Made by a program: the position numbers and the translations under genes
The notes under the pieces: generated by a model
What the model was told of the DNA's origin: nothing
Seen by the model: the letters and a program-made list of their open reading frames with translations, nothing else
The model's database searches: none
Source of the DNA: Candidatus Planktophila sp.
Lineage (GTDB): Bacteria; Actinomycetota; Actinomycetes; Nanopelagicales; Nanopelagicaceae
Direction of reading: 5' to 3'
DNA length: 64,000 bases
Assembly (NCBI GenBank): GCA_030681675.1
Contig: JAUXRP010000012.1
Coordinates: forward strand, 1-64,000
Shown: positions 1 through 64,000 of the stretch, piece after piece
How the letters are laid out: each line of letters begins with the position of its first letter
How positions within the stretch are numbered: position 1 is the stretch's first letter

Positions 1-1
1 T

Positions 2-427
2 ATCGGGGCTGGTGAGCCTTTGCTTGGCGATCTAATAGGGTGGCGCAAACTCACGGTCGGCGATCGAAGCTGGCGCATTATTTGGAGAAGCACGAAGGAT
101 AAATCTGGCGGCGAGATAATTGAAATAGCTCAGGTCTGGGCAATTGGCGCACGGAGTGATTCCGAAATCTACAATGAGATGAAGAAAAGAATTGCATCTG
201 CTCCATCCTCGCCTAAAACAACAGCATTGTTCGACGTTCTCGAACTATTCGGTGAAAAAGTTGGCGACATTGTTGCATCACCGGAACCAGAGGACTCACC
301 TGCCCCCAAGTGGTTACTGAATAAACTCGAGCACAGCCTCGGTTTGCACCAGGATCAGATACGTGGGCTCTCTGTTGAACAGGCGATGGAGATTTGGGAA
401 GAGTACATAAGTAGGCCGAAGCAGTAG
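2..427 (+). CDS. RelE/ParE-like toxin domain protein, 5' end outside the window
   Basis: The reading frame is open to the left edge (codons from base 2 read IGAGEPLLGDLIGWRKL), so this is the 3' part of a gene. The pattern G-D-L-I-G-W-R-K-L, then SWRIIWR, then VWAIGARSDSEIYNEMKKRI resembles the last beta strands of RelE/ParE mRNA-interferase or gyrase-toxin folds. That domain ends near base 200, but the protein continues for about 75 more residues, unlike stand-alone RelE toxins of about 90 aa. No partner antitoxin is visible downstream, because the next gene starts 65 bp later and is unrelated. An antitoxin could lie upstream of the window. The toxin call is by motif resemblance only. Confidence 0.5.
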   Translation: MGAGEPLLGDLIGWRKLTVGDRSWRIIWRSTKDKSGGEIIEIAQVWAIGARSDSEIYNEMKKRIASAPSSPKTTALFDVLELFGEKVGDIVASPEPEDSPAPKWLLNKLEHSLGLHQDQIRGLSVEQAMEIWEEYISRPKQ

Positions 428-480
428 CCGTGGTTTGCGCTGGAACGAAAACCTCCGCGCACAACCGGAGGTAGACCAGA

Positions 481-486
481 TATATT
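481..486 (+). promoter_or_regulatory. -10 hexamer TATATT, leaderless start of the cyclase gene
   Basis: TATATT is followed by exactly 6 nt (CTGGCA) and then ATG at 493. No Shine-Dalgarno sequence precedes the ATG, so transcription probably starts at or next to the start codon. Confidence 0.6.
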
Positions 487-492
487 CTGGCA

Positions 493-1167
493 ATGAGTGA
501 ATACCGAGCACATTACGTTGATCTAAGCCATACGATTGAAATCGATAAAATCACTTATCCAGGTTTTCCAGCTCCAGTGATCACACCACATTTAACCCGT
601 GAGAATTCTAAATCTATCTATGCGCCCGGCACTGAATTTGCGATTGACATCATCACCATGATTGGCAATACCGGAACATATCTGGATAGTCCATACCACC
701 GATATGCCGACGGCGCTGACTTGGCAGCACTTGACCTTAGAACATTGGTAAATCTGCGGGCTGAAGTGTTTCACTTAGATGGGTCGCTTGAGAGGGGCAT
801 CCCTGCAGAGGTCTTCTACGACCGCAATCTGGTCGGTGCTGCAGTCCTTCTACACACGGGCTGGGATCGATTCTTTGGTACGCCGGAATATGGGATTGAC
901 GCGCCATTCTTGACGGAATCTGGCGCAAGTTACTTAGTACAAAGTGGAGTGCAACTTGTAGGAATTGATTCAGTCAATATTGACGACACTCAAAGTGGCG
1001 GAACACGTCCTGCGCACTCTCTTTTGTTGGCAGCTGGGATCCATGTTGTTGAACATTTAACCAATCTTGCAGAACTTCCGCCACAAGGAGCACGCTTCAC
1101 CGCAGTTCCACCAAAAATCAAGAACTTCGGAACATTTCCAGTCCGTGCATTTGCCGAAATCGCCTGA
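493..1167 (+). CDS. cyclase family protein (kynurenine formamidase-like metal hydrolase)
   Basis: This 224-aa protein matches the cyclase family (PF04199), metal-dependent hydrolases that include kynurenine formamidase and isatin hydrolase. The opening VDLSHTIE and the segment NTGTYLDSPYHRYADG around residues 56-71 correspond to the family motif HxGTHxDxPxH, in which His and Asp bind the metal. The first His of the consensus is Asn here and the second is Tyr, so the metal site may differ from the type enzymes. Length is normal. The ATG at 493 is chosen because a -10 hexamer ends 6 nt before it. No tryptophan-degradation genes are nearby, so the substrate is unknown. Confidence 0.8.
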   Translation: MSEYRAHYVDLSHTIEIDKITYPGFPAPVITPHLTRENSKSIYAPGTEFAIDIITMIGNTGTYLDSPYHRYADGADLAALDLRTLVNLRAEVFHLDGSLERGIPAEVFYDRNLVGAAVLLHTGWDRFFGTPEYGIDAPFLTESGASYLVQSGVQLVGIDSVNIDDTQSGGTRPAHSLLLAAGIHVVEHLTNLAELPPQGARFTAVPPKIKNFGTFPVRAFAEIA

Positions 1168-1222
1168 GCATGATTGAAGTAAGACTGCCAACCCCGCGAA
1201 TCGTTAATGCAACTCCATGCTC

Positions 1223-1651
1223 TCAGGTGACATGCAATGATCCATCCTCGTTGAAATCAAATGCTCCCCATGCGACTTCCCATAAGTATCCATCTGGATC
1301 AGTGAAGTACCCGGAGTAACCGCCCCAAAAAGTATCGGCAGCGGGCTTCACAATGTTGGCACCAGCCGCTTCCGCAGTTGCCAACACCTCATCCACTTCG
1401 CCCCGTTCCCTCACGTTATGTGCCAACGTGATCCCGGAAAACTTCGAGCGTTGCTCATTCCAGTCGGAGCCAATGTCGCCAGCGAGATCTTGGTAGGGGT
1501 AGAGCGCGAGTGTGACACCGAGTGTTTGGAAGAAGACTATGCCGCTTTCAGGTGATCGGTTGGTCGGCAATTTAAGTCCGTCCTTGTAGAAGCGGTACGA
1601 GCGCTCAAGATCGGCTACACCTAAAGTGATAATCGATATGCGGGGTTCCAT
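1223..1651 (-). CDS. VOC (glyoxalase/bleomycin resistance) family protein
   Basis: This 142-aa single-module protein has the paired beta-alpha-beta-beta-beta layout of the vicinal oxygen chelate superfamily: an N-terminal ISIITLGVADLERSYRFY unit and a C-terminal GYSGYFTDPDGYLWEVAW unit, the usual ending with a metal-ligand Glu. Such proteins act as glyoxalases, dioxygenases or drug-binding proteins, and the substrate cannot be told from sequence. It lies downstream of the DUF885 gene on the same strand, 139 bp away, and has its own promoter. Confidence 0.8.
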   Translation of the reverse strand: MEPRISIITLGVADLERSYRFYKDGLKLPTNRSPESGIVFFQTLGVTLALYPYQDLAGDIGSDWNEQRSKFSGITLAHNVRERGEVDEVLATAEAAGANIVKPAADTFWGGYSGYFTDPDGYLWEVAWGAFDFNEDGSLHVT

Positions 1652-1657
1652 TGCCGA

Positions 1658-1663
1658 AGATTA
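1658..1663 (-). promoter_or_regulatory. -10 hexamer TAATCT, leaderless start of the VOC gene
   Basis: Read on the minus strand, TAATCT is followed by TCGGCA (6 nt) and the ATG at 1651, with no SD sequence. Confidence 0.55.
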
Positions 1664-1790
1664 CTACTCATCATGTACGACCCATCAAGGGCGGTGTTAC
1701 GAACTTACGTCAAAGTCTGTATGGCATTTGTTTATGTCACTCTTTCTTAAACGGTCTCATGAATTTTCAGCAATAACTTCAAGAACAAAT

Positions 1791-3446
1791 TTAGTTGCCG
1801 TCCCACTTAGCGATTTCAGCCTTGAATGGATCAAGGCCCATTGGACCCTGCCTAAAGGCATAGGCATGGAACTTCTTTAATGAGAACTTGTCGCCAAGAC
1901 GTTGCTTGGCTTCTGCGCGGGCATCGAGCCAGAACTTTTCACCCACCTTATAAGAAATTGCCTGAGCAGGGCGTCCCAAGTAGCGATCGATTTCACTTCG
2001 AGCAAAACCCTCATCGAGCAACGCGTTATTGATCATCAATTGAACCGCAGATTCGGCGCTCCAAATATTTCCCTCTGGATCTTTGTACCCCAGGTGCATT
2101 CCGATATCGACCACAACGCGAGCGGCCCGCATTGCCTGCATCGAGAGCATGCCCATTTCTTCCCCTGGATCCGTGTAAACACCTAGCTCATCCACAAATC
2201 GCTCTGCGTATAGCGCCCAACCTTCCGAAAGCCCACTTACCCAACCCTCAAGACGCTGGAAGCGGCTAATACGTTCGCGCTCCACGACCGTGCTGGCAAT
2301 TTGCAGGTGATGGCCGGGTACTGCTTCGTGGTACCAAATCGTTGGCATTTGCCACCAGGTAAATTCACTCTTGCCCAATGTTGGAAACCAGGTAGTTCCT
2401 GGTCGGGAAAAATCCTCAGAAGGGCGTTGGTAATACGGCGCGGCAGCGCTTCCCAACGGAGCCAACTTCACATCACAAAATCGAATCCGCTCATCGATGT
2501 CGAAGTGAATGCCATCCATCGCCGCAACTGCATCATCGGTGAATGTGCGCAGTCGGCGCAGCATTTCATCAGCCCCATGCACTGCGTACTTGGGGTCTGC
2601 ATCAAGATGATCAGCAACCTCCCGCAGAGTCAGCGCACCCGGTTTGATTCTTTCAGCAACTTTCCACATGCGTTCATTGATCTGCGCCAAATCTGCCAAG
2701 CCCCACTCATAGGTGGCACGTAGGTCAAGTGTTGCACCAGTGTAGAAACGCACCCAGCGTACGTATCGCTCCTCACCTACCCCGTCGGTTTGCGTGGCCA
2801 TCGGTAAGTAATTATTTATTAGCCATTGCCCCGTTTCACCCGCCGCCTTATCGGCAGCGATGCCCGCAGCATGTAGTTCGGGATACTTTCCCGCAGAATC
2901 GAATCGCTTGGCAAGTCCGGTAAATGCACCTTCAGAAAAGGTCGCCAATTGCTTTGCCACAGTTTGAGTTTGGCGAACGGTATTGACCTTTCCCATCTTT
3001 GCTAGATCGTTGATGCATGAAATCCAGGACTTGAGAGCACCATCAACTGCATTCATGCGCGCGGTGATATTGGCAATCTGCGCAGGCGTATCGTATTTCA
3101 TCACTTCAAAGACTTGGCGAATTAACGTGCCAGGAGAGGAGATCACCGCCCAGCTATTTTGTGGATCATAGGCCTCTGCCAGAAGTAGTTGAGTTGACAG
3201 TCGCTCTTGCATTACATCACGCGCAATTCGATCAATCTCATCAATCGGTTCTAGTTTGCTTAACCGTTCTAAGCCAGAGCGAATGTGCTCCAATCTCTTA
3301 ACATATCCCTGAAGTGAGAAGTCGTCGAGCTGATCATCCAAATCGTTCTTACCAAGAAAAGTCAGAGCAATAGGGCTCAACTTCTCACCTTCGGTTGTAT
3401 ACGTATCGCCAAGTTCAAAAATGGGAGAACGAAAGTTTGAGTCCAT
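1791..3446 (-). CDS. DUF885 family zinc-metallopeptidase-like protein
   Basis: This 551-aa protein matches DUF885, a family related to thermolysin-like and M32-type metallohydrolases and common in Actinobacteria. The signature WYHEAVPGHHLQIAS near residue 370 contains HExxPGHH, expected to bind zinc and carry the catalytic Glu. The segment LSEGWALYAERFVDELG about 35 residues later supplies the third ligand region. There is no signal peptide, so the protein is predicted cytoplasmic. Length is typical. Peptidase activity is inferred from the motif, since few members are characterised. The start at 3446 is supported by a leaderless promoter. Confidence 0.85.
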   Translation of the reverse strand: MDSNFRSPIFELGDTYTTEGEKLSPIALTFLGKNDLDDQLDDFSLQGYVKRLEHIRSGLERLSKLEPIDEIDRIARDVMQERLSTQLLLAEAYDPQNSWAVISSPGTLIRQVFEVMKYDTPAQIANITARMNAVDGALKSWISCINDLAKMGKVNTVRQTQTVAKQLATFSEGAFTGLAKRFDSAGKYPELHAAGIAADKAAGETGQWLINNYLPMATQTDGVGEERYVRWVRFYTGATLDLRATYEWGLADLAQINERMWKVAERIKPGALTLREVADHLDADPKYAVHGADEMLRRLRTFTDDAVAAMDGIHFDIDERIRFCDVKLAPLGSAAAPYYQRPSEDFSRPGTTWFPTLGKSEFTWWQMPTIWYHEAVPGHHLQIASTVVERERISRFQRLEGWVSGLSEGWALYAERFVDELGVYTDPGEEMGMLSMQAMRAARVVVDIGMHLGYKDPEGNIWSAESAVQLMINNALLDEGFARSEIDRYLGRPAQAISYKVGEKFWLDARAEAKQRLGDKFSLKKFHAYAFRQGPMGLDPFKAEIAKWDGN

Positions 3447-3452
3447 GGCACT

Positions 3453-3458
3453 TTTATA
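3453..3458 (-). promoter_or_regulatory. -10 hexamer TATAAA, leaderless start of the DUF885 gene
   Basis: On the minus strand TATAAA is followed by AGTGCC (6 nt) and the ATG at 3446. Confidence 0.5.
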
Positions 3459-3532
3459 TCAGTCAAGAGCAGGCACGTCGATAGCAAAACTCTTCCGTGA
3501 CCGCCAGGACGCTTAGACCTCTAAAGAAATCT

Positions 3533-4693
3533 TTAGTCGGACAGTAGTGCCATTGGTGATCCCTCAGGAATGTAGATGCAAGCGGGATCCTCACCCAGTG
3601 CATTACCTGTGGCGGCATATGCGCGCGCACGCGAGCCCCCGCATAAATCGGCGTATTCGCAGTAGCCACATCGACCAGAGAAGTTGGAAGATCTGATCTC
3701 GCGAAGCAAAAAGTTATCTCGATAGATTTCGGCGATTGGATGCTCGCGAACATTTCCTAGTGGCTGTGGTAAAAATCCGGCCGGATAAATCTCACCTTCA
3801 TAAGCTACAAAGACAATTCCTTTACCATCACGGGTAGCCGTTGTGTGCGCGCGCATTCGCATTGTTGCTGGACCCAGTAGTGAAATCAATCGTTGCGATA
3901 ATCTTTCATAAAGTGCACTTACTGGTGCTTCATCCCCAGCAAGTCGACGAGTGACAATACGTCGGAAAAATGGAGCTTCGACTGTGCGAATAATGAAACC
4001 GTACTGCGATGCGTCGTAGAGGAAGTGACAGATGTCTTCGTGCTCTTGCGGGGTAATGGCTTCAGTCGATATTCCGCGACCCATTTGAACAAGAAAGAAA
4101 ACCTCCCAAATCTGTGCGCCGGCATCTGCGACGATCTTGGCAATTTCGACGAGTTCATCGACATTGGATCGCATTACCGTGGTGTTGACCTGAACTGTCA
4201 TTCCAGCTGCAGTCAGCGCACGAATCGCTTCAACTGTTTTTTCAAAATGTCCAGGAATGCCTCGCACTGTTTCATGTGTCTGGGCTATTGCACCATCCAA
4301 AGAGATTGAGACTGCTTTCACTCCACTGGTACGAATTCGCTCAATCATTTCAAGGGTAAGCGATGGAGTTACGGATGGAGAGAGAGCAACCGGTACTCCT
4401 AATTTAACTGCGTGCTCAACAAGAGTGAATATATCCGGGCGCAACAGACAATCGCCACCGGTAAGAACAAGTATTGGAAAGGGTCTTCCAAAGGCGGCAA
4501 CTTGATTTATAAGTTCCAATCCCTCAGTGCTGGTGAGTTCGCCCGGAAGAGCTTCTGCAGTAGCGCTAGCCCGGCAATGTTTACACGCTAACTGGCAGGC
4601 ACGAGTTGTTTCCCAGAAAACTAACATGGGACGTTGTCCGTAATCTAAACGGGGTTTTGAACTCGTTGCGACATTGCTGTGATCATGCGCCAT
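3533..4693 (-). CDS. radical SAM/SPASM protein, heme-locus type
   Basis: The protein has 386 aa. CQLACKHC (Cys33, Cys37, Cys40) is the CxxxCxxC site of the SAM-cleaving 4Fe-4S cluster. The C-terminal cysteines in GRCGYCEYADLCGGSRARA and DPAC are a SPASM-type site for auxiliary clusters. The overall pattern recalls actinobacterial radical SAM proteins of the TIGR04053 kind and the heme-pathway enzymes AhbD and NirJ. The ATG lies 2 nt after the hemE stop codon on the same strand, so the two genes form one transcript. That pairing suggests a role after uroporphyrinogen decarboxylation, such as porphyrin side-chain oxidation, but this is inference. A peptide-modifying role (PqqE-like) is less likely because no small precursor gene is nearby. 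Confidence 0.8.
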   Translation of the reverse strand: MAHDHSNVATSSKPRLDYGQRPMLVFWETTRACQLACKHCRASATAEALPGELTSTEGLELINQVAAFGRPFPILVLTGGDCLLRPDIFTLVEHAVKLGVPVALSPSVTPSLTLEMIERIRTSGVKAVSISLDGAIAQTHETVRGIPGHFEKTVEAIRALTAAGMTVQVNTTVMRSNVDELVEIAKIVADAGAQIWEVFFLVQMGRGISTEAITPQEHEDICHFLYDASQYGFIIRTVEAPFFRRIVTRRLAGDEAPVSALYERLSQRLISLLGPATMRMRAHTTATRDGKGIVFVAYEGEIYPAGFLPQPLGNVREHPIAEIYRDNFLLREIRSSNFSGRCGYCEYADLCGGSRARAYAATGNALGEDPACIYIPEGSPMALLSD

Positions 4694-4695
4694 TG

Positions 4696-5757
4696 TTAAG
4701 CCCCATCTCCGTGAATGAAGGCGACCATTCGAGTAAGAATTTCTGGATCGGTATCTGGCGGTACTCCATGTCCGAGATTTATTACATGGGCCGGTGCAAG
4801 TGAGCCACGTTCCATGACATCAGTGACATGAAGTTTTAATTCATCCCATGAGCCACTCAGTTTTTCCGGATTAATATTTCCTTGCAGGGGTACAGCCCCA
4901 CCCAAAATTTCATTTGCTACATCCAATGGTGTCTCTGAATCAATTCCCATAACGCTTGCACCGACATCGCGCATCTGCGTCAGCATTGAACCAGTCTTAG
5001 TTCCAAAGTGAACCCGAGCTACCGGCAGATCTGAAAGTGAAGCCATCACGGATTTCGAGTGAGGCGCAGCAAAAACTACGTATTCATCTAGAGAGAGTTT
5101 CCCAGCCCATGAGTCAAAGAGTTGAAGCGCACTTGCTCCTGCCATTACTTGGGCGCGGATGAAAGTACTTGTTGTCCGAGATACCCAAGAAAGTATGTCG
5201 TGCCAGAGTTGCGGGTCATTCTTCATTAGCGCGCGAGTTATTGGTAGATCTTTGGAGGGAGCTCCTTCAATTAAATATGACGCTAGCGTAAAAGGAGCTC
5301 CACCAAAACCGATCAAAGGTGTTGTACCAAGTTCTGCAATAACTATCTGGATCGCTTCGGTAATTGGAACCAGTGCATCTATATCGAGTTGACGAAGATT
5401 GTTTAGATCTTGTCTTGTCCGAACAGGCTGCCCGAGTACGGGTCCAACTCCTGAAACTATGTCGACATCTACGCCAGCCAAACGCAGTGGAATCACAATG
5501 TCACTAAAGAATATTGCAGCATCTACTTTATGTCGGCGCACTGGTTGGAGTGTAATTTCAGCGGCAATTTCTGGGCGCAGGCAGGATTCCAGCATGGGAA
5601 TCCCTTCCCGCAGGGATCGATATTCAGGAAGAGATCGACCCGCTTGACGCATCATCCAGACTGGTTTGTACGACGTGCGGATACCCTGGTAAGCCTTAAT
5701 AACATGGGAATCAGCGGTCAGACCAGAGATGAGTGGATGGGTCAATGGTAAGGACAC
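4696..5757 (-). CDS. hemE: uroporphyrinogen decarboxylase
   Basis: HemE removes the four acetate carboxyl groups of uroporphyrinogen III to give coproporphyrinogen III. The N-terminal substrate-binding motif VWMMRQAGRSLPEYR is clear, with Ser where Tyr is usual. FGGAPFTLASYLIEG and the C-terminal NLGHGVPPDTDPE, which carries the conserved catalytic-region His, are also present. The 353-aa length is normal. The start is GTG at 5757, 39 bp from the hemA start on the other strand. The radical SAM gene follows after 2 nt. A CATGAT hexamer 6 nt before the GTG may be a weak -10. Confidence 0.96.
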   Translation of the reverse strand: MSLPLTHPLISGLTADSHVIKAYQGIRTSYKPVWMMRQAGRSLPEYRSLREGIPMLESCLRPEIAAEITLQPVRRHKVDAAIFFSDIVIPLRLAGVDVDIVSGVGPVLGQPVRTRQDLNNLRQLDIDALVPITEAIQIVIAELGTTPLIGFGGAPFTLASYLIEGAPSKDLPITRALMKNDPQLWHDILSWVSRTTSTFIRAQVMAGASALQLFDSWAGKLSLDEYVVFAAPHSKSVMASLSDLPVARVHFGTKTGSMLTQMRDVGASVMGIDSETPLDVANEILGGAVPLQGNINPEKLSGSWDELKLHVTDVMERGSLAPAHVINLGHGVPPDTDPEILTRMVAFIHGDGA

Positions 5758-5784
5758 GGGAATATCATGCCATTGAAATGGGGT

Positions 5785-5790
5785 TACTAT
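5785..5790 (+). promoter_or_regulatory. -10 hexamer TACTAT, leaderless start of hemA
   Basis: TACTAT is followed by TCGCGA (6 nt) and GTG at 5797. This argues for GTG 5797 as the hemA start rather than the in-frame ATG at 5767, which lies upstream of the hexamer. Confidence 0.65.
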
Positions 5791-5796
5791 TCGCGA

Positions 5797-7056
5797 GTGG
5801 CGTTGGTATTAATTGGTGCGAGTCATCACAATCTCTCACTTGCTAAACTCGAAATACTTGAGCAAAGAGCAAGTGATGTACGTAAACACCTATTCAACTC
5901 TTCAAGCAGCGAGCACGGAATAAATGGCGGAGTTCTCATCTCCACGTGTAATCGCTTTGAGGTTTATTTTGATACCGAAAAGTTCCATGGTGCTGTCGAT
6001 CACGTTATAGAAGTGATCAAAGAAATCTCCGGTTTAAATGAAGTTGAGCTTAACCAGGTGCTGCAAGTATCTAGTGGCATGGAAGTAGTCCAGCATCTTT
6101 TTGCGGTCTCCGCAGGTCTAGAGTCCATGATTATTGGTGAGGCAGAAATCTCCGGCCAAGTCCGCAACTCTTTTAAATTAGCTCAAAAAGAGAAGAGCAC
6201 CACGCCGCTGTTGGAACAGCTCTTTCAACGCGCCCTTGCAAATTCGAAGGTCGTGAAACATTCAACTGGTCTGGGTGCAGCAGGTCGATCGATCATAGAT
6301 GTTGGACTTACCATAATTCAAGATAGGTACGGCGAGATAGCGGGCAAACCGGTAGTTGTGCTAGGAACAGGTGCTTATGCACGAGTCGTAGTTGCCGCTC
6401 TACAACGCAGAGGCTGCTCCGATATATCTGTTTGTTCCTCCAGTGGACGGGCTCATCAATTTTCTCAATCTCACAATACTAAGGAGATAGCCAGCGATGG
6501 ACTTGCCAAAGCAATCGCCCAGGCGGTCTTGGTTGTTGCCTGCAGTGACAATTTAAATCCGGTAATCGACGATGCACTGATAAAAGCAGCTCGCAACGGA
6601 GCGCAGATACTTCCGATTATCGATGTTGGGCTTACCTCAAATCTTATGCCTGAAGTAAAAGGTATGGACGAAGTCGACGTCATTGATCTCGAAGTCATCC
6701 GCGAAAACGCTCCTCAGGAGTATGGCACGGAAATTTTCCAAGCCCACGAGATAGTGCAAAAAGCGGTACGTGAATTTGATAGCGAGCAGTTAGGTCGATC
6801 GATGGATCCGGCCGTAGCTGCTATGAGATCTCACGTAGGTATTTTTATAGATTTGGAAGTGCAAGGTGTACGAGAAAAATCTGGTGATGAAATCGCAGCC
6901 CAAGTTGAACACTCATTGCGGCGGGTAACTAATGCTTTGCTCCACACTCCCTCTGTGAGAGCACGTACTCTTATTCGCTCAGGAGATCAGAACGATTATC
7001 GACAAGCGCTGCAGGTTCTTTTTGGAATTGATCTTGAAATAACGAAAGATGTCTAA
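5797..7056 (+). CDS. hemA: glutamyl-tRNA reductase
   Basis: HemA reduces glutamyl-tRNA(Glu) to glutamate-1-semialdehyde with NADPH, the first committed step of C5-pathway tetrapyrrole synthesis. The catalytic Cys lies in LISTCNRFEVYF. IGEAEISGQVRNSF follows, then the Rossmann NADPH domain (VVVLGTGAYARVVV) and a C-terminal dimerisation helix. I start the gene at GTG 5797 (419 aa, beginning VALVLIGASHHNLSL), because enzymes of this family start right at this beta strand and a -10 hexamer sits 6 nt upstream. An ATG at 5767 would add 10 residues. The gene overlaps hemC by 8 bp, implying translational coupling. Confidence 0.95.
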   Translation: MALVLIGASHHNLSLAKLEILEQRASDVRKHLFNSSSSEHGINGGVLISTCNRFEVYFDTEKFHGAVDHVIEVIKEISGLNEVELNQVLQVSSGMEVVQHLFAVSAGLESMIIGEAEISGQVRNSFKLAQKEKSTTPLLEQLFQRALANSKVVKHSTGLGAAGRSIIDVGLTIIQDRYGEIAGKPVVVLGTGAYARVVVAALQRRGCSDISVCSSSGRAHQFSQSHNTKEIASDGLAKAIAQAVLVVACSDNLNPVIDDALIKAARNGAQILPIIDVGLTSNLMPEVKGMDEVDVIDLEVIRENAPQEYGTEIFQAHEIVQKAVREFDSEQLGRSMDPAVAAMRSHVGIFIDLEVQGVREKSGDEIAAQVEHSLRRVTNALLHTPSVRARTLIRSGDQNDYRQALQVLFGIDLEITKDV

Positions 7057-7987
7057 GAGAAACCTTGTTTTAGGAACACGGGGAAGTCTTCTTGCAACAA
7101 CTCAAGCTCGACTCGTAGCAAATCTACTGAACTCCAGTACTGGTTTAGAGATACATGAATCAATTATTCGTACCGAGGGAGATGACGTTTCTACATCGCT
7201 CACGCAGTTAGCGCGACCTGGTGTCTTCGTGACGGCATTGAGGGCGGCGCTTAAAGCCGGTGAAGTTGATTTGATTGTTCACTCTTACAAGGATCTGCCC
7301 TCTTTACCTGAACCCGGTATTGTTATCGCCGCGGTTCCAAAGCGGGAGGACTATCGAGATGCGCTTATCTCCAGAGATAATCTGACTCTCTTAGAACTAC
7401 CCGCGGGCGCTAAAATTGGAACCTCTTCTCCCCGGCGGGCGGCCCGAATTTCTCACTTTCGCCCCGATCTTGAACTCCATCCAATACGCGGAAATGTGGA
7501 TTCTCGCTTGGCAAAGGTAGCGCGGGGTGAGTTTGATGCAGCAGTCCTGGCAGTGGCTGGTCTAAACCGCCTTGGATATGCGGAAAAAATTTCCGAGTAC
7601 TTTACTCCAGATCAACTACTGCCTGCACCGGCGCAAGGTGCACTCGCAGTTGAGTGTCGCAGCGATGATGCGGAGTTGATTCAGATGCTTGCGTTGCTTG
7701 AGGATCAGCACTCCAGAGTTACAACAACGGCCGAGCGAGCAGTTCTCGTTGGAATTTCAGCGACATGTGCTACGGCTATCGGCGCGCTCGCAACGTATAG
7801 TGGCGGAATCTTGCACCTCGTCGCCGAACTTTCGGCAGCAGATGCGGATGAGCATGAAAGAAGTTTTGCGAGCCAGAGTGAGGTGGGTCTACTGGATCTA
7901 TCATCTGCACAAACTCTCGGATTGTCTGTGGCAGAGCAGATTATGAAAACAAAACTTGGTTTACGCTTTGGTTCAACTCGTGGTTAA
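7049..7987 (+). CDS. hemC: hydroxymethylbilane synthase (porphobilinogen deaminase)
   Basis: HemC joins four porphobilinogen molecules into hydroxymethylbilane on a dipyrromethane cofactor. The 312-aa protein shows LGTRGSLLATTQARLV at the N terminus, HSYKDLPS with the Lys of the active site, GTSSPRRAA and IRGNVDSRL. The cofactor Cys lies in GISATCATAIGALA; the usual neighbourhood is GGCQVPIG, so the residues around the Cys have drifted. It starts 8 bp before the end of hemA and overlaps hemD, so the cluster is read as one operon. Confidence 0.95.
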   Translation: MSKRNLVLGTRGSLLATTQARLVANLLNSSTGLEIHESIIRTEGDDVSTSLTQLARPGVFVTALRAALKAGEVDLIVHSYKDLPSLPEPGIVIAAVPKREDYRDALISRDNLTLLELPAGAKIGTSSPRRAARISHFRPDLELHPIRGNVDSRLAKVARGEFDAAVLAVAGLNRLGYAEKISEYFTPDQLLPAPAQGALAVECRSDDAELIQMLALLEDQHSRVTTTAERAVLVGISATCATAIGALATYSGGILHLVAELSAADADEHERSFASQSEVGLLDLSSAQTLGLSVAEQIMKTKLGLRFGSTRG

Positions 7988-8729
7988 GCCAGTGCTATTG
8001 ATTCGAAGTGAGAATAACGGAGTTGATTCGAGCGCTCTGGAAAAACTTGGAATCCCTTCCCACGTCGATCCCTATCTGGAGATCACTACCGCTAGCGATC
8101 ACAGTGCAGGATTGAAACTGATGGAGCTTTTGCGTACTTCGCAGCAACGGCTCTGGGTCATCGCCACGTCGAGAAATTCGATTCGATACTGGGCAGATTT
8201 AGTTGGGGAAGCGCAGTTTTGTGCGGAGTTGAAAAGCCATGAACATCTGAAGTTTGCAGCTATAGGTGAGGCCACTGCGCAAGTTCTACGAGATTATGGG
8301 GCATCGGAAATTTTCCTGCCCTCCGATTCCAGGGCTGAGATTTTGGGGCAAGAACTGGCTAAACACGATCGGCAATCGCATGCCTTAATACCAGGCGGAA
8401 ATCTCGCGCTGCCAAATTTGGCCGCAATTTTGCGGAGCTCTGGATGGAGTGTGCACACTGCCGAGGTTTATAGAACTTCACGCGTAAGCAAGGAGCCGCC
8501 ATCGGCCAACCTTTTGAGAGATGGTGCATTCAGTGCCGTACTCCTACGATCGCCGAGTGCGGTGGATGCCTTAACCCATTTTGTCCCACACCCACCCGCA
8601 CCATTAGTGTGTGCTGGCGCCACCACGGCCGCTGCAGTGCAAGCTCACGGTTTGCAGGTCGATGCCATTTCGGCGCAGCCCACCCCGGAGGCGGTAGCCG
8701 ACACTATTCATTCTTTAATTTTTCATTAG
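7980..8729 (+). CDS. hemD: uroporphyrinogen-III synthase
   Basis: HemD closes and inverts ring D of hydroxymethylbilane to form uroporphyrinogen III. The sequence is divergent, as usual for the family, but shows the two-lobe alpha/beta layout: VLLIRSENNGVD at the start, FAAIGEATAQVLRDYGA in lobe two, and VLLRSPSAVDALTHF with VCAGATTAAAVQAHG near the end. GTG 7980 is chosen because it begins just before the first beta strand and overlaps the hemC stop (7985-7987). An earlier in-frame codon at 7956 is possible but would add an unlikely leader. Its place between hemC and hemB supports the call. Confidence 0.9.
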   Translation: MVKPVLLIRSENNGVDSSALEKLGIPSHVDPYLEITTASDHSAGLKLMELLRTSQQRLWVIATSRNSIRYWADLVGEAQFCAELKSHEHLKFAAIGEATAQVLRDYGASEIFLPSDSRAEILGQELAKHDRQSHALIPGGNLALPNLAAILRSSGWSVHTAEVYRTSRVSKEPPSANLLRDGAFSAVLLRSPSAVDALTHFVPHPPAPLVCAGATTAAAVQAHGLQVDAISAQPTPEAVADTIHSLIFH

Positions 8730-8744
8730 CGATAAGGTAAAAAC

Positions 8745-9728
8745 ATGGAACTGATTGAACGCCCCCGCCGACTTCGAAGCAGCGCGATACTTCGTGCAAT
8801 GGTGCGCGAGACGAGTATTGCGCCTGCCTCGCTAATTCTTCCGGTCTTTATTCGAGAAGGTTTAATGACACCAAAGCCAGTTGCTGGAATGCCCGGTGTA
8901 TTTCAACATACGAAAGATTCATACAAAGCTGAAATCGATCGTGCGCTAGATGCAGGTATCGGTGGCGTTATGGTCTTCGGCATTCCCGAAAAGCGCGACC
9001 CGTTGGGAAGTGAGGCGTTGAATCCAGAAGGCGTACTTTCAACTGCGATTCGCGATGCGCGTGCACGTGCCGGAGATGAGTTGGTGATTGTGGCAGATTT
9101 GTGTCTGGATGAGTTCACAAGCCACGGACATTGTGGCGTACTTGATCAAGATGGAAATGTAGAAAATGATGCAACTCTAAAAATTTATGGCGAGATGGCT
9201 AAAGTGCTTGCGCAATCAGGTGCTCACATGGTTGGAACAAGCGGCATGATGGATGGACAAGTTGGAGTAGTTCGCCAATCACTAGATTCGATAGGGCGTA
9301 GCGATGTTCTGATTCTTGCCTATGCGGCAAAATTCGCATCGGCTTTCTATGGACCATTTCGCGATGCAGTCGAATCCCAACTGCAAGGGAATCGAAATAC
9401 TTATCAACAAGATCCAGGAAATATTAAAGAGTCCATGCGCGAAGTTCGACTCGATGTATCGCAAGGTGCCGACATCGTGATGGTTAAGCCGGCACTTGCC
9501 TATCTCGATGTTTTATACGCAGTTTCGCAGGCCGTTGATGTTCCGACCGCTAGTTATATAGTTTCAGGAGAGATGGCAATGATTGAAGCCGCTGCGGCGC
9601 AGGGTTCGCTGGAGCGCGAACGGGCGATACTTGAGGTTCTTGGATCTGTTAAACGAGCTGGCGCTTCGGTGATCTGCACGTATTGGGCGATTGAGGCCGC
9701 TGCGATGTTAAAGCGGAATCTTGTATGA
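8745..9728 (+). CDS. hemB: delta-aminolevulinic acid dehydratase (porphobilinogen synthase)
   Basis: HemB condenses two 5-aminolevulinate molecules into porphobilinogen. The 327-aa protein has both Schiff-base lysine regions: [16 protein letters not shown] near residue 192 and [11 protein letters not shown] near residue 246. The metal region reads [16 protein letters not shown]: the first and third positions of the Cys triad of zinc enzymes are Cys, but the middle one is Asp, so it is intermediate between the Zn and Mg types. Upstream, TAAGGT plus 6 nt before the ATG fits a -10, although AAGG could also act as an SD sequence. It overlaps hemL by 4 bp. Confidence 0.96.
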
Positions 9729-11047
9729 CATCGGGACAATCAATTGCACGCTCTGAGAATTGGCATGCGCGAGCATTAAAAATAATTCCGGGCGGTGTTA
9801 GTTCTCCAGTGCGAGCTTTCTCTTCAGTTGGAGGAACCCCGCGCTATTTCGTTGAGGGGCGTGGCTCTCGCGTAATCGATGTCGATGGAAATGAATATGT
9901 TGATCTGGTTGGATCTTGGGGTCCCATGATTGTTGGACATGCCCACCCTGAAGTAGTGCGGCGAGTAACTGAGTCGGCCGCAAAATCATCCTCCTTTGGC
10001 GCTCCCGGCCCAAACGAAGTGCTATTAGCTGAAGAGATGCAGCGACGGGTCACAGCAATTGAAAAAGTACGTTTTGTTTCATCGGGTACTGAAGCGGTAA
10101 TGACTGCGGTCCGCCTGGCACGAGCGGCAACGAATAGAAATATAATCGTAAAATTTGTGGGCTGCTATCACGGTCACGCCGATGCCTTACTTGTGCAGGC
10201 AGGGTCCGGGGTTCTAACTCTTGGTCTTCCAAATTCACCAGGTGTTACACCGGGAGCAGCGCAAGATACGGTGGTAGTTGCTTATAACGATGGAGAAGCT
10301 ATTACTTCGCTTTTTGCGCAGCGTGGCAGTGAAATTGCCGCAGTAATTACCGAAGCGATTCCTGCAAATATGGGGGTCGTTCCTCCACTACCAGGTTTTA
10401 ATGCGCTGCTTAGCAATCTCTGCAAAAAATACGGTGCTTTATTTATTCTGGATGAAGTTATGACTGGCTTTCGCGTATCTTCCGGAGGCCTGTGGAGCCT
10501 GGTCCAATCCGAAGAGACATGGACTCCCGATTTATTTACTTATGGAAAAGTGATTGGTGGGGGATATCCAGTTGCTGCAGTGGCCGGTGCTGCCAAGGTT
10601 ATGGAATTGCTGGCACCGCTAGGCGCTGTTTACCAGGCCGGAACTCTCAGTGGTAACCCGGTAGCAACGGCTGCAGGCCTTGCAACTCTGGAGCTATGTG
10701 ATGATGAACTTTATATGATGCTTAATCGTCGGGCAGATGAAGTTGGTGAAGTAGTGTCGGAGGCGTTGACCGAGCAAGGCGTGGCGCATAGATTACAAAG
10801 AGGCGGGAATCTATTTTCAGTTTTCTTTTCTCCTAACGAAGTTCGCTCATTCGAAGACACGCAACACCAAGATGTGAAGCAATTCGCGGCCTTCTTTCAT
10901 TCGATGCTCTCGCAGGGGGTTTCTCTTCCACCATCGGCTTATGAGGCGTGGTTTGTTTCAGGTGCACATAGCGATGAAGATATTGAGTTAATTGCCGCTG
11001 CCTCCAAAGTTGCTGCAGTAGAGGCGGCGCGCTCAAAAAGCACCTAG
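9725..11047 (+). CDS. hemL: glutamate-1-semialdehyde 2,1-aminomutase
   Basis: HemL is a PLP enzyme that converts glutamate-1-semialdehyde to 5-aminolevulinate, the product needed by HemB. The 440-aa protein starts within the hemB stop (ATGA overlap). The motifs are [45 protein letters not shown] and [17 protein letters not shown] with the PLP lysine. Length and order are canonical. It is the last gene of the hemACDBL run. Its 3' end overlaps a GGDEF remnant on the other strand. Confidence 0.96.
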
Positions 11048-11098
11048 ATATTCGCGCTTAACTCGATACATTGCATTATCGGCCCATCGGATTAAATC
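11033..11098 (-). pseudogene. fossil of a GGDEF-domain C-terminus
   Basis: Read on the minus strand, these bases encode [21 protein letters not shown] followed by TGA. This matches the last residues of the intact GGDEF protein encoded at 12488-13855 (DLLRRADDAMYRAKREGLGV). The frame meets a TAA stop about 27 bp further upstream, and no GGDEF motif precedes it, so only the tail remains. The DNA itself is also alike (about 34 of 41 bases from 11058 against 12514). It overlaps the hemL 3' end in antisense. It is either an old partial duplication or what was left when the photolyase gene arrived. Confidence 0.7.
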
Positions 11099-11151
11099 AG
11101 GGGTGTAGAGCAGTTGGCGTTAACTATCTTTCATAGTGGTTAAATCTACCT

Positions 11152-12522
11152 ATGGCGACACCAAAACGAAGCATTATGTGGTTTCGTCGTGACCTTCGCA
11201 TAGGTGATAATCCCGCACTCCTTGAAGCAATCTCAAAAGCCGATGAAATTGTTGCACTCTTTATTCTCGATAAATATTTAATTGATGGCGCTGGTGGCAA
11301 AGGCTTGGCATATCTAGGGCAATCTCTGCGGGCTTTAGATGCTTCGCTCGCACACTCATTGCATGTGATGATCGGGGATCAAAACGAAGTACTAAAAGAT
11401 CTAATGCAGCGCTATAACGCTGACTCCGTACATATTTCTGCTGAATATGAACCCTATGGAGCAGCGAGGGACCTGCGAGTTGAAGCCGCTGGCATTCCCT
11501 TGATACGGAGTGGAAGCCCTTATGCGGTAGCACCAGGGCGAGTGGTAAAGCCAAGCGATGCGACACCTTACAAGGTCTATACGCCTTTTTATCGAGCATG
11601 GTCTGTCCATGGGTGGCGAAAACCTGCCGAAACACCTAAGAATATTAAGTGCGTGATGCCAAATGAAAATGACAGAAACTTTCCTGATTGGCCTTTACCC
11701 GAAGGAGTGTCAATAACCACCGCAGGTGAATTGGCCGCCCTTGAGCGCTGGAAATACTTTCAAGAAAATGCATTAGAAAATTACGATGAAGCACGTAACG
11801 TGGCAGCCATCGATGGAACTAGCAAACTCAGTGCTCATTTAAAGTGGGGAGAAATTCATCCTCGCACTTTGTTGTCAACTCTCGGTGAGAGCAAGGCACA
11901 CGATACTTTTAGGAAGGAGATCGCTTGGCGCGAGTTTTACGCCGATGTTCTTTTTAATAATCCAAAAACCAACAAGGAGTATTATGCGCCTCGATTTGCG
12001 CAGATGCGATATGACAAACCTGATTCAAAATTTGAAGCGTGGAAAAATGGGCTAACAGGATTTCCATTTGTAGATGCGGCAATGCGTCAGTTAACTCGTG
12101 AAGGTTGGATGCATAATCGAACTCGGATGGTCGTTGCCTCCTTTCTTGTTAAAGATTTGCATCTTGAGTGGCAGTTAGGCGCTGATTATTTCGAAGAACA
12201 TCTAGTGGATTTTGACGTGGCATCAAATGCGCACGGTTGGCAGTGGACTGCGGGTACCGGTACCGATGCTTCACCGTATTTCCGAGTATTTAACCCCATC
12301 GAACAGGGAAAACGATTCGATGTCGAAGGAGATTACATCCGCAGGTATATCCCAGAGCTAGCCCATTTATCGGCCGATGAAATTCATGAGCCGTGGCTTG
12401 CGACCGATGGATATAGCAATGGTTATCCTCGGAGAATTGTTGATCATGCCATTGAGCGCTTAGAGGCCTTAGCACGGCTTAAGGAGATTAAAGCCGACAA
12501 ACCCCAAGACCCTCACGTTTAG
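11152..12522 (+). CDS. phr: deoxyribodipyrimidine photolyase (cryptochrome/photolyase family, class I)
   Basis: This FAD enzyme splits UV-induced cyclobutane pyrimidine dimers with blue light. The 456-aa protein has the N-terminal antenna domain (IMWFRRDLRIGDNPALL) and the C-terminal helical FAD domain with IAWREFYADVLF, FPFVDAAMRQL, GWMHNRTRMVVASFLVKDL, NAHGWQWTAGTGTDASPYFR and NPIEQGKRFD. The residues that hold FAD and the dimer are all in place. Length is normal. A TTAAAT hexamer lies 6 nt before the ATG. The 3' end overlaps the convergent GGDEF gene by 35 bp. Confidence 0.94.
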   Translation: MATPKRSIMWFRRDLRIGDNPALLEAISKADEIVALFILDKYLIDGAGGKGLAYLGQSLRALDASLAHSLHVMIGDQNEVLKDLMQRYNADSVHISAEYEPYGAARDLRVEAAGIPLIRSGSPYAVAPGRVVKPSDATPYKVYTPFYRAWSVHGWRKPAETPKNIKCVMPNENDRNFPDWPLPEGVSITTAGELAALERWKYFQENALENYDEARNVAAIDGTSKLSAHLKWGEIHPRTLLSTLGESKAHDTFRKEIAWREFYADVLFNNPKTNKEYYAPRFAQMRYDKPDSKFEAWKNGLTGFPFVDAAMRQLTREGWMHNRTRMVVASFLVKDLHLEWQLGADYFEEHLVDFDVASNAHGWQWTAGTGTDASPYFRVFNPIEQGKRFDVEGDYIRRYIPELAHLSADEIHEPWLATDGYSNGYPRRIVDHAIERLEALARLKEIKADKPQDPHV

Positions 12523-13855
12523 CTCGATACATTGCATCATCGGCCCGACGAAGTAAATCCGCCGATCCATTGTTTGCAGCCACACCAATGCTGACTCCAA
12601 TGTTGATGTTTTCATCGTCAATTGAGAATGGATAACTCAATGTTGCTCGCAACGCTAATGCGATATCCATCGCCGATTCATAGCTACCTTCGATCAAGAC
12701 ACCAAACTCATCGCCGCCTAATCGCGCAAGGAGTGCGCCGTGCGGAAGGGAGCGGCTAAAGCGAAGGGCTACTTGCTGAAGCACTTTGTCACCAGTGATG
12801 TGACCGAAGGCATCATTAACTGGCTTAAATCCATCTAAATCCAGAAGCAAAAGTGAGCCGGTTTTATCCATAAAGACTTCAATCTCCGAAATTAACTTTC
12901 TTCTATTGGGCAAACCAGTCAATTCATCGGTACGTGCCAAAATTCGTTCATGACCGATATTTCGAGCGGCCCTTAATGCAATGGTCATACGAATAAATGC
13001 TAGGAGCAGAGTCGCTATTGCTGGGAAGAGCACAAAGCTTGGGAAAATACCGGGGCGAAGCGCTATTAATGCCAAGAAAGTAGCACTTAAAAAAACTGAC
13101 AATGCAATCAAACTTGGACTCGTGCCATGCTCTTCCAAAGCATCTCTTCCTCTAAACCAGAAGCTTGAAGCGATAAGAGTAATCCCCACCAGCCAACCGT
13201 CATCAATCAGAGAACTGAAAGTATAAGTACCTCGAATATGCATTCCTAGAAATAGAAAATCAGTGAGTGCAAAGATTAAAATACCTAAGATAAGCATGCA
13301 ACCTCGATATGAAAATCCCTGTGCAAGAACTGCAGCTAGAGTAAGAGAAATTAAAATTAAATCGGCAACTGGGTAAATCACAGCGAAAAAGCTTTCACTG
13401 AGTTGTCCATCAAAGTGAGGCAAAACGGGCTTTAATAATAGTGTCGCTCCAAGCGTACTTAAACCAAGTCCAATTATTGATCCATCAAAAATTTCGAGAA
13501 GTGAAAACTTTCGCCCTGTAGATAATAGACGTGGAAGACTTAAGATCGCTAAGGGATAAAAAAGTAGATAAGCGAAATTTGCAACAAGTTGCAGAGAAGG
13601 CGAAATTGAGCGGTCAAATGAGAAACTAGAGATTAATGATCCACTGAACCAGAGAGTAATTGCTATCGCAATGAGTGGCTGTGCAAGGCGATCATTGATT
13701 CGTGGAGCAGTGAGCACAAGGGCGATTGCACAGAGCGGGACAACGTTATAAAGGTAAATCTCGCTCCACACCCCCTTTTTAGAGGGGAATAGGTTCAGAG
13801 CTAGATGTAAGCCCAGAAATGCCGGAGCCGCAGCTCGCAGCCACATCGTGCGCAT
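12488..13855 (-). CDS. membrane-anchored GGDEF protein (putative diguanylate cyclase)
   Basis: This 455-aa protein has about eight hydrophobic segments in the first 290 residues, then a GGDEF domain that makes cyclic di-GMP from two GTP. TDELTGLPNRRKL marks the domain start, LLLDLDGFKPVNDAFGH the Mg/GTP site, and ARLGGDEFGVL near residue 380 the intact active-site signature. The RxxD inhibitory site five residues before GGDEF is absent (SLPHGALLARL), so product inhibition at that site is unlikely. No EAL domain is present. The membrane part shows no sensor family I recognise. It starts from a leaderless promoter and converges on the photolyase gene. Confidence 0.88.
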   Translation of the reverse strand: MRTMWLRAAAPAFLGLHLALNLFPSKKGVWSEIYLYNVVPLCAIALVLTAPRINDRLAQPLIAIAITLWFSGSLISSFSFDRSISPSLQLVANFAYLLFYPLAILSLPRLLSTGRKFSLLEIFDGSIIGLGLSTLGATLLLKPVLPHFDGQLSESFFAVIYPVADLILISLTLAAVLAQGFSYRGCMLILGILIFALTDFLFLGMHIRGTYTFSSLIDDGWLVGITLIASSFWFRGRDALEEHGTSPSLIALSVFLSATFLALIALRPGIFPSFVLFPAIATLLLAFIRMTIALRAARNIGHERILARTDELTGLPNRRKLISEIEVFMDKTGSLLLLDLDGFKPVNDAFGHITGDKVLQQVALRFSRSLPHGALLARLGGDEFGVLIEGSYESAMDIALALRATLSYPFSIDDENINIGVSIGVAANNGSADLLRRADDAMYRAKREGLGVCRL

Positions 13856-13861
13856 CTACTC

Positions 13862-13867
13862 ACGGTA
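13862..13867 (-). promoter_or_regulatory. -10 hexamer TACCGT, leaderless start of the GGDEF gene
   Basis: On the minus strand TACCGT is followed by GAGTAG (6 nt) and the ATG at 13855, with no SD sequence. Confidence 0.5.
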
Positions 13868-13897
13868 GGTACAAATATTTCGATTATGAATAGGGAA

Positions 13898-13927
13898 AGC
13901 CCCACTACGCGAGCATGTAGTGGGGCT
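13898..13927 (-). terminator. rho-independent terminator of the secreted coiled-coil protein gene
   Basis: A perfect 11-bp stem, AGCCCCACTAC with GTAGTGGGGCT, encloses an 8-nt loop. On the minus strand it is followed by TTTCCC, a short T run. It lies 23 bp after the stop codon of the gene at 13950-14597. Confidence 0.75.
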
Positions 13928-13949
13928 ACTCCAGAAATTACTGAGTGGG

Positions 13950-14597
13950 TTATAGGCCTCTAGTACAGAGAAGTTGAGCAGTTTCCTTAATTGAACCGAC
14001 AGATGATGCCAACCGAGTTGGCTGACTCGTCGCAACAGTTCTCGCGGATTCAAGGTTTCTGATACTTGAATTGATGCTATTAATCTTGCTTGTATAGGCA
14101 CGAACTGCCGCGGTCCATGAACTAATCGCAGTATTAATCGATCCAACAGCAGTAGTGAGAATCTTTTTATTTGCATCGGTTGTCGCAGCCGCCAATTCAG
14201 CTTTTGTCGACTCTAATTGAGCTTTTGCAGCAGTGAGGCGGAGATTAGCTTCATCGAGTTTCAATTGAATTTCAGCTTTGTTAGCAGTTTCATTGGCAAT
14301 TCCAAGATCTATAACTGGAATCTGCGCGGCATATTTCTCGGAAATTGCAGTTGAATCTCTCTTGGCTTTTACAAAGTTGTTTGCTGCGATCAGGCAATCA
14401 ATTGATAGCCATTTCATTTTTGCATTTGTGACCATGGGGTTTTTTGCACACTTGTATTTTCTGCCACTAACCTTTGTTGTTTGGTTCAACTTTGTACATT
14501 TGACACCGTTTGAAATGGTGACTGCAGAAGCAGGGACAGCTGTCATTACTCCCGCAACTACAAAGAGTGCAACGCCAATTGAAATGAGTTTACGCAT
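13950..14597 (-). CDS. secreted coiled-coil protein of unknown function
   Basis: This 215-aa protein begins with a clear Sec signal peptide (hydrophobic ISIGVALFVVAGVMTAV, cleavage likely after ASA near residue 25). A small Cys-containing module follows (NGVKCTKLNQTTKVSGRKYKC, another Cys in LSIDCL), then a long Ala/Lys/Glu-rich helix from about residue 85 to 195 that should form a coiled coil, and a final Cys near the end (LLCTRGL). The four cysteines could form disulfides outside the cell. I do not recognise a named family. GGAGG stands 7 nt before the ATG, so this gene uses an ordinary ribosome binding site. It has its own terminator. Confidence 0.8.
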   Translation of the reverse strand: MRKLISIGVALFVVAGVMTAVPASAVTISNGVKCTKLNQTTKVSGRKYKCAKNPMVTNAKMKWLSIDCLIAANNFVKAKRDSTAISEKYAAQIPVIDLGIANETANKAEIQLKLDEANLRLTAAKAQLESTKAELAAATTDANKKILTTAVGSINTAISSWTAAVRAYTSKINSINSSIRNLESARTVATSQPTRLASSVGSIKETAQLLCTRGL

Positions 14598-14704
14598 TTG
14601 AAAACCTCCGTTGGATATGGCGCAATCTTAACCAAAACCACTTTGGAAAAGCCTGTTAAACCACGTATTAGTCGATGAATTCACTGTGAATTTAAAATGC
14701 ACCC

Positions 14705-15472
14705 TTATCGTCGCTGTTTCACGCGCACCTTCATGCCGAATTTTCGCACCATAGAGCGTGGGGCATAGCGCATAACAAAAGTTAATATTTGGTACTGCCA
14801 ACCCGGAATTGAGATCGCCTTACCTTTAAGGGCATCGCTCCACGCTTTGGCAACGAGTTTATCGGCGTTTAGCCACATAAAATTGGGTAATCCCTTCATT
14901 GACATTCCTCCACGCTGATGAAACTCAGTACGCGTAAATCCAGGACATAAGGCGGAGATTTTTACTTTGGTGCCGACTAATTCAGTATTGAGAGATTCTG
15001 ATAATACTGTTAAGTAGGATTTTGATGCGCTGTATGTACCGCCTGCAATAAAGCCAGCCACCGAGGAGACGTTAATTATGATTCCCTTATCGCGAGCTCT
15101 CATCTTAGGCAGTGCACTATGCATGAGCCGCATCGGGGTACGTACCAAGACATCAAGAAGGCTTTGCTCGTCTGTTAGTGCGCTTGCGGTAAATGCCTTT
15201 TTAATTCCAAAGCCGGCATTGTTAATTAGGACGTCGATTTCATGCTCGGCAATGTAGAGCTCTACCAAAGAACATCCCTCATCTGTGGATAGATCGGCTT
15301 GAAGCACGATTGTTTCAATCCCAAATGTATTCTGCAAAGCGGTGGACCGTTCGTGCAAACGCGGTAAATCGCGTGCGACTAGAACGAGGTTGTAGTTATT
15401 TGCAGCGAGTAGGCGCGTGAAACTCTCACCGATTCCAGCAGTTGCCCCTGTAACTAATGCCCATGATCTCAT
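14705..15472 (-). CDS. short-chain dehydrogenase/reductase (SDR)
   Basis: This 255-aa classical SDR has the NAD(P) motif TGATAGIGESF at residues 7-17, NNAGFG near 86, the catalytic Ser in NVSSVAGF and YSASKSYL with the Tyr and Lys of the active site. Its C-terminus, with SIPGWQYQILTFVMRYAPRSM, resembles the membrane-associated SDRs of the DltE/HSD17B12 type that reduce acyl or sterol-like substrates. It starts 7 bp after the GMC oxidoreductase gene on the same strand, so the two are probably co-transcribed and may act on a shared lipophilic alcohol or ketone. The substrate is not known. Confidence 0.85.
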   Translation of the reverse strand: MRSWALVTGATAGIGESFTRLLAANNYNLVLVARDLPRLHERSTALQNTFGIETIVLQADLSTDEGCSLVELYIAEHEIDVLINNAGFGIKKAFTASALTDEQSLLDVLVRTPMRLMHSALPKMRARDKGIIINVSSVAGFIAGGTYSASKSYLTVLSESLNTELVGTKVKISALCPGFTRTEFHQRGGMSMKGLPNFMWLNADKLVAKAWSDALKGKAISIPGWQYQILTFVMRYAPRSMVRKFGMKVRVKQRR

Positions 15473-15479
15473 TGCTCTC

Positions 15480-17150
15480 CTAAGAAATTTTTAATTCACC
15501 GAGTGCACCGGCCGGCACAAATGGTTTGTTGGGCGCGATTGGGGATAGACGTTTGTACTCCGAACCTTGCATTGGTCGGATATCGACATCGCCTTTATTG
15601 GGCCACATCGATATTGCACGCTCTGCCTGAGCAGTAATTGTAAGTGAGGGATTGACTCCGAGGTTAGCGGTAATCGTTGAACCATCGACAATATGCAGGG
15701 TCGGATAGTTATAAACACGGTGATAAGGATCGATAACACCATGTTCAGCGTCAATTCCAATCACACACCCACCAACAAAGTGAGCGGTAAATGGCGCATC
15801 AATCAGATCACCAATGTGTCCACCGGCAATTCCATTATGCTTTTTGGCGATACGGCGCACAACCTCATTTGCCGCTGGTATATAGGTTGCATTGGGTTTC
15901 AAGGGATCATTTTTCGAGGTTAAATGCCAGCCAAACAGGCCACGTTTTCGACTTACAGTCACAGATGAATCGACATTTTGCATAGTCAGAGCGATAACGG
16001 TTCGTTGGCTCCAACGGCGCACATTTAATATCTTTCCAAGAAGAGAAGGTTTGGCAACGAACTGTTTGAGCCAATGTTTTCTGCGCCCTTTAGAATCATA
16101 TCCATCGGTCATAATGGTCTGCATTAAACCCATGAAGTTACTGCCCTTTCCATATCTGACCGGCTCGATGTGTGTGTGCTCATCCGGAAAAAACGAAGAT
16201 GTAATTGCACTTCCGGTGCTGAAGTCAATGTCAATATTTGGCATCATTGCACCAGTCAGTGCCTCGCTATTTGTGCGGGAAAGTTGGCCCAGTTGATTAG
16301 ATAACTGTGGAAGCGAATTACTTTTCATAGCATGCAAAAGTTTCTGAGTGTTATATGTACCTGCAGCGACGATAACTTGATCGGCTTTAAATTTAATAGA
16401 ACGTGCAAATGGATCATCAGTTTTAACTGCACGGATATCCCATGTTCCATCACTACTTTGCGAAAAGGACTTTACTGTAGTCATGGGAAAAACTATTGCA
16501 CCGGCAGATTCAGCCAGACCCAAATAGTTTTTAGGGAGTGTATTTTTTGCATTAAAGTGGCAACCTGTCATACAAGCTCCACACTGCTGACAACCGCTTC
16601 GGTCGGGTCCAACGCCGCCGAAAAATGGATCCTTAGCACTTATGCCCTTACCCTCACCGAAATAGATTCCGACCGGTGCCATTTTGAACGTGTGTCCAAC
16701 ACCAATTTCATCAGCGACTTCTTTCATCGCCTGATCGCTTGGTGAAAAATATGGATTTTCTACAACACCTAACATGCGTCGAGCTTGGTCATACCAAGGC
16801 TCAAGCTCTGACTTCCAATCGGTGATTGTTGCCCACTGTGCATCGTTAAAGTATGCATCACCTGGTTGGTACAAAGTATTTGCATAAACTAGTGAGCCGC
16901 CACCAACTCCGGCACCTGCCAAAATTAAAACATCTGGAAGTACATGAATGCGTTGAATTCCGTAACAACCAATAGCTGGGGCGTAAAGAAACTTACGCAA
17001 GCGCCAAGATGTTTTCGGGAAATCCTTATCGCGAAAGCGCCGCCCTGCCTCAAGAACGGCGACGCTATAACCCTTTTCACGCAGGCGCAGCGCTGAGACC
17101 GAACCACCGAAGCCAGATCCGATAATTACAACATCAAAGTTTTTAACCAT
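15480..17150 (-). CDS. GMC-type FAD oxidoreductase, cholesterol-oxidase-like
   Basis: This 556-aa flavoprotein has the FAD-binding VVIIGSGFGGSVSALRL at the N-terminus, AGAGVGGGSLVYANTLY near residue 80 and the C-terminal GMC block HIVDGSTITANLGVNPSLTITAQAERA. The Cys-rich CQQCGACMTGCHFNAKNTL around residue 190 is typical of actinobacterial cholesterol-oxidase-like members and might hold a metal or disulfides. There is no signal peptide, so the protein should be cytoplasmic. It is the first gene of a two-gene unit with the SDR. The substrate class, hydrophobic alcohols or sterols, is inferred from the family. Confidence 0.87.
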   Translation of the reverse strand: MVKNFDVVIIGSGFGGSVSALRLREKGYSVAVLEAGRRFRDKDFPKTSWRLRKFLYAPAIGCYGIQRIHVLPDVLILAGAGVGGGSLVYANTLYQPGDAYFNDAQWATITDWKSELEPWYDQARRMLGVVENPYFSPSDQAMKEVADEIGVGHTFKMAPVGIYFGEGKGISAKDPFFGGVGPDRSGCQQCGACMTGCHFNAKNTLPKNYLGLAESAGAIVFPMTTVKSFSQSSDGTWDIRAVKTDDPFARSIKFKADQVIVAAGTYNTQKLLHAMKSNSLPQLSNQLGQLSRTNSEALTGAMMPNIDIDFSTGSAITSSFFPDEHTHIEPVRYGKGSNFMGLMQTIMTDGYDSKGRRKHWLKQFVAKPSLLGKILNVRRWSQRTVIALTMQNVDSSVTVSRKRGLFGWHLTSKNDPLKPNATYIPAANEVVRRIAKKHNGIAGGHIGDLIDAPFTAHFVGGCVIGIDAEHGVIDPYHRVYNYPTLHIVDGSTITANLGVNPSLTITAQAERAISMWPNKGDVDIRPMQGSEYKRLSPIAPNKPFVPAGALGELKIS

Positions 17151-17157
17151 TTATTTG

Positions 17158-17163
17158 AGTCTA
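17158..17163 (-). promoter_or_regulatory. -10 hexamer TAGACT, leaderless start of the GMC oxidoreductase gene
   Basis: On the minus strand TAGACT is followed by CAAATAA (7 nt) and the ATG at 17150. Confidence 0.6.
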
Positions 17164-17208
17164 ACTCGCTCATAAATTCATGACAAGATTGCCCTCGATA
17201 TCCAGCAG

Positions 17209-17281
17209 GTCCTCGTAGCTCAGTGGATAGAGCAATCGCCTCCTAAGCGGTAGGTCGCCGGTCCGACTCCGGCCGAGGACA
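17209..17281 (+). tRNA. tRNA-Arg (anticodon CCU)
   Basis: The acceptor stem GTCCTCG (17209-17215) pairs perfectly with CGAGGAC (17274-17280). The D arm GCTCAGTGGATAGAGC and T arm with GGTCCGACTCC are canonical. The anticodon stem ATCGC/GCGGT holds the loop CTCCTAA, giving CCT at positions 34-36. CCA is not encoded; the discriminator base is A. Confidence 0.96.
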
Positions 17282-17299
17282 CTCATCTCCACTGTAAAT

Positions 17300-17328
17300 T
17301 GAACCGTGCCCTTAATGTGCCCGGTTCA
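17300..17328 (+). terminator. probable terminator after tRNA-Arg
   Basis: TGAACCG (17300-17306) pairs with CGGTTCA (17322-17328), a 7-bp stem followed by TAACTTTTCTT. It lies 19 nt after the tRNA. The T run is interrupted, so strength is uncertain. Confidence 0.5.
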
Positions 17329-17474
17329 TAACTTTTCTTAACACCAAATCAGTTATTCAAGTTATAAATGCTAAATATTTAGTAGGGCGAGTTAAACATT
17401 CATCAAAAGCAACGGTAGATAAATTGGTATTTCCAATCTGTAACGTTTGTGTAACTTTCTGAAGATCTTAGTTA

Positions 17475-17617
17475 ATGTGCGCTCCTAAAGTTTGAGATCT
17501 TAATCTTTTAGAAGGATTCCTAATGTTTATACCCTAATCTTTTAGAAGGATTCCTAATGTTTTCGCTCTAATATTCGAGAAGGATTACTAATGTTCTCTG
17601 TCCTGATTTTTGCATAA
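17475..17617 (+). promoter_or_regulatory. leader array of four SD-plus-ATG mini-ORFs
   Basis: The long gap between tRNA-Arg and the surface-protein gene (17282-17697) holds four very short ORFs. Three carry GAAGGA placed 6 nt before ATG: 17523-17537 (MFIP), 17557-17571 (MFSL) and 17591-17617 (MFSVLIFA). A fourth, more diverged one sits at 17475-17495 (MCAPKV), preceded by GAAG. The stop codon of each repeat unit opens the next copy. TAACTT at 17452-17457 could be the -10 of the transcript. The layout suggests either decoy or regulatory upstream ORFs, or tandem slippage of a ribosome binding site. The real gene start at 17698 has its own CGGAG. Confidence 0.55.
17501..17596 (+). repeat. 34-bp tandem direct repeat, three copies
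   Basis: Copies start at 17501, 17535 and 17569, each offset by 34 bp. The core TAATCTTTTAGAAGGATTCC is identical in copies 1 and 2, and the following TAATGTTT is shared too. Copy 3 differs at a few positions (TAATATTCGAGAAGGATTAC). A decayed fourth copy may begin near 17604. There are no spacers between copies, so this is not a CRISPR array. Confidence 0.9.
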
Positions 17618-17697
17618 GAAAGAGCTAATCAAGTCTAATATGAAAAAATCAGAGAAGATTTTCTTCTTTGTAATTATTTGAAAAACGGAGTAACAGA

Positions 17698-18306
17698 ATG
17701 GCAATTAAATATAGGAAAAGTTTAGCAATTATCGGTACTGCATTTCTAACTTTGTTTGTACTTGCACCTTCGCATGGAGCCTCGACACAAAATAGTTCGC
17801 CAGTCGGTTCCGTAGAAACAATGGGAACGATTCACGTAATAAATACAGTTATTAATGACAACGGTGGAACGAAACTCCCAAGTGATTTCATTTTCACAGT
17901 AAAGCATTGGGGAACTGATGTAGTGGGAAGTCCATTTGCAGGTGCCAATGGTTCTGGAGTTACTTTCGTGGTTGTGCCCGGAAGTTATGTGGTAAGCACT
18001 CCAGTTATAGATGGCTATTTGGGAAGTTGGAGCGGCGAAGGGACGGTTGCTGGCTTGGTTATGTTAGAAGCTGGACAAGTAGTCACAATCACAAGAACGA
18101 GTGAAGATGTGGGTCCATTTGGCCCATACGAAGTATATGTGCCCATAGATATTCCAACGGATGAGAATGGTGGAAATGATCCAACGACAGAGGATGGTGG
18201 AACCCTGCCAAATACTTCATCGCCTTGGTTTAACTATTTGGTTGCAGGATTATTAATTAGTGCTGCTGGAGCAGTGGGACTTCGTAAATCTCGCGTGCTT
18301 AGCTAA
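17698..18306 (+). CDS. cell-wall surface protein with prealbumin-like domain and LPxTG-like sorting signal
   Basis: This 202-aa protein has a signal peptide (SLAIIGTAFLTLFVLAPSHG, cleavage near residue 28) and one beta-rich domain at about 42-135. The pattern TVINDNGGTKLPSDFIFTVK, then GSYVVSTPVIDGYLGSW and AGQVVTITRT, is that of SpaA/Cna-B-like prealbumin folds. The tail has the order of a sortase signal: LPNTS, a hydrophobic helix (WFNYLVAGLLISAAGAVGL), then the basic RKSR. The fifth residue of the usual LPxTG is Ser. The sortase encoded 20 bp downstream is its obvious partner. The start follows CGGAG and a long leader with mini-ORFs. Confidence 0.85.
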   Translation: MAIKYRKSLAIIGTAFLTLFVLAPSHGASTQNSSPVGSVETMGTIHVINTVINDNGGTKLPSDFIFTVKHWGTDVVGSPFAGANGSGVTFVVVPGSYVVSTPVIDGYLGSWSGEGTVAGLVMLEAGQVVTITRTSEDVGPFGPYEVYVPIDIPTDENGGNDPTTEDGGTLPNTSSPWFNYLVAGLLISAAGAVGLRKSRVLS

Positions 18307-18325
18307 CTAATAAAAAACACCTGAA

Positions 18326-18916
18326 GTGAGGCGATCTCAATTAGCGTTTGTTTTGGTTTCTATACTATTCATTTCAATAGGACTAGAAGCGTCTAGTTAC
18401 GCAGGGGTCGAAATATTGAAGATGAACTCCAATTTGGGCAGGCAGGATTTGCCCAAATTGGAGTTATCAATTCAAGCAAAAGCAAAGATAGTGCTAGCTC
18501 AACCAAAAATTGGGGAAGTTATAGGCGTACTCTCAATTCCTCGACTTAAGCGTGATCTTCCAATAATAGAAGGGACTACTCCTAAAGAATTGAAGCGAGG
18601 CGTTGGGCACTATGTAAGAAGCGTATTGCCGGGGGTAAGTGACAATTCGGTACTAGCTGGTCACCGTGGTACAGTTTTTAAAAAATTGAACAATATTAAG
18701 ATTAAAGATTTACTAATAGTGACAACAGAACATGGCGAATTCATTTACGAGGTTTATAGGATACGAATCGTTAAAGCGAATGATAAAACGGTAATTGTGC
18801 CAAATGAAGATGCGATACTGACTCTAAGCACTTGCTATCCATTTAGATTTGTAGGTAACGCGCCGAAGCGGTATATCGTTCAAGCCAGCTTGGTAAATAC
18901 TGAACCTATTGCTTGA
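18326..18916 (+). CDS. sortase (class D-like)
   Basis: Sortases cleave a sorting signal and attach the protein to the cell wall. This 196-aa protein has one N-terminal membrane anchor (residues 5-22) and a sortase domain with catalytic His in VLAGHRGTVF, Cys in LTLSTCYPF and Arg in NAPKRYIV. The TLSTCYPF form is typical of class D rather than the housekeeping class E of Actinobacteria. It lies 20 bp after its likely single substrate. The start is taken as GTG 18326; no convincing SD sequence is visible, so translation may depend on coupling to the upstream gene. Confidence 0.9.
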   Translation: MRRSQLAFVLVSILFISIGLEASSYAGVEILKMNSNLGRQDLPKLELSIQAKAKIVLAQPKIGEVIGVLSIPRLKRDLPIIEGTTPKELKRGVGHYVRSVLPGVSDNSVLAGHRGTVFKKLNNIKIKDLLIVTTEHGEFIYEVYRIRIVKANDKTVIVPNEDAILTLSTCYPFRFVGNAPKRYIVQASLVNTEPIA

Positions 18917-18964
18917 CGAATCAGAGGGTCTCTGCTTGATAAAGAGGCCAAAGGGGCACATTAA

Positions 18965-19525
18965 TTATCGGGCGTTGTGAATTTGTTGCCAGGTATTACG
19001 CGTCAAAGTGAGATCGCCTTCTGCCGAAATTTCATTAAGGAATAGATCAAAACTACTTCCGTTATCGCCGAGCTCTACATTTATTGAATTACGGGTGGCG
19101 AGAAATAGTTCAATATTTGAATGAATTGTGGAAACATAAAGGCGAACTACGTCAACTTCTTCCTCAGGCGTCCAGTCTCCCGGCTTCATTAAAACTCCGT
19201 GCGCGAAGGCGTCAATTATTGAAGAGCGGTAGGTGCTGTTGCGCAAGCGATGAAGAAAGCTATCGACGGTTGCTTCGTAATCTCTTTTCAAATGAACGTA
19301 TAGGACTTCTCTTTCTTTGAATCGCTCACTCAAAGGGCCGAGGAACCAACACAGTCGATTATCTGCCTCAATATGAAACTGAGGATATGCAAAACGTTCG
19401 TCTCCAAACTTGCCGCCCCGTGACTCATGTGAAGCCGAGTAGTTTGATAAATGTTTGCATGCCTCTACGAAAGATTTAGAACCTGATCTTCCTGGGCTCA
19501 AAACAAATACATTCTCATATCTCAC
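18965..19525 (-). CDS. small sulfotransferase-like protein
   Basis: This 186-aa protein opens with VFVLSPGRSGSKSF, which matches the 5' phosphosulfate-binding loop of PAPS-dependent sulfotransferases. LYVHLKRDYEATVDSFLHR near residue 75 fits the 3' phosphate-binding RD..S motif of that fold. It is shorter than usual (250-300 aa), so acceptor-binding parts are reduced. It starts at GTG, 7 nt after GAAGG. It lies downstream of the MMPL exporter on the same strand, with 21 bp between them. The substrate is unknown, and a different P-loop kinase-like role cannot be excluded. Confidence 0.65.
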   Translation of the reverse strand: MRYENVFVLSPGRSGSKSFVEACKHLSNYSASHESRGGKFGDERFAYPQFHIEADNRLCWFLGPLSERFKEREVLYVHLKRDYEATVDSFLHRLRNSTYRSSIIDAFAHGVLMKPGDWTPEEEVDVVRLYVSTIHSNIELFLATRNSINVELGDNGSSFDLFLNEISAEGDLTLTRNTWQQIHNAR

Positions 19526-19546
19526 TGTGACACCTTCTCACATGTG

Positions 19547-21661
19547 TCAGTGTTTTAAGGTGAAGCGTTGCATCCATTTCGGCGCCCACCAGTTGCGTTC
19601 GCCAAATAAACGCATAAGGGCTGGAACTAATAAAGCCCGAACTAATGTGGCATCGAGTAAGACAGCGAGTGCAACACCAAATCCGAGCATCTTTATTGAG
19701 GTAACTCCACTAGTCATAAATGTTGCAAATACACCAGCTAATAGCAATGCGGCAGCGGTAATGATGCGCGCCGAACGTTGTAGGCCAATGGCGACAGATT
19801 CGACATTGGATTTTCCTGTCAAGTGTTCTTCCCGGATACGTGAAAGCAGAAAGAGCTCGTAATCCATGGATAGTCCAAAGACGACAACAGCGACCAAAAT
19901 AACCGAACCTGTATCAAGGGTTCCAGTGAGTGTGAAATCTCCTACTAGCCATTTCAGGTGGCCATCAATAAAGATCCATGTAATCGCACCCAATGTTGCG
20001 CAAAGTGATAGCGCATTAAGGATTATTGCCTTTATTGGAAGAATTATTGAACCAGTGAAAACAAAGATAAGAATTAAAACGGTTAAAGCAATCCAACCAA
20101 GTGCGAATGGAAGTTTGGAGGCAATTCCATCCTGCGAATCAGTGAAATCTGCGGCAGCCCCGCCAATGAGAGTCCCGACTGGTTTCTCTAAGGCACGAAT
20201 CTCCCGAATTACTTGCTCAGATGCAGTGCTTCGAGATGCAACAGAGGAGATAACCTGCACGCGAATATCTTGGCCGTAGGTTTCAAAGGCACCAATTCGA
20301 ACTACACCATTGACGGTCTTTACTTGATTGAGAAACTCGGAGATTTCAACTTCGCGACCAACACCATCTGGGACAACAACTTCGATTGGACTACCTAGAA
20401 GTCCATCAAAGCGGCTCTCAATTATCTGAGAGGAAATCGCTGCCCGGTCAGAGGCGGGCAATACTCGTGAATCAATCTGGGCGAAGGCGATATTTGCAAC
20501 AGGCAGAGTCATAATGCCAAGAATTGTCAGCGAAGCAACCACAACGGGAATTGGGCGTCGCATTACTGTCCGTGCAGTGTGTGCCCACCTGCCATCTTCC
20601 TTCGGGGTAATTGCACTTCTACGCACGACACCCTTATCAACTCTCTCTCCTAAAATTGCAAGAAGTGCAGGTAGCGCGATAACTGCGCCAATAACAGCAA
20701 GTGAAATTACTGCAACTCCCGCATAACCAAATGATTTCAAGAAGTTAAGTGGAAAGAACAAGAGCGATGCCATAGTTACAAAGACGGTTAATCCTGAATA
20801 AAAAACCGTTTTACCGGCCGTTGCAACGGTAGTTATAACCGACTCTTCAACGGATTTTCCATGGTGAAGTTCTTCGCGAAACCGGTTGACCATCAACAGG
20901 GCGTAATCAATTCCTAATCCCAGTCCCAAGCCAGTAATGAGATTGAGGGCAAAAACGCTTACATTAGTGAAAAGCGTTAAGAGATAGATCAGCAAAAATG
21001 AACCCAGAATCGCCGTAACGCCAACAAATAAAGGCATCGCCGATGCGACCATAGCCCCGAAGACAAAAATCAATAATAGAAATGTAAATGGAATAGCGAT
21101 GGATTCAGCCAGAAGAAGATCCTTTTCAATACGATGGTTGATGGCCTGAGTAATGACTGCGCCGCCACCGGCATAAACCTGCAAGTCTTTATATTCTCCA
21201 TCAAATCTCTCTTGAACCACTTTTCCGAGCGAGTTAAATCCATCGAAGTCATCTAATTTTAAATCTGCATAAACGAGAATGAAACCAGCTTTCCCATCGG
21301 TTGAGCGCATGGTTGGAGCACCACCGGTAGACCAGTATGAGTAAGTCTTTGAGATTCCCTTAACGCTACGAATCTCTTTTTCTAATGCCGATGCGCTTAC
21401 TGCAACTTGGGCATCATCAACACTCGTTTTTGAATCCACCACCAGTGTAATAATTGGCTCATGTACTTTAAACTTCTCAATTATGTATGTGGTCGCTTTG
21501 GCTGACTCACTCTGTGGATCTGAATAACCGCCGCTATCGAGTTTTCCAAAAGCTAATGACCCAACAGCGCCTGCAGCAAGAGTGCCAAGTAAGAAAAAAG
21601 TGAGCACACTTTTTCGTCGCCGAACGATAAAACTGCCAAGTTTTTCAAACATGTACGACAC
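19547..21661 (-). CDS. MMPL/RND-superfamily membrane transporter
   Basis: This 704-aa membrane protein has the duplicated layout of MmpL transporters: one N-terminal helix, a large external loop (about 45-165), five helices, a second loop (about 385-510), and five more helices. The two signature helices are GLGLGIDYALLMVNRFREE and FGLSMDYELFLLSRIREE, with the Asp-Tyr pairs expected to carry the proton relay. Such transporters export lipids or hydrophobic compounds by proton motive force. Length is normal for the short actinobacterial group. The start is GTG 21661; ATG 21652, three codons later, is also possible. Confidence 0.92.
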   Translation of the reverse strand: MSYMFEKLGSFIVRRRKSVLTFFLLGTLAAGAVGSLAFGKLDSGGYSDPQSESAKATTYIIEKFKVHEPIITLVVDSKTSVDDAQVAVSASALEKEIRSVKGISKTYSYWSTGGAPTMRSTDGKAGFILVYADLKLDDFDGFNSLGKVVQERFDGEYKDLQVYAGGGAVITQAINHRIEKDLLLAESIAIPFTFLLLIFVFGAMVASAMPLFVGVTAILGSFLLIYLLTLFTNVSVFALNLITGLGLGLGIDYALLMVNRFREELHHGKSVEESVITTVATAGKTVFYSGLTVFVTMASLLFFPLNFLKSFGYAGVAVISLAVIGAVIALPALLAILGERVDKGVVRRSAITPKEDGRWAHTARTVMRRPIPVVVASLTILGIMTLPVANIAFAQIDSRVLPASDRAAISSQIIESRFDGLLGSPIEVVVPDGVGREVEISEFLNQVKTVNGVVRIGAFETYGQDIRVQVISSVASRSTASEQVIREIRALEKPVGTLIGGAAADFTDSQDGIASKLPFALGWIALTVLILIFVFTGSIILPIKAIILNALSLCATLGAITWIFIDGHLKWLVGDFTLTGTLDTGSVILVAVVVFGLSMDYELFLLSRIREEHLTGKSNVESVAIGLQRSARIITAAALLLAGVFATFMTSGVTSIKMLGFGVALAVLLDATLVRALLVPALMRLFGERNWWAPKWMQRFTLKH

Positions 21662-21674
21662 CGGTTTCTTCGTC

Positions 21675-21680
21675 TAGACT
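21675..21680 (+). promoter_or_regulatory. -10 hexamer TAGACT for the 38-aa protein gene
   Basis: TAGACT is followed by 7 nt and ATG 21688. The surrounding GTCTAGAC is palindromic. On the minus strand TAGTCT (21676-21681) could serve the MMPL gene, giving overlapping divergent promoters. Confidence 0.5.
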
Positions 21681-21687
21681 AATGGTT

Positions 21688-21804
21688 ATGAGCAATATCT
21701 TCCCCACCGTAACAACGGATGAGATTGATCCTGAGGCCGCTGCTGAAGCGGCAAAGCGCGATGAGGAAATCAAATCAGATAAGCCGCCCCACCACGAAGA
21801 TTAA
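21688..21804 (+). CDS. 38-aa acidic protein of unknown function
   Basis: A short ORF encodes MSNIFPTVTTDEIDPEAAA, then an Ala/Glu/Lys-rich stretch ending PPHHED. The codon pattern (GAG, GCC, AAG in third-position context) looks like its neighbours, and the composition is that of a soluble, mainly helical acidic peptide. An earlier ATG at 21682 is too close to the -10 hexamer to be used from that promoter, so ATG 21688 is chosen. It fills the gap between the MMPL start and the zinc-ribbon gene, overlapping the latter by 4 bp. It is real if leaderless expression is confirmed; I recognise no family. Confidence 0.55.
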   Translation: MSNIFPTVTTDEIDPEAAAEAAKRDEEIKSDKPPHHED

Positions 21805-22052
21805 TCACTCTTAGGTGCAGGCGCGACTGGTGTCGGTGCTGGGACTGGGGAAGAAACCTCGCTCGTAGTTTTCTTTTTCACCGAGTCGGTTTTATAGAAC
21901 CCGGAGCCCTTGAAAACGACTCCAACGGCTGAATAAATCTTGCGAATCTCACCGGTGCACACAGGGCATTTGGTCAAGGAGTCATCAGAAAAAGTTTGAA
22001 ACGCCTCGAACTCATGAGAGCAGGCATTACACGCATATTGATATGTGGGCAC
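21801..22052 (-). CDS. FmdB-family zinc-ribbon protein
   Basis: The 83-aa form begins VPTYQYACNACSHEFEAFQ, a start typical of FmdB-type regulatory or zinc-ribbon proteins. Two CxxC pairs (CNAC, CPVC) bind one zinc. A SAVGVVFKGSGFYKTD segment follows, again family-typical, then a low-complexity tail of Pro/Ala/Val. I start at GTG 22052; upstream in-frame codons to 22151 would add a leader with no family counterpart and would run through the palindrome at 22076-22091. Function in the family is poorly known. Confidence 0.85.
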   Translation of the reverse strand: MPTYQYACNACSHEFEAFQTFSDDSLTKCPVCTGEIRKIYSAVGVVFKGSGFYKTDSVKKKTTSEVSSPVPAPTPVAPAPKSD

Positions 22053-22075
22053 GGTCGCTCCAATTGCAAGAAGTA

Positions 22076-22091
22076 ACCCCCTTGTGGGGGT
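22076..22091. promoter_or_regulatory. candidate CsoR-like palindrome ACCCCC-N4-GGGGGT
   Basis: ACCCCC (22076-22081), TTGT and GGGGGT (22086-22091) form a perfect 6+4+6 inverted repeat in the 103-bp region between the divergent zinc-ribbon and CopC-like genes. CsoR copper repressors bind G/C-tract palindromes of this shape. TAGGGT at 22120-22125 could be the -10 of the plus-strand transcript. It could also be just a hairpin. No csoR gene is in this window. Confidence 0.35.
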
Positions 22092-22155
22092 AGATGCTAA
22101 GTCTAAAGAAGTGGCACGATAGGGTCGAATCGAGATTAAGAAATGGGGCATTACG

Positions 22156-22677
22156 GTGAGAATTAAGAGCCTGGCGGTGCTTCTTATTGTGCTTTCTTAT
22201 TGTGGCGTGGCGAGCGCCTCGGCAAATTCGCTAATCAGCACACTTCCCATCAGTGGTTCAACTCTGACTACACCACCTAGTTCAGTAACCCTAACAACTA
22301 AGACCGAACTTATTCCAGATGCGAATGAATTGATGGTGACGGATCCATCTGGACTGCGTGTGGACGATGGAACAATTGCGCTCGACGGCGTTAATGTATC
22401 GATCGGTTTAAAAGCCTTAACTGAATCTGGAATGTATAGAGTGTCTTACATACTTTACTCTGAAGGTGAGGCTCCGCTTCAAGGCTCATTTACATTTAAC
22501 TTCTCTGCCCCAAGTGTGATTTCCCCAACTGATCCAACGCCGACTCCTACGCAACAACAAACTCCGGCGAGCAGCAGCTGGGGAACAAATGTTTTTATCT
22601 TTGCCATTTTAGTAGTTGCATTCTTTGTTTTGATTGGACTCTCACTCTATGCTCGCAAGCTCTTTAAAGACCGATGA
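22156..22677 (+). CDS. CopC-domain-like exported membrane-anchored protein
   Basis: This 173-aa protein has a signal peptide (SLAVLLIVLSYCGVASASA), a CopC/YobA-like beta sandwich (about 24-118) and, after a Pro/Thr/Gln linker, one C-terminal helix (NVFIFAILVVAFFVLIGLSL) that anchors it facing outward. CopC proteins deliver or bind periplasmic copper. The two usual Cu(II) histidines, one at the mature N-terminus and one near the D-x-H before the last strand, are both missing here (ASANSLIS and GEAPLQGSF). The gene overlaps the CopD-CtaG gene by 4 bp, so the pair is expressed together. The start is GTG 22156. Confidence 0.78.
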   Translation: MRIKSLAVLLIVLSYCGVASASANSLISTLPISGSTLTTPPSSVTLTTKTELIPDANELMVTDPSGLRVDDGTIALDGVNVSIGLKALTESGMYRVSYILYSEGEAPLQGSFTFNFSAPSVISPTDPTPTPTQQQTPASSSWGTNVFIFAILVVAFFVLIGLSLYARKLFKDR

Positions 22678-24521
22678 CCGCACTGGGAACGTTTTTTAAA
22701 TTTCTTTCACTTATTGGTAGTTTTACGACCATTGGAACTCTTCTGGCAATGGCCTTTCTCCTTTTAGATTTTGAAGGAAAGTTTTCTACCCAAACGCACA
22801 AATTGAAACGTCTGTTGTGGAGTTCGGCGATAGTGTGGAGCTTCGGTAGTGCTGGAACAATCATTGTTACATTGGCAACAATTCTTGACCAGTCTATTTC
22901 AATTGCATTAGGTCCAAATGAACTACGCTCATTTATTACTCAGATTACGCTCGGTCAGTACTTGTTCTTTGAACTGATAGTTGCGCTTTTAGTCGCAATT
23001 TCGGCCTATCACATCAAAAGTATTCTTACTGCGGCCTTTGTTTTATTTTTATCGATTATAGGCTTAGTGGCTCCAGTATTTCAGAGTCACTCTGAATCAA
23101 GTGGTTCTCATGGTTTAGCGATCGGCGCATTAGTAATCCACGTTGCAGCACTCTCTCTGTGGGTGGGTGGCGTTATTGCTATTGCGCTGTTAGATCCAGA
23201 GGATAGACCGATTGCTGTTTCTCGGTTCAGCGAATTAGCTTTATGGGCAGTTATCGCAGTTGTTGCAAGCGGAACGGTTAATGCATGGGCGCGCTTAGAT
23301 TTTCAAGGCGCTTGGAATTCGGCATATGCATACATTGTAATCGCCAAAATTGTAGTGACATTAATTTTAATTTCTATTGGCTATATGCACCGCACAAATC
23401 TCGCATTACGCGAGCGCATTGATTGGCTGGGTTTCGGACGTTTAATATTTGCAGAGGCGATCATCTTGGTTGCAATTGTTGCAATAGGCGCTTGGCTTTC
23501 AACAAATGAGCCTCCGGCGCGTCCGATAGTTCCTGAATTCGACCCGGCTGTTGCTATTACTGGGATTAGTACACCGCCACCTCCTACATGGAGCCGAATT
23601 CTTTTCAGTTACGAACCCGATGCGCTGATGATTGGAGTTCTGATTACTGCGGTGGCTCTCTATATCAAAGGCGTACTTTTAATGACACGTCGAGGCGATA
23701 ACTGGCCAGTTGGACGCAGCATTGCCTTCGGTCTCGGTATTGCTGGAATTGATTTTGCAACAAGTGGCGGACTTGGGCTCTATGCCCACTTTGCTTTTTC
23801 ATATCACATGGTTGCGCACATGGTTTTAGGAATGATTGCGCCAATCGGTATCGTCCTTGGTGCACCGATTACTCTTGCACTTCGAACTCTGCCACAAGGT
23901 CGAAATAGTAATGAACGCGGCGTGCGTGGAACTCTGCTTGCTGCACTTCACTCCAAAGTGGCGGGTTTTTTCACTAATCCGATTGTCGCTTTAGCTTTTT
24001 TCGATGGCTCACTATTTGCACTTTACTTCACAGGGCTATTTGGTGGAATGATGCAGAGTTATGTGGGTCATCTCTTTATGAGTATCCACTTTATTCTCGC
24101 AGGAATTCTTTTTTTTCATGTCATTATTGGCGTCGACCCCAATCCGCGTCGTATTCCGCACCTAGCGCGCATAGTCATCGTATTTGCGGCGATGAGTATT
24201 CATGCTTTTTTCTCGGTGGCGCTAATGTCATCCACTACGCTGATAGATCAAGGCTATTTTGCTTCGCTCAAAACCCCATGGCTAACAGATCTTTTAGCTG
24301 ATCAACAGTTAGGTGGATCTATTGGTTGGGCTATGGGCGAGATCCCAATTCTCTTGGCTCTCGTGGCAACCTTCATAAGTTGGGTCAAAGATGATTCGCG
24401 TGAAGCACAACGAATTGATCGAAACACCTCGAGAGCGGCGGCGATGGGACAACCAGATGAACTCGCTGTTTACAATGAGTATTTACAAAAACTAGCCGAG
24501 CGCGATAGGAATGATACCTAA
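22674..24521 (+). CDS. CopD-CtaG fusion membrane protein (copper import / cytochrome oxidase copper assembly)
   Basis: This 615-aa protein has about 15 membrane segments. The N-terminal half (to about residue 280) is a CopD copper-resistance domain, with GALVIHVAALSLWVGGV typical. The C-terminal half (from about 310) is a caa3-type CtaG domain with FSYHMVAHMVLGMIAPIGI and GHLFMSIHFILAGILFFHVI; their histidines are candidate copper ligands. Such fusions are common in Actinobacteria and are thought to move copper to cytochrome oxidase. The gene is translationally coupled to the CopC-like gene upstream and overlaps the acyl-CoA dehydrogenase start by 1 bp. Confidence 0.88.
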   Translation: MTALGTFFKFLSLIGSFTTIGTLLAMAFLLLDFEGKFSTQTHKLKRLLWSSAIVWSFGSAGTIIVTLATILDQSISIALGPNELRSFITQITLGQYLFFELIVALLVAISAYHIKSILTAAFVLFLSIIGLVAPVFQSHSESSGSHGLAIGALVIHVAALSLWVGGVIAIALLDPEDRPIAVSRFSELALWAVIAVVASGTVNAWARLDFQGAWNSAYAYIVIAKIVVTLILISIGYMHRTNLALRERIDWLGFGRLIFAEAIILVAIVAIGAWLSTNEPPARPIVPEFDPAVAITGISTPPPPTWSRILFSYEPDALMIGVLITAVALYIKGVLLMTRRGDNWPVGRSIAFGLGIAGIDFATSGGLGLYAHFAFSYHMVAHMVLGMIAPIGIVLGAPITLALRTLPQGRNSNERGVRGTLLAALHSKVAGFFTNPIVALAFFDGSLFALYFTGLFGGMMQSYVGHLFMSIHFILAGILFFHVIIGVDPNPRRIPHLARIVIVFAAMSIHAFFSVALMSSTTLIDQGYFASLKTPWLTDLLADQQLGGSIGWAMGEIPILLALVATFISWVKDDSREAQRIDRNTSRAAAMGQPDELAVYNEYLQKLAERDRNDT

Positions 24522-25666
24522 TGGAAAACTTATTTGACCTTCCACATGAATATAAGGAGCTACGCGCAAGCGTACGCGCACTTTCAAATAAAGAGATTGC
24601 TCCCTTTGCACAATCAGTAGATGAAGACCATCGCTACCCGCAAGAGGCCGCTGATGCTCTTCAAAGAGCGGGCTTAAGCGCCGCGCATGTTCCGACTGAA
24701 TTTGGAGGCGATGGTGCAGATGCGCTTGCCACAGTAATTATTATTGAAGAGGTTGCACGAGTTTGCGGTTCATCTTCTCTTATTCCTGCCGTGAATAAAC
24801 TGGGCTCTTTGCCTTTGATTTTGGGCGGCAGTGAAGCGCAGAAAAGGCGTTGGCTTCCCCAGTTAGTCTCAGGAATGGGTTTTTCTTACTGTTTATCAGA
24901 ATCCGATGCAGGATCGGATGCATCGGCGCTACGCACAAAAGTCGAACGTGATGGCGATGGTTGGGTTCTAAATGGAAGTAAGAAATGGATATCTAATGCA
25001 GGAATTTCCGATTTTTATACGGTCATTGCCCAAGGAGATTCATCGCTGGGGTCAAAGGGAATTACCGCTTTTATTGTTGAGAAATCTGATCCAGGACTCT
25101 CCTTTGGCGCTCCTGAAAAGAAAATGGGCTTTAGAGGATCACCAACACGTGAAGTCTATTTTGACAGTATAAAACTAAGTGATGATCGTCGAATCAGTGA
25201 GATTGGCGGTGGATATACACTTGCAATGAATACTTTAGATCACACACGCATCACTATTGCAGCACAGGCATTGGGTTTAGCCCAAGGCGCACTTGATGTA
25301 GCCACTAAATATTCTCATGAACGTAAACAGTTTGGCAAAGAAATTTTCGATTTTCAAGGCGTGCAATTTATGTTAGCTGACATGGCAATGAATGTAGAAG
25401 CTGCCCGTCAGCTCACATATGCTGCGGCAGTTAAAAGTGAGAATAACGAAAGAGATTTACGGTTCTTCTCAGCCGCTAGTAAGTGTTTTACAAGTGATAT
25501 GGCTATGAAAGTGACGCAGGATGCTATTCAGATCTTAGGTGGCTATGGATACGTTTCTGACTATCCAGTAGAACGAATGATGCGGGATGCGAAGTTAACT
25601 CAGATTTACGAAGGTACAAATCAGATTCAGCGTATTGTTATGGCACGTAATCTCCCGTCAAGTTAA
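24521..25666 (+). CDS. acyl-CoA dehydrogenase
   Basis: This FAD enzyme of 381 aa introduces the alpha-beta double bond in acyl-CoA. It has the three expected parts: an N-terminal helical domain, a middle beta domain (YCLSESDAGSDASAL, WISNAGISDFYTVIAQ) and a C-terminal helical domain with RKQFGKEIFDFQGVQ and ILGGYGYVSDYPVERMMRD. The catalytic Glu lies in IYEGTNQIQR near residue 367, the position used by short- and medium-chain and glutaryl types. No electron-transfer flavoprotein or other beta-oxidation genes are adjacent. It starts at the stop codon of the CopD-CtaG gene and overlaps the convergent folate gene by 4 bp. Confidence 0.93.
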   Translation: MENLFDLPHEYKELRASVRALSNKEIAPFAQSVDEDHRYPQEAADALQRAGLSAAHVPTEFGGDGADALATVIIIEEVARVCGSSSLIPAVNKLGSLPLILGGSEAQKRRWLPQLVSGMGFSYCLSESDAGSDASALRTKVERDGDGWVLNGSKKWISNAGISDFYTVIAQGDSSLGSKGITAFIVEKSDPGLSFGAPEKKMGFRGSPTREVYFDSIKLSDDRRISEIGGGYTLAMNTLDHTRITIAAQALGLAQGALDVATKYSHERKQFGKEIFDFQGVQFMLADMAMNVEAARQLTYAAAVKSENNERDLRFFSAASKCFTSDMAMKVTQDAIQILGGYGYVSDYPVERMMRDAKLTQIYEGTNQIQRIVMARNLPSS

Positions 25667-26211
25667 CCTTTAAATCGCACAAGGATTGAAGGAGTAGCTG
25701 CGGCATTTAATGGGATGTCATGCACCTCGCGTGGCAAAATCTCACTGGTTAACTCTCCTGCATAGACTAAGCCAATTTTCCAGCCGGGAATATAAGCCAA
25801 AGCGCGATCGTAGTAACCGCCACCTTGGCCGAGCCGGTATCCCTCGTGGTCTATATGTAATGCAGGCACGATCATCACATCTACAGTGCTCAGATCCTGA
25901 ACCGGTTGACCTTTGGGTTCAGAGAGTTTTTTTGTAATTTTTAACGAGGACTCATCACCATTCCATTCGATCCAATTTAAATGTTCCCCATTTACTCGGG
26001 GCAGAAGTAAGCGTTTACCGGCGTCAAGAAGAGCCTTATTAATCTGATGTGTGCTTGGTTCGTCGCCAATTGAATAATATGAAGCTACTGTCTTGGCAGT
26101 AAGAATTTCCGGTGAATTCAAAATAATTGAAAAACTAGATGGAATGAATTTCTGTCTCCTTTCGCGTCGCAATCTTTCGCGGAGCTCTTTCTTTACTGTG
26201 TTCTGATTCAT
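25663..26211 (-). CDS. 5-formyltetrahydrofolate cyclo-ligase
   Basis: This enzyme converts 5-formyl-THF to 5,10-methenyl-THF with ATP, returning a stored folate to use. The 182-aa protein has KKELRERLRRERR at the N-terminus, VASYYSIGDEPSTHQI, and the signature RLGQGGGYYDRALAY that binds ATP and folate. AGGGAGAG stands before the ATG as an SD sequence. In Mycobacterium the homologue (Rv0992c) lies divergently from galU and moeA1/glp. Here galU is not between them, and glp starts 69 bp away on the other strand. Confidence 0.92.
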   Translation of the reverse strand: MNQNTVKKELRERLRRERRQKFIPSSFSIILNSPEILTAKTVASYYSIGDEPSTHQINKALLDAGKRLLLPRVNGEHLNWIEWNGDESSLKITKKLSEPKGQPVQDLSTVDVMIVPALHIDHEGYRLGQGGGYYDRALAYIPGWKIGLVYAGELTSEILPREVHDIPLNAAATPSILVRFKG

Positions 26212-26267
26212 CTAGCTCTCCCTGTAATTTGTAGGCCTAAATCCCAAAGAAAGGTCGGCCTAACAAG

Positions 26268-26273
26268 TATGGT
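26268..26273 (+). promoter_or_regulatory. -10 hexamer TATGGT, leaderless start of glp
   Basis: TATGGT is followed by GTGATT (6 nt) and ATG 26280. The in-frame GTG at 26274 lies inside this spacer and is less likely. Confidence 0.55.
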
Positions 26274-26279
26274 GTGATT

Positions 26280-27191
26280 ATGACAGAGCACACGCGAGTA
26301 GATGGGTTTCTTACATCGCTCATCGCAATATGCACCCCACTGGATTCTTTTGATATGCCTCTTTTAGATGCTCACGGGGCAACACTTTCTGAGGATATCT
26401 ATGCGGGCGAGCGCTTGGTCATGCGCGCCGGTAGTCGAATTCGATCAACACAAATCGGTCTTGCAGCATCGATTGGGCGAGATCATCTACCGACTCGCCC
26501 CCATCCGCGAGTTGTAGTTCTCTCAGCCGGTCCAGATCTCGTTGAACCAGGGAAAAGCCTTGTAGGTGAAGAAAAGTTCGAAGTCAATTCTTGGTTGCTC
26601 ACGACGGCCGTGCGTGAAGTTGGAGCAGTTGCATACCGAGTTCATTCAATTCCAGATGATGAAGACGAGCTCCAGGGCGTTATTGAAGATCAATTAGTTC
26701 GGGCGGATCTAATAATTATTAGCGGTGAGAGACAGGATGAATCTTTTGATCTTATTACCCGCACTCTCTCCAGAATGGGCGAGATAACTACTGTGGATAT
26801 GGCCGTTGAAGTAAGCGGGCGACATAACTTTGGGCAGATCGGCCCGGATAAGACGCCTGTCGTTACTCTGCCAGGGGATCCGATTGCAGCCTACATTTCC
26901 TTTGAACTCTTTGTTCGTCCAATGATTCGAACCATGCTTGGTGCGGCAACTATTCATCGCCCCTCAGTAAAGGCAAAGCTTGAAAAAGCAGTTGAATCGG
27001 CCCCAGGAATGCGCTCCTATATCCGCGCGGTGCTATCTGAAGATGCAAAATCCGTGATGCCGCTCAGTGATCAGGAGGAGCTGTCCACACTCTCGAATGC
27101 CAATGCTTTTATCGCAGTTGGGGAAAAAGAGATTTCATTGTTGGCTGGAGATGAGGTTACGGTAGTGATTCTTGAGCGAAGATATATATAA
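26280..27191 (+). CDS. glp: Glp, gephyrin/MoeA-like protein lacking one MoeA domain
   Basis: The 303-aa protein is MoeA-related: AGSRIRSTQIGLAASIG, RPHPRVVVLSAGPDLVEPG, PDDEDELQGVIEDQL and TLPGDPIAAYISFELFVRP are clear. Ordinary MoeA has about 400 residues. Here the chain passes directly from LSEDIYA (near residue 43) to GERLVMRAGSRI, so the domain that normally begins with SAMDGYA is gone. The MoCF motif GGxSxGxxD reads SGERQDESFDL. Molybdate insertion is therefore unlikely. In corynebacteria the homologue Glp binds FtsZ and its membrane receptor GlpR in division and polar growth, and a GlpR-like gene lies two genes downstream. A structural role in division is my inference. Confidence 0.82.
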   Translation: MTEHTRVDGFLTSLIAICTPLDSFDMPLLDAHGATLSEDIYAGERLVMRAGSRIRSTQIGLAASIGRDHLPTRPHPRVVVLSAGPDLVEPGKSLVGEEKFEVNSWLLTTAVREVGAVAYRVHSIPDDEDELQGVIEDQLVRADLIIISGERQDESFDLITRTLSRMGEITTVDMAVEVSGRHNFGQIGPDKTPVVTLPGDPIAAYISFELFVRPMIRTMLGAATIHRPSVKAKLEKAVESAPGMRSYIRAVLSEDAKSVMPLSDQEELSTLSNANAFIAVGEKEISLLAGDEVTVVILERRYI

Positions 27192-27198
27192 ATAAGAG

Positions 27199-27783
27199 AT
27201 GAAGCAGAGCTGGCCCCACATTCTCAATGGAGATGAAATCTCCTTGCGGCCACTCAGGTTTCGAGACCATAGTAGATGGAATGCAGTTCGCGCCGAGAAT
27301 CGAGCATGGCTTTCGCCATGGGAGGCGACAATTCCACTTCTTTATCCATCAGATACAGCCGATGAGCCCGCTATCACGCTTCCCTCGTACTTTGAAATGG
27401 TTCGAACTCACAATAGTGAGGCCCGGCATGGTCGTTCATTCTCATTTGCCATGTGGAAAGAGAGAAATTTGATAGGGCAAATCTCACTAGGTGGGGTTAT
27501 TTACGGTGCATTGCGTGGAGGCCATATCGGTTATTGGATTGACCGTAACTATGCAAATAAGGGTTACACGAGTCAGGCAGTGGTTCTACTTACTGATTTT
27601 GCATTTAACACGTTGAAGCTCCATCGTATTGAGATAAATCTTCGGCCAGAGAATGGTGCATCGCGTAGGGTGGCAGAGAAAGCTGGCTATATCTTCGAGG
27701 GAAATCGGTCTAACTACTTGCATATCGATGGAAATTGGCGCGATCACATCTGTTTTGTTAAGGAAAATCTCTCCATTAAGTAG
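27199..27783 (+). CDS. GNAT acetyltransferase, RimJ-like
   Basis: This 194-aa protein has the layout of ribosomal-protein N-terminal acetyltransferases: ISLRPLRFRDHSRWNAVR at the start, GQISLGGVIYGALRGGHIGYWID in the middle strands, YANKGYTSQAVVLLTDFAF for acetyl-CoA binding (R/QxxGxG/A region replaced by NKGYTS) and LRPENGASRRVAEKAGY near the end. It lies 7 bp after glp and 48 bp before glpR. The same position in Mycobacterium holds rimJ (Rv0995). Its target in this module is unknown. Confidence 0.86.
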   Translation: MKQSWPHILNGDEISLRPLRFRDHSRWNAVRAENRAWLSPWEATIPLLYPSDTADEPAITLPSYFEMVRTHNSEARHGRSFSFAMWKERNLIGQISLGGVIYGALRGGHIGYWIDRNYANKGYTSQAVVLLTDFAFNTLKLHRIEINLRPENGASRRVAEKAGYIFEGNRSNYLHIDGNWRDHICFVKENLSIK

Positions 27784-27831
27784 CACCTAAATCCCCGAAA
27801 TATATGGGATTCACCCTTATCTTTATACATC

Positions 27832-28608
27832 ATGGCTTCCGGACTAATTTATATTGCGATCATCGGCATGTGGGTCGCATATTTTGCACCCCGTTGGATC
27901 CATGACCGGAACGAATTTTCTGGTAAATCAGTTGAGCGGTTTAAAGTTGCTCTGACCGTTGTGGCAAATTCTTCACCGCACACAAGTCACAACGGTGGAC
28001 TTCTCCATATTGATTTAGATCGTGAAGCAAAAATTGCACAGTTACTTCTGCAGAGACGAATAATTTTTGTTCTACTAACTTTTTCACTAATATCAACGCT
28101 TGTGGGTGGGTTTATGAATACGATGCCTTTCTTGTATGCACTTGTTCCTGCAACTGGTATTTTGATTTATGTTGCAAACGTTCGACGCCAAAGTGTCGCT
28201 GAGCGAATTCAGCATCGTCGCATACAACAATTGCATAGACGAACTTCTGGAGTCTCGGCAACTAATCTGGTTGAGGTAGTTACACCTAAACCTTCCCAAG
28301 AACATTGGGTCCCACTATCTGAGCGCGAACTTAAAGGTGTTGTGATATTGCCTCAAGGGACTGCGAGCATGCGTAATGCTTGGCAACCGGCTGAAGTTCC
28401 TGTCCCTACTTATGTAAGTGCTCCGAAAGCAATAGTTCCAAAACGAGTAATTGATTTAACTACTCCGGGAGCATGGAGTGAGGAGCAAGAACGTCTCGAG
28501 CGCGAAGCTTTGGCCGCGACCGCTCCCTCACGAAATGAGATATTTGATCAACAACTTGCCGATGAGGCAGTTCAACGTTTGAATCAGTCTCGGGCATCTA
28601 ACGAGTAG
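27832..28608 (+). CDS. glpR: GlpR-like membrane receptor of Glp
   Basis: The 258-aa protein has a membrane helix at residues 2-19 followed by WVAYFAPRWIHDRNEFSG, a start characteristic of the actinobacterial family that includes Rv0996. Two more helices lie at about 70-112 (IIFVLLTFSLISTLVGG and MPFLYALVPATGILIYVA). A long cytoplasmic tail rich in charged residues and Pro follows. In C. glutamicum the equivalent protein recruits Glp to the membrane. Synteny with glp and rimJ supports the assignment; sequence identity was not measured. Its stop codon abuts that of the convergent pmt gene. TATCTT 8 nt before the ATG may be the -10. Confidence 0.75.
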   Translation: MASGLIYIAIIGMWVAYFAPRWIHDRNEFSGKSVERFKVALTVVANSSPHTSHNGGLLHIDLDREAKIAQLLLQRRIIFVLLTFSLISTLVGGFMNTMPFLYALVPATGILIYVANVRRQSVAERIQHRRIQQLHRRTSGVSATNLVEVVTPKPSQEHWVPLSERELKGVVILPQGTASMRNAWQPAEVPVPTYVSAPKAIVPKRVIDLTTPGAWSEEQERLEREALAATAPSRNEIFDQQLADEAVQRLNQSRASNE

Positions 28609-29883
28609 TTAGATCCACGATTTAAACCACATTCGCTTCAACCACTCATCGTAATTAATAATCTCTCCAGTAAAGAGTGGTAAAAAATAGATAAAATTTA
28701 AGAAAATTAAAATCATTACAGTCGTCACTAGTCCTATTGACCAGTGAGGTTGCATTGCACTATCTAGAATGAGTTTGGCGCAGTAAATAAGCGCTAAAAG
28801 CACGAAGGGTTCAAAAATGATTGCATAGAAGGCAAATACTGTGCGTTGTTGGAAAAAGAACCAAGGAAGATAGCCTGCGATGATTCCAAGAACGGTTAGA
28901 TTTAATACACCTTCGGTACTACGTCGATATAATGAAAGAAACCAATAACCAATCACGACGGCAACTGCGATTGTGCCAAACCACCAGAGAATCGGTGTTC
29001 CTATTGCCAGTATCTCTTGCGCACAATTTTTAGATTCACATCCCTGCGGAGATTCATAGAAGAATGATGTTGGTCGCCCCATAATCATCCAACTCCAAGG
29101 GTTTGCTTGATAGGGATGTTTTTCAGTCAGGCCAGTATGAAATCCCAACATTTCGGCGTGGTAATGCCACCAGGAAAGTAATACGTTTGAGGACCAACTC
29201 CGATCCCATCCACGCTTACTAATAAACCAACCGCTCCATGTACTTACATAAACAACAATTGGAAGAAGACCGTACTGCGCAAACGTTACCAATGAAGGTC
29301 GGATTAATTTTCGACCGGAATAAGAGGAAAAAACTCTGTACAGTGAAACAAGCGCCATCGCTAGCAAAAAATATAGAGCACTCCACTTAGTACCCATTGC
29401 TAAACCAATTGCAATTGCGGCATACCAATGTCTTTGACGGTACCATAAATACACCGCAAGCAGGACAAAGAACGTTAAAAACAAATCTAACAACGCTGTC
29501 CGAGAATGGACTAGCAACAATCCATCCATTGCCATAAGAGCTGCAGCCATCGCGGTAAGTAATGGTGAGAAGAAGAGAATATGTACCAAACGTGCAAAGA
29601 GAAGAATTAACAATGTGCCAACTACTGCGGTGGCAAATCTCCAACCGAATTCGTTGTCTCCGAAAATCTTGATGCCACTTGCAATTAACCATTTCCCAAC
29701 GGGTGGGTGAACGATGAATTCAGGTTTGTTACCCGAAACTTCAACGCCAAATTTCAAAAAATCTCTAGCACCATCGACGTAATAGACCTCATCAAATATG
29801 AATCCTTTAGGCCTACCTAGATTGATCAAGCGAAGCGCTAGAGAGAAAATAGCAATGAGTAAAGGGGCAAGGGCGGCGACCAT
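28609..29883 (-). CDS. pmt: dolichyl-phosphate-mannose--protein mannosyltransferase (GT39)
   Basis: This enzyme transfers mannose from polyprenyl phosphate mannose to Ser/Thr of exported proteins outside the membrane. The 424-aa protein has about ten membrane helices. The catalytic acidic pair and surroundings are present in FDEVYYVDGARDFLKFG near residue 36, followed by VHPPVGKWLIA. AYGWR-type loop residues FGWRFATAVVG and the external NPWSWMIMGRPTSFFY segment match bacterial PMT. In Mycobacterium the same gene (Rv1002c) lies next to rsmI. Length is somewhat below the mycobacterial 522 aa, mainly at the N-terminus. Confidence 0.9.
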   Translation of the reverse strand: MVAALAPLLIAIFSLALRLINLGRPKGFIFDEVYYVDGARDFLKFGVEVSGNKPEFIVHPPVGKWLIASGIKIFGDNEFGWRFATAVVGTLLILLFARLVHILFFSPLLTAMAAALMAMDGLLLVHSRTALLDLFLTFFVLLAVYLWYRQRHWYAAIAIGLAMGTKWSALYFLLAMALVSLYRVFSSYSGRKLIRPSLVTFAQYGLLPIVVYVSTWSGWFISKRGWDRSWSSNVLLSWWHYHAEMLGFHTGLTEKHPYQANPWSWMIMGRPTSFFYESPQGCESKNCAQEILAIGTPILWWFGTIAVAVVIGYWFLSLYRRSTEGVLNLTVLGIIAGYLPWFFFQQRTVFAFYAIIFEPFVLLALIYCAKLILDSAMQPHWSIGLVTTVMILIFLNFIYFLPLFTGEIINYDEWLKRMWFKSWI

Positions 29884-29890
29884 ATGCGTA

Positions 29891-29896
29891 ATCGTA
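29891..29896 (-). promoter_or_regulatory. -10 hexamer TACGAT, leaderless start of pmt
   Basis: On the minus strand TACGAT is followed by TACGCAT (7 nt) and the ATG at 29883. On the plus strand GATGAT (29922-29927) stands 6 nt before the rsmI ATG. Confidence 0.5.
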
Positions 29897-29933
29897 TGCG
29901 CTTAATTGGTTAATTTACTGAGATGATGTAACC

Positions 29934-30776
29934 ATGGTTCTTATATTGGCGGCGACCCCGCTGGGCAACTTTGGTGATGCGAGCGCACGCTTAAAAGCGG
30001 CTATTGAAAGCGCAACGATTATCGCAGCCGAGGATTCGAGAAGATTTCACCGACTGTGCTCAGATATGGAAACCAGTTTTTCCGCCAGAGTGCTCTCATT
30101 TTTTGAAGGCAATGAAGAAGAGCGCACTCGAGAACTGCTTAACGAACTCCAAACTGGGGCTACGGTCTTGGTTGTTTCAGATGCGGGCATGCCCACAATA
30201 AGTGATCCAGGATTTCGCCTAATGCGAGAGGCGATAAAAAACGGTGTTGAAGTACGCGTGATTCCTGGGCCAAGTGCGGTGACAATGGCTGTTGCCCTCT
30301 CGGGGCTACCAACTGATCGTTTTACTTTTGAGGGCTTCCCGCCGCGGGCATCTGGCGCACGTCAAACAGGCTTTGAAAAACTGCGTCACGAGGAGCGCAC
30401 AATGGTTTTCTTTGAAGCCCCACACCGTTTAGGAGATTCGCTGGAAGATGCGATTTCAGTTTTCGGTGTTGATCGTAGAGGTGCAATTTGCCGTGAAATG
30501 ACTAAACGATATGAAGAAACTATTCGAGGCACTTTGGCCGAGCTTTCAACGTGGGCAGATTCCAATGAAGTCCTAGGGGAAATAACTCTGGTTATCGAAG
30601 GAGCTTCAACTGATTCGGCGGCTATGACGGCCGAAGAAATGGTTGGGCGAGTTCGTGAGTTTGAAAACGCTGGCATGGATCGAAAATCGGCCATCGCATC
30701 GGTGGCACAAGAGTTCGGTATTGCAAAGCGCATAGTTTATGCCGCCGTGGTCGATGCGAATAAGATGAGCACGTGA
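29934..30776 (+). CDS. rsmI: 16S rRNA (cytidine-1402-2'-O)-methyltransferase
   Basis: RsmI methylates the 2'-OH of C1402 in the decoding centre of 16S rRNA, using SAM. The 280-aa protein has the tetrapyrrole-methylase fold: LAATPLGNFGDASARL at the N-terminus, AAEDSRRFHRL, VVSDAGMPTISDPGFRLMREA and VIPGPSAVTMAVALSGLPTDRF with GFPPR. Length matches the family. It overlaps metG by 4 bp and is the first gene of a run that continues through ksgA. Confidence 0.95.
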   Translation: MVLILAATPLGNFGDASARLKAAIESATIIAAEDSRRFHRLCSDMETSFSARVLSFFEGNEEERTRELLNELQTGATVLVVSDAGMPTISDPGFRLMREAIKNGVEVRVIPGPSAVTMAVALSGLPTDRFTFEGFPPRASGARQTGFEKLRHEERTMVFFEAPHRLGDSLEDAISVFGVDRRGAICREMTKRYEETIRGTLAELSTWADSNEVLGEITLVIEGASTDSAAMTAEEMVGRVREFENAGMDRKSAIASVAQEFGIAKRIVYAAVVDANKMST

Positions 30777-32338
30777 CTAAATCCTTCTATGTGACGACGC
30801 CAATTTATTATGTCAACGATGCTCCTCATATTGGGCATGCATATACAACAGTTGCCGGAGACGTTCTTTCTCGTTGGCATCGACAAAAGGGTGAAAATGT
30901 CTGGTTTTTAACTGGAACCGATGAGCATGGCGAAAAAATTATGCGAACTGCAGAGGCAAATGGAGTATCTCCACAAGCCTGGGTAGATGAACTCGTTGAA
31001 AGTAAGTGGAAACCAAACTGGGAAAACCTCAATATCGCTAATGATGATTTCATTCGTACAACCGAAGTTCGCCACACTGAAAGAGTTCAACGTTTCTTGC
31101 AGAAATTGAAAGACTCTGGCCATATCTATGCAGGAAAGTATGAAGGTCCATATTGCGTTGGATGCGAAGAATTCAAACTACCAGGTGATATGACACTCAG
31201 CGGTGAAGAATGGCTCTGCACGCTGCATGGAACTCCGGTTGAAAACATTAAAGAGGACAATTGGTTTTTTCGCCTCTCCGCATTCGTAGAGCCATTGCTA
31301 GCGCACTATGCTGCGAACCCGCACGCATGCCAGCCTGAAAGCGCGCGGAACGAAGTAATTTCCTTTCTCAAAAGTGGCGTTACTGATTTATCAATTTCAC
31401 GATCGAGCTTTGACTGGGGTATCCAAGTACCATGGGACACGAATCAAATTTTTTATGTATGGTTTGATGCACTTCTCAATTATGCAACAGCGGTCGGTCT
31501 CGGAGACGAGTCAGATAGTGAAGGTGGCCAAAAGTTTGAAGAAATCTGGCCACCAGATGTTCATCTAATTGGGAAAGAAATTCTTCGTTTCCATGCAGTT
31601 ATTTGGCCTGCAATGTTGATGGCTGGAAATCTGGCCACGCCTAAGATGGTTTTCGCACATGGCTGGCTTTTAGTCGGCGGAGAAAAGATGAGCAAGACCA
31701 AATTCACTGGAATCATTCCAAGTGATATTACCGATCACTACGGAGTCGATGCATTCCGATACTATTTTTTACGCGCGATTCCATTTGGATCTGATGGCTC
31801 GTTTTCATGGGAAGACATGTCGGCACGGTATACATCAGAGCTCGCAAATGATTTTGGCAATTTAGCATCGCGAAGCGCGGCGATGATTGAAAAGTACTGT
31901 GGTGGGGTTTTGCCAGCGCTGGCTCACCATGCAGATTTGGAGGCAGCACTTCATAACGCAGTAAATAAAGCCGATTCAGCCATTTGCGCTTTGGATTTCC
32001 AAGGTGGGATAGTGGCGATAATGGATTTTTGCAAAAGGGTTAATGGTTATGTAACTGAGAAAGAGCCTTGGATACTAGCCAAGGACCCATCAAATCAAAA
32101 TGAGCTCGAAGGGATTCTCTACAACACCGCCGAATCTCTTCGCGCCTTAGCTGTTTTATTAAACTCTTTTATGCCGGCGACCTGCGAAATTTTGTGGCAG
32201 AGTCTTGGTGCGCGTGAGAAGTTGGGGGAACTCTCTGCACAAAAAATTGCTGATGTTGCAACATGGGGTCAACTTCCTGAGGGTGCGACTATCAGTAGAA
32301 CTCCAGTTCTATTTCCACGGTTAGAAACCAGCGCATAA
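30773..32338 (+). CDS. metG: methionyl-tRNA synthetase
   Basis: MetG charges tRNA(Met), including the initiator tRNA. The 521-aa class I synthetase has HIGH (APHIGHAYTTVAGD) and KMSKS (GGEKMSKTKFTG) motifs. The connective domain has one CxxC (YCVGCEEFK) followed by LCTLHG, so a metal knuckle is reduced compared with four-Cys forms. The C-terminal anticodon domain is complete; there is no extra tRNA-binding domain. The start is GTG 30773, overlapping the rsmI stop. Confidence 0.96.
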   Translation: MTKSFYVTTPIYYVNDAPHIGHAYTTVAGDVLSRWHRQKGENVWFLTGTDEHGEKIMRTAEANGVSPQAWVDELVESKWKPNWENLNIANDDFIRTTEVRHTERVQRFLQKLKDSGHIYAGKYEGPYCVGCEEFKLPGDMTLSGEEWLCTLHGTPVENIKEDNWFFRLSAFVEPLLAHYAANPHACQPESARNEVISFLKSGVTDLSISRSSFDWGIQVPWDTNQIFYVWFDALLNYATAVGLGDESDSEGGQKFEEIWPPDVHLIGKEILRFHAVIWPAMLMAGNLATPKMVFAHGWLLVGGEKMSKTKFTGIIPSDITDHYGVDAFRYYFLRAIPFGSDGSFSWEDMSARYTSELANDFGNLASRSAAMIEKYCGGVLPALAHHADLEAALHNAVNKADSAICALDFQGGIVAIMDFCKRVNGYVTEKEPWILAKDPSNQNELEGILYNTAESLRALAVLLNSFMPATCEILWQSLGAREKLGELSAQKIADVATWGQLPEGATISRTPVLFPRLETSA

Positions 32339-32343
32339 GCCAG

Positions 32344-33204
32344 ATGGCAGATCGCCATAATAGGGATTTTGAACGCCCACGTGCGCCGCTGCCAGAGCCC
32401 TTGCCCATTGCAACCGTTGATTCGCATGCACACATGGAGATCATTACAAATACCGCTCCCGATTCCCAAGAAGTTGAAGATGTAATTGCAGAAGCAAAAT
32501 CGGTAAACGTCGACCGAATTCTCCAAGTGGGTTATTCGGCGAAACAGTCTCGATGGTGCGTAGCAGCCGCAGAAAAGTGGAACAGATCGGTTTTAGCAGC
32601 GGTAGCTCTACATCCAAATGAGGCACCTGTAGTTGCAGACTTAAATGCCGACTGGGCAATCATTGCCGAACTCGCTAAGCATCCACGCGTATGCGCTATT
32701 GGTGAAACAGGTTTGGACTATTTCCGCACTCCACCAGAACTTCATGCTCGTCAGCAAGAGTCTTTCAAATGGCACATTGAATTAGCAAAACAAACTGGAA
32801 AAGCTTTAGTGATACATGATCGCAATTCTCATGACGATGTCTTGTCAGTCCTCCTTGAAGTAGGAGCTCCGAAAAACGTTATTTTTCACTGTTATTCAGG
32901 CGGAGTTGAAATGGCCAAGGTGTGTATCGAAAGAGGGTACACACTTTCTTTCGCCGGAACACTCACGTTCAAGAACGCCCCCGAACTGCGCGAAGCCGTC
33001 AAACTAGTTCCAATCGATCAGCTACTAGTTGAAACAGATTCACCTTTCTTAGCACCGATGCCACACCGCGGTGCGGGAAACACTCCCGCACAAATTGCAA
33101 ATATTGTTCGGGCGATGGCCGTGGAACGTGTGAGTGATGTAGGAGAACTGGCTTTTGCATTGAGTAATAATGCTGAGCGTATATTCGGATCGTTTGCACC
33201 ATGA
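32344..33204 (+). CDS. tatD: TatD-family metal-dependent hydrolase (DNase)
   Basis: This 286-aa TIM-barrel nuclease has the metal-binding VDSHAHMEI at the first strand, AIGETGLDYFRTPPELHARQQESF with the bridging Glu, VIHDRNSHDDV, FHCYSGG and VETDSPFLAP. TatD enzymes act as 3'-5' exonucleases in DNA repair or RNA turnover. The N-terminal 24 residues before the barrel are charged and extra to the family. It starts 5 bp after metG and overlaps ksgA by 4 bp. The rpfB gene that separates tatD and ksgA in Mycobacterium is absent here. Confidence 0.94.
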   Translation: MADRHNRDFERPRAPLPEPLPIATVDSHAHMEIITNTAPDSQEVEDVIAEAKSVNVDRILQVGYSAKQSRWCVAAAEKWNRSVLAAVALHPNEAPVVADLNADWAIIAELAKHPRVCAIGETGLDYFRTPPELHARQQESFKWHIELAKQTGKALVIHDRNSHDDVLSVLLEVGAPKNVIFHCYSGGVEMAKVCIERGYTLSFAGTLTFKNAPELREAVKLVPIDQLLVETDSPFLAPMPHRGAGNTPAQIANIVRAMAVERVSDVGELAFALSNNAERIFGSFAP

Positions 33205-34037
33205 GCTTGCTTGGAGCTGCACACATTCGCGAACTTGCAGCCACATTGGATTTAAAGCCTTCAAAATCACTTGGTCAAAACTTTGTTATTGATTCAAATA
33301 TCTGCACAAAGATAGTTCGAATCGCTGGAGTTACTAGAAATGATATCGCCCTAGAAATTGGACCCGGTCTTGGGTCATTAACATTGGCACTTCTTCATAG
33401 CGCAGCATCGGTCGTAGCGGTTGAAATAGATTCAAGACTTGCGCATCAACTTCCGATTACTGTGGCAAAACATTGGGAGCATCCAGAAAATTTAACACTC
33501 ATTAATCAAGATGCTTTAACGTTGAAGGAGTTACCAGTTCAACCCACAGTCTTGGTAGCAAACTTGCCTTACAACGTTTCGGTCCCCGTTTTGCTGAATT
33601 TACTCGAAAGATTTCCAACCCTTCGAACCGGCGTAGTCATGGTGCAGGCCGAGGTTGCAGATCGATTAGCCGGGCGACCTGGCACAAAAGAATATGGAAT
33701 ACCTTCGGTAAAAGCGGCTTGGTGGGCCGAAGTTAAAGGAGCTGGATCAATTTCTCGCTCGGTATTTTGGCCTGTTCCTAATGTAGATTCAAAACTAGTT
33801 TCATTTACTCGACGAAGCACACCAGGAGATGAGGAGCTTCGCAAAAAAACCTTTGCAATTATCGATGCCGCCTTTGCCCAACGGCGCAAAATGTTGCGAT
33901 CTGCCTTGGCGCCTCTCTATGGTTCATCATCGGCGGCCGAAGAGATTTTGCTTAGGGCTAGTGTCGATCCCACACTTCGTGGAGAAGCGTTAGATATCTC
34001 AAGTTTCTGTTCAATCGCCTCTGTCTCTGGGCCATGA
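33201..34037 (+). CDS. ksgA: 16S rRNA (A1518/A1519-N6)-dimethyltransferase
   Basis: KsgA dimethylates two adjacent adenosines in helix 45 of 16S rRNA late in 30S assembly. The 278-aa protein shows SLGQNFVIDSNI, the SAM loop EIGPGLGSLT and the catalytic NLPYNVSVPVL, then a C-terminal helical domain with AFAQRRKMLRSAL. It overlaps tatD (ATGA). Confidence 0.95.
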   Translation: MSLLGAAHIRELAATLDLKPSKSLGQNFVIDSNICTKIVRIAGVTRNDIALEIGPGLGSLTLALLHSAASVVAVEIDSRLAHQLPITVAKHWEHPENLTLINQDALTLKELPVQPTVLVANLPYNVSVPVLLNLLERFPTLRTGVVMVQAEVADRLAGRPGTKEYGIPSVKAAWWAEVKGAGSISRSVFWPVPNVDSKLVSFTRRSTPGDEELRKKTFAIIDAAFAQRRKMLRSALAPLYGSSSAAEEILLRASVDPTLRGEALDISSFCSIASVSGP

Positions 34038-34071
34038 TGATCACTTATCTGCAAATAACAAGGGAAAGTAA

Positions 34072-34077
34072 TAGAGT
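34072..34077 (+). promoter_or_regulatory. -10 hexamer TAGAGT, leaderless start of ispE
   Basis: TAGAGT is followed by CAATTC (6 nt) and the ATG at 34084. It lies in the 46-bp gap after ksgA. Confidence 0.55.
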
Positions 34078-34083
34078 CAATTC

Positions 34084-34998
34084 ATGCCAGTAAAGAGCGT
34101 CACCGTTCGCGTGCCCGCAAAAGTAAACCTGCAGCTTTCGGTAGGTCCACGCGAGGCCGATGGTTTCCATAACGTAGTAACAGTATTTCAAGCCATCTCT
34201 ATCTATGATGATGTAAAAGTAACTCTCGCTGAGGCCAAGAGCGGGGTAAGTATTTCGATAACTGGAGATCAAACCCATGGAGTTCCAACGGATGAGAGCA
34301 ATTTAGCGCTAAAGGCAACTGCATTGTTGGCGAAAGAGTATGACTTGGATATTGATGCGCATATTGAGATTAAAAAATCAATTCCAGTAGCTGGCGGAAT
34401 GGCCGGTGGTAGCGCCGATGCCGCAGCAATGATTATTGCCATCGATTATTTATATTCACTTGGAATGAATCGCGAAGAAATGTCGGAAATTGCCGCCAAG
34501 TTAGGTAGTGACGTGCCATTTATGTTAAATGGTGGAACGGCCATCGGCACAGGGCACGGGGATCAATTAACGTCGGCACTTTCACGAGGCACGTATCACT
34601 GGGTTCTGGCTCTTTCCTCTGTTGGATTATCAACTCCTGCCGTTTATGCAGAGTGTGATCGCTTGCGCTCAGAGTTGGAGATCTCGCAGCCGCAAACTAA
34701 TGAGTTGTTGATGCAAGCACTTCTTGCAGCAGACCCAAAGTCTGTTGGAAAAAGCCTTGTTAATGATTTACAAGCTGCTGCATGTTCGTTGCGACCAGCA
34801 CTTCGTTTAGTTCTAGATGTCGGTCAAGAATATGGCGCGCTCGGCGCTTTAGTTTCAGGTTCTGGGCCAACAGTTGCATTTCTAGTTTCTGATGAGGAGG
34901 CGGCTTTGGATTTAGCTGTGGCCTTAACAGCAAGTGGCGTAGTAGGAAGCGTGGCACGAGCTTATGGACCAGTCGCAGGGGCAAAAGTTCTCACTTAA
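34084..34998 (+). CDS. ispE: 4-diphosphocytidyl-2-C-methyl-D-erythritol kinase
   Basis: IspE phosphorylates CDP-ME in the MEP route to isopentenyl diphosphate. The 304-aa GHMP kinase has VRVPAKVNLQLSVGPREADGFH at the N-terminus, the phosphate loop PVAGGMAGGSADAAA and the C-terminal GALVSGSGPTVAFLV. Length is normal. It indicates the MEP pathway of isoprenoid synthesis in this organism. Confidence 0.95.
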   Translation: MPVKSVTVRVPAKVNLQLSVGPREADGFHNVVTVFQAISIYDDVKVTLAEAKSGVSISITGDQTHGVPTDESNLALKATALLAKEYDLDIDAHIEIKKSIPVAGGMAGGSADAAAMIIAIDYLYSLGMNREEMSEIAAKLGSDVPFMLNGGTAIGTGHGDQLTSALSRGTYHWVLALSSVGLSTPAVYAECDRLRSELEISQPQTNELLMQALLAADPKSVGKSLVNDLQAAACSLRPALRLVLDVGQEYGALGALVSGSGPTVAFLVSDEEAALDLAVALTASGVVGSVARAYGPVAGAKVLT

Positions 34999-35051
34999 GA
35001 ATTGGCGCAATATGGTCATAAGCATGGGTATTTATAAGGGAGAATACAGGT

Positions 35052-35123
35052 TCCGCCATTGTGTAGTGGCTAGCACATGGGCCTTTGAAGCCCAGGGTCC
35101 AGGATCGATACCTGGTGGCGGAG
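35052..35123 (+). tRNA. tRNA-Gln (anticodon UUG)
   Basis: The acceptor stem TCCGCCA (35052-35058) pairs with TGGCGGA (35116-35122). The anticodon stem TGGGC/GCCCA holds the loop CTTTGAA, giving TTG. The T arm CCAGGATCGATACCTGG is canonical. CCA is not encoded. The glmU promoter hexamer begins only 4 nt after the tRNA. Confidence 0.96.
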
Positions 35124-35126
35124 CGA

Positions 35127-35132
35127 TAGACT
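35127..35132 (+). promoter_or_regulatory. -10 hexamer TAGACT, leaderless start of glmU
   Basis: TAGACT is followed by GACATC (6 nt) and GTG 35139. Any -35 element must lie inside the tRNA-Gln T arm and acceptor stem. The whole gap between tRNA and glmU is 15 bp. Confidence 0.6.
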
Positions 35133-35138
35133 GACATC

Positions 35139-36557
35139 GTGGCCGTAGAAACCGTGATTATCCTGGCAGCAGGTGACGGAACACGGATGAAATCGCGTCA
35201 AGCAAAAGTTCTTCACCACGTTGCCGGGCGTTCGTTACTTGGGCACGTACTTGAGGCAGTTAATCACGTGGAGCCTTCTCAGATACGCATTGTTGTCGGA
35301 TCTGATCGAGAAAGCGTTGAGGCGCACATTTCCGAAATTTCTCCATCGGCCATTACGGTCTTTCAAGAAAAACGCGGGGGCACCGGTCAAGCGGTTCAGT
35401 TGGCGCTCGCAGGGAGCACTTCCAACGGCACGGTTTTGGTTTTAGCTGGTGATACTCCAATGCTTACAGGTATGTCACTGGCGGCATTTCTGGAGGCTCA
35501 CGCAGTTGGAAATTACGCAGCATCGGTTTTAACTGCAGAGCATCCCGATCCATCTGGGTACGGGCGAATTATTCGCGACGATGGTGCAGGGCTTTTACGA
35601 ATTGTTGAAGAGCGTGATGCGAGTGAAGATGAGAGATTTATATTTGAGATTAATTCCGGGGTTTACGCCTTCGATGGAGCTAAGTTAACAGGTGCAATTG
35701 GGCAGATCACCAACTCAAATTCTCAAGGCGAGCTGTATTTGACCGATGCCATTGAAATTCTGCAGAGATCTGGCGAATCAATTGCAGCTTTTTTGCTCGA
35801 TGATTTTACCGAGATATTAGGGGTCAATGACCGCATACAACTGTCGGATTCGGCTGCCCTACTGCGTGATCGAATCAATGAACACTGGATGCGCGAAGGA
35901 GTCACTATTATCGATCCAACAACAACGTGGATTGATGCAACTGCGACGCTCTCAAGTGATGTAACTCTGCACCCAGGTAGCGCCATTTTAGGAACAACTA
36001 CGATTGCAACTGGTGCTGTCATCGGCCCTCGAACAACTTTGACTGACTGCGTGGTTAGAGAAGGTGCCTCTATTCTGGAATCAATCGCCACTGATACTGA
36101 ATTCGGTGAAGGTGCAACTGTAGGGCCGTTTACATACCTTCGTAGCGGAACAGTATTGGGGGATAACACTAAAGCAGGTGCATTCGTAGAAATTAAGAAT
36201 TCAACTATCGGGACAGGTTCTAAAGTTCCTCATCTCTCATATGTCGGCGATGCAACAATTGGAGAAGGATCCAATATCGGTGCTGCAACGATCTTTGTTA
36301 ACTACGACGGTGTTGATAAACATCACACGAAAATCGGAGATCATGTTCGTATTGGAAGCGACACAATGTTAGTTGCACCAATTACTATCGGTGACGGGGC
36401 TTATACAGCGGCAGGGTCGGTAATCACTGAAGATGTTCCAGCTGGTGCAATTGGTGTTGGCAGAGCTAAACAGAGAAATGTATTAGGTTGGGTTATGCGC
36501 AAGCGAGCAGGTTCACTGTCAGCGTTAGCGGCCGAAGCTAAAGAGAAGAAGGGCTAA
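35139..36557 (+). CDS. glmU: bifunctional UDP-N-acetylglucosamine pyrophosphorylase / glucosamine-1-phosphate N-acetyltransferase
   Basis: GlmU acetylates glucosamine-1-phosphate and then couples it to UTP, making UDP-GlcNAc for peptidoglycan. The 472-aa protein has the N-terminal uridylyltransferase domain (ILAAGDGTRMKSRQAKVLH, RGGTGQAVQLAL, NSGVYAF) and, from about residue 260, a left-handed beta-helix acetyltransferase with hexapeptide repeats and FVNYDGVDKHHTKIGDHVRIG. The start is GTG 35139, 3 bp separate it from prs downstream. Confidence 0.96.
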   Translation: MAVETVIILAAGDGTRMKSRQAKVLHHVAGRSLLGHVLEAVNHVEPSQIRIVVGSDRESVEAHISEISPSAITVFQEKRGGTGQAVQLALAGSTSNGTVLVLAGDTPMLTGMSLAAFLEAHAVGNYAASVLTAEHPDPSGYGRIIRDDGAGLLRIVEERDASEDERFIFEINSGVYAFDGAKLTGAIGQITNSNSQGELYLTDAIEILQRSGESIAAFLLDDFTEILGVNDRIQLSDSAALLRDRINEHWMREGVTIIDPTTTWIDATATLSSDVTLHPGSAILGTTTIATGAVIGPRTTLTDCVVREGASILESIATDTEFGEGATVGPFTYLRSGTVLGDNTKAGAFVEIKNSTIGTGSKVPHLSYVGDATIGEGSNIGAATIFVNYDGVDKHHTKIGDHVRIGSDTMLVAPITIGDGAYTAAGSVITEDVPAGAIGVGRAKQRNVLGWVMRKRAGSLSALAAEAKEKKG

Positions 36558-36560
36558 TAA

Positions 36561-37541
36561 ATGAGCGAGATTCGTTTATCTTCCGAAAAGAGATTACGTC
36601 TTTTTGCAGGTCGCGGATTTCCAGAACTAGCCGATGAAGTCGCCGCAGAACTCGGCATTCCATTGACACCAACCTCAGCTTATGATTTTGCAAATGGCGA
36701 AATTTTTGTTCGTTTCGAAGAATCAGTTCGTGGATGCGATGCATTCGTTATTCAAAGTCACACAACTCCTGTTAATAAGCAAATCATGGAACAACTCATC
36801 ATGGTTGATGCGCTAAAGCGTGCCTCTGCAAAACGCATCACGGTTGTAGCACCGTTTTATGGTTACGCACGTCAAGATAAAAAAAGTCGAGGGCGCGAAC
36901 CAATCACTGCACGATTGATGGCAGATCTTTTCAAAACTGCCGGTGCTGATCGCCTAATGTGCGTAGATTTACACACATCGCAGATTCAAGGCTTCTTTGA
37001 TGGCCCAGTAGATCATCTCTTTGCATTGCCAATGCTTGCGAATTATGTCGGAAGTAAAGTCGACCGCAGTCGTTTAACTATCGTCTCTCCAGATTCAGGT
37101 CGAGTACGAGTAGCAGAACGCTGGTCGGATCTTTTGGGAGGCTGCCCAATTGCTTTTATTCACAAAACTCGTGACCCTCGTATTCCAAATGAGGCGACCG
37201 TTGGTCGAGTAGTTGGAGATGTACAAGGACAAACTTGTGTAGTTATTGATGACATGATCGATACTGCCGGCACAATCACTAAGGCGGTTGATGCATTATT
37301 TGATGCAGGAGCAAAAGATGTCATCATCGCTGCAACACACGCTGTGCTATCGGGTCCTGCAGTGGAGCGCTTACGAGAGAGCAAGGCATCTGAAGTTGTC
37401 GTAACAAATACTCTTCCAATATCCGAAGATCAAAAATTCGATGGACTTACAGTTCTTTCAATCGCCCCACTTTTAGCTCGGGCAATCCGTGAAGTTTTTG
37501 AAGATGGATCAGTCACAAGCCTTTTTGACGGCCTTTCGTAA
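36561..37541 (+). CDS. prs: ribose-phosphate pyrophosphokinase
   Basis: Prs makes PRPP from ribose-5-phosphate and ATP for nucleotide, His and Trp synthesis. The 326-aa class I enzyme has YGYARQDKKSRGREPITARL, the Mg site DLHTSQIQGFFDGPVDHL and the PRPP loop VVIDDMIDTAGTITKA. It follows glmU by 3 bp, the usual actinobacterial order. Confidence 0.96.
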   Translation: MSEIRLSSEKRLRLFAGRGFPELADEVAAELGIPLTPTSAYDFANGEIFVRFEESVRGCDAFVIQSHTTPVNKQIMEQLIMVDALKRASAKRITVVAPFYGYARQDKKSRGREPITARLMADLFKTAGADRLMCVDLHTSQIQGFFDGPVDHLFALPMLANYVGSKVDRSRLTIVSPDSGRVRVAERWSDLLGGCPIAFIHKTRDPRIPNEATVGRVVGDVQGQTCVVIDDMIDTAGTITKAVDALFDAGAKDVIIAATHAVLSGPAVERLRESKASEVVVTNTLPISEDQKFDGLTVLSIAPLLARAIREVFEDGSVTSLFDGLS

Positions 37542-37570
37542 CGGTAATTTGCACAACCCTGACCTCACAG

Positions 37571-37672
37571 GCTAGCCTTTGGCCTGTTCCGGCGAGGGTA
37601 TAAAGGTACTTCCGTAATCGACGGTGTAGGAGTTAAATCCTTTCGGAACTTTGTGATTCAACCGAAGTTTCC
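37571..37672 (+). promoter_or_regulatory. rplY upstream region: possible -10 and 5' UTR hairpin
   Basis: The 149-bp gap between prs and rplY has a small inverted repeat (ACAGGC with GCCTGT around 37567-37587) that may end the prs transcript. TATAAA at 37599-37604 could be a -10. In the resulting leader, GGAACTTTG (37645-37653) pairs with CGAAGTTTCC (37663-37672), a 9-bp stem with one bulge, ending 18 nt before the rplY ATG. It could be an autoregulatory site, but that is a guess. Confidence 0.35.
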
Positions 37673-37690
37673 ACTTAGAGGAGTAATAAA

Positions 37691-38296
37691 ATGGCAGAGA
37701 TTACTATCAACGGCGTCCTTCGTACTGAATTTGGTAAAGGCGCATCACGTCGTGCACGTCGCGATGGTTTAGTTCCTGCAGTTATTTACGGTCATGGTGA
37801 GAAGCCACAGCACATTACACTTCCAGCCCGCGAACTCGGCATTGCTCTGAAGCAGTCAAACGTGCTGCTCGATGTTGTTATCGATGGAAAGACTGAGCTA
37901 ACACTTCCAAAGGCGATTGTTCGCCACCCACTCAAGCAAATAATTGAGCATATCGATTTAGTTCTTGTTCGGCGTGGAGAAAAAGTTGTTGTTTCTGTTC
38001 CCGTTCATGCTATTGGTGAGCAGGATCGCGATGGAGTGCTCGAGCATGTAAACAACACCATCGACGTACGTGTTGAAGCATCTGCAATTCCAAACTTTTT
38101 TGAACTCGACATTACAGGCCTTGCAGCTGGTCTCTCGCTTTATGCCGGTGACGTAGCTCTTCCAGCTGGCGTCGTACTTGAATCAGATCCAAAAATGATT
38201 GTTATTCACCTTTCTGAGCGTTCAACAGCCGCTGAAGAAGTGGCACCAGTTGCAGAGGTAACTGAGGTCGCTGAACCGACTGCTGAAGCAGAATAG
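37691..38296 (+). CDS. rplY: 50S ribosomal protein L25/general stress protein CTC
   Basis: L25 of the long CTC type binds 5S rRNA. The 201-aa protein has the L25 domain (RTEFGKGASRRARRDGLVPAVIYG, then LPKAIVRHPLKQIIEHIDLVLV) and the C-terminal beta domain of CTC/TL5 forms. An Ala/Glu/Val tail ends it. GAGGAG precedes the ATG by 8 nt. It sits upstream of pth, as in most Actinobacteria. Confidence 0.95.
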   Translation: MAEITINGVLRTEFGKGASRRARRDGLVPAVIYGHGEKPQHITLPARELGIALKQSNVLLDVVIDGKTELTLPKAIVRHPLKQIIEHIDLVLVRRGEKVVVSVPVHAIGEQDRDGVLEHVNNTIDVRVEASAIPNFFELDITGLAAGLSLYAGDVALPAGVVLESDPKMIVIHLSERSTAAEEVAPVAEVTEVAEPTAEAE

Positions 38297-38312
38297 TAGA
38301 AGGCTTAACCCT

Positions 38313-38318
38313 TACCCT
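38313..38318 (+). promoter_or_regulatory. -10 hexamer TACCCT, leaderless start of pth
   Basis: TACCCT is followed by TATCGTT (7 nt) and the ATG at 38326. The 29-bp gap after rplY has no SD sequence. Confidence 0.5.
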
Positions 38319-38325
38319 TATCGTT

Positions 38326-38901
38326 ATGACATGGTTGGTAGTTGGACTCGGTAATCCTGGAGATCAGTATGCTGCCACCCGTCACAACGTAGGTCAGATG
38401 GTTGTTGATGCAATGGCAATCGGCAATAAACTGCGTTGGAGCACGCACAAATCACGCACCGAAGTCGCGGCATTCAAAATCGGTGCGCCTCCACACGCTC
38501 ACTCTGTGATCATCGCAAAGTCCAAGAGCTACATGAATGAATCCGGTGGACCGATTAAAGCGCTCGCCGCTTTCTATAAAGTTGAACCTTCACACATAAT
38601 TATTCTCCACGACGAATTAGATATTGCCTTCTCAACTATCCGCGTCAAACTCGCCGGTGGCGACAACGGCCACAACGGATTGAGAAGCCTTACTTCATCT
38701 TTAGCGACCCCAAATTATTACCGTGTTCGCCTTGGCATTGGCCGACCAATCGGCCAACAAGATCCCGCCGATTTCGTCCTCAAACAATTTTCCGCCGCCG
38801 AGAAAAAAGATCTCAGCAATTTTCTCATACGTGGCGCAGAGGCTGTCGAATCATTAATCACAAAGGGATTAGAAGTGACACAACAGGATTTTAACTCTTA
38901 A
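38326..38901 (+). CDS. pth: peptidyl-tRNA hydrolase
   Basis: Pth releases peptides from stalled peptidyl-tRNA. The 191-aa protein has VGLGNPGDQYAATRHNVGQ with the catalytic His, KSYMNESGGP, HDELDIAF and GGDNGHNGLRSL. All active-site positions are intact and the length is normal. Confidence 0.96.
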   Translation: MTWLVVGLGNPGDQYAATRHNVGQMVVDAMAIGNKLRWSTHKSRTEVAAFKIGAPPHAHSVIIAKSKSYMNESGGPIKALAAFYKVEPSHIIILHDELDIAFSTIRVKLAGGDNGHNGLRSLTSSLATPNYYRVRLGIGRPIGQQDPADFVLKQFSAAEKKDLSNFLIRGAEAVESLITKGLEVTQQDFNS

Positions 38902-39123
38902 GCAGTCTGCATCACGAGGATCAGATTCTTTAATTCCAACAAGTGCAGCAGTCGACTGCGCCGTGGTTGATAGCAGCCATTAAAGGTTTGACCGGATAAA
39001 TAAAAAATTTTGTCTTCTTTTCCGAGCTTTCCGTGTATCGTAAAAGTACTTGGGATTTTAGACTGTGTTGCGATTCCTGCGACTAATCAACGATCCCACC
39101 AAAACAAGTGTTTGGAGAAAATC

Positions 39124-39375
39124 ATGGGTATTGGAAGCGGAATAGTTCTATTTGTTGCGGGAGCCATTGTGGCATATGCTCTCAACTTCGAAGTTAGTTC
39201 AGTCGATCTTGAGTTGATTGGCTCGTTATTTATGGGTGCTGGAGCGCTGATTTTTCTGATTTCACTTGTCACTGTATTTAAAAAGCGCTCATCAAGTGTT
39301 TCCACTCGAACATCAGTTGACCCCTCGCATGGAGAGAAAGTTGTCGAACAAGAGAAAAAGAGTGACACTCTCTAG
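39124..39375 (+). CDS. small membrane protein, DUF6458-like
   Basis: This 83-aa protein has two membrane helices, GIGSGIVLFVAGAIVAYAL and LIGSLFMGAGALIFLISLV, and a charged Ser/Lys-rich tail. The MGIGSGI opening and the VSSVDLELIG loop are typical of the DUF6458 family of Actinobacteria. I start at ATG 39124, which follows GGAGA by 7 nt; an in-frame upstream start at 39010 would add an unrelated leader. Function unknown. The 222 bp before it hold no other gene I can support. Confidence 0.75.
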   Translation: MGIGSGIVLFVAGAIVAYALNFEVSSVDLELIGSLFMGAGALIFLISLVTVFKKRSSSVSTRTSVDPSHGEKVVEQEKKSDTL

Positions 39376-39536
39376 TTTGCAAGAGTTACAACAGTGCATG
39401 CGCCAAGGAAACTGTTGATTTAGAGATCGAAATAACGACAGGGAAAGCAAAAAGCGCGTCTGACCTGCTCTTCTAATTTCTTTCCATTCGCTGGGGTCAC
39501 AACGGGGTCACGAAACGAGCCGCAACGTGTCTCATG

Positions 39537-39866
39537 TTACGTAGCTACAAGAGATAGCAAATTTGTGAACCCAAAGCTAACGATAAAGATCACTGCAATC
39601 AAAAATGGGGCTTTAGCCTTGAGGTCACCCCCAGAAATTGCTCTTCGACTGAAGAAGATTGAAATTGCAGGCGGAGAGAAAATAATTGCAAACGAAACAA
39701 AGATCATCAGAATTTTAATCCGAATAGGGGCGTTAGTCGTTCCTACCTCGAAACCAAGACTGCTGTACAACCATTCTGCAATTACAATCCCAATAATCAG
39801 GCTAATCGGCGTCACGGCTAGGAATATCCACGCCTTTCTCCTATTCGCGTTCATCTTGATCTCCAC
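39537..39866 (-). CDS. small three-helix membrane protein of unknown function
   Basis: This 109-aa protein has three hydrophobic segments: IFLAVTPISLIIGIVIAEWLY, KILMIFVSFAIIFSPPAISIFF and FLIAVIFIVSFGFTNLL. Positively charged RRKAW and SRRAISGGDLKAK fall between them, giving a plausible inside-positive topology. I do not recognise a family; some similarity to small actinobacterial membrane proteins is possible. The start is ATG 39866 or ATG 39854 (MNANRR). It stands alone between DUF6458 and ppc. Confidence 0.6.
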   Translation of the reverse strand: MEIKMNANRRKAWIFLAVTPISLIIGIVIAEWLYSSLGFEVGTTNAPIRIKILMIFVSFAIIFSPPAISIFFSRRAISGGDLKAKAPFLIAVIFIVSFGFTNLLSLVAT

Positions 39867-39964
39867 ATGCTCTTTAGTCGACTATTCAAGGCTAGACCAT
39901 TAACAACCTTCTAGGTAGTGCAGGTTTGAGTGCCTGACCCTCATTTATCTAGAAATTAAAAGAC

Positions 39965-39994
39965 AAAACCCCCGGCATTTCTGTTGGGGGTTTT
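39965..39994 (-). terminator. rho-independent terminator of ppc
   Basis: AAAACCCCC (39965-39973) and GGGGGTTTT (39986-39994) form a perfect 9-bp stem with a 12-nt loop, ending in a T run on either strand. It lies 57 bp after the ppc stop codon on the minus strand. Confidence 0.85.
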
Positions 39995-40050
39995 GAGCAA
40001 AGATCCCTATAGGTCGAAGTAGAACTCGAACTCGCTTCAATAGTTAATAT

Positions 40051-42771
40051 TTACCCCGTATTTCTTAGACCTGCAGCGACACCATTGATTGTCAGGAGCA
40101 ATGCCCGTTGCAAGGTTGGATTTTCTTCACCAGCAGAATCTCGCACCCGCTTAAGTAAATTGATCTGCAGTAAATGGATTGGCGATAAGTAGGCATCGCG
40201 CACTTGCAGAGTTCTGGCCAGCACCGGTTGATCCCCGAGTAGGGAGTCTTTTTTAGTTAACAACAAAATTTCAGCAACAGTTAAATCAAATTCAGCCTGG
40301 ATAGTGTCTAAGAAGTGGTGGAGCTCATTAGGTACAAGTGCATCCACATAGCGTCGAGCTAACACTAAATCCGTCTTGGCTAAAGTCATTTCAACATTAC
40401 TAATAAAGGTATTGAAAAAATGCCATTCTTGAAGCATTGTGGCAAGCACTTCGGAGTTACCAGACATACGTGCCGCCATTAGCCCAGATCCGACACCAAA
40501 CCAACCTGGAACAATTTGACGCGATTGCGTCCAACCAAAGACCCATGGAATCGCACGCAATGAAGCAAGTCCACCGTGAGCATCTGGGCGTCTTGATGGG
40601 CGTGAACCCAAATGGAGATTTCCCAATTGCTCAACTGGCGTGGATGAATAAAAATAGGCTGGAAGATCTTCGTGATCGATCAAACTCCGATATGTCTTGA
40701 AAGAGTTATCACTCACCAACTGCATGCACTCATTCCAGCTAGTTAAATCTTCAATTGATTGACGAGGACCACGATTGAGAACTGTTGCTTCAAGGGATGC
40801 GGCAAGAGTTAGCTCTACATTTTCTCTAGCAAGTGATGCCAAAGAATATTTATCACTAATAACTTCGCCCTGTTCGGTCATCTTGATTTGACCATCAACC
40901 GAACCCCATGGAAGTGCAATGAGGGCCTCATATGTCGGCCCACCACCTCGACCGACGGAGCCACCACGACCATGGAATAAGCGAAGTTTGACGCCATACT
41001 TCATTGCCACATCACGAAGTCGACGCTGCGCCCGATGAATTTCCCATTGGCTAGTTGCAATACCTGCATCCTTATTTGAATCTGAATATCCCAACATCAC
41101 TTCTTGAAGATCACCGCGAAGTTTAACGATGGTGCGATAGGCAGGATTGCTTAAAAGCTTCTCGAGAATCTCACCAGCTGCGCGGAGTTCAGCGACAGTT
41201 TCAAGAAGCGGTGCAAAACCGATTCGAGCCTTTTTATTTTTAAGGCTTACAAGACCGGCTTGCTGGGCGATAACAACGGCAGCGATTAAATCATCAGCCC
41301 CTTTAGTCATTGAAACTATATATGTTTCAATCGCCTGCGAACCGAAACGATCAATCAAATCTGCAATTGCAAAGAAAGTTTCAAGCGTATTTCGCCCCGC
41401 GGAATCTAACTTTGTAACATCTAGATTTGCATCCTGAGTTAAAAATTCAGTGAGAATATCAAATTTTTCCTCATGGCTCTTTTCGAAGTAGCCGGAAATT
41501 CCACTTATCTGACTTAAAACATGATGGTGTGCATCAGAATGCTCTCGGATATCCATGGTTGCATGAGTAATCCCAAACGCTGCCACTGTTCGAATCGTCC
41601 GCTCAAGCAATCCGGTGGCAATGAGCTCACCTTTATGAGCAAAGAGCGAATCGCGCATAAGCATTAAATCTTTAATTAACTCCGAGGTATCGGCATAATC
41701 TCGGTGGGCAACGTGTGGACCACCCTTAGCGTGGCGGTCTCGAGTTATTGCAAGCCGGTGCACGATTGCTGTGGCCTTTAAACGATATGGCTCTTGCGAA
41801 TTTAGGCGTAAAAAGCGTGGTTCAAACTCAGTTAGGTGCTTCAAATCCATTTCAACAGAGGCGGTTAATTCTGGGGTAGCGCCAATAATTCGAGTTGAAA
41901 TAGAAAGCATCTGACGTAGCGCATCCATTGCCGCGATAGTCACCCGGATGGCATGACCAACTTGGAGCACCATCGCATCGGTAGTGACTTGAGAGTTTAC
42001 ATTTGGATTTCCGTCGCGGTCTCCTCCAATCCAGCTTCCAAAAGATAATGGTCGGGCAGTAACTGAAACTACAACATTGATGCGCTTCATTTCGCGCGCA
42101 AAATCATTTAAAACCTCGGGGACTGTTTCACGAAACAGATCATCAAGGTAGTAGAGCGCATTCATCGCCTCATCAAGTGGCTCTGGCTGCCCAACTCGAA
42201 GTTCATCGGTCTGCCACAACAAATCAATTGTTTCGGCTAAGCGATCTCTTTGCGAAGGATTGCGCGAATCTTCAAGTAAATCTGCGACACGTCCCATTTT
42301 ACTCAGGACTGATCGACGCGCGGCTTCTGTTGGGTGCGCAGTAAAAACCGGTCGCACTGACATTTCATTAATCCACTGAGAAATCTCTTCGCTAGAGAGT
42401 TCGTGCCCTGGCGTTTGTGCTTTCAACGCCGCCTCAATTTTGTCGACCGCTCGTGCTAGCCACGATCCACCATCTGCACGTGCATCGGCCAACACGCGCG
42501 CGCGGTGAACTTGTTCAGCAATGTTTGCTAAGTTGAAATATGAACTAAAGGCGCGCACCAACTGGACTGAATCTTCAAGTGTTAACGATGCTAGAAGTTC
42601 TACGCCATCACCCTCGCGTACCGCCTTACGTACTTTCTCAACGAGTTCAAGAAGTTCAGGTCCCTCTTGGCGCACTAATGTCTGGCCAAGTAAGTCTCCA
42701 AGCCTGCGGACATCGCTACGAAGAGCCGCATCATCTGCAGCGACTGCACCGCCAAAACCACCCAAACTCAT
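40051..42771 (-). CDS. ppc: phosphoenolpyruvate carboxylase
   Basis: Ppc carboxylates PEP to oxaloacetate, refilling the TCA cycle. The 906-aa protein has the catalytic His region VFTAHPTEAARRSV near residue 140, SFGSWIGGDRDGNPNV, MLGYSDSNKDAGI near 555, LFHGRGGSVGRGGGPTY and the C-terminal NTG. Length is normal. AGAGGA precedes the ATG by about 8 nt. It diverges from mfd with 111 bp between the start codons. Confidence 0.96.
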   Translation of the reverse strand: MSLGGFGGAVAADDAALRSDVRRLGDLLGQTLVRQEGPELLELVEKVRKAVREGDGVELLASLTLEDSVQLVRAFSSYFNLANIAEQVHRARVLADARADGGSWLARAVDKIEAALKAQTPGHELSSEEISQWINEMSVRPVFTAHPTEAARRSVLSKMGRVADLLEDSRNPSQRDRLAETIDLLWQTDELRVGQPEPLDEAMNALYYLDDLFRETVPEVLNDFAREMKRINVVVSVTARPLSFGSWIGGDRDGNPNVNSQVTTDAMVLQVGHAIRVTIAAMDALRQMLSISTRIIGATPELTASVEMDLKHLTEFEPRFLRLNSQEPYRLKATAIVHRLAITRDRHAKGGPHVAHRDYADTSELIKDLMLMRDSLFAHKGELIATGLLERTIRTVAAFGITHATMDIREHSDAHHHVLSQISGISGYFEKSHEEKFDILTEFLTQDANLDVTKLDSAGRNTLETFFAIADLIDRFGSQAIETYIVSMTKGADDLIAAVVIAQQAGLVSLKNKKARIGFAPLLETVAELRAAGEILEKLLSNPAYRTIVKLRGDLQEVMLGYSDSNKDAGIATSQWEIHRAQRRLRDVAMKYGVKLRLFHGRGGSVGRGGGPTYEALIALPWGSVDGQIKMTEQGEVISDKYSLASLARENVELTLAASLEATVLNRGPRQSIEDLTSWNECMQLVSDNSFKTYRSLIDHEDLPAYFYSSTPVEQLGNLHLGSRPSRRPDAHGGLASLRAIPWVFGWTQSRQIVPGWFGVGSGLMAARMSGNSEVLATMLQEWHFFNTFISNVEMTLAKTDLVLARRYVDALVPNELHHFLDTIQAEFDLTVAEILLLTKKDSLLGDQPVLARTLQVRDAYLSPIHLLQINLLKRVRDSAGEENPTLQRALLLTINGVAAGLRNTG

Positions 42772-42812
42772 TGGGCAATCCTCTCAGGTCGCCATGGGCG
42801 TTGCGAACAAAT

Positions 42813-42818
42813 TACAAT
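42813..42818 (+). promoter_or_regulatory. -10 hexamer TACAAT upstream of mfd
   Basis: TACAAT fits the consensus well. The ATG of mfd lies 64 nt downstream after AGGAGGAGGG (42867-42876), so this transcript has a real 5' UTR, unlike most genes in the window. Confidence 0.5.
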
Positions 42819-42882
42819 GGACTCCTTAGCCCCCTCCCTTTTGGGATCGGGGCCAAACGCCGTTTCAGGAGGAGGGTGCTCA

Positions 42883-45800
42883 ATGCGAGGATTAATCAAT
42901 GCGCTTCCTGTGACGGTTCAAGCATCTCATGTAGTAGCGCCATCATCGATGAATCCATTCTTGCTCGCAGCAAGGGCAGCTAATTCACCACTCCTTGTTA
43001 TTACCAGTTCAAGTCGCAGTGCCGAAGATTTGGTGAGTGAACTTCGCGAATTACATGGCAATGTTATGGAGTTTCCTGCCTGGGAAACTCTGCCACATGA
43101 GCGCTTAAGTCCACGCAGCGATACCGTGGCACGCCGAATAGCAACGCTCTACAAATTGGAAAAAGACCAGAGTATTTTTCCTATTGTTGTTACACCGGTA
43201 CGTGGTGCCATTCATCGCATAATTAGCGATCTTGGCAAACCACCTTTGTTGAGTTTAGAGATAGGGAATGAACAGTCACTTGATTTACTAGTTCGCCATT
43301 TAACAAATTGTGCATATTCAAGAACAGACTTAGTCGAGCGCCGAGGCGAGTTTGCGGTTCGAGGCGGAATCGTAGATCTCTTCCTACCATTGAGTGCGCA
43401 TCCAATTCGAATAGATTTTTTCGGGGATGAGATAGAGGACATTAGCTATTTCGAAGTCGCTGATCAGCGAACAATTGCGCCAGTCATTGGGAGAGTTGAG
43501 ATTTTTCCTTGTAGAGAACTCTTGTTAACTCCCACGATTCGAGCCCGAGCGGGCGAGCTCAAAGATAGCCTTCCAGGTGCACGTGAGTTTTTAGAAAAAA
43601 TTAGCGAAGGAATATTATTCGAAGGTATGGAGTCATTGATTCCACTATTGATTGATGACACTGAAACCCTACTTGCTCGAATGCCGGCTAACTCGCAAAT
43701 AATCTTTCTCGACTATGAGCGAATAAGGTCGAGGGCAGGAGATCTGCTTGCAACTAATGAAGAGTTCCTCAACGCTTCGTGGTCAAATGCAGCGCATGGC
43801 GCAGTAGCACCAATTCATGATGGCTCCGGAACATATATGTCTTGGGTTGAGTTAATGGAGGAGATTAGCTCCCTCAACTTCGCAACGGCATCTCTGGATC
43901 CATTTGGAAGTGATCTTGCAGGGGATACGGAGTTTTTAGATTATCGAGCAATTGACCCCATGCGCGGGGATATTGAGCGAACCGTCGCTGCTTTGCGCGA
44001 AGCCGTTAATGGGCATTTCACGGTTGTTTTTGCAACACATGGTCATGGAATGCTTGAACGGTATGCAGGAATTTTTCGAAACGCTGATTTACCCGTTCAT
44101 GTTGTTGAAAAACTTGTGGCAACGCCGACAAAAGGGAGCGTTCACTTAACAACATCCGTCATCGCCCATGGATTTGAAAGTCAGAGTGAAAAAGTCTTTT
44201 TCATGACTGAGCGAGATTTAACCGGCAGTAAAGGCAGTGTTAAAGATAACCAACGATTGCCATCAAAACGAAAAGCCGCAATTGATCCCTTAGAGCTTCG
44301 AGCAGGCGATTTTGTTGTGCATGAGCAGCATGGAATCGGCCGTTATCTCGAGTTAGTTCAGCGAACGGTTGCAGATGTAACTCGCGAATATCTCGTCATT
44401 GAATATGCATCGGCCAAACGAGGCCAACCAGGGGATCGAATCTTTGTTCCAACGGATGTGCTCGAGCAGGTAAGTAAATATGTTGGTGGAGAAGCACCTA
44501 CCGTGCACCGAATCGGTAGCGGGGAGTGGCAGAAGGCAAAGGGACGAGCACGCAAGGCTGTGCGCCAGATCGCTGGGGAGTTAATTCGTCTCTATGCCGC
44601 CCGTACAAGTTCACCAGGCTTTGCTTTTTCTCCTGATACTCCATGGCAACGTGAGTTGGAGGACTCATTTTCCTATATTGAAACACCAGATCAACTAGCG
44701 ACGATAAATGACGTTAAGTCCGATATGGAGCGCCCTTACCCGATGGATCGAATTATCTGTGGTGATGTCGGTTATGGTAAAACTGAAATCGCTATTCGCG
44801 CCGCTTTCAAAGCAGTTCAAGATGGCAAACAAGTTGCCGTACTTGTTCCAACAACCTTACTTGTACAACAGCACATAAAGGTTTTTGCAGAGCGATATGC
44901 CGGCTTCCCCTTGAAGGTAGCTGGGCTATCACGTTTTAACACGGCCAAAGAGAGTAAGGACGTGCTCGATGGATTGCTCAAGGGCTCGGTCGATGTCGTT
45001 ATCGGCACGCATCGAATTCTTTCAAACGACGTTGTTTTCAAAGATTTAGGTTTAGTGGTGGTCGATGAGGAGCAACGTTTCGGTGTCGAGCAAAAAGAGG
45101 CGCTCAAGAGAATGCGCACAACTGTGGATGTTTTGGCGATGTCTGCAACTCCGATTCCACGCACACTAGAGATGGCGGTGACCGGGATTCGAGAGATGTC
45201 AACGATTACAACACCACCAGAAGAGCGTCACCCAATTTTGACGTATGTGGGACCGGCTGAAGAAGGTCAGATAACCGCGGCGATCCACCGAGAACTTTTA
45301 CGAGATGGACAGATTTTCTATCTTCATAACCGCGTTGAAACTATTGATCAAGCAGCATCACGAATTCAAGAACTTGTACCTGAAGCTCGAATTCGAGTTG
45401 CACATGGGCAGATGAGTGAAGGCGCACTAGAAGATGTAATTCTGGCTTTTTGGAATAGGGATTTTGATGTTCTGGTTAGTACCACTATCGTCGAAAGTGG
45501 TCTGGATATTCAAAATGCCAACACACTCATTGTCGAGCGTGCAGATCGATTTGGCCTATCACAACTTCATCAATTGCGCGGCAGAGTCGGACGCGGCCGC
45601 GAACGAGCATATGCTTATTTTCTCTATCCACCCGATCAACCATTATCTGAATTAGCTCACGAACGTTTAACCACAATCGCTGCAAATACTGAATTAGGTT
45701 CTGGAATGCGCGTTGCATTAAAAGATCTTGAGATTCGCGGTGCTGGAAATCTCTTAGGTGGCGAGCAATCAGGGCACATCGCAGATGTTGGTTTTGATCT

Positions 45801-46356
45801 ATATATGAGAATGGTGGGTGAGGCCGTTAATGATTACAAGGCTGGGATAATTGAAACGGCGGAAAAGATAAGTGAGTGCAAAGTCGAACTTCCGATAAAT
45901 GCCCACTTATCAACTGAATATGTACCTGGCGAGCGTTTGCGTCTTGATTTATATAGACGCCTAGCCGATGTAAAAAATAACGAAGATGTCGAATCTATTC
46001 GTGCCGAACTTTTAGATCGCTTTGGTGAACTTCCGGAGCAGGCTCAGGCGCTATTAGGTGTTGCATCTTTGCGGGCACGGGCCAAGACAGCTGGATTGAC
46101 TGAGGTTATCTTTCAAGGAAAGTTCTTGCGCTTGGCACCCTTAACGCTGCCTGAGTCAAGACAGTTACGCCTGTCACGTTTATATCCGGGCTCGCTCTAT
46201 AAATCGGCGACTAGAACGGTCTTAGTTGCACTTAACACCGGTAATTTATGGAATCCGTCAGAGAGTGTGCCTGCCATAGTGGATACTTCTCTTCTAGCCT
46301 GGGTCGTTGAGGCCGTCAACCAATTGAGCGAACCACCGAAAGCGAGTTCACAGTGA
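42883..46356 (+). CDS. mfd: transcription-repair coupling factor
   Basis: Mfd removes RNA polymerase stalled at DNA damage and recruits UvrA. I start at ATG 42883 (1157 aa, MRGLINALPV), placed 6 nt after a very strong SD sequence. An in-frame codon at 42817 would begin inside the likely -10 region. Visible parts: UvrB-like N-terminus, RNAP-interacting segment ELRAGDFVVHEQHGIGRYLEL near residue 485, helicase motifs CGDVGYGKTEIAIRAAFK, VVDEEQRFGVEQKEAL and MSATPIPRTLEMA, then QLRGRVGRGRERAYAYFLY and the C-terminal TRCF domain. The next gene overlaps by 4 bp. Confidence 0.96.
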   Translation: MRGLINALPVTVQASHVVAPSSMNPFLLAARAANSPLLVITSSSRSAEDLVSELRELHGNVMEFPAWETLPHERLSPRSDTVARRIATLYKLEKDQSIFPIVVTPVRGAIHRIISDLGKPPLLSLEIGNEQSLDLLVRHLTNCAYSRTDLVERRGEFAVRGGIVDLFLPLSAHPIRIDFFGDEIEDISYFEVADQRTIAPVIGRVEIFPCRELLLTPTIRARAGELKDSLPGAREFLEKISEGILFEGMESLIPLLIDDTETLLARMPANSQIIFLDYERIRSRAGDLLATNEEFLNASWSNAAHGAVAPIHDGSGTYMSWVELMEEISSLNFATASLDPFGSDLAGDTEFLDYRAIDPMRGDIERTVAALREAVNGHFTVVFATHGHGMLERYAGIFRNADLPVHVVEKLVATPTKGSVHLTTSVIAHGFESQSEKVFFMTERDLTGSKGSVKDNQRLPSKRKAAIDPLELRAGDFVVHEQHGIGRYLELVQRTVADVTREYLVIEYASAKRGQPGDRIFVPTDVLEQVSKYVGGEAPTVHRIGSGEWQKAKGRARKAVRQIAGELIRLYAARTSSPGFAFSPDTPWQRELEDSFSYIETPDQLATINDVKSDMERPYPMDRIICGDVGYGKTEIAIRAAFKAVQDGKQVAVLVPTTLLVQQHIKVFAERYAGFPLKVAGLSRFNTAKESKDVLDGLLKGSVDVVIGTHRILSNDVVFKDLGLVVVDEEQRFGVEQKEALKRMRTTVDVLAMSATPIPRTLEMAVTGIREMSTITTPPEERHPILTYVGPAEEGQITAAIHRELLRDGQIFYLHNRVETIDQAASRIQELVPEARIRVAHGQMSEGALEDVILAFWNRDFDVLVSTTIVESGLDIQNANTLIVERADRFGLSQLHQLRGRVGRGRERAYAYFLYPPDQPLSELAHERLTTIAANTELGSGMRVALKDLEIRGAGNLLGGEQSGHIADVGFDLYMRMVGEAVNDYKAGIIETAEKISECKVELPINAHLSTEYVPGERLRLDLYRRLADVKNNEDVESIRAELLDRFGELPEQAQALLGVASLRARAKTAGLTEVIFQGKFLRLAPLTLPESRQLRLSRLYPGSLYKSATRTVLVALNTGNLWNPSESVPAIVDTSLLAWVVEAVNQLSEPPKASSQ

Positions 46357-46958
46357 AGAAGATTCTTGCCGTAATAACCGTAGCCAGCGCGCTCTTTCTA
46401 ACTGGTTGCTCTCAAGTTGGAGCTGCCGCGACTCTCGGCGACACAAAGATTACCCAGGCAACGGTTCAATCAAGTATTGATGCAATTCTTGCCGCACGCG
46501 TTGGGGTTGACACTTCCCAGATGCAGTTAGAAACTGGCGAGGCATTAAATCGTGGGCAACTCCGCTTCCACCTCTTCACTGCACTGCTTCGCGCAACGGG
46601 CGAAGAACTAAAGCTTACGGTTTCCAAAGCTGAAATTGATACTCGACGTCAAAGTATCATCGAACAAGTTGGCGGGATCGAAAGTTTACCGGTAGCACTT
46701 GTTGGTGCAGGAATCGCGCCAAATGATTTAGATATTTATATTGAAGCGATGACAGTCTCAGACAAAATTAGTCAAGCACTTACGGCCAGTGGAGTTACGC
46801 AAGCTGATCTCGGATCCGCAGTGCAAAAGCTCGTAGTCGCAAAAGCAAAAGAGCTCGGCGTAACTATTAACCCTCGGTATGGCAAGTGGGATGGTGAAGT
46901 CGCTGATGTAGTTGCAGTTGATTCTGCAAGCCCCGCAGTTTCTCCTGCAAAGAAATAA
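46353..46958 (+). CDS. SurA-N-domain lipoprotein
   Basis: This 201-aa protein has a lipoprotein signal with lipobox LTGC (lipidated Cys19). The mature part resembles the SurA N-terminal chaperone region: GDTKITQATVQSSIDAIL, then a helical RGQLRFHLFTALLRATGEELKLTVSKAEID. No parvulin (PPIase) domain follows. Streptomyces has the same kind of lipoprotein between mfd and mazG, and Mycobacterium has LpqU there. It probably helps fold exported proteins at the outer membrane face. It starts at GTG overlapping the mfd stop. Confidence 0.82.
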   Translation: MKKILAVITVASALFLTGCSQVGAAATLGDTKITQATVQSSIDAILAARVGVDTSQMQLETGEALNRGQLRFHLFTALLRATGEELKLTVSKAEIDTRRQSIIEQVGGIESLPVALVGAGIAPNDLDIYIEAMTVSDKISQALTASGVTQADLGSAVQKLVVAKAKELGVTINPRYGKWDGEVADVVAVDSASPAVSPAKK

Positions 46959-46964
46959 AGCACA

Positions 46965-47615
46965 GTGATGGAGGGTTCGCAACTTCAGCGTCTTGCTGAT
47001 GTTATGGACCAACTCCGCTCACCCGGGGGCTGCCCTTGGGATGCCGAGCAGACGCATGAGTCACTTCTTAAGTATCTACTTGAAGAGTCGTATGAATTTG
47101 TCGATGCAGTACACAGTGCTAATCGTATCGATATGCGAGAAGAACTCGGCGATGTCTTACTACAAGTGTATTTCCATTCTCGCATCGCCGAAGAGGATCC
47201 CATTGATCCATTTTCAATACAGGATGTTGCACAGGCTATAGCCGATAAGTTGATACGCCGCCACCCACATGTCTTTGCCGGGATTAAAGTTCAAGATTCC
47301 ACCGAAGTTCTACAAAACTGGGAAGACATTAAGAGAGAAGAAAAAGGGCGTACCTCTGCCCTTGATGGAATTGCGATGGCACAACCGGCACTTCCTTTAA
47401 TTGAAAAACTTTTATACCGCGCATCAAAATACGGAGTCGATGTCGTAACTCCAGATGCAATTGACATCAGCGGCACCGCAAGTGAGAGCGCGGTTGGTCA
47501 AGCTTTGCTGACTGTAATTGCGTGGGCCAACGCCAGCGGTATTGATGCAGAGTCCGCTCTTCGCAAGGAGGCGTTGACTTTGAGCCAACAAATTGCCGCC
47601 ACTGAGGCACGGTAG
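46965..47615 (+). CDS. mazG: nucleoside triphosphate pyrophosphohydrolase MazG
   Basis: MazG hydrolyses (d)NTPs to monophosphates, cleaning the nucleotide pool. The 216-aa protein has LRSPGGCPWDAEQTHESL, the metal-binding LLEESYEFVDA and REELGDVLLQVYFHSRIA, and a weaker second half, matching the single-core actinobacterial form. Start is GTG 46965 or ATG 46968, one codon apart. Confidence 0.93.
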   Translation: MMEGSQLQRLADVMDQLRSPGGCPWDAEQTHESLLKYLLEESYEFVDAVHSANRIDMREELGDVLLQVYFHSRIAEEDPIDPFSIQDVAQAIADKLIRRHPHVFAGIKVQDSTEVLQNWEDIKREEKGRTSALDGIAMAQPALPLIEKLLYRASKYGVDVVTPDAIDISGTASESAVGQALLTVIAWANASGIDAESALRKEALTLSQQIAATEAR

Positions 47616-47680
47616 GATTGGCACACCAAAGTTTGTGCGATTTCAGCGTTGAAGTCTCAGCCGCACATTGATTTAAGTGA

Positions 47681-48973
<1,293 letters not shown>

Positions 48974-48985
48974 GTAGGGCACCCG

Positions 48986-49393
48986 ATGGCACGTGGACGT
49001 CAATCCAGTTTCAGGCGTCGGCGTACATCGGGCCGCGCATTAGCACTTTCCACAATTTTCTTCATTCTGGCCTTGGCGCTTGCGCCTCCATTTAAGCACT
49101 ACTTCACTCAACGGGCACAAATTAGTGCACTCAATGCCCAGTTAACGTCGGACAACAAAGCGTTAGCTGATGCACGTAAAGAGTTATTGCTCTGGCAAGA
49201 TCCAGAGTACGTAAAGTCGCAGGCGCGCGAACGTCTCCACTTTGTTTTGCCTGGTGAGCGCCAGTACATAGTCACCGAAAACGCAACCACAACTGATGCA
49301 GTACCCGTAACGAAAGTTGCACAAGCATTGGTTGATGGACAGCCATGGTATGCACGTCTCATTGCATCTATAAGCGAATCTGGCGAAAAGTGA
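48986..49393 (+). CDS. FtsB/DivIC-family septum formation initiator
   Basis: The 135-aa bitopic protein has a basic N-terminus (RGRQSSFRRRRTSGRA), one membrane helix (LSTIFFILALALAPPF) and an external coiled coil (AQISALNAQLTSDNKALADA) followed by DPEYVKSQARERLHFVLPGE, the DivIC signature. It works in the FtsQLB complex of the divisome. The actinobacterial equivalent is Rv1024. Confidence 0.9.
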   Translation: MARGRQSSFRRRRTSGRALALSTIFFILALALAPPFKHYFTQRAQISALNAQLTSDNKALADARKELLLWQDPEYVKSQARERLHFVLPGERQYIVTENATTTDAVPVTKVAQALVDGQPWYARLIASISESGEK

Positions 49394-49878
49394 GGCAGGT
49401 TAGTCCCATAGATTTAGAGTGCATTCAAACTCAGTTGGGCCGTACTCCAAGAGATGTTCATGCAATCGCATATCGATGCCCATGTGGTAAGCCGGCCGTT
49501 GTCGAAACTCCACCGCGTTTAGCCGATGGCACACCATTTCCAACTTTCTATTATGCAACCTGCCCACGATTAACTGCGGTGATTTCAACCCTTGAAACAA
49601 CAGGTTTAATGGGAGAAATGAATGAACGTCTAGAAAGCGATACCGAATTAGCTGGGGCTTACCATGCCGCACATGATGATTACATCGCAGCGCGTTCGGC
49701 CCTTGGCATTGATGTTCCGGAAGTAGAGGATGTATCGGCCGGTGGAATGCCAACCCGTGTGAAATGTCTGCACTCATTGGTTGCACACTCGCTGGCGGCG
49801 GGCCCCGATGTAAACCCACTCGGAGATGAGGCTTTAGCTAAATTACCTCAGTGGTGGGATGGCGCACCATGCGAGTAG
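49390..49878 (+). CDS. DUF501 family protein
   Basis: This 162-aa protein matches DUF501: IQTQLGRTPRDVHAIAYRCPCGKPAVVETPPRLADGTPFPTFYYATCPR, of which each piece is family-typical, then VKCLHSLVAHSLAAGPDVNPLGDEAL with conserved Cys and His residues. The CPCG, YATCPR and KCLH residues could bind a metal. Start is GTG 49390, overlapping the stop codon of the FtsB gene. Function unknown, although it nearly always lies between ftsB/divIC and ppx. Confidence 0.88.
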   Translation: MRQVSPIDLECIQTQLGRTPRDVHAIAYRCPCGKPAVVETPPRLADGTPFPTFYYATCPRLTAVISTLETTGLMGEMNERLESDTELAGAYHAAHDDYIAARSALGIDVPEVEDVSAGGMPTRVKCLHSLVAHSLAAGPDVNPLGDEALAKLPQWWDGAPCE

Positions 49879-50783
49879 CGGCCATTGATTGCGGCACTAA
49901 CTCAATCAGGATGCTTATTGCCGATATAGAAGGCGGTAATTTTCGCGAAGTTATTCGCACAATGGAAATTGTTCGACTAGGGCAAGGCGTTGATCAAACG
50001 GGCGAGTTCCACCCTGATGCAATTGCGCGCACTTTGGTTGCCGTCGATACAATCGCACTCGAAATTGCAAAGCGTGGAGTTCAAAAGATTCGCTTCTGCG
50101 CAACAAGTGCCACCCGCGATTCAACAAATCGCCAATTGTTTATCGATGGCGTACGAGTGCGTTTGGGAATCGAACCGGAAGTGATTAGCGGCGAAGAAGA
50201 GGCATCTCTTTCATTTACTGGTGCGATTCAAGATCTCTCACAAGCTGACGGCCCATTTCTCGTTGTTGATATCGGTGGGGGATCCACGGAGTTTGTTTTT
50301 GGCACGACGCATGTTGAGTTCGCAAAGAGTGTCAACATCGGTTGCGTTCGAATGACCGAACGCCATTTCAGTAATGACCCTGCACATGCACATGAAATTG
50401 ATTTGGCTCGCGTAGATATTCAAGAGGCGATTGCAAAAGCTGGGGCAATCGTCCCAATCACTAAAGCGAAAACTCTTATCGCCGTTGCCGGTACTGCAAC
50501 AACCGTTGCCGCCGCCGCACTTGGTTTAACAGAATATGACCGTTACGCAATTCACTTATCCCGCATTAGTGCCGTTAAAACTCATGAAGTTGCAGAGATG
50601 TTTTTAACCTCTACTCGCGAAGAACGGCTAGCCCTTGGATATATGCACTCTGGTCGTGTTGATGTAATTCCAGCCGGAGCCTTAGTTCTTTCAGAGATAA
50701 TGAATGCCACTGGGGCTAATGAATTTGTGGCATCAGAGTCTGATATTTTGGATGGAATTGCACGTTCCATCTCTGGAAAGTAG
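49869..50783 (+). CDS. exopolyphosphatase / guanosine pentaphosphate phosphohydrolase
   Basis: The 304-aa Ppx/GppA protein has two actin-like domains. VAAIDCGTNSIRMLIADIEGG holds the first phosphate loop, VVDIGGGSTEFVFG the second, and VAGTATTVAAAALGL the third. It degrades polyphosphate or pppGpp. Like the short actinobacterial forms (Rv1026), it lacks the C-terminal HD region. Start ATG 49869 begins directly at the first beta strand; GTG 49851 is also in frame. It overlaps DUF501 by 10 bp. Confidence 0.93.
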   Translation: MRVAAIDCGTNSIRMLIADIEGGNFREVIRTMEIVRLGQGVDQTGEFHPDAIARTLVAVDTIALEIAKRGVQKIRFCATSATRDSTNRQLFIDGVRVRLGIEPEVISGEEEASLSFTGAIQDLSQADGPFLVVDIGGGSTEFVFGTTHVEFAKSVNIGCVRMTERHFSNDPAHAHEIDLARVDIQEAIAKAGAIVPITKAKTLIAVAGTATTVAAAALGLTEYDRYAIHLSRISAVKTHEVAEMFLTSTREERLALGYMHSGRVDVIPAGALVLSEIMNATGANEFVASESDILDGIARSISGK

Positions 50784-50819
50784 GGCTATAAAAAGAGTGT
50801 AGATTTACCCCTTCACGTG

Positions 50820-50892
50820 GCCCCGATAGCCCAATGGCAGAGGCAGAGGACTTAAAATCCTCCCAGTGTGGGTTCGACCCCCACTCGGGGCA
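50820..50892 (+). tRNA. tRNA-Leu (anticodon UAA) with a short variable loop
   Basis: The acceptor stem GCCCCGA (50820-50826) pairs with TCGGGGC (50885-50891). The anticodon stem GAGGA/TCCTC holds the loop CTTAAAA, giving TAA, which reads the Leu codon UUA. The variable loop is only 5 nt (CCAGT), whereas bacterial tRNA-Leu is normally class II with a long variable arm. Actinobacteria are known to carry similar short tRNAs annotated as Leu(UAA). CCA is not encoded. A decayed copy lies at 54724-54785. Confidence 0.85.
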
Positions 50893-50977
50893 CTTAATAA
50901 GTGCATTATTATGAAGTATTGAATCTGTCTATGCTCATTATGAACACATCTCGATGGTTAAGTGACGCTCAATTACT

Positions 50978-52000
50978 TCATAGACCAGGACTTACGGATA
51001 GCAGGTAGGCCTGCTGGGCAGTTGAAAGCATAGAGATCGTCGATTCCGCCCCTTGATTTAGATTCGGCCCAAGCGCATGCAGCCCGTCATAGCCACCGTG
51101 TGTCAGTGGATCAAACATTTGTACCCCGACATCATTAGCGCCTAAGAACCAATTCCATGCCCGTTGAACCTCATCGATGTAACGAGGGTTACGAGTAAAC
51201 GAGTAGGCACGTGCGGATGCATCTGCGATTGATGCAAGCTCAATCGGTTGTTGATCAAAGAGTGAATCTACTGATTGCACCCCACGCCCGCCTACGGGAG
51301 TGACAGAAAAATGTGAACCGCACGTCTCGATATCGATCAAGAAATCGAGCATGGCAAGACCGTTTTCAAACACAGCAGTGTTACCCGTTACGCGACCAGC
51401 AAGCATGACAGCTTCGGGAATAGTCGCATTTGAATACCTCAGACGCTCTTCCGGCCAAAACCACGAATCGCTTATAGGGCGCAGAGCGCTCAACTCCGCT
51501 TTCTGCACGATTGCCTGCGCAGATTGCTCCTCAGGGAAATGGAGAAGGAACTCACCCGCACCAAGAACCGCGAAAGATCGAGTGTGCAGATGTGGGGAGT
51601 GAGTCCGAGCAAGTTTCCTAAAACCATTGATCGCTAATGCCCGTTGAGCTTGCTCGGGTGCATGGACGCCAGCAAATCCCATCGCCCAGACAGCTCGTCC
51701 CCACCAATCACCAACAGCAGGTAGATCAGTCCACTTCCCATCAGAGCCCATTCGGTTGTGGCATTGGCCGTTCTCTGCGATTGCCGCCGATATGAAACTT
51801 AGATAGAGATCAATTAATGGTTTATAGGGATCTTTTACTTCTGGTTCGCGACAAAGAAGAATCAGCGCTCGAGCGACATCATCGACACAGTGACCTTCAT
51901 CATTCCGGGGATCCCCAAATATCGAGTGTTCTTGGAGTCCAAATTTTGAGGTAAGTCGCTGCAGATGATGGAAGCTTAATCTGGCTGCGGTCACACTCAT
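50978..52000 (-). CDS. six-hairpin glycosidase-like protein of a glycan module
   Basis: This 340-aa protein consists of repeated alpha-hairpin units with conserved aromatic and acidic residues: DEGHCVDDVARALILL, GDWWGRAVWAMG, SDSWFWPEERLRYSNATIPEAV, IELASIADASARAY and HGGYDGLHALGPNLNQGAESTISML. This fits the (alpha/alpha)6 toroid of glycoside hydrolases or phosphorylases, and the family is often found next to GT4 and GH130 genes. No catalytic pair can be assigned with confidence. Its start overlaps the end of the glycosyltransferase gene by 4 bp, so the two are co-translated. Confidence 0.65.
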   Translation of the reverse strand: MSVTAARLSFHHLQRLTSKFGLQEHSIFGDPRNDEGHCVDDVARALILLCREPEVKDPYKPLIDLYLSFISAAIAENGQCHNRMGSDGKWTDLPAVGDWWGRAVWAMGFAGVHAPEQAQRALAINGFRKLARTHSPHLHTRSFAVLGAGEFLLHFPEEQSAQAIVQKAELSALRPISDSWFWPEERLRYSNATIPEAVMLAGRVTGNTAVFENGLAMLDFLIDIETCGSHFSVTPVGGRGVQSVDSLFDQQPIELASIADASARAYSFTRNPRYIDEVQRAWNWFLGANDVGVQMFDPLTHGGYDGLHALGPNLNQGAESTISMLSTAQQAYLLSVSPGL

Positions 52001-53133
52001 GCAGAAACTTGTGTCGTTAATAACGAGTGGGCGAGAGAGATGTAGCTAGCAGCAACAACGGGCCATAAAAGCTCGCCGGCAAATTCTCGGGATTTTTGCT
52101 GCATCTTAAGGACAACTGCAGGATCTTGAATAATGCTGCGAATAGCCCGTGCTATCGCTTTCGGATCATTGTGCGGGACCACAATTCCGGCTCCACCGGA
52201 TAACAATTCGACTGCGTGCGGAAATTCAGTGGAGACGATTGGCTTGAGCGCAGCGAGGGCTTCGGTCAATACACCAGAAGTGGTTTGCTCGGTAGTCTCA
52301 TATGGCAACAGGATAATTGAAGCCCGCGCGATGTGTTCAATGATTTCACTTCGCTCGAGGTACTCAGGCACAAAAGAAACGATCTCTTCAAGGCCACTAT
52401 CTCTGACTAACTTTTCCAAACTCTCCCGGTACCTCTCGCCTTCGCGTGCAATTACTTTTGGATGAGTTTTACCCACTACTACGTAGTGCGGCGCCGGCTC
52501 CATATCTTTCAATAATCCCATCGCTGAAATTGCTAACTCCAGCCCTTTTCCGGGTCCGAGCAACCCCCATGTAAGAATCATGGGGTGAGCTTTGGGGAGC
52601 TCAAGAGATACCGCAGGAATTTCCGGAGCGCCATGGGGAAGTAACCGTACCTTTGAAGGGTCGATGCCGTAGAGATTAATGATGTGGGTTTGAGCCGTCT
52701 TACTCATTACAACAACAATGGTTGAGAGTTCGCAGAGTTTGGTCAGTACACGAAATTGTCCAGGAGTTGGATCACGCATCACGGTGTGAAGAATGGTGAT
52801 GAGTGGAATGCGCGTACCTGAAGCAATTTTTAATACTTCATCTCCATCTGGTCCGTCGTAAATTCCAAATTCATGTTGAATGATCGCAATATTATTTTTG
52901 TTCAAAATCTTAAGAGCTAACTTCAGCGAGTAATCATCATTCTGGCGAAGAAAGCCAGCGACCTCTGGAGGGACATTGCCTTGAGGAAAAATATCACCAG
53001 GTTCAAGAAGAGCAATAACGCTGCTTGGACAATCTTGATATTCATTTATTGCGCTCATTAGTGAGGCTGTGAAACTTGCAATGCCACATAGTGTTGGTGG
53101 AAAGGTGCTCACAAACCCGAATGGTGTTTCCAT
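51997..53133 (-). CDS. glycosyltransferase family 4
   Basis: The 378-aa GT-B enzyme has an N-terminal acceptor domain (FGFVSTFPPTLCGIASFTASL) and a C-terminal nucleotide-sugar domain with LTWGLLGPGKGLELAISAM, VGKTHPKV, ASIILLPYETTEQTTSGVLTEALAALKPIVSTE and GIVVPHNDPKAIARAI, the E-x7-E region of retaining GT4 enzymes. Similar proteins are mannosyl- or glucosyltransferases. It is the first gene of the minus-strand arm of the glycan module and starts 22 bp from the divergent GH130 gene. Confidence 0.9.
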   Translation of the reverse strand: METPFGFVSTFPPTLCGIASFTASLMSAINEYQDCPSSVIALLEPGDIFPQGNVPPEVAGFLRQNDDYSLKLALKILNKNNIAIIQHEFGIYDGPDGDEVLKIASGTRIPLITILHTVMRDPTPGQFRVLTKLCELSTIVVVMSKTAQTHIINLYGIDPSKVRLLPHGAPEIPAVSLELPKAHPMILTWGLLGPGKGLELAISAMGLLKDMEPAPHYVVVGKTHPKVIAREGERYRESLEKLVRDSGLEEIVSFVPEYLERSEIIEHIARASIILLPYETTEQTTSGVLTEALAALKPIVSTEFPHAVELLSGGAGIVVPHNDPKAIARAIRSIIQDPAVVLKMQQKSREFAGELLWPVVAASYISLAHSLLTTQVSA

Positions 53134-53139
53134 AGTTTA

Positions 53140-53149
53140 AGAGTATAGT
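53140..53149. promoter_or_regulatory. overlapping divergent -10 hexamers of the GT4 and GH130 genes
   Basis: Plus strand: TATAGT (53144-53149) lies 6 nt before ATG 53156. Minus strand: TACTCT (53140-53145) lies 6 nt before ATG 53133. The hexamers share two base pairs inside GAGTATAGTC. Only 22 bp separate the two start codons. Confidence 0.55.
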
Positions 53150-53155
53150 CATTTT

Positions 53156-54646
53156 ATGAGTGTTGAATGGCCTTGGGTAATTAGATCGAATAAGACCATC
53201 TACGCTGATGATAAACGAGTGATCAGTCTTCTATACTTACCCGGTAAAGAAATTGCTGGCGATGATATTGTAAGAACAGATTCAGTAATTGATCGCATCG
53301 TTGCAATGTCACCTGACCTTGTGCACGAAACATTGAAGAGTACGTGTGACCGTTTCTGTGGTCGCCACGATGATTTGTTGCAAGTTTTTGCAGAGAACTT
53401 CACAAAGGTCTCTCATCGTCTTAGCCCAAGCACCGTGCTGTCAGATGAACTCAAACAATTGATTGGTTCTTATTTCACAAAGGAATATTCGATTGAAGGG
53501 GCCGCACTCTTTAACCCATCAGTAGTAATGCATCCCGACCAATCGCGCTTAGCGCCAGGAGAGCTACGAGTGATAATGAGTTTGCGTGCTGTTGGCGAAG
53601 GACATATCTCAAGTATTGAATTTAGAACGGCGGTATTTAACGGAACTGATATTGCAATTGATCCACCGCAGAAGCATTTGACGGTAGGCACGCCCTCGAC
53701 TTCGAAGATGACGAAGAGCTTCTTAGAAAAAGCATTTGCTGAAGTCGGAGATCCACGAGATATTATCTTTCTCCTCTCGCTCCTACCAGAGGTATTTCTT
53801 ATTGAGGATCTCAATATAGCGATCGCATCAGTAAATGCCGATGCATTGGCTGGAGTCACATCATCCTTAATGATTGAAGTCGTTAAACGTATCTGTCTGT
53901 GCAGTTACAAAATCGATTTTCCTATCCACCGCGAGATCTCGTCACGGATTCTTTTCCCCCATTCGCCAGACGAGACTCACGGTATGGAGGATGCGCGCTT
54001 TACGCGTTTTGTCGATGGCGATAATCAGGATCAATATTGGGCCACATACACTGCCTATGACGGAGAGCGAGTTACACCCCATCTTTTACAGACGCGTAAC
54101 TTTCAAGAGTTCGAAGTCACTCGCTTAGTGGGGCCATCTTCGAAAAATAAAGGAATGGCTCTCTTCCCACGGAAGATTAATGATCTTTACTACAGCCTTT
54201 CTCGCTGGGACAAGGAGAACATCAGCATTGCTACTTCAAGCGATGCATTTGATTGGGGCCAGGCGATCGATATCGATCTAATGACAATGCCGTGGGAAGA
54301 AGTTCAGCGCGGAAATTGTGGTTCTCCGATTGAATTACCCGAAGGTTGGTTGGTATTCACCCATGGAGTAGGCCCAATGCGTGAATATGGAATCGGAGCG
54401 ATATTGCTCGATCTTGAAGATCCGACTCGGGTAATCGGCTCATTAGATCAGCCAATGTTAATTGCCAATGATGAAGAGCGTGAGGGCTACACACCAAACG
54501 TCCTCTATTCATGTGGTGCGCTGCTTCATAACGGGGTAATTCTCTTGCCTTACGCAGGTAGCGATTGTTTCGTAAAGTTCGCCTTCATTGATGTATCGGG
54601 CTTGCTTGGTGCCCTTGTCATGAAGAGTCCAGTGGTTAACGCGTAA
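53156..54646 (+). CDS. glycoside hydrolase family 130 protein (mannoside phosphorylase/mannosidase-like)
   Basis: The 496-aa protein has a five-bladed beta-propeller with GH130 marks: HGMEDARFTRF near residue 280, YWATYTAYDG, RGNCGSPIELPEGWLVFTHGVG near 385 and REYGIGAILLDLEDPTRVIG. GH130 enzymes phosphorolyse or hydrolyse beta-mannosides (1,4 or 1,2 linked). An N-terminal region of about 230 residues precedes the propeller and is longer than in stand-alone phosphorylases. It diverges from the GT4 gene. Together the module should build and trim a mannose-containing glycan; the linkage is unknown. Confidence 0.82.
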   Translation: MSVEWPWVIRSNKTIYADDKRVISLLYLPGKEIAGDDIVRTDSVIDRIVAMSPDLVHETLKSTCDRFCGRHDDLLQVFAENFTKVSHRLSPSTVLSDELKQLIGSYFTKEYSIEGAALFNPSVVMHPDQSRLAPGELRVIMSLRAVGEGHISSIEFRTAVFNGTDIAIDPPQKHLTVGTPSTSKMTKSFLEKAFAEVGDPRDIIFLLSLLPEVFLIEDLNIAIASVNADALAGVTSSLMIEVVKRICLCSYKIDFPIHREISSRILFPHSPDETHGMEDARFTRFVDGDNQDQYWATYTAYDGERVTPHLLQTRNFQEFEVTRLVGPSSKNKGMALFPRKINDLYYSLSRWDKENISIATSSDAFDWGQAIDIDLMTMPWEEVQRGNCGSPIELPEGWLVFTHGVGPMREYGIGAILLDLEDPTRVIGSLDQPMLIANDEEREGYTPNVLYSCGALLHNGVILLPYAGSDCFVKFAFIDVSGLLGALVMKSPVVNA

Positions 54647-54723
54647 ACCTGTAGGACCGTTTCTCAATCCACTCTCTCGCCTCTAGCAGGCTTCGCTTTA
54701 CGATTAAATCGCGTGCCTTCTGG

Positions 54724-54785
54724 TATCCCAATGGCAGAGGCAGAGGACTTAATATCCTCCCAGTGTGGGTTACCACGCGGGGCAC
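54724..54785 (+). pseudogene. decayed tRNA-Leu copy
   Basis: The segment 54727-54771 matches the tRNA-Leu at 50830-50874 at 44 of 45 positions, including the anticodon arm (CTTAATA instead of CTTAAAA in the loop). The T arm has lost 5 bp, yet the end GCGGGGCAC remains. The 5' acceptor strand is CTTCTGG-like and no longer pairs. It cannot fold as a tRNA. Same orientation as the intact gene, 3.9 kb away. Confidence 0.88.
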
Positions 54786-54864
54786 ACTTCATATGAAAAT
54801 TGGGAATATTTCATACGTACGGCGCTGTTTACCTGATATCTCCGCGATTTGCGATGAGTAGTTA

Positions 54865-55473
54865 ATGAACAAAAGGATGCATTCTCACATGTTAAAACCT
54901 GCCGACACATCAGTATCCCTTAGCCCTTTGATTGCCAACCGGTGGAGCCCACGCTCCTTTGATGCGGTAGCTGAAATCTCCGATATTGATATTGCGGCGA
55001 TTCTAGAAGCAGGACGATGGTCTCCTTCAAGCGGTAATCAGCAACCATGGCGTTTCATCGTGGCAAAACGTGGAGATTCACATTTTGAGAATTTGACGAA
55101 ACACTTCGCAGGCTTCAACGCAACCTGGGCTCCATCAGCATCAGCGTTAATTCTCGTAGTCGCGGTGACAACAAATGACGATGGATCAGTTCGTCCCTTC
55201 GCACTTTATGATGCAGGGCTCGCAAGTGCTTTTATGACAATGGAAGCGAATCATCGTGGCATCGCTGTCCATCCCATTGCTGGATTTAATCGCGATGAAG
55301 TAAAAACTGAATTCTCACTTCCAGATAATTATGTGCAAACGGCAATTTTAGTACTTGGTCAGCAAGCACCTGCCGAGCACCTTGATAATGAGATTTTGCA
55401 GGAGCGCGAAAAGGCTCCTCGTGTGCGATTGCCATTGTCTGAAATAGTCATCGCAGGTTTACCTGCAGCTTAA
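54865..55473 (+). CDS. nitroreductase family protein
   Basis: This 202-aa flavoprotein has RWSPRSFDAVAEISDIDIAAIL and AGRWSPSSGNQQPWRFIVAKR, the FMN-binding part of the nitroreductase fold, and AGLASAFMTMEANHRGIAVHPIAGFN. These enzymes reduce nitroaromatics, quinones or flavin substrates with NAD(P)H. The start is ATG 54865, or ATG 54889 (MLKPADTSVS), which lies 11 nt after AAAGGA and fits family length better. Nothing nearby indicates the substrate. Confidence 0.85.
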   Translation: MNKRMHSHMLKPADTSVSLSPLIANRWSPRSFDAVAEISDIDIAAILEAGRWSPSSGNQQPWRFIVAKRGDSHFENLTKHFAGFNATWAPSASALILVVAVTTNDDGSVRPFALYDAGLASAFMTMEANHRGIAVHPIAGFNRDEVKTEFSLPDNYVQTAILVLGQQAPAEHLDNEILQEREKAPRVRLPLSEIVIAGLPAA

Positions 55474-55494
55474 TATTTCAGAAGCCGGCACGTA

Positions 55495-56253
55495 TTAACG
55501 CGCGACCCAGCCACCATCGACGGGGAGAATTACGCCGTTGATGTAAGAGGCATCATCACTTGCAAGAAACAAAATCGCTGCCGCTAGCTGTTCTGGTTGG
55601 CCAATTGTTCCCATGTTTGCCATATTAATTCCAAGCTCTTGCATTGTTGCTGCACCGCGTGGTGGCCTGGTTTGATCCATGATATTTGTAGCAACCGCAC
55701 CGGGTGCCACTGCATTAGATCGGATTCCTTTGGGGCCATAAAGGGTTGCCATCGACTTCACGAGTCCAGCGACACCATGCTTACTGGCAACATAACTTGT
55801 ACCCGCAATGCCCGACTTAAAAGAAGCTGCACTTGCCGTCGTGACAATACTTCCACCACCGGTTTTGAGCATCTGCTTAACAACTGCGCGACTTAACTTC
55901 ATTACAGAGGTGAGATTCACACCAATTACGCGGTTCCAAAGTTGATCATCAATATCTTCAAGAGGAACGAACTCATCTAAGATTCCCGCATTATTAATTA
56001 AGATATCAATTTTTGCACCGGCTGCTTCAATTACAGCATCTATGGTCGAATCATCCATCAAATTTCCGGCAACGGTCTTAAGAGAAAAACCCTTTGCTAA
56101 CATCTCACTTTCAAGAATCTCGAGGCGCTCTTTGACCATGTCGACGCCAATTCCAACTCCACCTTCAGCTACAAATCGCTCAATTGTTGCCTTGCCGATT
56201 CCGGAGCCAGCACCAGTGATGATTCCTACTTTGCCTGCGAAACGGTCGGTCAT
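55495..56253 (-). CDS. SDR family oxidoreductase
   Basis: This 252-aa classical SDR has GKVGIITGAGSGIGKATI, NNAGILDEF, the catalytic Ser in IVTTASAASF, YVASKHGVAGL with Tyr and Lys, and NAVAPGAVATN. The ending GVILPVDGGW is typical of FabG-like dehydrogenases. I start at ATG 56253 (MTDRFAGKVG), as in most family members; GTG 56274 would add seven charged residues. It converges on the nitroreductase gene. Substrate unknown. Confidence 0.88.
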   Translation of the reverse strand: MTDRFAGKVGIITGAGSGIGKATIERFVAEGGVGIGVDMVKERLEILESEMLAKGFSLKTVAGNLMDDSTIDAVIEAAGAKIDILINNAGILDEFVPLEDIDDQLWNRVIGVNLTSVMKLSRAVVKQMLKTGGGSIVTTASAASFKSGIAGTSYVASKHGVAGLVKSMATLYGPKGIRSNAVAPGAVATNIMDQTRPPRGAATMQELGINMANMGTIGQPEQLAAAILFLASDDASYINGVILPVDGGWVAR

Positions 56254-56461
56254 TTTCGCTACCCGCTCTCTCACTTTTTAGCTTTGATAACTTCACACTA
56301 CTCTGGCCCGAAATAAAGGGAAGGGGTGGTTGGGGTGACCTTGCGGACATGAAAAATCGACATCCACAGGGGTTTTTAAGCAGCCAAGGCTCGTTTCATT
56401 TCGCCTGGGAATCTTCCTAGCCCTAAACTTGTTATGCCCAATGAATTATCGTTAGGCAACT

Positions 56462-56476
56462 GCCAGAACTTCTGGC
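56462..56476. promoter_or_regulatory. palindrome GCCAGAA-C-TTCTGGC upstream of the Bax inhibitor gene
   Basis: A perfect 7+1+7 inverted repeat lies 2 nt before TATACC (56479-56484), a possible -10. In that position it would fall between -35 and -10, where a repressor would block transcription. The loop is too short for an RNA hairpin of the full stem. No regulator is known for it. Confidence 0.35.
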
Positions 56477-56501
56477 TGTATACCAAAAGGAGAGAAAAGA
56501 T

Positions 56502-57287
56502 ATGCGCAGTTCAAACCCTGTTTTAGGACGGGCGTTTAATCAGCGTGGATACGCTGCATTTGATCCCAAAGTACACACTGAGACCGACGCAGCGCTAGAG
56601 AATATTTATAACGCACCAGCAGCATCTTCATTGCGCACCGGTCGCATGACGATTGATGACGTTGTCACTCGTACTGGCATTTTATTTGCAGTTCTTGTGG
56701 CCGTTGGCGCAGCTGCGTGGACGCTTAACTTAGGTGGCGGCGCGATGCTGCTCGGCGTCTTCGGTGGCTTTGCCCTTGCAATGGTTAACAGCTTTAGCAA
56801 AACCGTGAAACCGGGATTGATTATTGCCTATGCTGCCTTTGAAGGTTTAGCGCTTGGCACTATCAGCAATCTCTACAACGACATGTATCAAGGCATTGTA
56901 AGCCAGGCGATATTGGTGACGATCTGTGCGTTTACTGGAATGTTGTTTGCTTATAAAAGCGGACGTATTCGCGTAACGCCAAAATTCACTAAGGTCTTAA
57001 TGACGGCATTGATTGGCTACGTTGTACTAGCCCTTCTCTTCATGGTTGGCTCACTATTTGGTGCAAGCATCTATAACATTGGTGGCTTTGGTTTAATCAT
57101 TGCAACCGGCGGAATGGTTCTTGCAAGTTTCTTCTTGATTTTAGACTTTGATCAGATTCAAAAAGGAATCAACGCAGGTCTGCCAGAGCAAGAGTCATGG
57201 CGAGCTGCATTTGGTTTAATGGTGACGATTGTGTGGCTGTATTTAGAGGTTCTGCGCTTATTATCAATCCTGCGTGGTAACGACTAA
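56502..57287 (+). CDS. Bax inhibitor-1/YccA family membrane protein
   Basis: The 261-aa protein has a soluble N-terminus of about 60 residues (NPVLGRAFNQRGYAAFDP) and seven membrane helices in the BI-1 arrangement. FEGLALGTISNLYNDMYQGIVSQAIL and the C-terminal DFDQIQKGINAGLPEQESW are typical of the actinobacterial YccA group. BI-1 proteins are thought to be pH-sensitive calcium leak channels. GGAGAG precedes the ATG by 9 nt. Confidence 0.93.
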   Translation: MRSSNPVLGRAFNQRGYAAFDPKVHTETDAALENIYNAPAASSLRTGRMTIDDVVTRTGILFAVLVAVGAAAWTLNLGGGAMLLGVFGGFALAMVNSFSKTVKPGLIIAYAAFEGLALGTISNLYNDMYQGIVSQAILVTICAFTGMLFAYKSGRIRVTPKFTKVLMTALIGYVVLALLFMVGSLFGASIYNIGGFGLIIATGGMVLASFFLILDFDQIQKGINAGLPEQESWRAAFGLMVTIVWLYLEVLRLLSILRGND

Positions 57288-57297
57288 TTAGAAAAGA

Positions 57298-58530
57298 TTA
57301 ATCGAGAGGCCTCAGATTATTAATCTGGGGCTTTTCGCTTTCTCCAGATATATAGCTATTTCGCGTTTCAGGAATCCGAGTTGTAAATACCACACCGATT
57401 GCAAAGACAATTGCCGATACCGCAAAAGCGGTGCGATACGAATATAGGTCTGAGAGAGCTCCAATAATCAGGGGTCCAACAATCATTCCGGCATCACCGG
57501 CCATCTGAAAAATTGCAATAACCTGACCGCCACGGCCGCGGATTATGTCTCCAACTATGCTCGCCGGAGTTGTTGATAGATATGCACCACCGATTCCCAT
57601 GATGGACATTGCAACTAAATACATCCAAGGGTGAGTAGCAAAAGTTAAGAGAAGCACTCCAACTAAAGCAATACTCGAACCCACAACCGAGGCGAATCTG
57701 CGACCTTTACTATCCGAGATGCGCCCCCCGCGCATAAGTAATGCACCTTGAAATATTGCACTTAAGGTAAAGCCATATCCTACAAATGCCGTGGTTGAGT
57801 TGAGAACTTCGGTAACAAAGATGGGCATAACCGATGCGCGCATACCGAAGACAACCCAATTGACAATGAAGACCAACAAGAGAGCGATTCTGTATGGCTT
57901 CATGGCAAGAGCTTCGCGTACCGTTGTGTGCTCGGTGGAATCTAAATCTATTTCTCGCTTACCGATCTTCTCTCCCTTAAGGAAGAAATGAGCTACAGCA
58001 CCCGAGATTAAGAGCATGACTGAGTAAGCGAAAAAAGGTGCTCTAAGTGAAATAAGTGAGAGTAAACCCCCAATTGCAGGTCCTGAAACACCTCCAAATA
58101 AAAAGGCTCCGTTGTAGACGGCCTGTGCTCGACCTCGATGCTCGTCATCGACAGAGCGCATAATGACCGATCCAGCGGCAACGGAAAACATCGAAGAGCC
58201 AAGGCCTCCAGCTGCCCTAAAAACTAATAGTTGCGTGTAAGTCGTTGATAAACCTGCGAGAAAAACAAAGAGTGCGACCATAAAGACACCAGTCGAGAAA
58301 ACTGCTTTTTCGCCGAATAGATCAACAAGCTTTCCTGAGATTAACCCAGATGCAAAACGGGTGATAGCAAACATTGAAACAATTAAGCCGATAGCAGCAT
58401 TATTTACACCAAAGCTTCGAGCAAAAACCGGAATAGCGGGAAGTACGATTCCAAAACCAACGGCTACAAAAAAGGATGCTGCAACAAGAACTGATATTTC
58501 ACGCGGCAGATCCTTAAATGGAGATTGCAT
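57298..58530 (-). CDS. MFS transporter (12 helices)
   Basis: This 410-aa transporter has twelve predicted helices and MFS motifs: SGKLVDLFGEKAVF after helix 2 and GGRISDSKGRRFA in the second half, the A-type loop G-x3-D-x-x-G-R-x-x. ARSFGVNNAAIGLIV at the start resembles the drug exporter group (DHA1). It starts at the stop codon of the DHA2 exporter gene (TAATG), so both are made from one transcript. Confidence 0.9.
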   Translation of the reverse strand: MQSPFKDLPREISVLVAASFFVAVGFGIVLPAIPVFARSFGVNNAAIGLIVSMFAITRFASGLISGKLVDLFGEKAVFSTGVFMVALFVFLAGLSTTYTQLLVFRAAGGLGSSMFSVAAGSVIMRSVDDEHRGRAQAVYNGAFLFGGVSGPAIGGLLSLISLRAPFFAYSVMLLISGAVAHFFLKGEKIGKREIDLDSTEHTTVREALAMKPYRIALLLVFIVNWVVFGMRASVMPIFVTEVLNSTTAFVGYGFTLSAIFQGALLMRGGRISDSKGRRFASVVGSSIALVGVLLLTFATHPWMYLVAMSIMGIGGAYLSTTPASIVGDIIRGRGGQVIAIFQMAGDAGMIVGPLIIGALSDLYSYRTAFAVSAIVFAIGVVFTTRIPETRNSYISGESEKPQINNLRPLD

Positions 58531-60143
58531 TACCCGATTGATTCTCCTGCTGCCTCTTCACGGGCGGCTGCGTAATCCTCAGAGGTGCGCAATGGTGTCT
58601 CCCGAAGCATTAGTGCTAGGAGAAAACCTAAGGCAGCAATTGGTGCTGCAGCGTAAAAGACAATATGGAAAGAGCTCACGAATGCTTCAAGGGCGGTAGT
58701 TTTTATGAGAGGTGGGAAACTCTGTAATACAGCAGTATTTGTAGTAAGCGCACCAAGTTGAGACATATCAAAGCCGTCTAGGGCTTTTGGATTGTTCTTA
58801 GCTAAATCAGCAAAATTTGAACTCATGTAATGAACTACTCGATTAGTCAAAATACTTCCGAATATTGCGGTACCAAAGACTGAGCCAAGAGATCGAAAAA
58901 ACGTATTGCTACTTGTTGCCACACCCATATCTTTGAAATCAACTGCATTCTGCAAGGCAATAACAATGGTTTGCATAGATAAACCAAGTCCAGCGCCGAC
59001 CATGATTGCAAAGATTGCAATCTGCCAGTAAGGCGTATCGATCTGCAAACGTGTCATCAACAAGATTCCAACGGTCATAATTGCCGTTCCAATTATTGGG
59101 AATCGCTTGTAGTGGCCGTGCTTCGAAATCATTTTGCCAGAAAAGATTGAGGTGGTAACGACTCCGAGCATCAATGGAATTAATTTTAGCCCGGCGTCGG
59201 TAGCCGAGTAGCCTTTTACGACCTGGAAATAGAGCGGCAGCATGACAATTGCGCCAAACATTCCAGCGCCAATGACTGCACCAAGTGCTGAGGTTAATGA
59301 GAAAGTGTGGTTTTTAAATAAGTAGAGAGGAATTATTGGCTCTGTTGCTTTACTCTCCCAGTAGAGAAACACGACAGCCAGAATTAATCCAACGACTAAG
59401 AAGATTGTCGTTCTAGCGTCGGTCCAACCGAATTGTGGTCCATAAATTGAAACTGAAAGAAGAACTAAACAGACTGAAGTCACCATGAGAATGGCACCTA
59501 GGAAATCAATACTGTGATCACGCTTAACTTTTGGAATATGTAGAACTGCTGAAGTGATCAAAAGCGATGCGATACCAAAAGGAATGTTAATGAAGAAGAT
59601 CCAACGCCACCCGGTGATTCCAAGGATCTGTTCATGATCAGAAAAAAATCCACCTAAAAGTGGGCCGGTTACTGAGGACAATCCCCATACTGCGCCAAAA
59701 TAACCTTGGTAGCGGCCGCGTTCGCGTGGAGGAACGATGTCACCGATGATTACAAAAGTTAGCGCCATTAATCCACCGGCACCCAGACCCTGAAGTGCAC
59801 GGGTTGCAATCAGCTGGTTCATATCTTGGGCTGCCCCAGCAAGTAATGATCCGATTAGAAATGTAACGATTGCAAATTGAAATACTGGTCTGCGCCCGTA
59901 AATATCAGAGATTTTTCCATACAGAGGAGTTGATGCAGTCGAAGTCAAAAGGTACGCGGTAACGACCCAGGTGTAGTGGTTGAGGCCATCGAACTCTTCA
60001 ACGATATTTTTTAACGCAGTTGAAACAATCGTCTGGTCCAAGGCGGCCAAGAGCATTCCCGTCATAAGCCCGCCAAGAATGACCATAATCTCGCGGTGGG
60101 TGTGGGCTTTGGACGATGCGTTAAGGGGTGGATTATTGGACAT
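58530..60143 (-). CDS. MFS drug exporter, DHA2/EmrB-QacA type (14 helices)
   Basis: This 537-aa exporter has fourteen helices. [19 protein letters not shown] is the DHA2 motif of helix 1, [15 protein letters not shown] motif A, and [14 protein letters not shown] motif C of drug antiporters. It expels hydrophobic compounds by proton exchange. It is the first gene of an exporter pair and diverges from the DrrA-type ABC gene with 17 bp between the start codons. Confidence 0.92.
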
Positions 60144-60148
60144 AAGGG

Positions 60149-60156
60149 TAAGGTTA
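60149..60156. promoter_or_regulatory. overlapping divergent -10 hexamers of the DHA2 exporter and ABC ATPase genes
   Basis: Within TAAGGTTA, plus-strand TAAGGT (60149-60154) lies 6 nt before GTG 60161, and minus-strand TAACCT (60151-60156) lies 7 nt before ATG 60143. Four base pairs are shared. The two RNA polymerases cannot be bound at once. Confidence 0.6.
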
Positions 60157-60160
60157 CCGC

Positions 60161-61141
60161 GTGAAGACAGTGAGCGCTGAACAGCTAGTCAAGACTTATG
60201 ACAAAGGTGAAGTGAGAGCATTAGATGGCTTGTCACTCGATGTCACTGAAGGCACAGTACTCAGTGTGTTAGGTCCAAATGGCGCAGGTAAAACTACTAC
60301 TGTTCGAATTCTTGCAACTCTACTTAAACCAGATTCAGGAAGCGCTCATGTTGCAGGTATTGATGTAATAAAACATCCCGACAAAGTTCGCGAAGTTATT
60401 GGTTTATCTGGTCAATATGCAGCTGTCGATGAGACGCTAACTGGCTGGGACAACTTAGTTATGTTTGGGCGCTTGTATCATCTAGGAAAACAACCATCGA
60501 TTGATCGAGCAAATGAACTTCTTGAAAGGTTTTCACTTACTGAAAGTGCACGCCGACCGATCAAAACATATTCAGGTGGAATGCGTCGCCGCCTAGATTT
60601 AGCTGCATCATTAATTGTGCAACCCAAGGTTCTATTCCTCGATGAACCAACCACAGGACTTGATCCACGTGGGCGCATGGAGATGTGGGGTGTAATCGAA
60701 GAGTTAGTTACAGGTGGAGTAACAGTGTTATTAACAACTCAGTATTTAGAAGAAGCTGATCAATTGGCCGATGAGATCGCAGTAATCGATCATGGGAAAG
60801 TCATTGCTCGTGGAACTTCAGATGTATTAAAAAAGCAGGTGGGCGGTGAACGCTTAGAGATAACCGCTGAAAACCATGATTTAACTAAAGTGCAAGAGAT
60901 AATCGCTCACGTCAGTGGGAGTGCAACTCACCTGGATGGGCGAACTGTGAGTGCACCAGTTACAACTGGTTCAAGCGCCTTGATTCAGGCGCTACGTGCC
61001 TTAGACGAGGCCTCAATTCACCCGCTAGATATTGCCCTCAAGCGACCCTCTCTCGATGATGTTTTCTTATCTCTTACTGGCCATGTCGCGGAAGAGAAGG
61101 TCGCCGAACCGGTCAAGAAGAGAATAGGGGGAAGAAAATGA
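60161..61141 (+). CDS. ABC transporter ATP-binding protein, DrrA type
   Basis: This 326-aa ATPase has Walker [15 protein letters not shown], the signature [15 protein letters not shown], Walker [14 protein letters not shown] and the switch His region [13 protein letters not shown]. The C-terminal extension of about 85 residues ([15 protein letters not shown] and [13 protein letters not shown]) is the DUF4162-like tail of daunorubicin-type exporters. It works with the permease encoded downstream, overlapping by 4 bp. GTG start. Confidence 0.94.
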
Positions 61142-61932
61142 AGCATGTACTAAGTGACTCTTTGGTTATTACTAAGCGCCAAGTATTACAACTAGCTCGA
61201 ATCCCGGAACTACTCATTTTCTCAACCATTCAGCCCGTCATGTTTGTCCTCTTATTTCGATATGTTTTTGGTGGCTCGATCGCAACGGGACAACCCGGTG
61301 GATATGTACAACTTCTCATGCCTGGCATCTTCGTCCAGACAGTAGCTTTCACATTGGCAGCAACGGCATCGGGCTTAGCGCAAGATATGGAGAAGGGTCT
61401 CATCGATCGCTTTAGATCACTACCAATCTCACGCGGGGCAGTAGTCATTGGTCGGACCTTTGGAGACGCACTGTTAAATATATTAGTTCTAGCTGTGATG
61501 GCCGCTGCTGGCTTTGCAGTTGGTTGGCGTCCTTCCTCAGGCCTAATGAGAATCTCTCTAGGTTTCCTATTCCTCTTTGCTTTTGGCTATGCCCTCTCTT
61601 GGATTGGTATCTATGTAGGTCTCGTTGTTCGAGATGCCCGCGTCGTTCAGAACGTTGGATTTCTGGTTACATTTCCTATGACATTTTTATCGAATGCATT
61701 TGCTCCCACAACTGGAATGCCCCGAGCGCTGCAGTATGTGGCTGAATGGAACCCAGTTTCATCGATGGTCGCGGCATGCCGGCAGTTATTTGGTTTAGAA
61801 AATGAGTTCGGAGCCACCGCTAGCTCGTGGCCTAGCCAACATCCATTGGAGACATCGTTGTTGTACATGATTCTTTTAATGGCGATCTTTATTCCATTGA
61901 GTGTGAGGAAATACGCTAATACCTCAAATTGA
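61138..61932 (+). CDS. ABC-2 type permease, DrrB type
   Basis: This 264-aa membrane protein has six helices and the ABC-2 permease signature around FRSLPISRGAVVIGRTFGD and FLSNAFAPTTGMPRALQYVAEWNPVSSM. It forms the channel of an exporter with the upstream ATPase. Together with the two divergent MFS genes this is a drug or lipid export cluster; the substrate cannot be read from sequence. Confidence 0.93.
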   Translation: MKHVLSDSLVITKRQVLQLARIPELLIFSTIQPVMFVLLFRYVFGGSIATGQPGGYVQLLMPGIFVQTVAFTLAATASGLAQDMEKGLIDRFRSLPISRGAVVIGRTFGDALLNILVLAVMAAAGFAVGWRPSSGLMRISLGFLFLFAFGYALSWIGIYVGLVVRDARVVQNVGFLVTFPMTFLSNAFAPTTGMPRALQYVAEWNPVSSMVAACRQLFGLENEFGATASSWPSQHPLETSLLYMILLMAIFIPLSVRKYANTSN

Positions 61933-61944
61933 AACCGGCTGCTT

Positions 61945-62421
61945 TTATGAGTAGAACTCGGCGGCAATAACCTCAACTGAGATTTCGCGACCGTTGGGTG
62001 CTGTGTAAGAAACCTTTGCACCGATTTCAACTCCTATTACGGCAGAGCCGAGTGGAGATTTCTCGCTGTAGACATCGAGATCACCTGATGCAATTTCGCG
62101 CGATCCCAGCAAGAACTTCATCTCATCACCGGCGATAATGGCCGTGACAACCATTCCAGCGCCAACTCTTCCATCGGCGCTAGGTGGTGGGCTTCCGATA
62201 TGAGCGTTATCAAGCATCTGCTTTAACTGGCGGATCCGTGCCTCCATCTTGCCCTGCTCATCTCGAGCGGCGTGGTAACCACCATTTTCCTTTAAATCAC
62301 CTTCGGCTCGGGCCGCCTCAATCTTTGCCGTCACCTCTTTGCGCCCTGGCCCCTCTAAATTCTCTAACTCGGCCCGTAATCGATCTGCAGCCTCTTGCGT
62401 CAACCAGGTCTGTGAGCTCAT
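61945..62421 (-). CDS. greA: transcription elongation factor GreA
   Basis: GreA enters the RNA polymerase secondary channel and stimulates cleavage of backtracked RNA. The 158-aa protein has the N-terminal coiled coil with GDLKENGGYHAARDEQGKME, where acidic Asp and Glu sit at the tip, and the C-terminal FKBP-like domain (ISVEVIAAEF at the end, SPLGSAVIG). I start at ATG 62421 (MSSQTWLTQEAADRL), the usual actinobacterial start. TACCTT lies 8 nt upstream on the minus strand. It converges on the DrrB gene. Confidence 0.95.
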   Translation of the reverse strand: MSSQTWLTQEAADRLRAELENLEGPGRKEVTAKIEAARAEGDLKENGGYHAARDEQGKMEARIRQLKQMLDNAHIGSPPPSADGRVGAGMVVTAIIAGDEMKFLLGSREIASGDLDVYSEKSPLGSAVIGVEIGAKVSYTAPNGREISVEVIAAEFYS

Positions 62422-62443
62422 AAGGAGCAAAGGTACTAGGTGA

Positions 62444-62827
62444 TTACTTGAGACGACAACCAATTACATCGGCATTGACTGCGGGTCCGCGTGATTGCAC
62501 GCTTGTCGTGCGCTCAAACGCGGCTAGACCAGCTTCAATCTCATCATCTACTTGTCCCACCACGTTTTTATCGAAATCCCGAGCAATCAGAGTGCAGACA
62601 ACGATCTGGTTCGCGTCTTGGCGCAGCACTGAGTAACGCACTGAGATCTCTTTCTCAGAAGTTATTGAGTATGAGATTAAAGAGTATCTAATTGGTGGAT
62701 TTGAGTGATGCAACCCTGCCCACAAAAGCCAGGCGATTCCAGAAATGCCAAAAAAAATAGCTGCCCCAAGCCATCGATTTCCTGAGCGGATTCCATATCG
62801 ATCGTTGTAAGAGAACTCGGCTGGCAT
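62444..62827 (-). CDS. DUF4307 family membrane protein
   Basis: This 127-aa protein has one membrane helix (WLGAAIFFGISGIAWLLWAG) after a short basic N-terminus (RYGIRSGNR), then an external beta-rich domain ending in VNADVIGCRLK. NQIVVCTLIARDFDKNVVGQ is typical of DUF4307. It lies upstream of greA on the same strand, as in Mycobacterium (Rv1081c, greA). Function unknown. Confidence 0.88.
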   Translation of the reverse strand: MPAEFSYNDRYGIRSGNRWLGAAIFFGISGIAWLLWAGLHHSNPPIRYSLISYSITSEKEISVRYSVLRQDANQIVVCTLIARDFDKNVVGQVDDEIEAGLAAFERTTSVQSRGPAVNADVIGCRLK

Positions 62828-62829
62828 GG

Positions 62830-62839
62830 GATGATTATG
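62830..62839. promoter_or_regulatory. overlapping divergent -10 hexamers of the DUF4307 and small membrane protein genes
   Basis: Plus-strand GATGAT (62830-62835) lies 6 nt before ATG 62842. Minus-strand CATAAT (62834-62839) lies 6 nt before ATG 62827. Only 14 bp separate the start codons. Confidence 0.45.
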
Positions 62840-62841
62840 TC

Positions 62842-62979
62842 ATGCAAAAAGATATTGGGATGGGGCCAGCTGGCTCACTTACCATTGCCATATTGATTAT
62901 CGTCGTAGTTTTTTTAATGCGAAGTTTCTATAAACGCTTTATGGGCGTTGATCGAAGCGATGAGACAACCGAAAAGTAA
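62842..62979 (+). CDS. 45-aa single-helix membrane protein
   Basis: The short ORF encodes an N-terminal MQKDIGMGPAG, one membrane helix (SLTIAILIIVVVFLMRSFY) and a charged tail ending DRSDETTEK. The helix with the basic KR just after it gives an N-out, C-in topology. The 3' end overlaps the SURF1 start in another frame by 20 bp, suggesting coupling. Small membrane proteins occupy the same place near greA and DUF4307 in other Actinobacteria. Function unknown. Confidence 0.7.
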   Translation: MQKDIGMGPAGSLTIAILIIVVVFLMRSFYKRFMGVDRSDETTEK

Positions 62980-63676
62980 AAACCTTGGATCACGGATTGC
63001 AGCGGCTCTTGCAGTTCTCCTTCTAGCATCTATCTTTTTTTCACTTGGAATCTGGCAGCTAGATCGAGCAGCGGCGTTAAAAGCTAGCTTGGTCACTGCA
63101 ACTTTGGTGGACCAAAATATTGTCTCACTTGAATCAATAGCCGCCGCAAATACTTCGCTCAAACCCAGCGCATTAAATCGACAGGTGAAAGTCTCTGGGC
63201 AATATATTGCTCACTTCAAAGCTCCTAACCAAAAAGATGCAATCGGAAAACTCGATGATTGGGAGGTCGCACTGTTGCAGGTGGGAACAAATGAGGGGAT
63301 TTTGGTCGTTCGCGGTTTATGGTCTGAACGGCGCCTCAATTCAGATATCCAACAGTCGATGGTCATCGATGTAGTCGGACAGCTTCATGCACGTCAAGAT
63401 GGGGATCGAGCCGTTAATTCGCCTGGAGTGATTTCGCGTCTAGATAGTGCAGTTGTTGTGGGAATCACAGAGTTAGATGTATTCGATGGCTATATCGTGG
63501 CCGCCAGTGAAAGCCACAATGGAGATGAATTTCTTCGGACTCGGGTCAGTGCCGAGAAACTCATCTCGCGAATCCCGGGTTTCTATTGGCAGCATCTGTC
63601 GTATGTGGTGATCTGGTGGCTGATGGCGGGAGTGGTGCTTTACCTCCCCTTTTATCGTCGTAAGGTAGACCTATGA
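62960..63676 (+). CDS. SURF1 family protein (cytochrome oxidase assembly)
   Basis: This 238-aa protein has two membrane helices, ALAVLLLASIFFSLGIW near the N-terminus and HLSYVVIWWLMAGVVLYLPF near the C-terminus, around an external domain. IWQLDRAAALKASL is the SURF1 signature after the first helix. VRGLWSERRLNS and RIPGFYWQHLSYVV complete it. SURF1 helps insert heme a/a3 into cytochrome c oxidase. ATG 62960 is chosen; 62948 is an in-frame alternative. It overlaps the small membrane protein upstream and the DUF3817 gene downstream. Confidence 0.88.
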   Translation: MRQPKSKNLGSRIAAALAVLLLASIFFSLGIWQLDRAAALKASLVTATLVDQNIVSLESIAAANTSLKPSALNRQVKVSGQYIAHFKAPNQKDAIGKLDDWEVALLQVGTNEGILVVRGLWSERRLNSDIQQSMVIDVVGQLHARQDGDRAVNSPGVISRLDSAVVVGITELDVFDGYIVAASESHNGDEFLRTRVSAEKLISRIPGFYWQHLSYVVIWWLMAGVVLYLPFYRRKVDL

Positions 63677-63972
63677 AATCTGCAATTCTCCGTTTTCGAA
63701 TAATGGCCATAATCGCAGGCGTTATGTCACTTCTTTTATGGTTTGTAGATATTCCAGTTGCATATCTACTAAACAATGGCGAAGGGAAAGATAAAGTTGC
63801 ATGGATTCCATTTGTCCATGGATGGGTTTATCTTGTTTATGTAATAACTGCAATTCAATTTGCGACTAAGGCACGCTGGCCAATTATGAAGATGCTTGGC
63901 TTGATTCTGGCCGGTACGCTGCCAATCGCATCACTGTTAGCTGAGCGCCGAGTTGTACGCCGCTATTCGTAA
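63673..63972 (+). CDS. DUF3817 family membrane protein
   Basis: This 99-aa protein has three hydrophobic segments: IMAIIAGVMSLLLWFVDIPVAYLL, HGWVYLVYVITAIQFAT and MLGLILAGTLPIASLLAERR. The VHGW...YVITAIQFATKARW pattern and the ERRV ending are typical of DUF3817, frequent beside SURF1 in Actinobacteria. It overlaps SURF1 by 4 bp. The last 28 bases of the window hold no further gene. Confidence 0.88.
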   Translation: MKSAILRFRIMAIIAGVMSLLLWFVDIPVAYLLNNGEGKDKVAWIPFVHGWVYLVYVITAIQFATKARWPIMKMLGLILAGTLPIASLLAERRVVRRYS

Positions 63973-64000
63973 ATTAATTAAGTCACTTCTCTACCCACTC

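Follow-up and report, generated by a model that had tools for sequence, protein, structure and literature searches.

In Corynebacterium glutamicum, PMC10522489 describes the C-terminal tail of FtsZ as bound on domain IV of Glp, at the centre of the dimer and away from the putative active site, through a contact that consists partly of main-chain hydrogen bonds to strand 360-363. According to the same paper, deletion of the Glp loop abolished binding of both FtsZ and GlpR, which suggests that the two partners use overlapping regions of Glp, and cells whose GlpR lacks IDR2 show an elongated, multiseptal phenotype. A figure legend in that paper places domain II of C. glutamicum Glp at residues 46-145. 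That Glp has lost its enzymatic role was proposed earlier from sequence and active-site geometry alone, in a survey (PMC11733289) that retained a hit only if it matched each of the three Pfam domains, MoeA_N among them. Because MoeA_N was required, a Glp devoid of domain II would fall out of this survey. Our search of the literature, at the level of titles and abstract openings, returned no Glp without domain II and no report of DivIVA or MreB in Nanopelagicales.

Here we describe such a protein. It is encoded in a 64,000-nucleotide stretch of DNA, analysed as a whole and called the window below, that comes from a metagenome-assembled genome (MAG) of Ca. Planktophila (family Nanopelagicaceae, acI, bacteria that abound in lakes; 1.83 Mb, 46 contigs, 97.9% complete). 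Our preferred reading, to which we assign a probability of roughly 0.68, is that this protein is a Glp that has lost its enzymatic domain and serves, together with GlpR, as a scaffold in a divisome without Wag31. The gene and the elements that define it are as follows.

26280..27191, + strand: Glp without domain II, 303 aa, MoeA/gephyrin E fold reduced to domains I, III and IV
26403..26411, + strand: domain II junction, A42-G43-E44, placed by alignment with full-length relatives
26499..26510, + strand: Glp-type PxPR signature, P74-R77, the hinge that joins domain I to domain III
26685..26708, + strand: EDQLVRAD helix of domain III, common to short and full-length Glps
26721..26753, + strand: degenerate MoCF motif, SGERQDESFDL against GGxSxGxxD, from sequence and alignment

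The open reading frame spans 26274-27191 from a GTG start and gives 303 aa from the ATG at 26280; the Glp of the nearest named record (Candidatus Planktophila sp.) is 98% identical. The Pfam profiles MoCF_biosynth (41.1 bits) and MoeA_C (35.6 bits) both match above cut-off. MoeA_N, which covers domains I and II, scores 14.2 bits against a cut-off of 30.8 and is matched only at profile positions 133-160 of 160. Among NCBIfam models, Glp_gephyrin (NF045515) ranks first with 262 bits and MoeA_actino second with 190 bits, both below their own cut-offs. The best stretch for Glp_gephyrin covers profile positions 138-403 of 403, and the score falls short of the curated 475 bits since the short protein has no counterpart to much of the model.

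Alignment with full-length family members shows that the chain passes directly from DIYA to GERLVM, a jump that replaces ∼100 residues including WDNSAMDGFAV. In C. glutamicum numbering the gap, read off the alignments, corresponds to about residues 40-151. Judged from these alignments, the missing segment is all of domain II, cleanly removed, with domains I, III and IV kept, so that the four-domain MoeA fold is reduced to three. The catalytic motifs that define MoeA molybdotransferases, i.e. a domain II with SAMDGYA and GGxSxGxxD, are both absent: where a full-length relative reads SGGVSQGVYD, the window Glp reads SGERQDESFDL. Hinge 2 and the EDQLVRAD helix are retained. Hinge 2 reads PxPR in all 84 aligned Glp rows, including the window Glp, as opposed to RKPR at the same position of the separate MoeA of this genome. 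The Pro-rich hinge 1 region reads APEP in C. glutamicum, PLDSF in the window and PLxPF in the family consensus. Within EDQLVRAD, six of eight positions are invariant across the 23 rows of one alignment (A1), and seven of eight are common, at ≥80%, to the short Glps of Nanopelagicaceae, those of a second group (genus g81, below) and other Glps. A sequence-only reading of the window had proposed a reduced Glp that had lost a whole domain and the MoCF motif and kept its C-terminal domain, and the profile matches and alignments agree with it on all three points.

AlphaFold2 modelling from 50 sequences gave five single-chain models, the best with a pLDDT of 86.6 and a pTM of 0.85 and the other four with pLDDT from 81.1 down to 59.7. 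In the best model the junction (residues 31-50) has a mean pLDDT of ∼92-93, and domain I is predicted to be re-closed by a tight β hairpin formed by strands 40-42 and 45-48. The closest solved structure is C. glutamicum Glp 8bve (phmmer E value 7.9e-34), and Foldseek agrees. When Foldseek matches were ranked again by structure only, the best model superposed on Cnx1E at 2.2-2.3 Å (300 residues), on E. coli MoeA 1g8l at 2.5 Å (296 residues) and on 8bve at 3.3 Å (291 residues). The predicted monomer thus fits closed MoeA/Cnx1E (2.2-2.5 Å) more closely than open Glp (3.3-3.5 Å).

Most sampled genomes of this family carry the short form. Among 61 Nanopelagicaceae genomes, 59 had a Glp match, of which 54 were short (one of them, G048, with a broken frame), four full-length and one a fragment with part of domain II; two genomes had no match. 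The short form occurs in 15 of the 17 genera sampled. A larger, overlapping draw from the order yielded 151 genomes, all of them Nanopelagicaceae, with 144 short forms (counting the partial G136 and G151, which has stop codons), four full-length Glps, one weak MoeA-like match and two genomes with none. The sequence-only reading had left room for the domain being present in close relatives; it is present in just four genomes, which belong to two other genera (g6 and g15), and absent from 144. That the gap is an assembly error or a local deletion in the window MAG is ruled out by this distribution, which includes single-contig genomes and Ca. Planktophila versatilis (NZ_CP016774.1), and we put the chance of it close to nil. 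The full-length Glps of g6 and g15 (L061 and L062; 404-405 aa) have SAMDG and GGVSxGxxD intact and score above the Glp cut-off (507 and 543 bits versus 475). In their loci moaC comes next after glp (the g15 contig breaks off within it), and in g6 mogA, a GNAT gene and glpR come after moaC; by comparison, the short-clade locus has lost domain II, moaC and mogA. Glp loci of the Nanopelagicaceae type also turn up in public MAG records under the titles Streptomyces griseus, Bifidobacterium breve or Streptomycetaceae, which look wrong (L111, L112, L121, L124, L125, L136, L148 and L156; also L132, L135, L142, L166 and L171).

A class-wide sample of 296 genomes, 265 of them outside Nanopelagicaceae, was searched, its best matches were itemised and 22 genomes, most with weak matches, were re-examined. 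Among these, the sole standout from outside the family was G272 (family f34, genus g81), whose glp encodes 307 aa without domain II in the order galU-glp-GNAT-glpR. Further short forms may exist, for example in most of families f4, f31, f32 and f41, which lie outside the 22. Of the 22 g81 genomes listed, 16 have a contiguous short form, two a partial one at a contig end and four no Glp-grade match. Two other f34 genera, g82 and g133 (two genomes each), encode Glp in its full length; g121, g123, g129, g131 and g136 yielded no Glp-grade match (one unmatched genome of the f34 survey is unlisted). It is as if Glp had been lost altogether in these five genera, which suggests that small genomes can do without it.

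To place the two short groups, we built a careful tree with domain II columns excluded, using 41 of the 57 rows of a quick tree and omitting L059 and L060 (long branches), four MoeA-labelled rows (no outgroup was needed) and ten others. Both short groups form clades with 100/100 support, and two changes are needed. An AU test, made with the quick tree already known, rejects a single origin for all short Glps (p = 0.0066); support for where exactly g81 branches in its order is weak (75/75). Because a single origin is rejected, g81 is, on these alignments, a lineage that lost domain II independently of Nanopelagicaceae. The stems leading to the short clades are long, at 1.08 and 1.34 changes per column against a median end branch of 0.27. 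Other Glps conserve, at ≥90%, 36 positions that neither short clade keeps, and 31 of these fall within the deleted columns. The window protein falls in the Glp clade rather than with MoeA, grouping at 100/100 with the full-length Nanopelagicaceae rows that pass the Glp cut-off. Three of the four MoeA-labelled rows of the quick tree fall outside; the fourth, L202, joins a Glp row and itself scores as a Glp (491 bits). By profile ranking, trees and the PxPR hinge, the window protein is of the Glp lineage, as the sequence-only reading had it.

Loss of domain II might have been coupled to loss of moaC and mogA at the locus. This fits the family of the window and fails in f34: there moaC is already gone from four sister loci whose Glp is full-length, so the two losses are separable. 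In two full-length Glp loci (L061 4219-5155, with mogA; L273 4910-5401), moaC lies between glp and the GNAT gene; these genes are missing from short loci.

Long stems before each short clade, together with sporadic broken copies such as G048 and G151 with their stop codons, are what would be expected if short glp were a decaying pseudogene, a leftover Moco gene in streamlined genomes. We find this scarcely credible. Comparison of the window gene with 11 relatives (the 11 of 15 pairs with estimable dS; the other four are saturated) gave dN/dS values of 0.03-0.07, with dS above 1.5, close to saturation, in nine of the 11 and values of 0.06-0.07 for two close pairs. Short glp is under purifying selection, which leads us to reject decay, and its presence in 144 of 151 genomes, conserved synteny and confident predicted fold also argue against it.

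The enzymatic role appears to be covered by other genes or dispensed with. On contig C3, the window genome has a complete MoeA with SAMDGYA beside MoaC and MogA/MoaB-like, MoaE-like and MobA-like genes, with NuoF-like and NuoE-like genes (the latter named by eye) in the same region; the scores of MoeA, MoaE, MobA and NuoF are below curated cut-offs. The genome also codes for the alpha subunit of a formate dehydrogenase, which matches TIGR01591 at 873 bits (cut-off 666). The short glp is thus not the only moeA homologue beside a molybdoenzyme, and with a separate MoeA, a Moco operon and formate dehydrogenase in the genome, short Glp need not make Moco. No MoeA_N match was found in 47 of the 61 family genomes, including all eight single-contig genomes, each of which has a short Glp; altogether 45 of the 61 combine a short Glp with no MoeA_N match anywhere. 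It is conceivable that the protein is still catalytic or cofactor-binding, for example as a Moco carrier or as an enzyme that borrows domain II from a separate MoeA, and domain III does keep the MoCF fold. However, GGxSxGxxD is lost and those 45 genomes offer no MoeA_N match to borrow from, so that we hold this to be very improbable. A separate small ORF supplying domain II was also considered and rejected: the sole PF03453 match in the window genome lies inside the complete MoeA. The Moco operon (L049 and L277, contig C3) lies near an NAD-type formate dehydrogenase and near a formate-THF ligase and a sarcosine/dimethylglycine dehydrogenase-like gene (both named by eye), and four single-contig genomes of the same genus in the family sample have no MoeA_N match.

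Downstream of glp are the two genes that the sequence-only reading had called RimJ-like and GlpR-like, names with which the best profile matches agree.

27199..27783, + strand: RimJ-like GNAT acetyltransferase, conserved between glp and glpR
27832..28608, + strand: GlpR/SepX-like membrane protein, 258 aa, NCBIfam SepX_GlpR_2 (NF050099)
28381..28431, + strand: GlpR tail motif WQPAEVPVPTYVSAPKA, a conserved pattern

NF050099 is the best match of the window GlpR (91.4 bits, below the cut-off of 150), and the GlpR beside the full-length Glp of g6 also scores below it (134 bits). Gene order is glp-GNAT-glpR in 98 of the 100 loci whose flanks are long enough to tell, and the two misses (L269 and L271, both g133) have GNAT and GlpR look-alikes by eye. 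The pattern W-x(2-10)-P-x-P-x-Y occurs in 132 of 134 GlpR ORFs, compared with seven of 2680 shuffled sequences; some loci in this count and in the gene-order count share a genome. By eye, the motif follows the last membrane stretch on its C-terminal side, at the place of IDR2. Its VPxPTYV resembles the DVPDFM of the FtsZ tail.

The site at which Glp would contact FtsZ is the least certain part of the scaffold reading.

27027..27065, + strand: equivalent of the FtsZ-contact hairpin (C. glutamicum 360-370), shortened and without Tyr369

We aligned this site in 84 rows (25 short and three full-length Nanopelagicaceae, 16 short g81, four full-length f34 and 36 others). Tyr369 is absent from all 41 short Glps (25/25 Nanopelagicaceae and 16/16 g81) and from the four full-length f34 proteins, and is present in the three full-length Nanopelagicaceae and in 26 of the 36 others. 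M361 is replaced by Ser in the window Glp, which therefore has neither M361 nor Y369 of the C. glutamicum loop, and Met is found at this position in none of the 84 rows, hence in none of the 36 other full-length Glps. In the short Nanopelagicaceae rows, the V338 site is hydrophobic in 22 of 25 and the L360 site in 25 of 25, while the L343 site is mostly polar, as in most other Glps. The hairpin is shorter in most of them (gap at 368 in 17/25) and not in g81. In the window model, a strand-turn-strand is predicted at the hairpin (245-252 and 258-261). The FtsZ tail of the window genome, EDEIDVPDFMK, conforms to the pattern (D/E)-h-D-V-P-x-F and resembles the C. glutamicum tail DDLDVPSFLQ. A search for SepF in 15 genomes was positive in 14.

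These data bear on a possible but doubtful alternative, in which short Glp has dropped FtsZ and serves GlpR only, or GlpR with SepF or another partner, as a receptor-bound adaptor with changed partners. The pattern of Tyr369, missing from every short Glp and kept in most others, including the full-length proteins of the same family, points that way, as do the retention of glpR beside glp and the conserved GlpR tail motif. On the other hand, the FtsZ tail is still of the DVPDF type, and the main-chain bonding to 360-363 described for C. glutamicum (PMC10522489) would suit the strand-turn-strand predicted here. Moreover, since M361 is absent from 36/36 other Glps and Tyr369 from 4/4 full-length f34 proteins, the C. 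glutamicum loop itself may be special and its contacts not general. Binding of FtsZ by short Glp is therefore possible. The sequence-only reading had called the protein a minimal FtsZ/GlpR-binding unit, a label that is unwarranted and that we avoid because the contact hairpin is altered.

Polar-growing actinobacteria are usually pictured differently from what we find for elongation in the Nanopelagicaceae genomes tested, which have MreB and no DivIVA match. No DivIVA/Wag31 (PF05103) was found in any of 12 Nanopelagicaceae genomes, including the window genome and two with full-length Glp, whereas MreB was found in all 12 (E < 1e-150). Absences in MAGs hinge on completeness; the closed genomes G016, G018 and G009 agree on the lack of DivIVA. 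The same PF05103 search was positive in C. glutamicum and in two of two g81 genomes. MreB was not found in these two g81 genomes, which yielded only frames of >600 aa at ∼1e-16 to 1e-20 that we take to be DnaK. Likewise, four Nanopelagicaceae dcw loci (L305, L306, L307 and L309), with the order sepF-yggT-ileS (yggT and ileS named by eye), have no divIVA in between, whereas g81 has one. Corynebacteriales, with Wag31 present and MreB absent (PMC10522489), are thus the reverse of the Nanopelagicaceae tested.

A change of elongation system in step with the domain loss was considered, and the data do not show one: short Glp is accompanied by MreB but not DivIVA in Nanopelagicaceae and by DivIVA but not MreB in g81 (two genomes), and two genomes without DivIVA, G005 and G014, have full-length Glp. 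Because no Wag31 was found in the 12 genomes, a GlpR relay to Wag31 like that of C. glutamicum cannot operate in them. The sequence-only reading had suggested selection for the scaffold role alone and had cited the link to polar growth in corynebacteria. It is supported in that the module is kept, purifying selection acts on short glp and the enzymatic domain is lost; the link to polar growth fails.

Short Glp descends from Glp and, as far as can be inferred, works like it. In the scaffold reading that we prefer, the molybdotransferase domain II has been excised, leaving domains I, III (MoCF fold without the catalytic motif) and IV as a remainder capable of scaffolding, which would keep the central dimer face and drop the distal enzymatic one. 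Most likely, short Glp is a soluble and presumably dimeric adaptor that the membrane protein GlpR keeps at the division site; the FtsZ C-terminal tail probably holds it too, alongside SepF. With GlpR as its membrane anchor, it would sit at the Z-ring and cross-link FtsZ and/or GlpR there. Dimerisation, GlpR binding and septal location are what we infer. As no Wag31 was found, its output would go either to the divisome or to the MreB system. Points that weigh against this reading are the changed FtsZ-contact residues, the closer fit of the model to closed MoeA/Cnx1E than to open Glp, the spread in pLDDT over the five models, the scores of Glp and GlpR below their cut-offs and the five f34 genera that gave no Glp-grade match. 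The persistence of Glp-GlpR in MreB-type cells without Wag31 also invites a broader idea, speculative and on balance unlikely, that Glp-GlpR is an ancient, Wag31-independent actinobacterial divisome scaffold whose enzymatic domain was discarded at least twice. GlpR would then dock via W-x-P-x-x-V-P-x-P-T-Y-V, an FtsZ-tail-like motif (compare D-V-P-D-F-M), and its tail would compete with FtsZ for one shared pocket.

Two independent natural excisions of domain II with glp-rimJ-glpR kept are much stronger evidence for a lost enzymatic role than was previously available, and the repeat loss in a separate group suggests that the catalytic part is unneeded for the scaffold job. Together they form a natural truncation series on what a MoeA-derived scaffold requires. 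The presence of the module in MreB cells without detectable Wag31 raises the question whether Glp-GlpR regulated the polar elongasome from the start or took on that task later, in polar growers.

Comparison with known systems sets the short protein apart from each of them. It shares with C. glutamicum Glp (8bve/8bvf), its closest solved structure, the PxPR hinge, a nearby glpR and a degenerate MoCF motif, but the C. glutamicum protein is complete in its four domains and carries the FtsZ loop M361-L370 (PMC10522489), whereas the short one has no domain II, a short hairpin and no Tyr369. The full-length Glps of g6 and g15 belong to the same family and group with the short clade at 100/100, with GNAT and glpR nearby in g6, but they keep domain II, SAMDG, GGVSxGxxD and moaC after glp (with mogA in L061). 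MoeA molybdotransferases, such as E. coli MoeA and the MoeA on C3, share the fold of domains I, III and IV and differ by the domain II, SAMDGYA and GGxSxGxxD that short Glp lacks. SepX/GlpR divisome proteins are represented two genes downstream of glp by the window GlpR, which best matches NF050099, although below its curated cut-off and with a short N-terminal cytoplasmic region (by eye). The E domain of animal gephyrin is a MoeA independently reused as a receptor-bound scaffold but, as described in PMC11733289 and PMC10522489, it is four-domain and has kept its Moco enzyme role. Because it lacks one of the four domains (domain II), the loop and a score above the family cut-off, we set short Glp apart from plain Glp, as a variant form of the same lineage.
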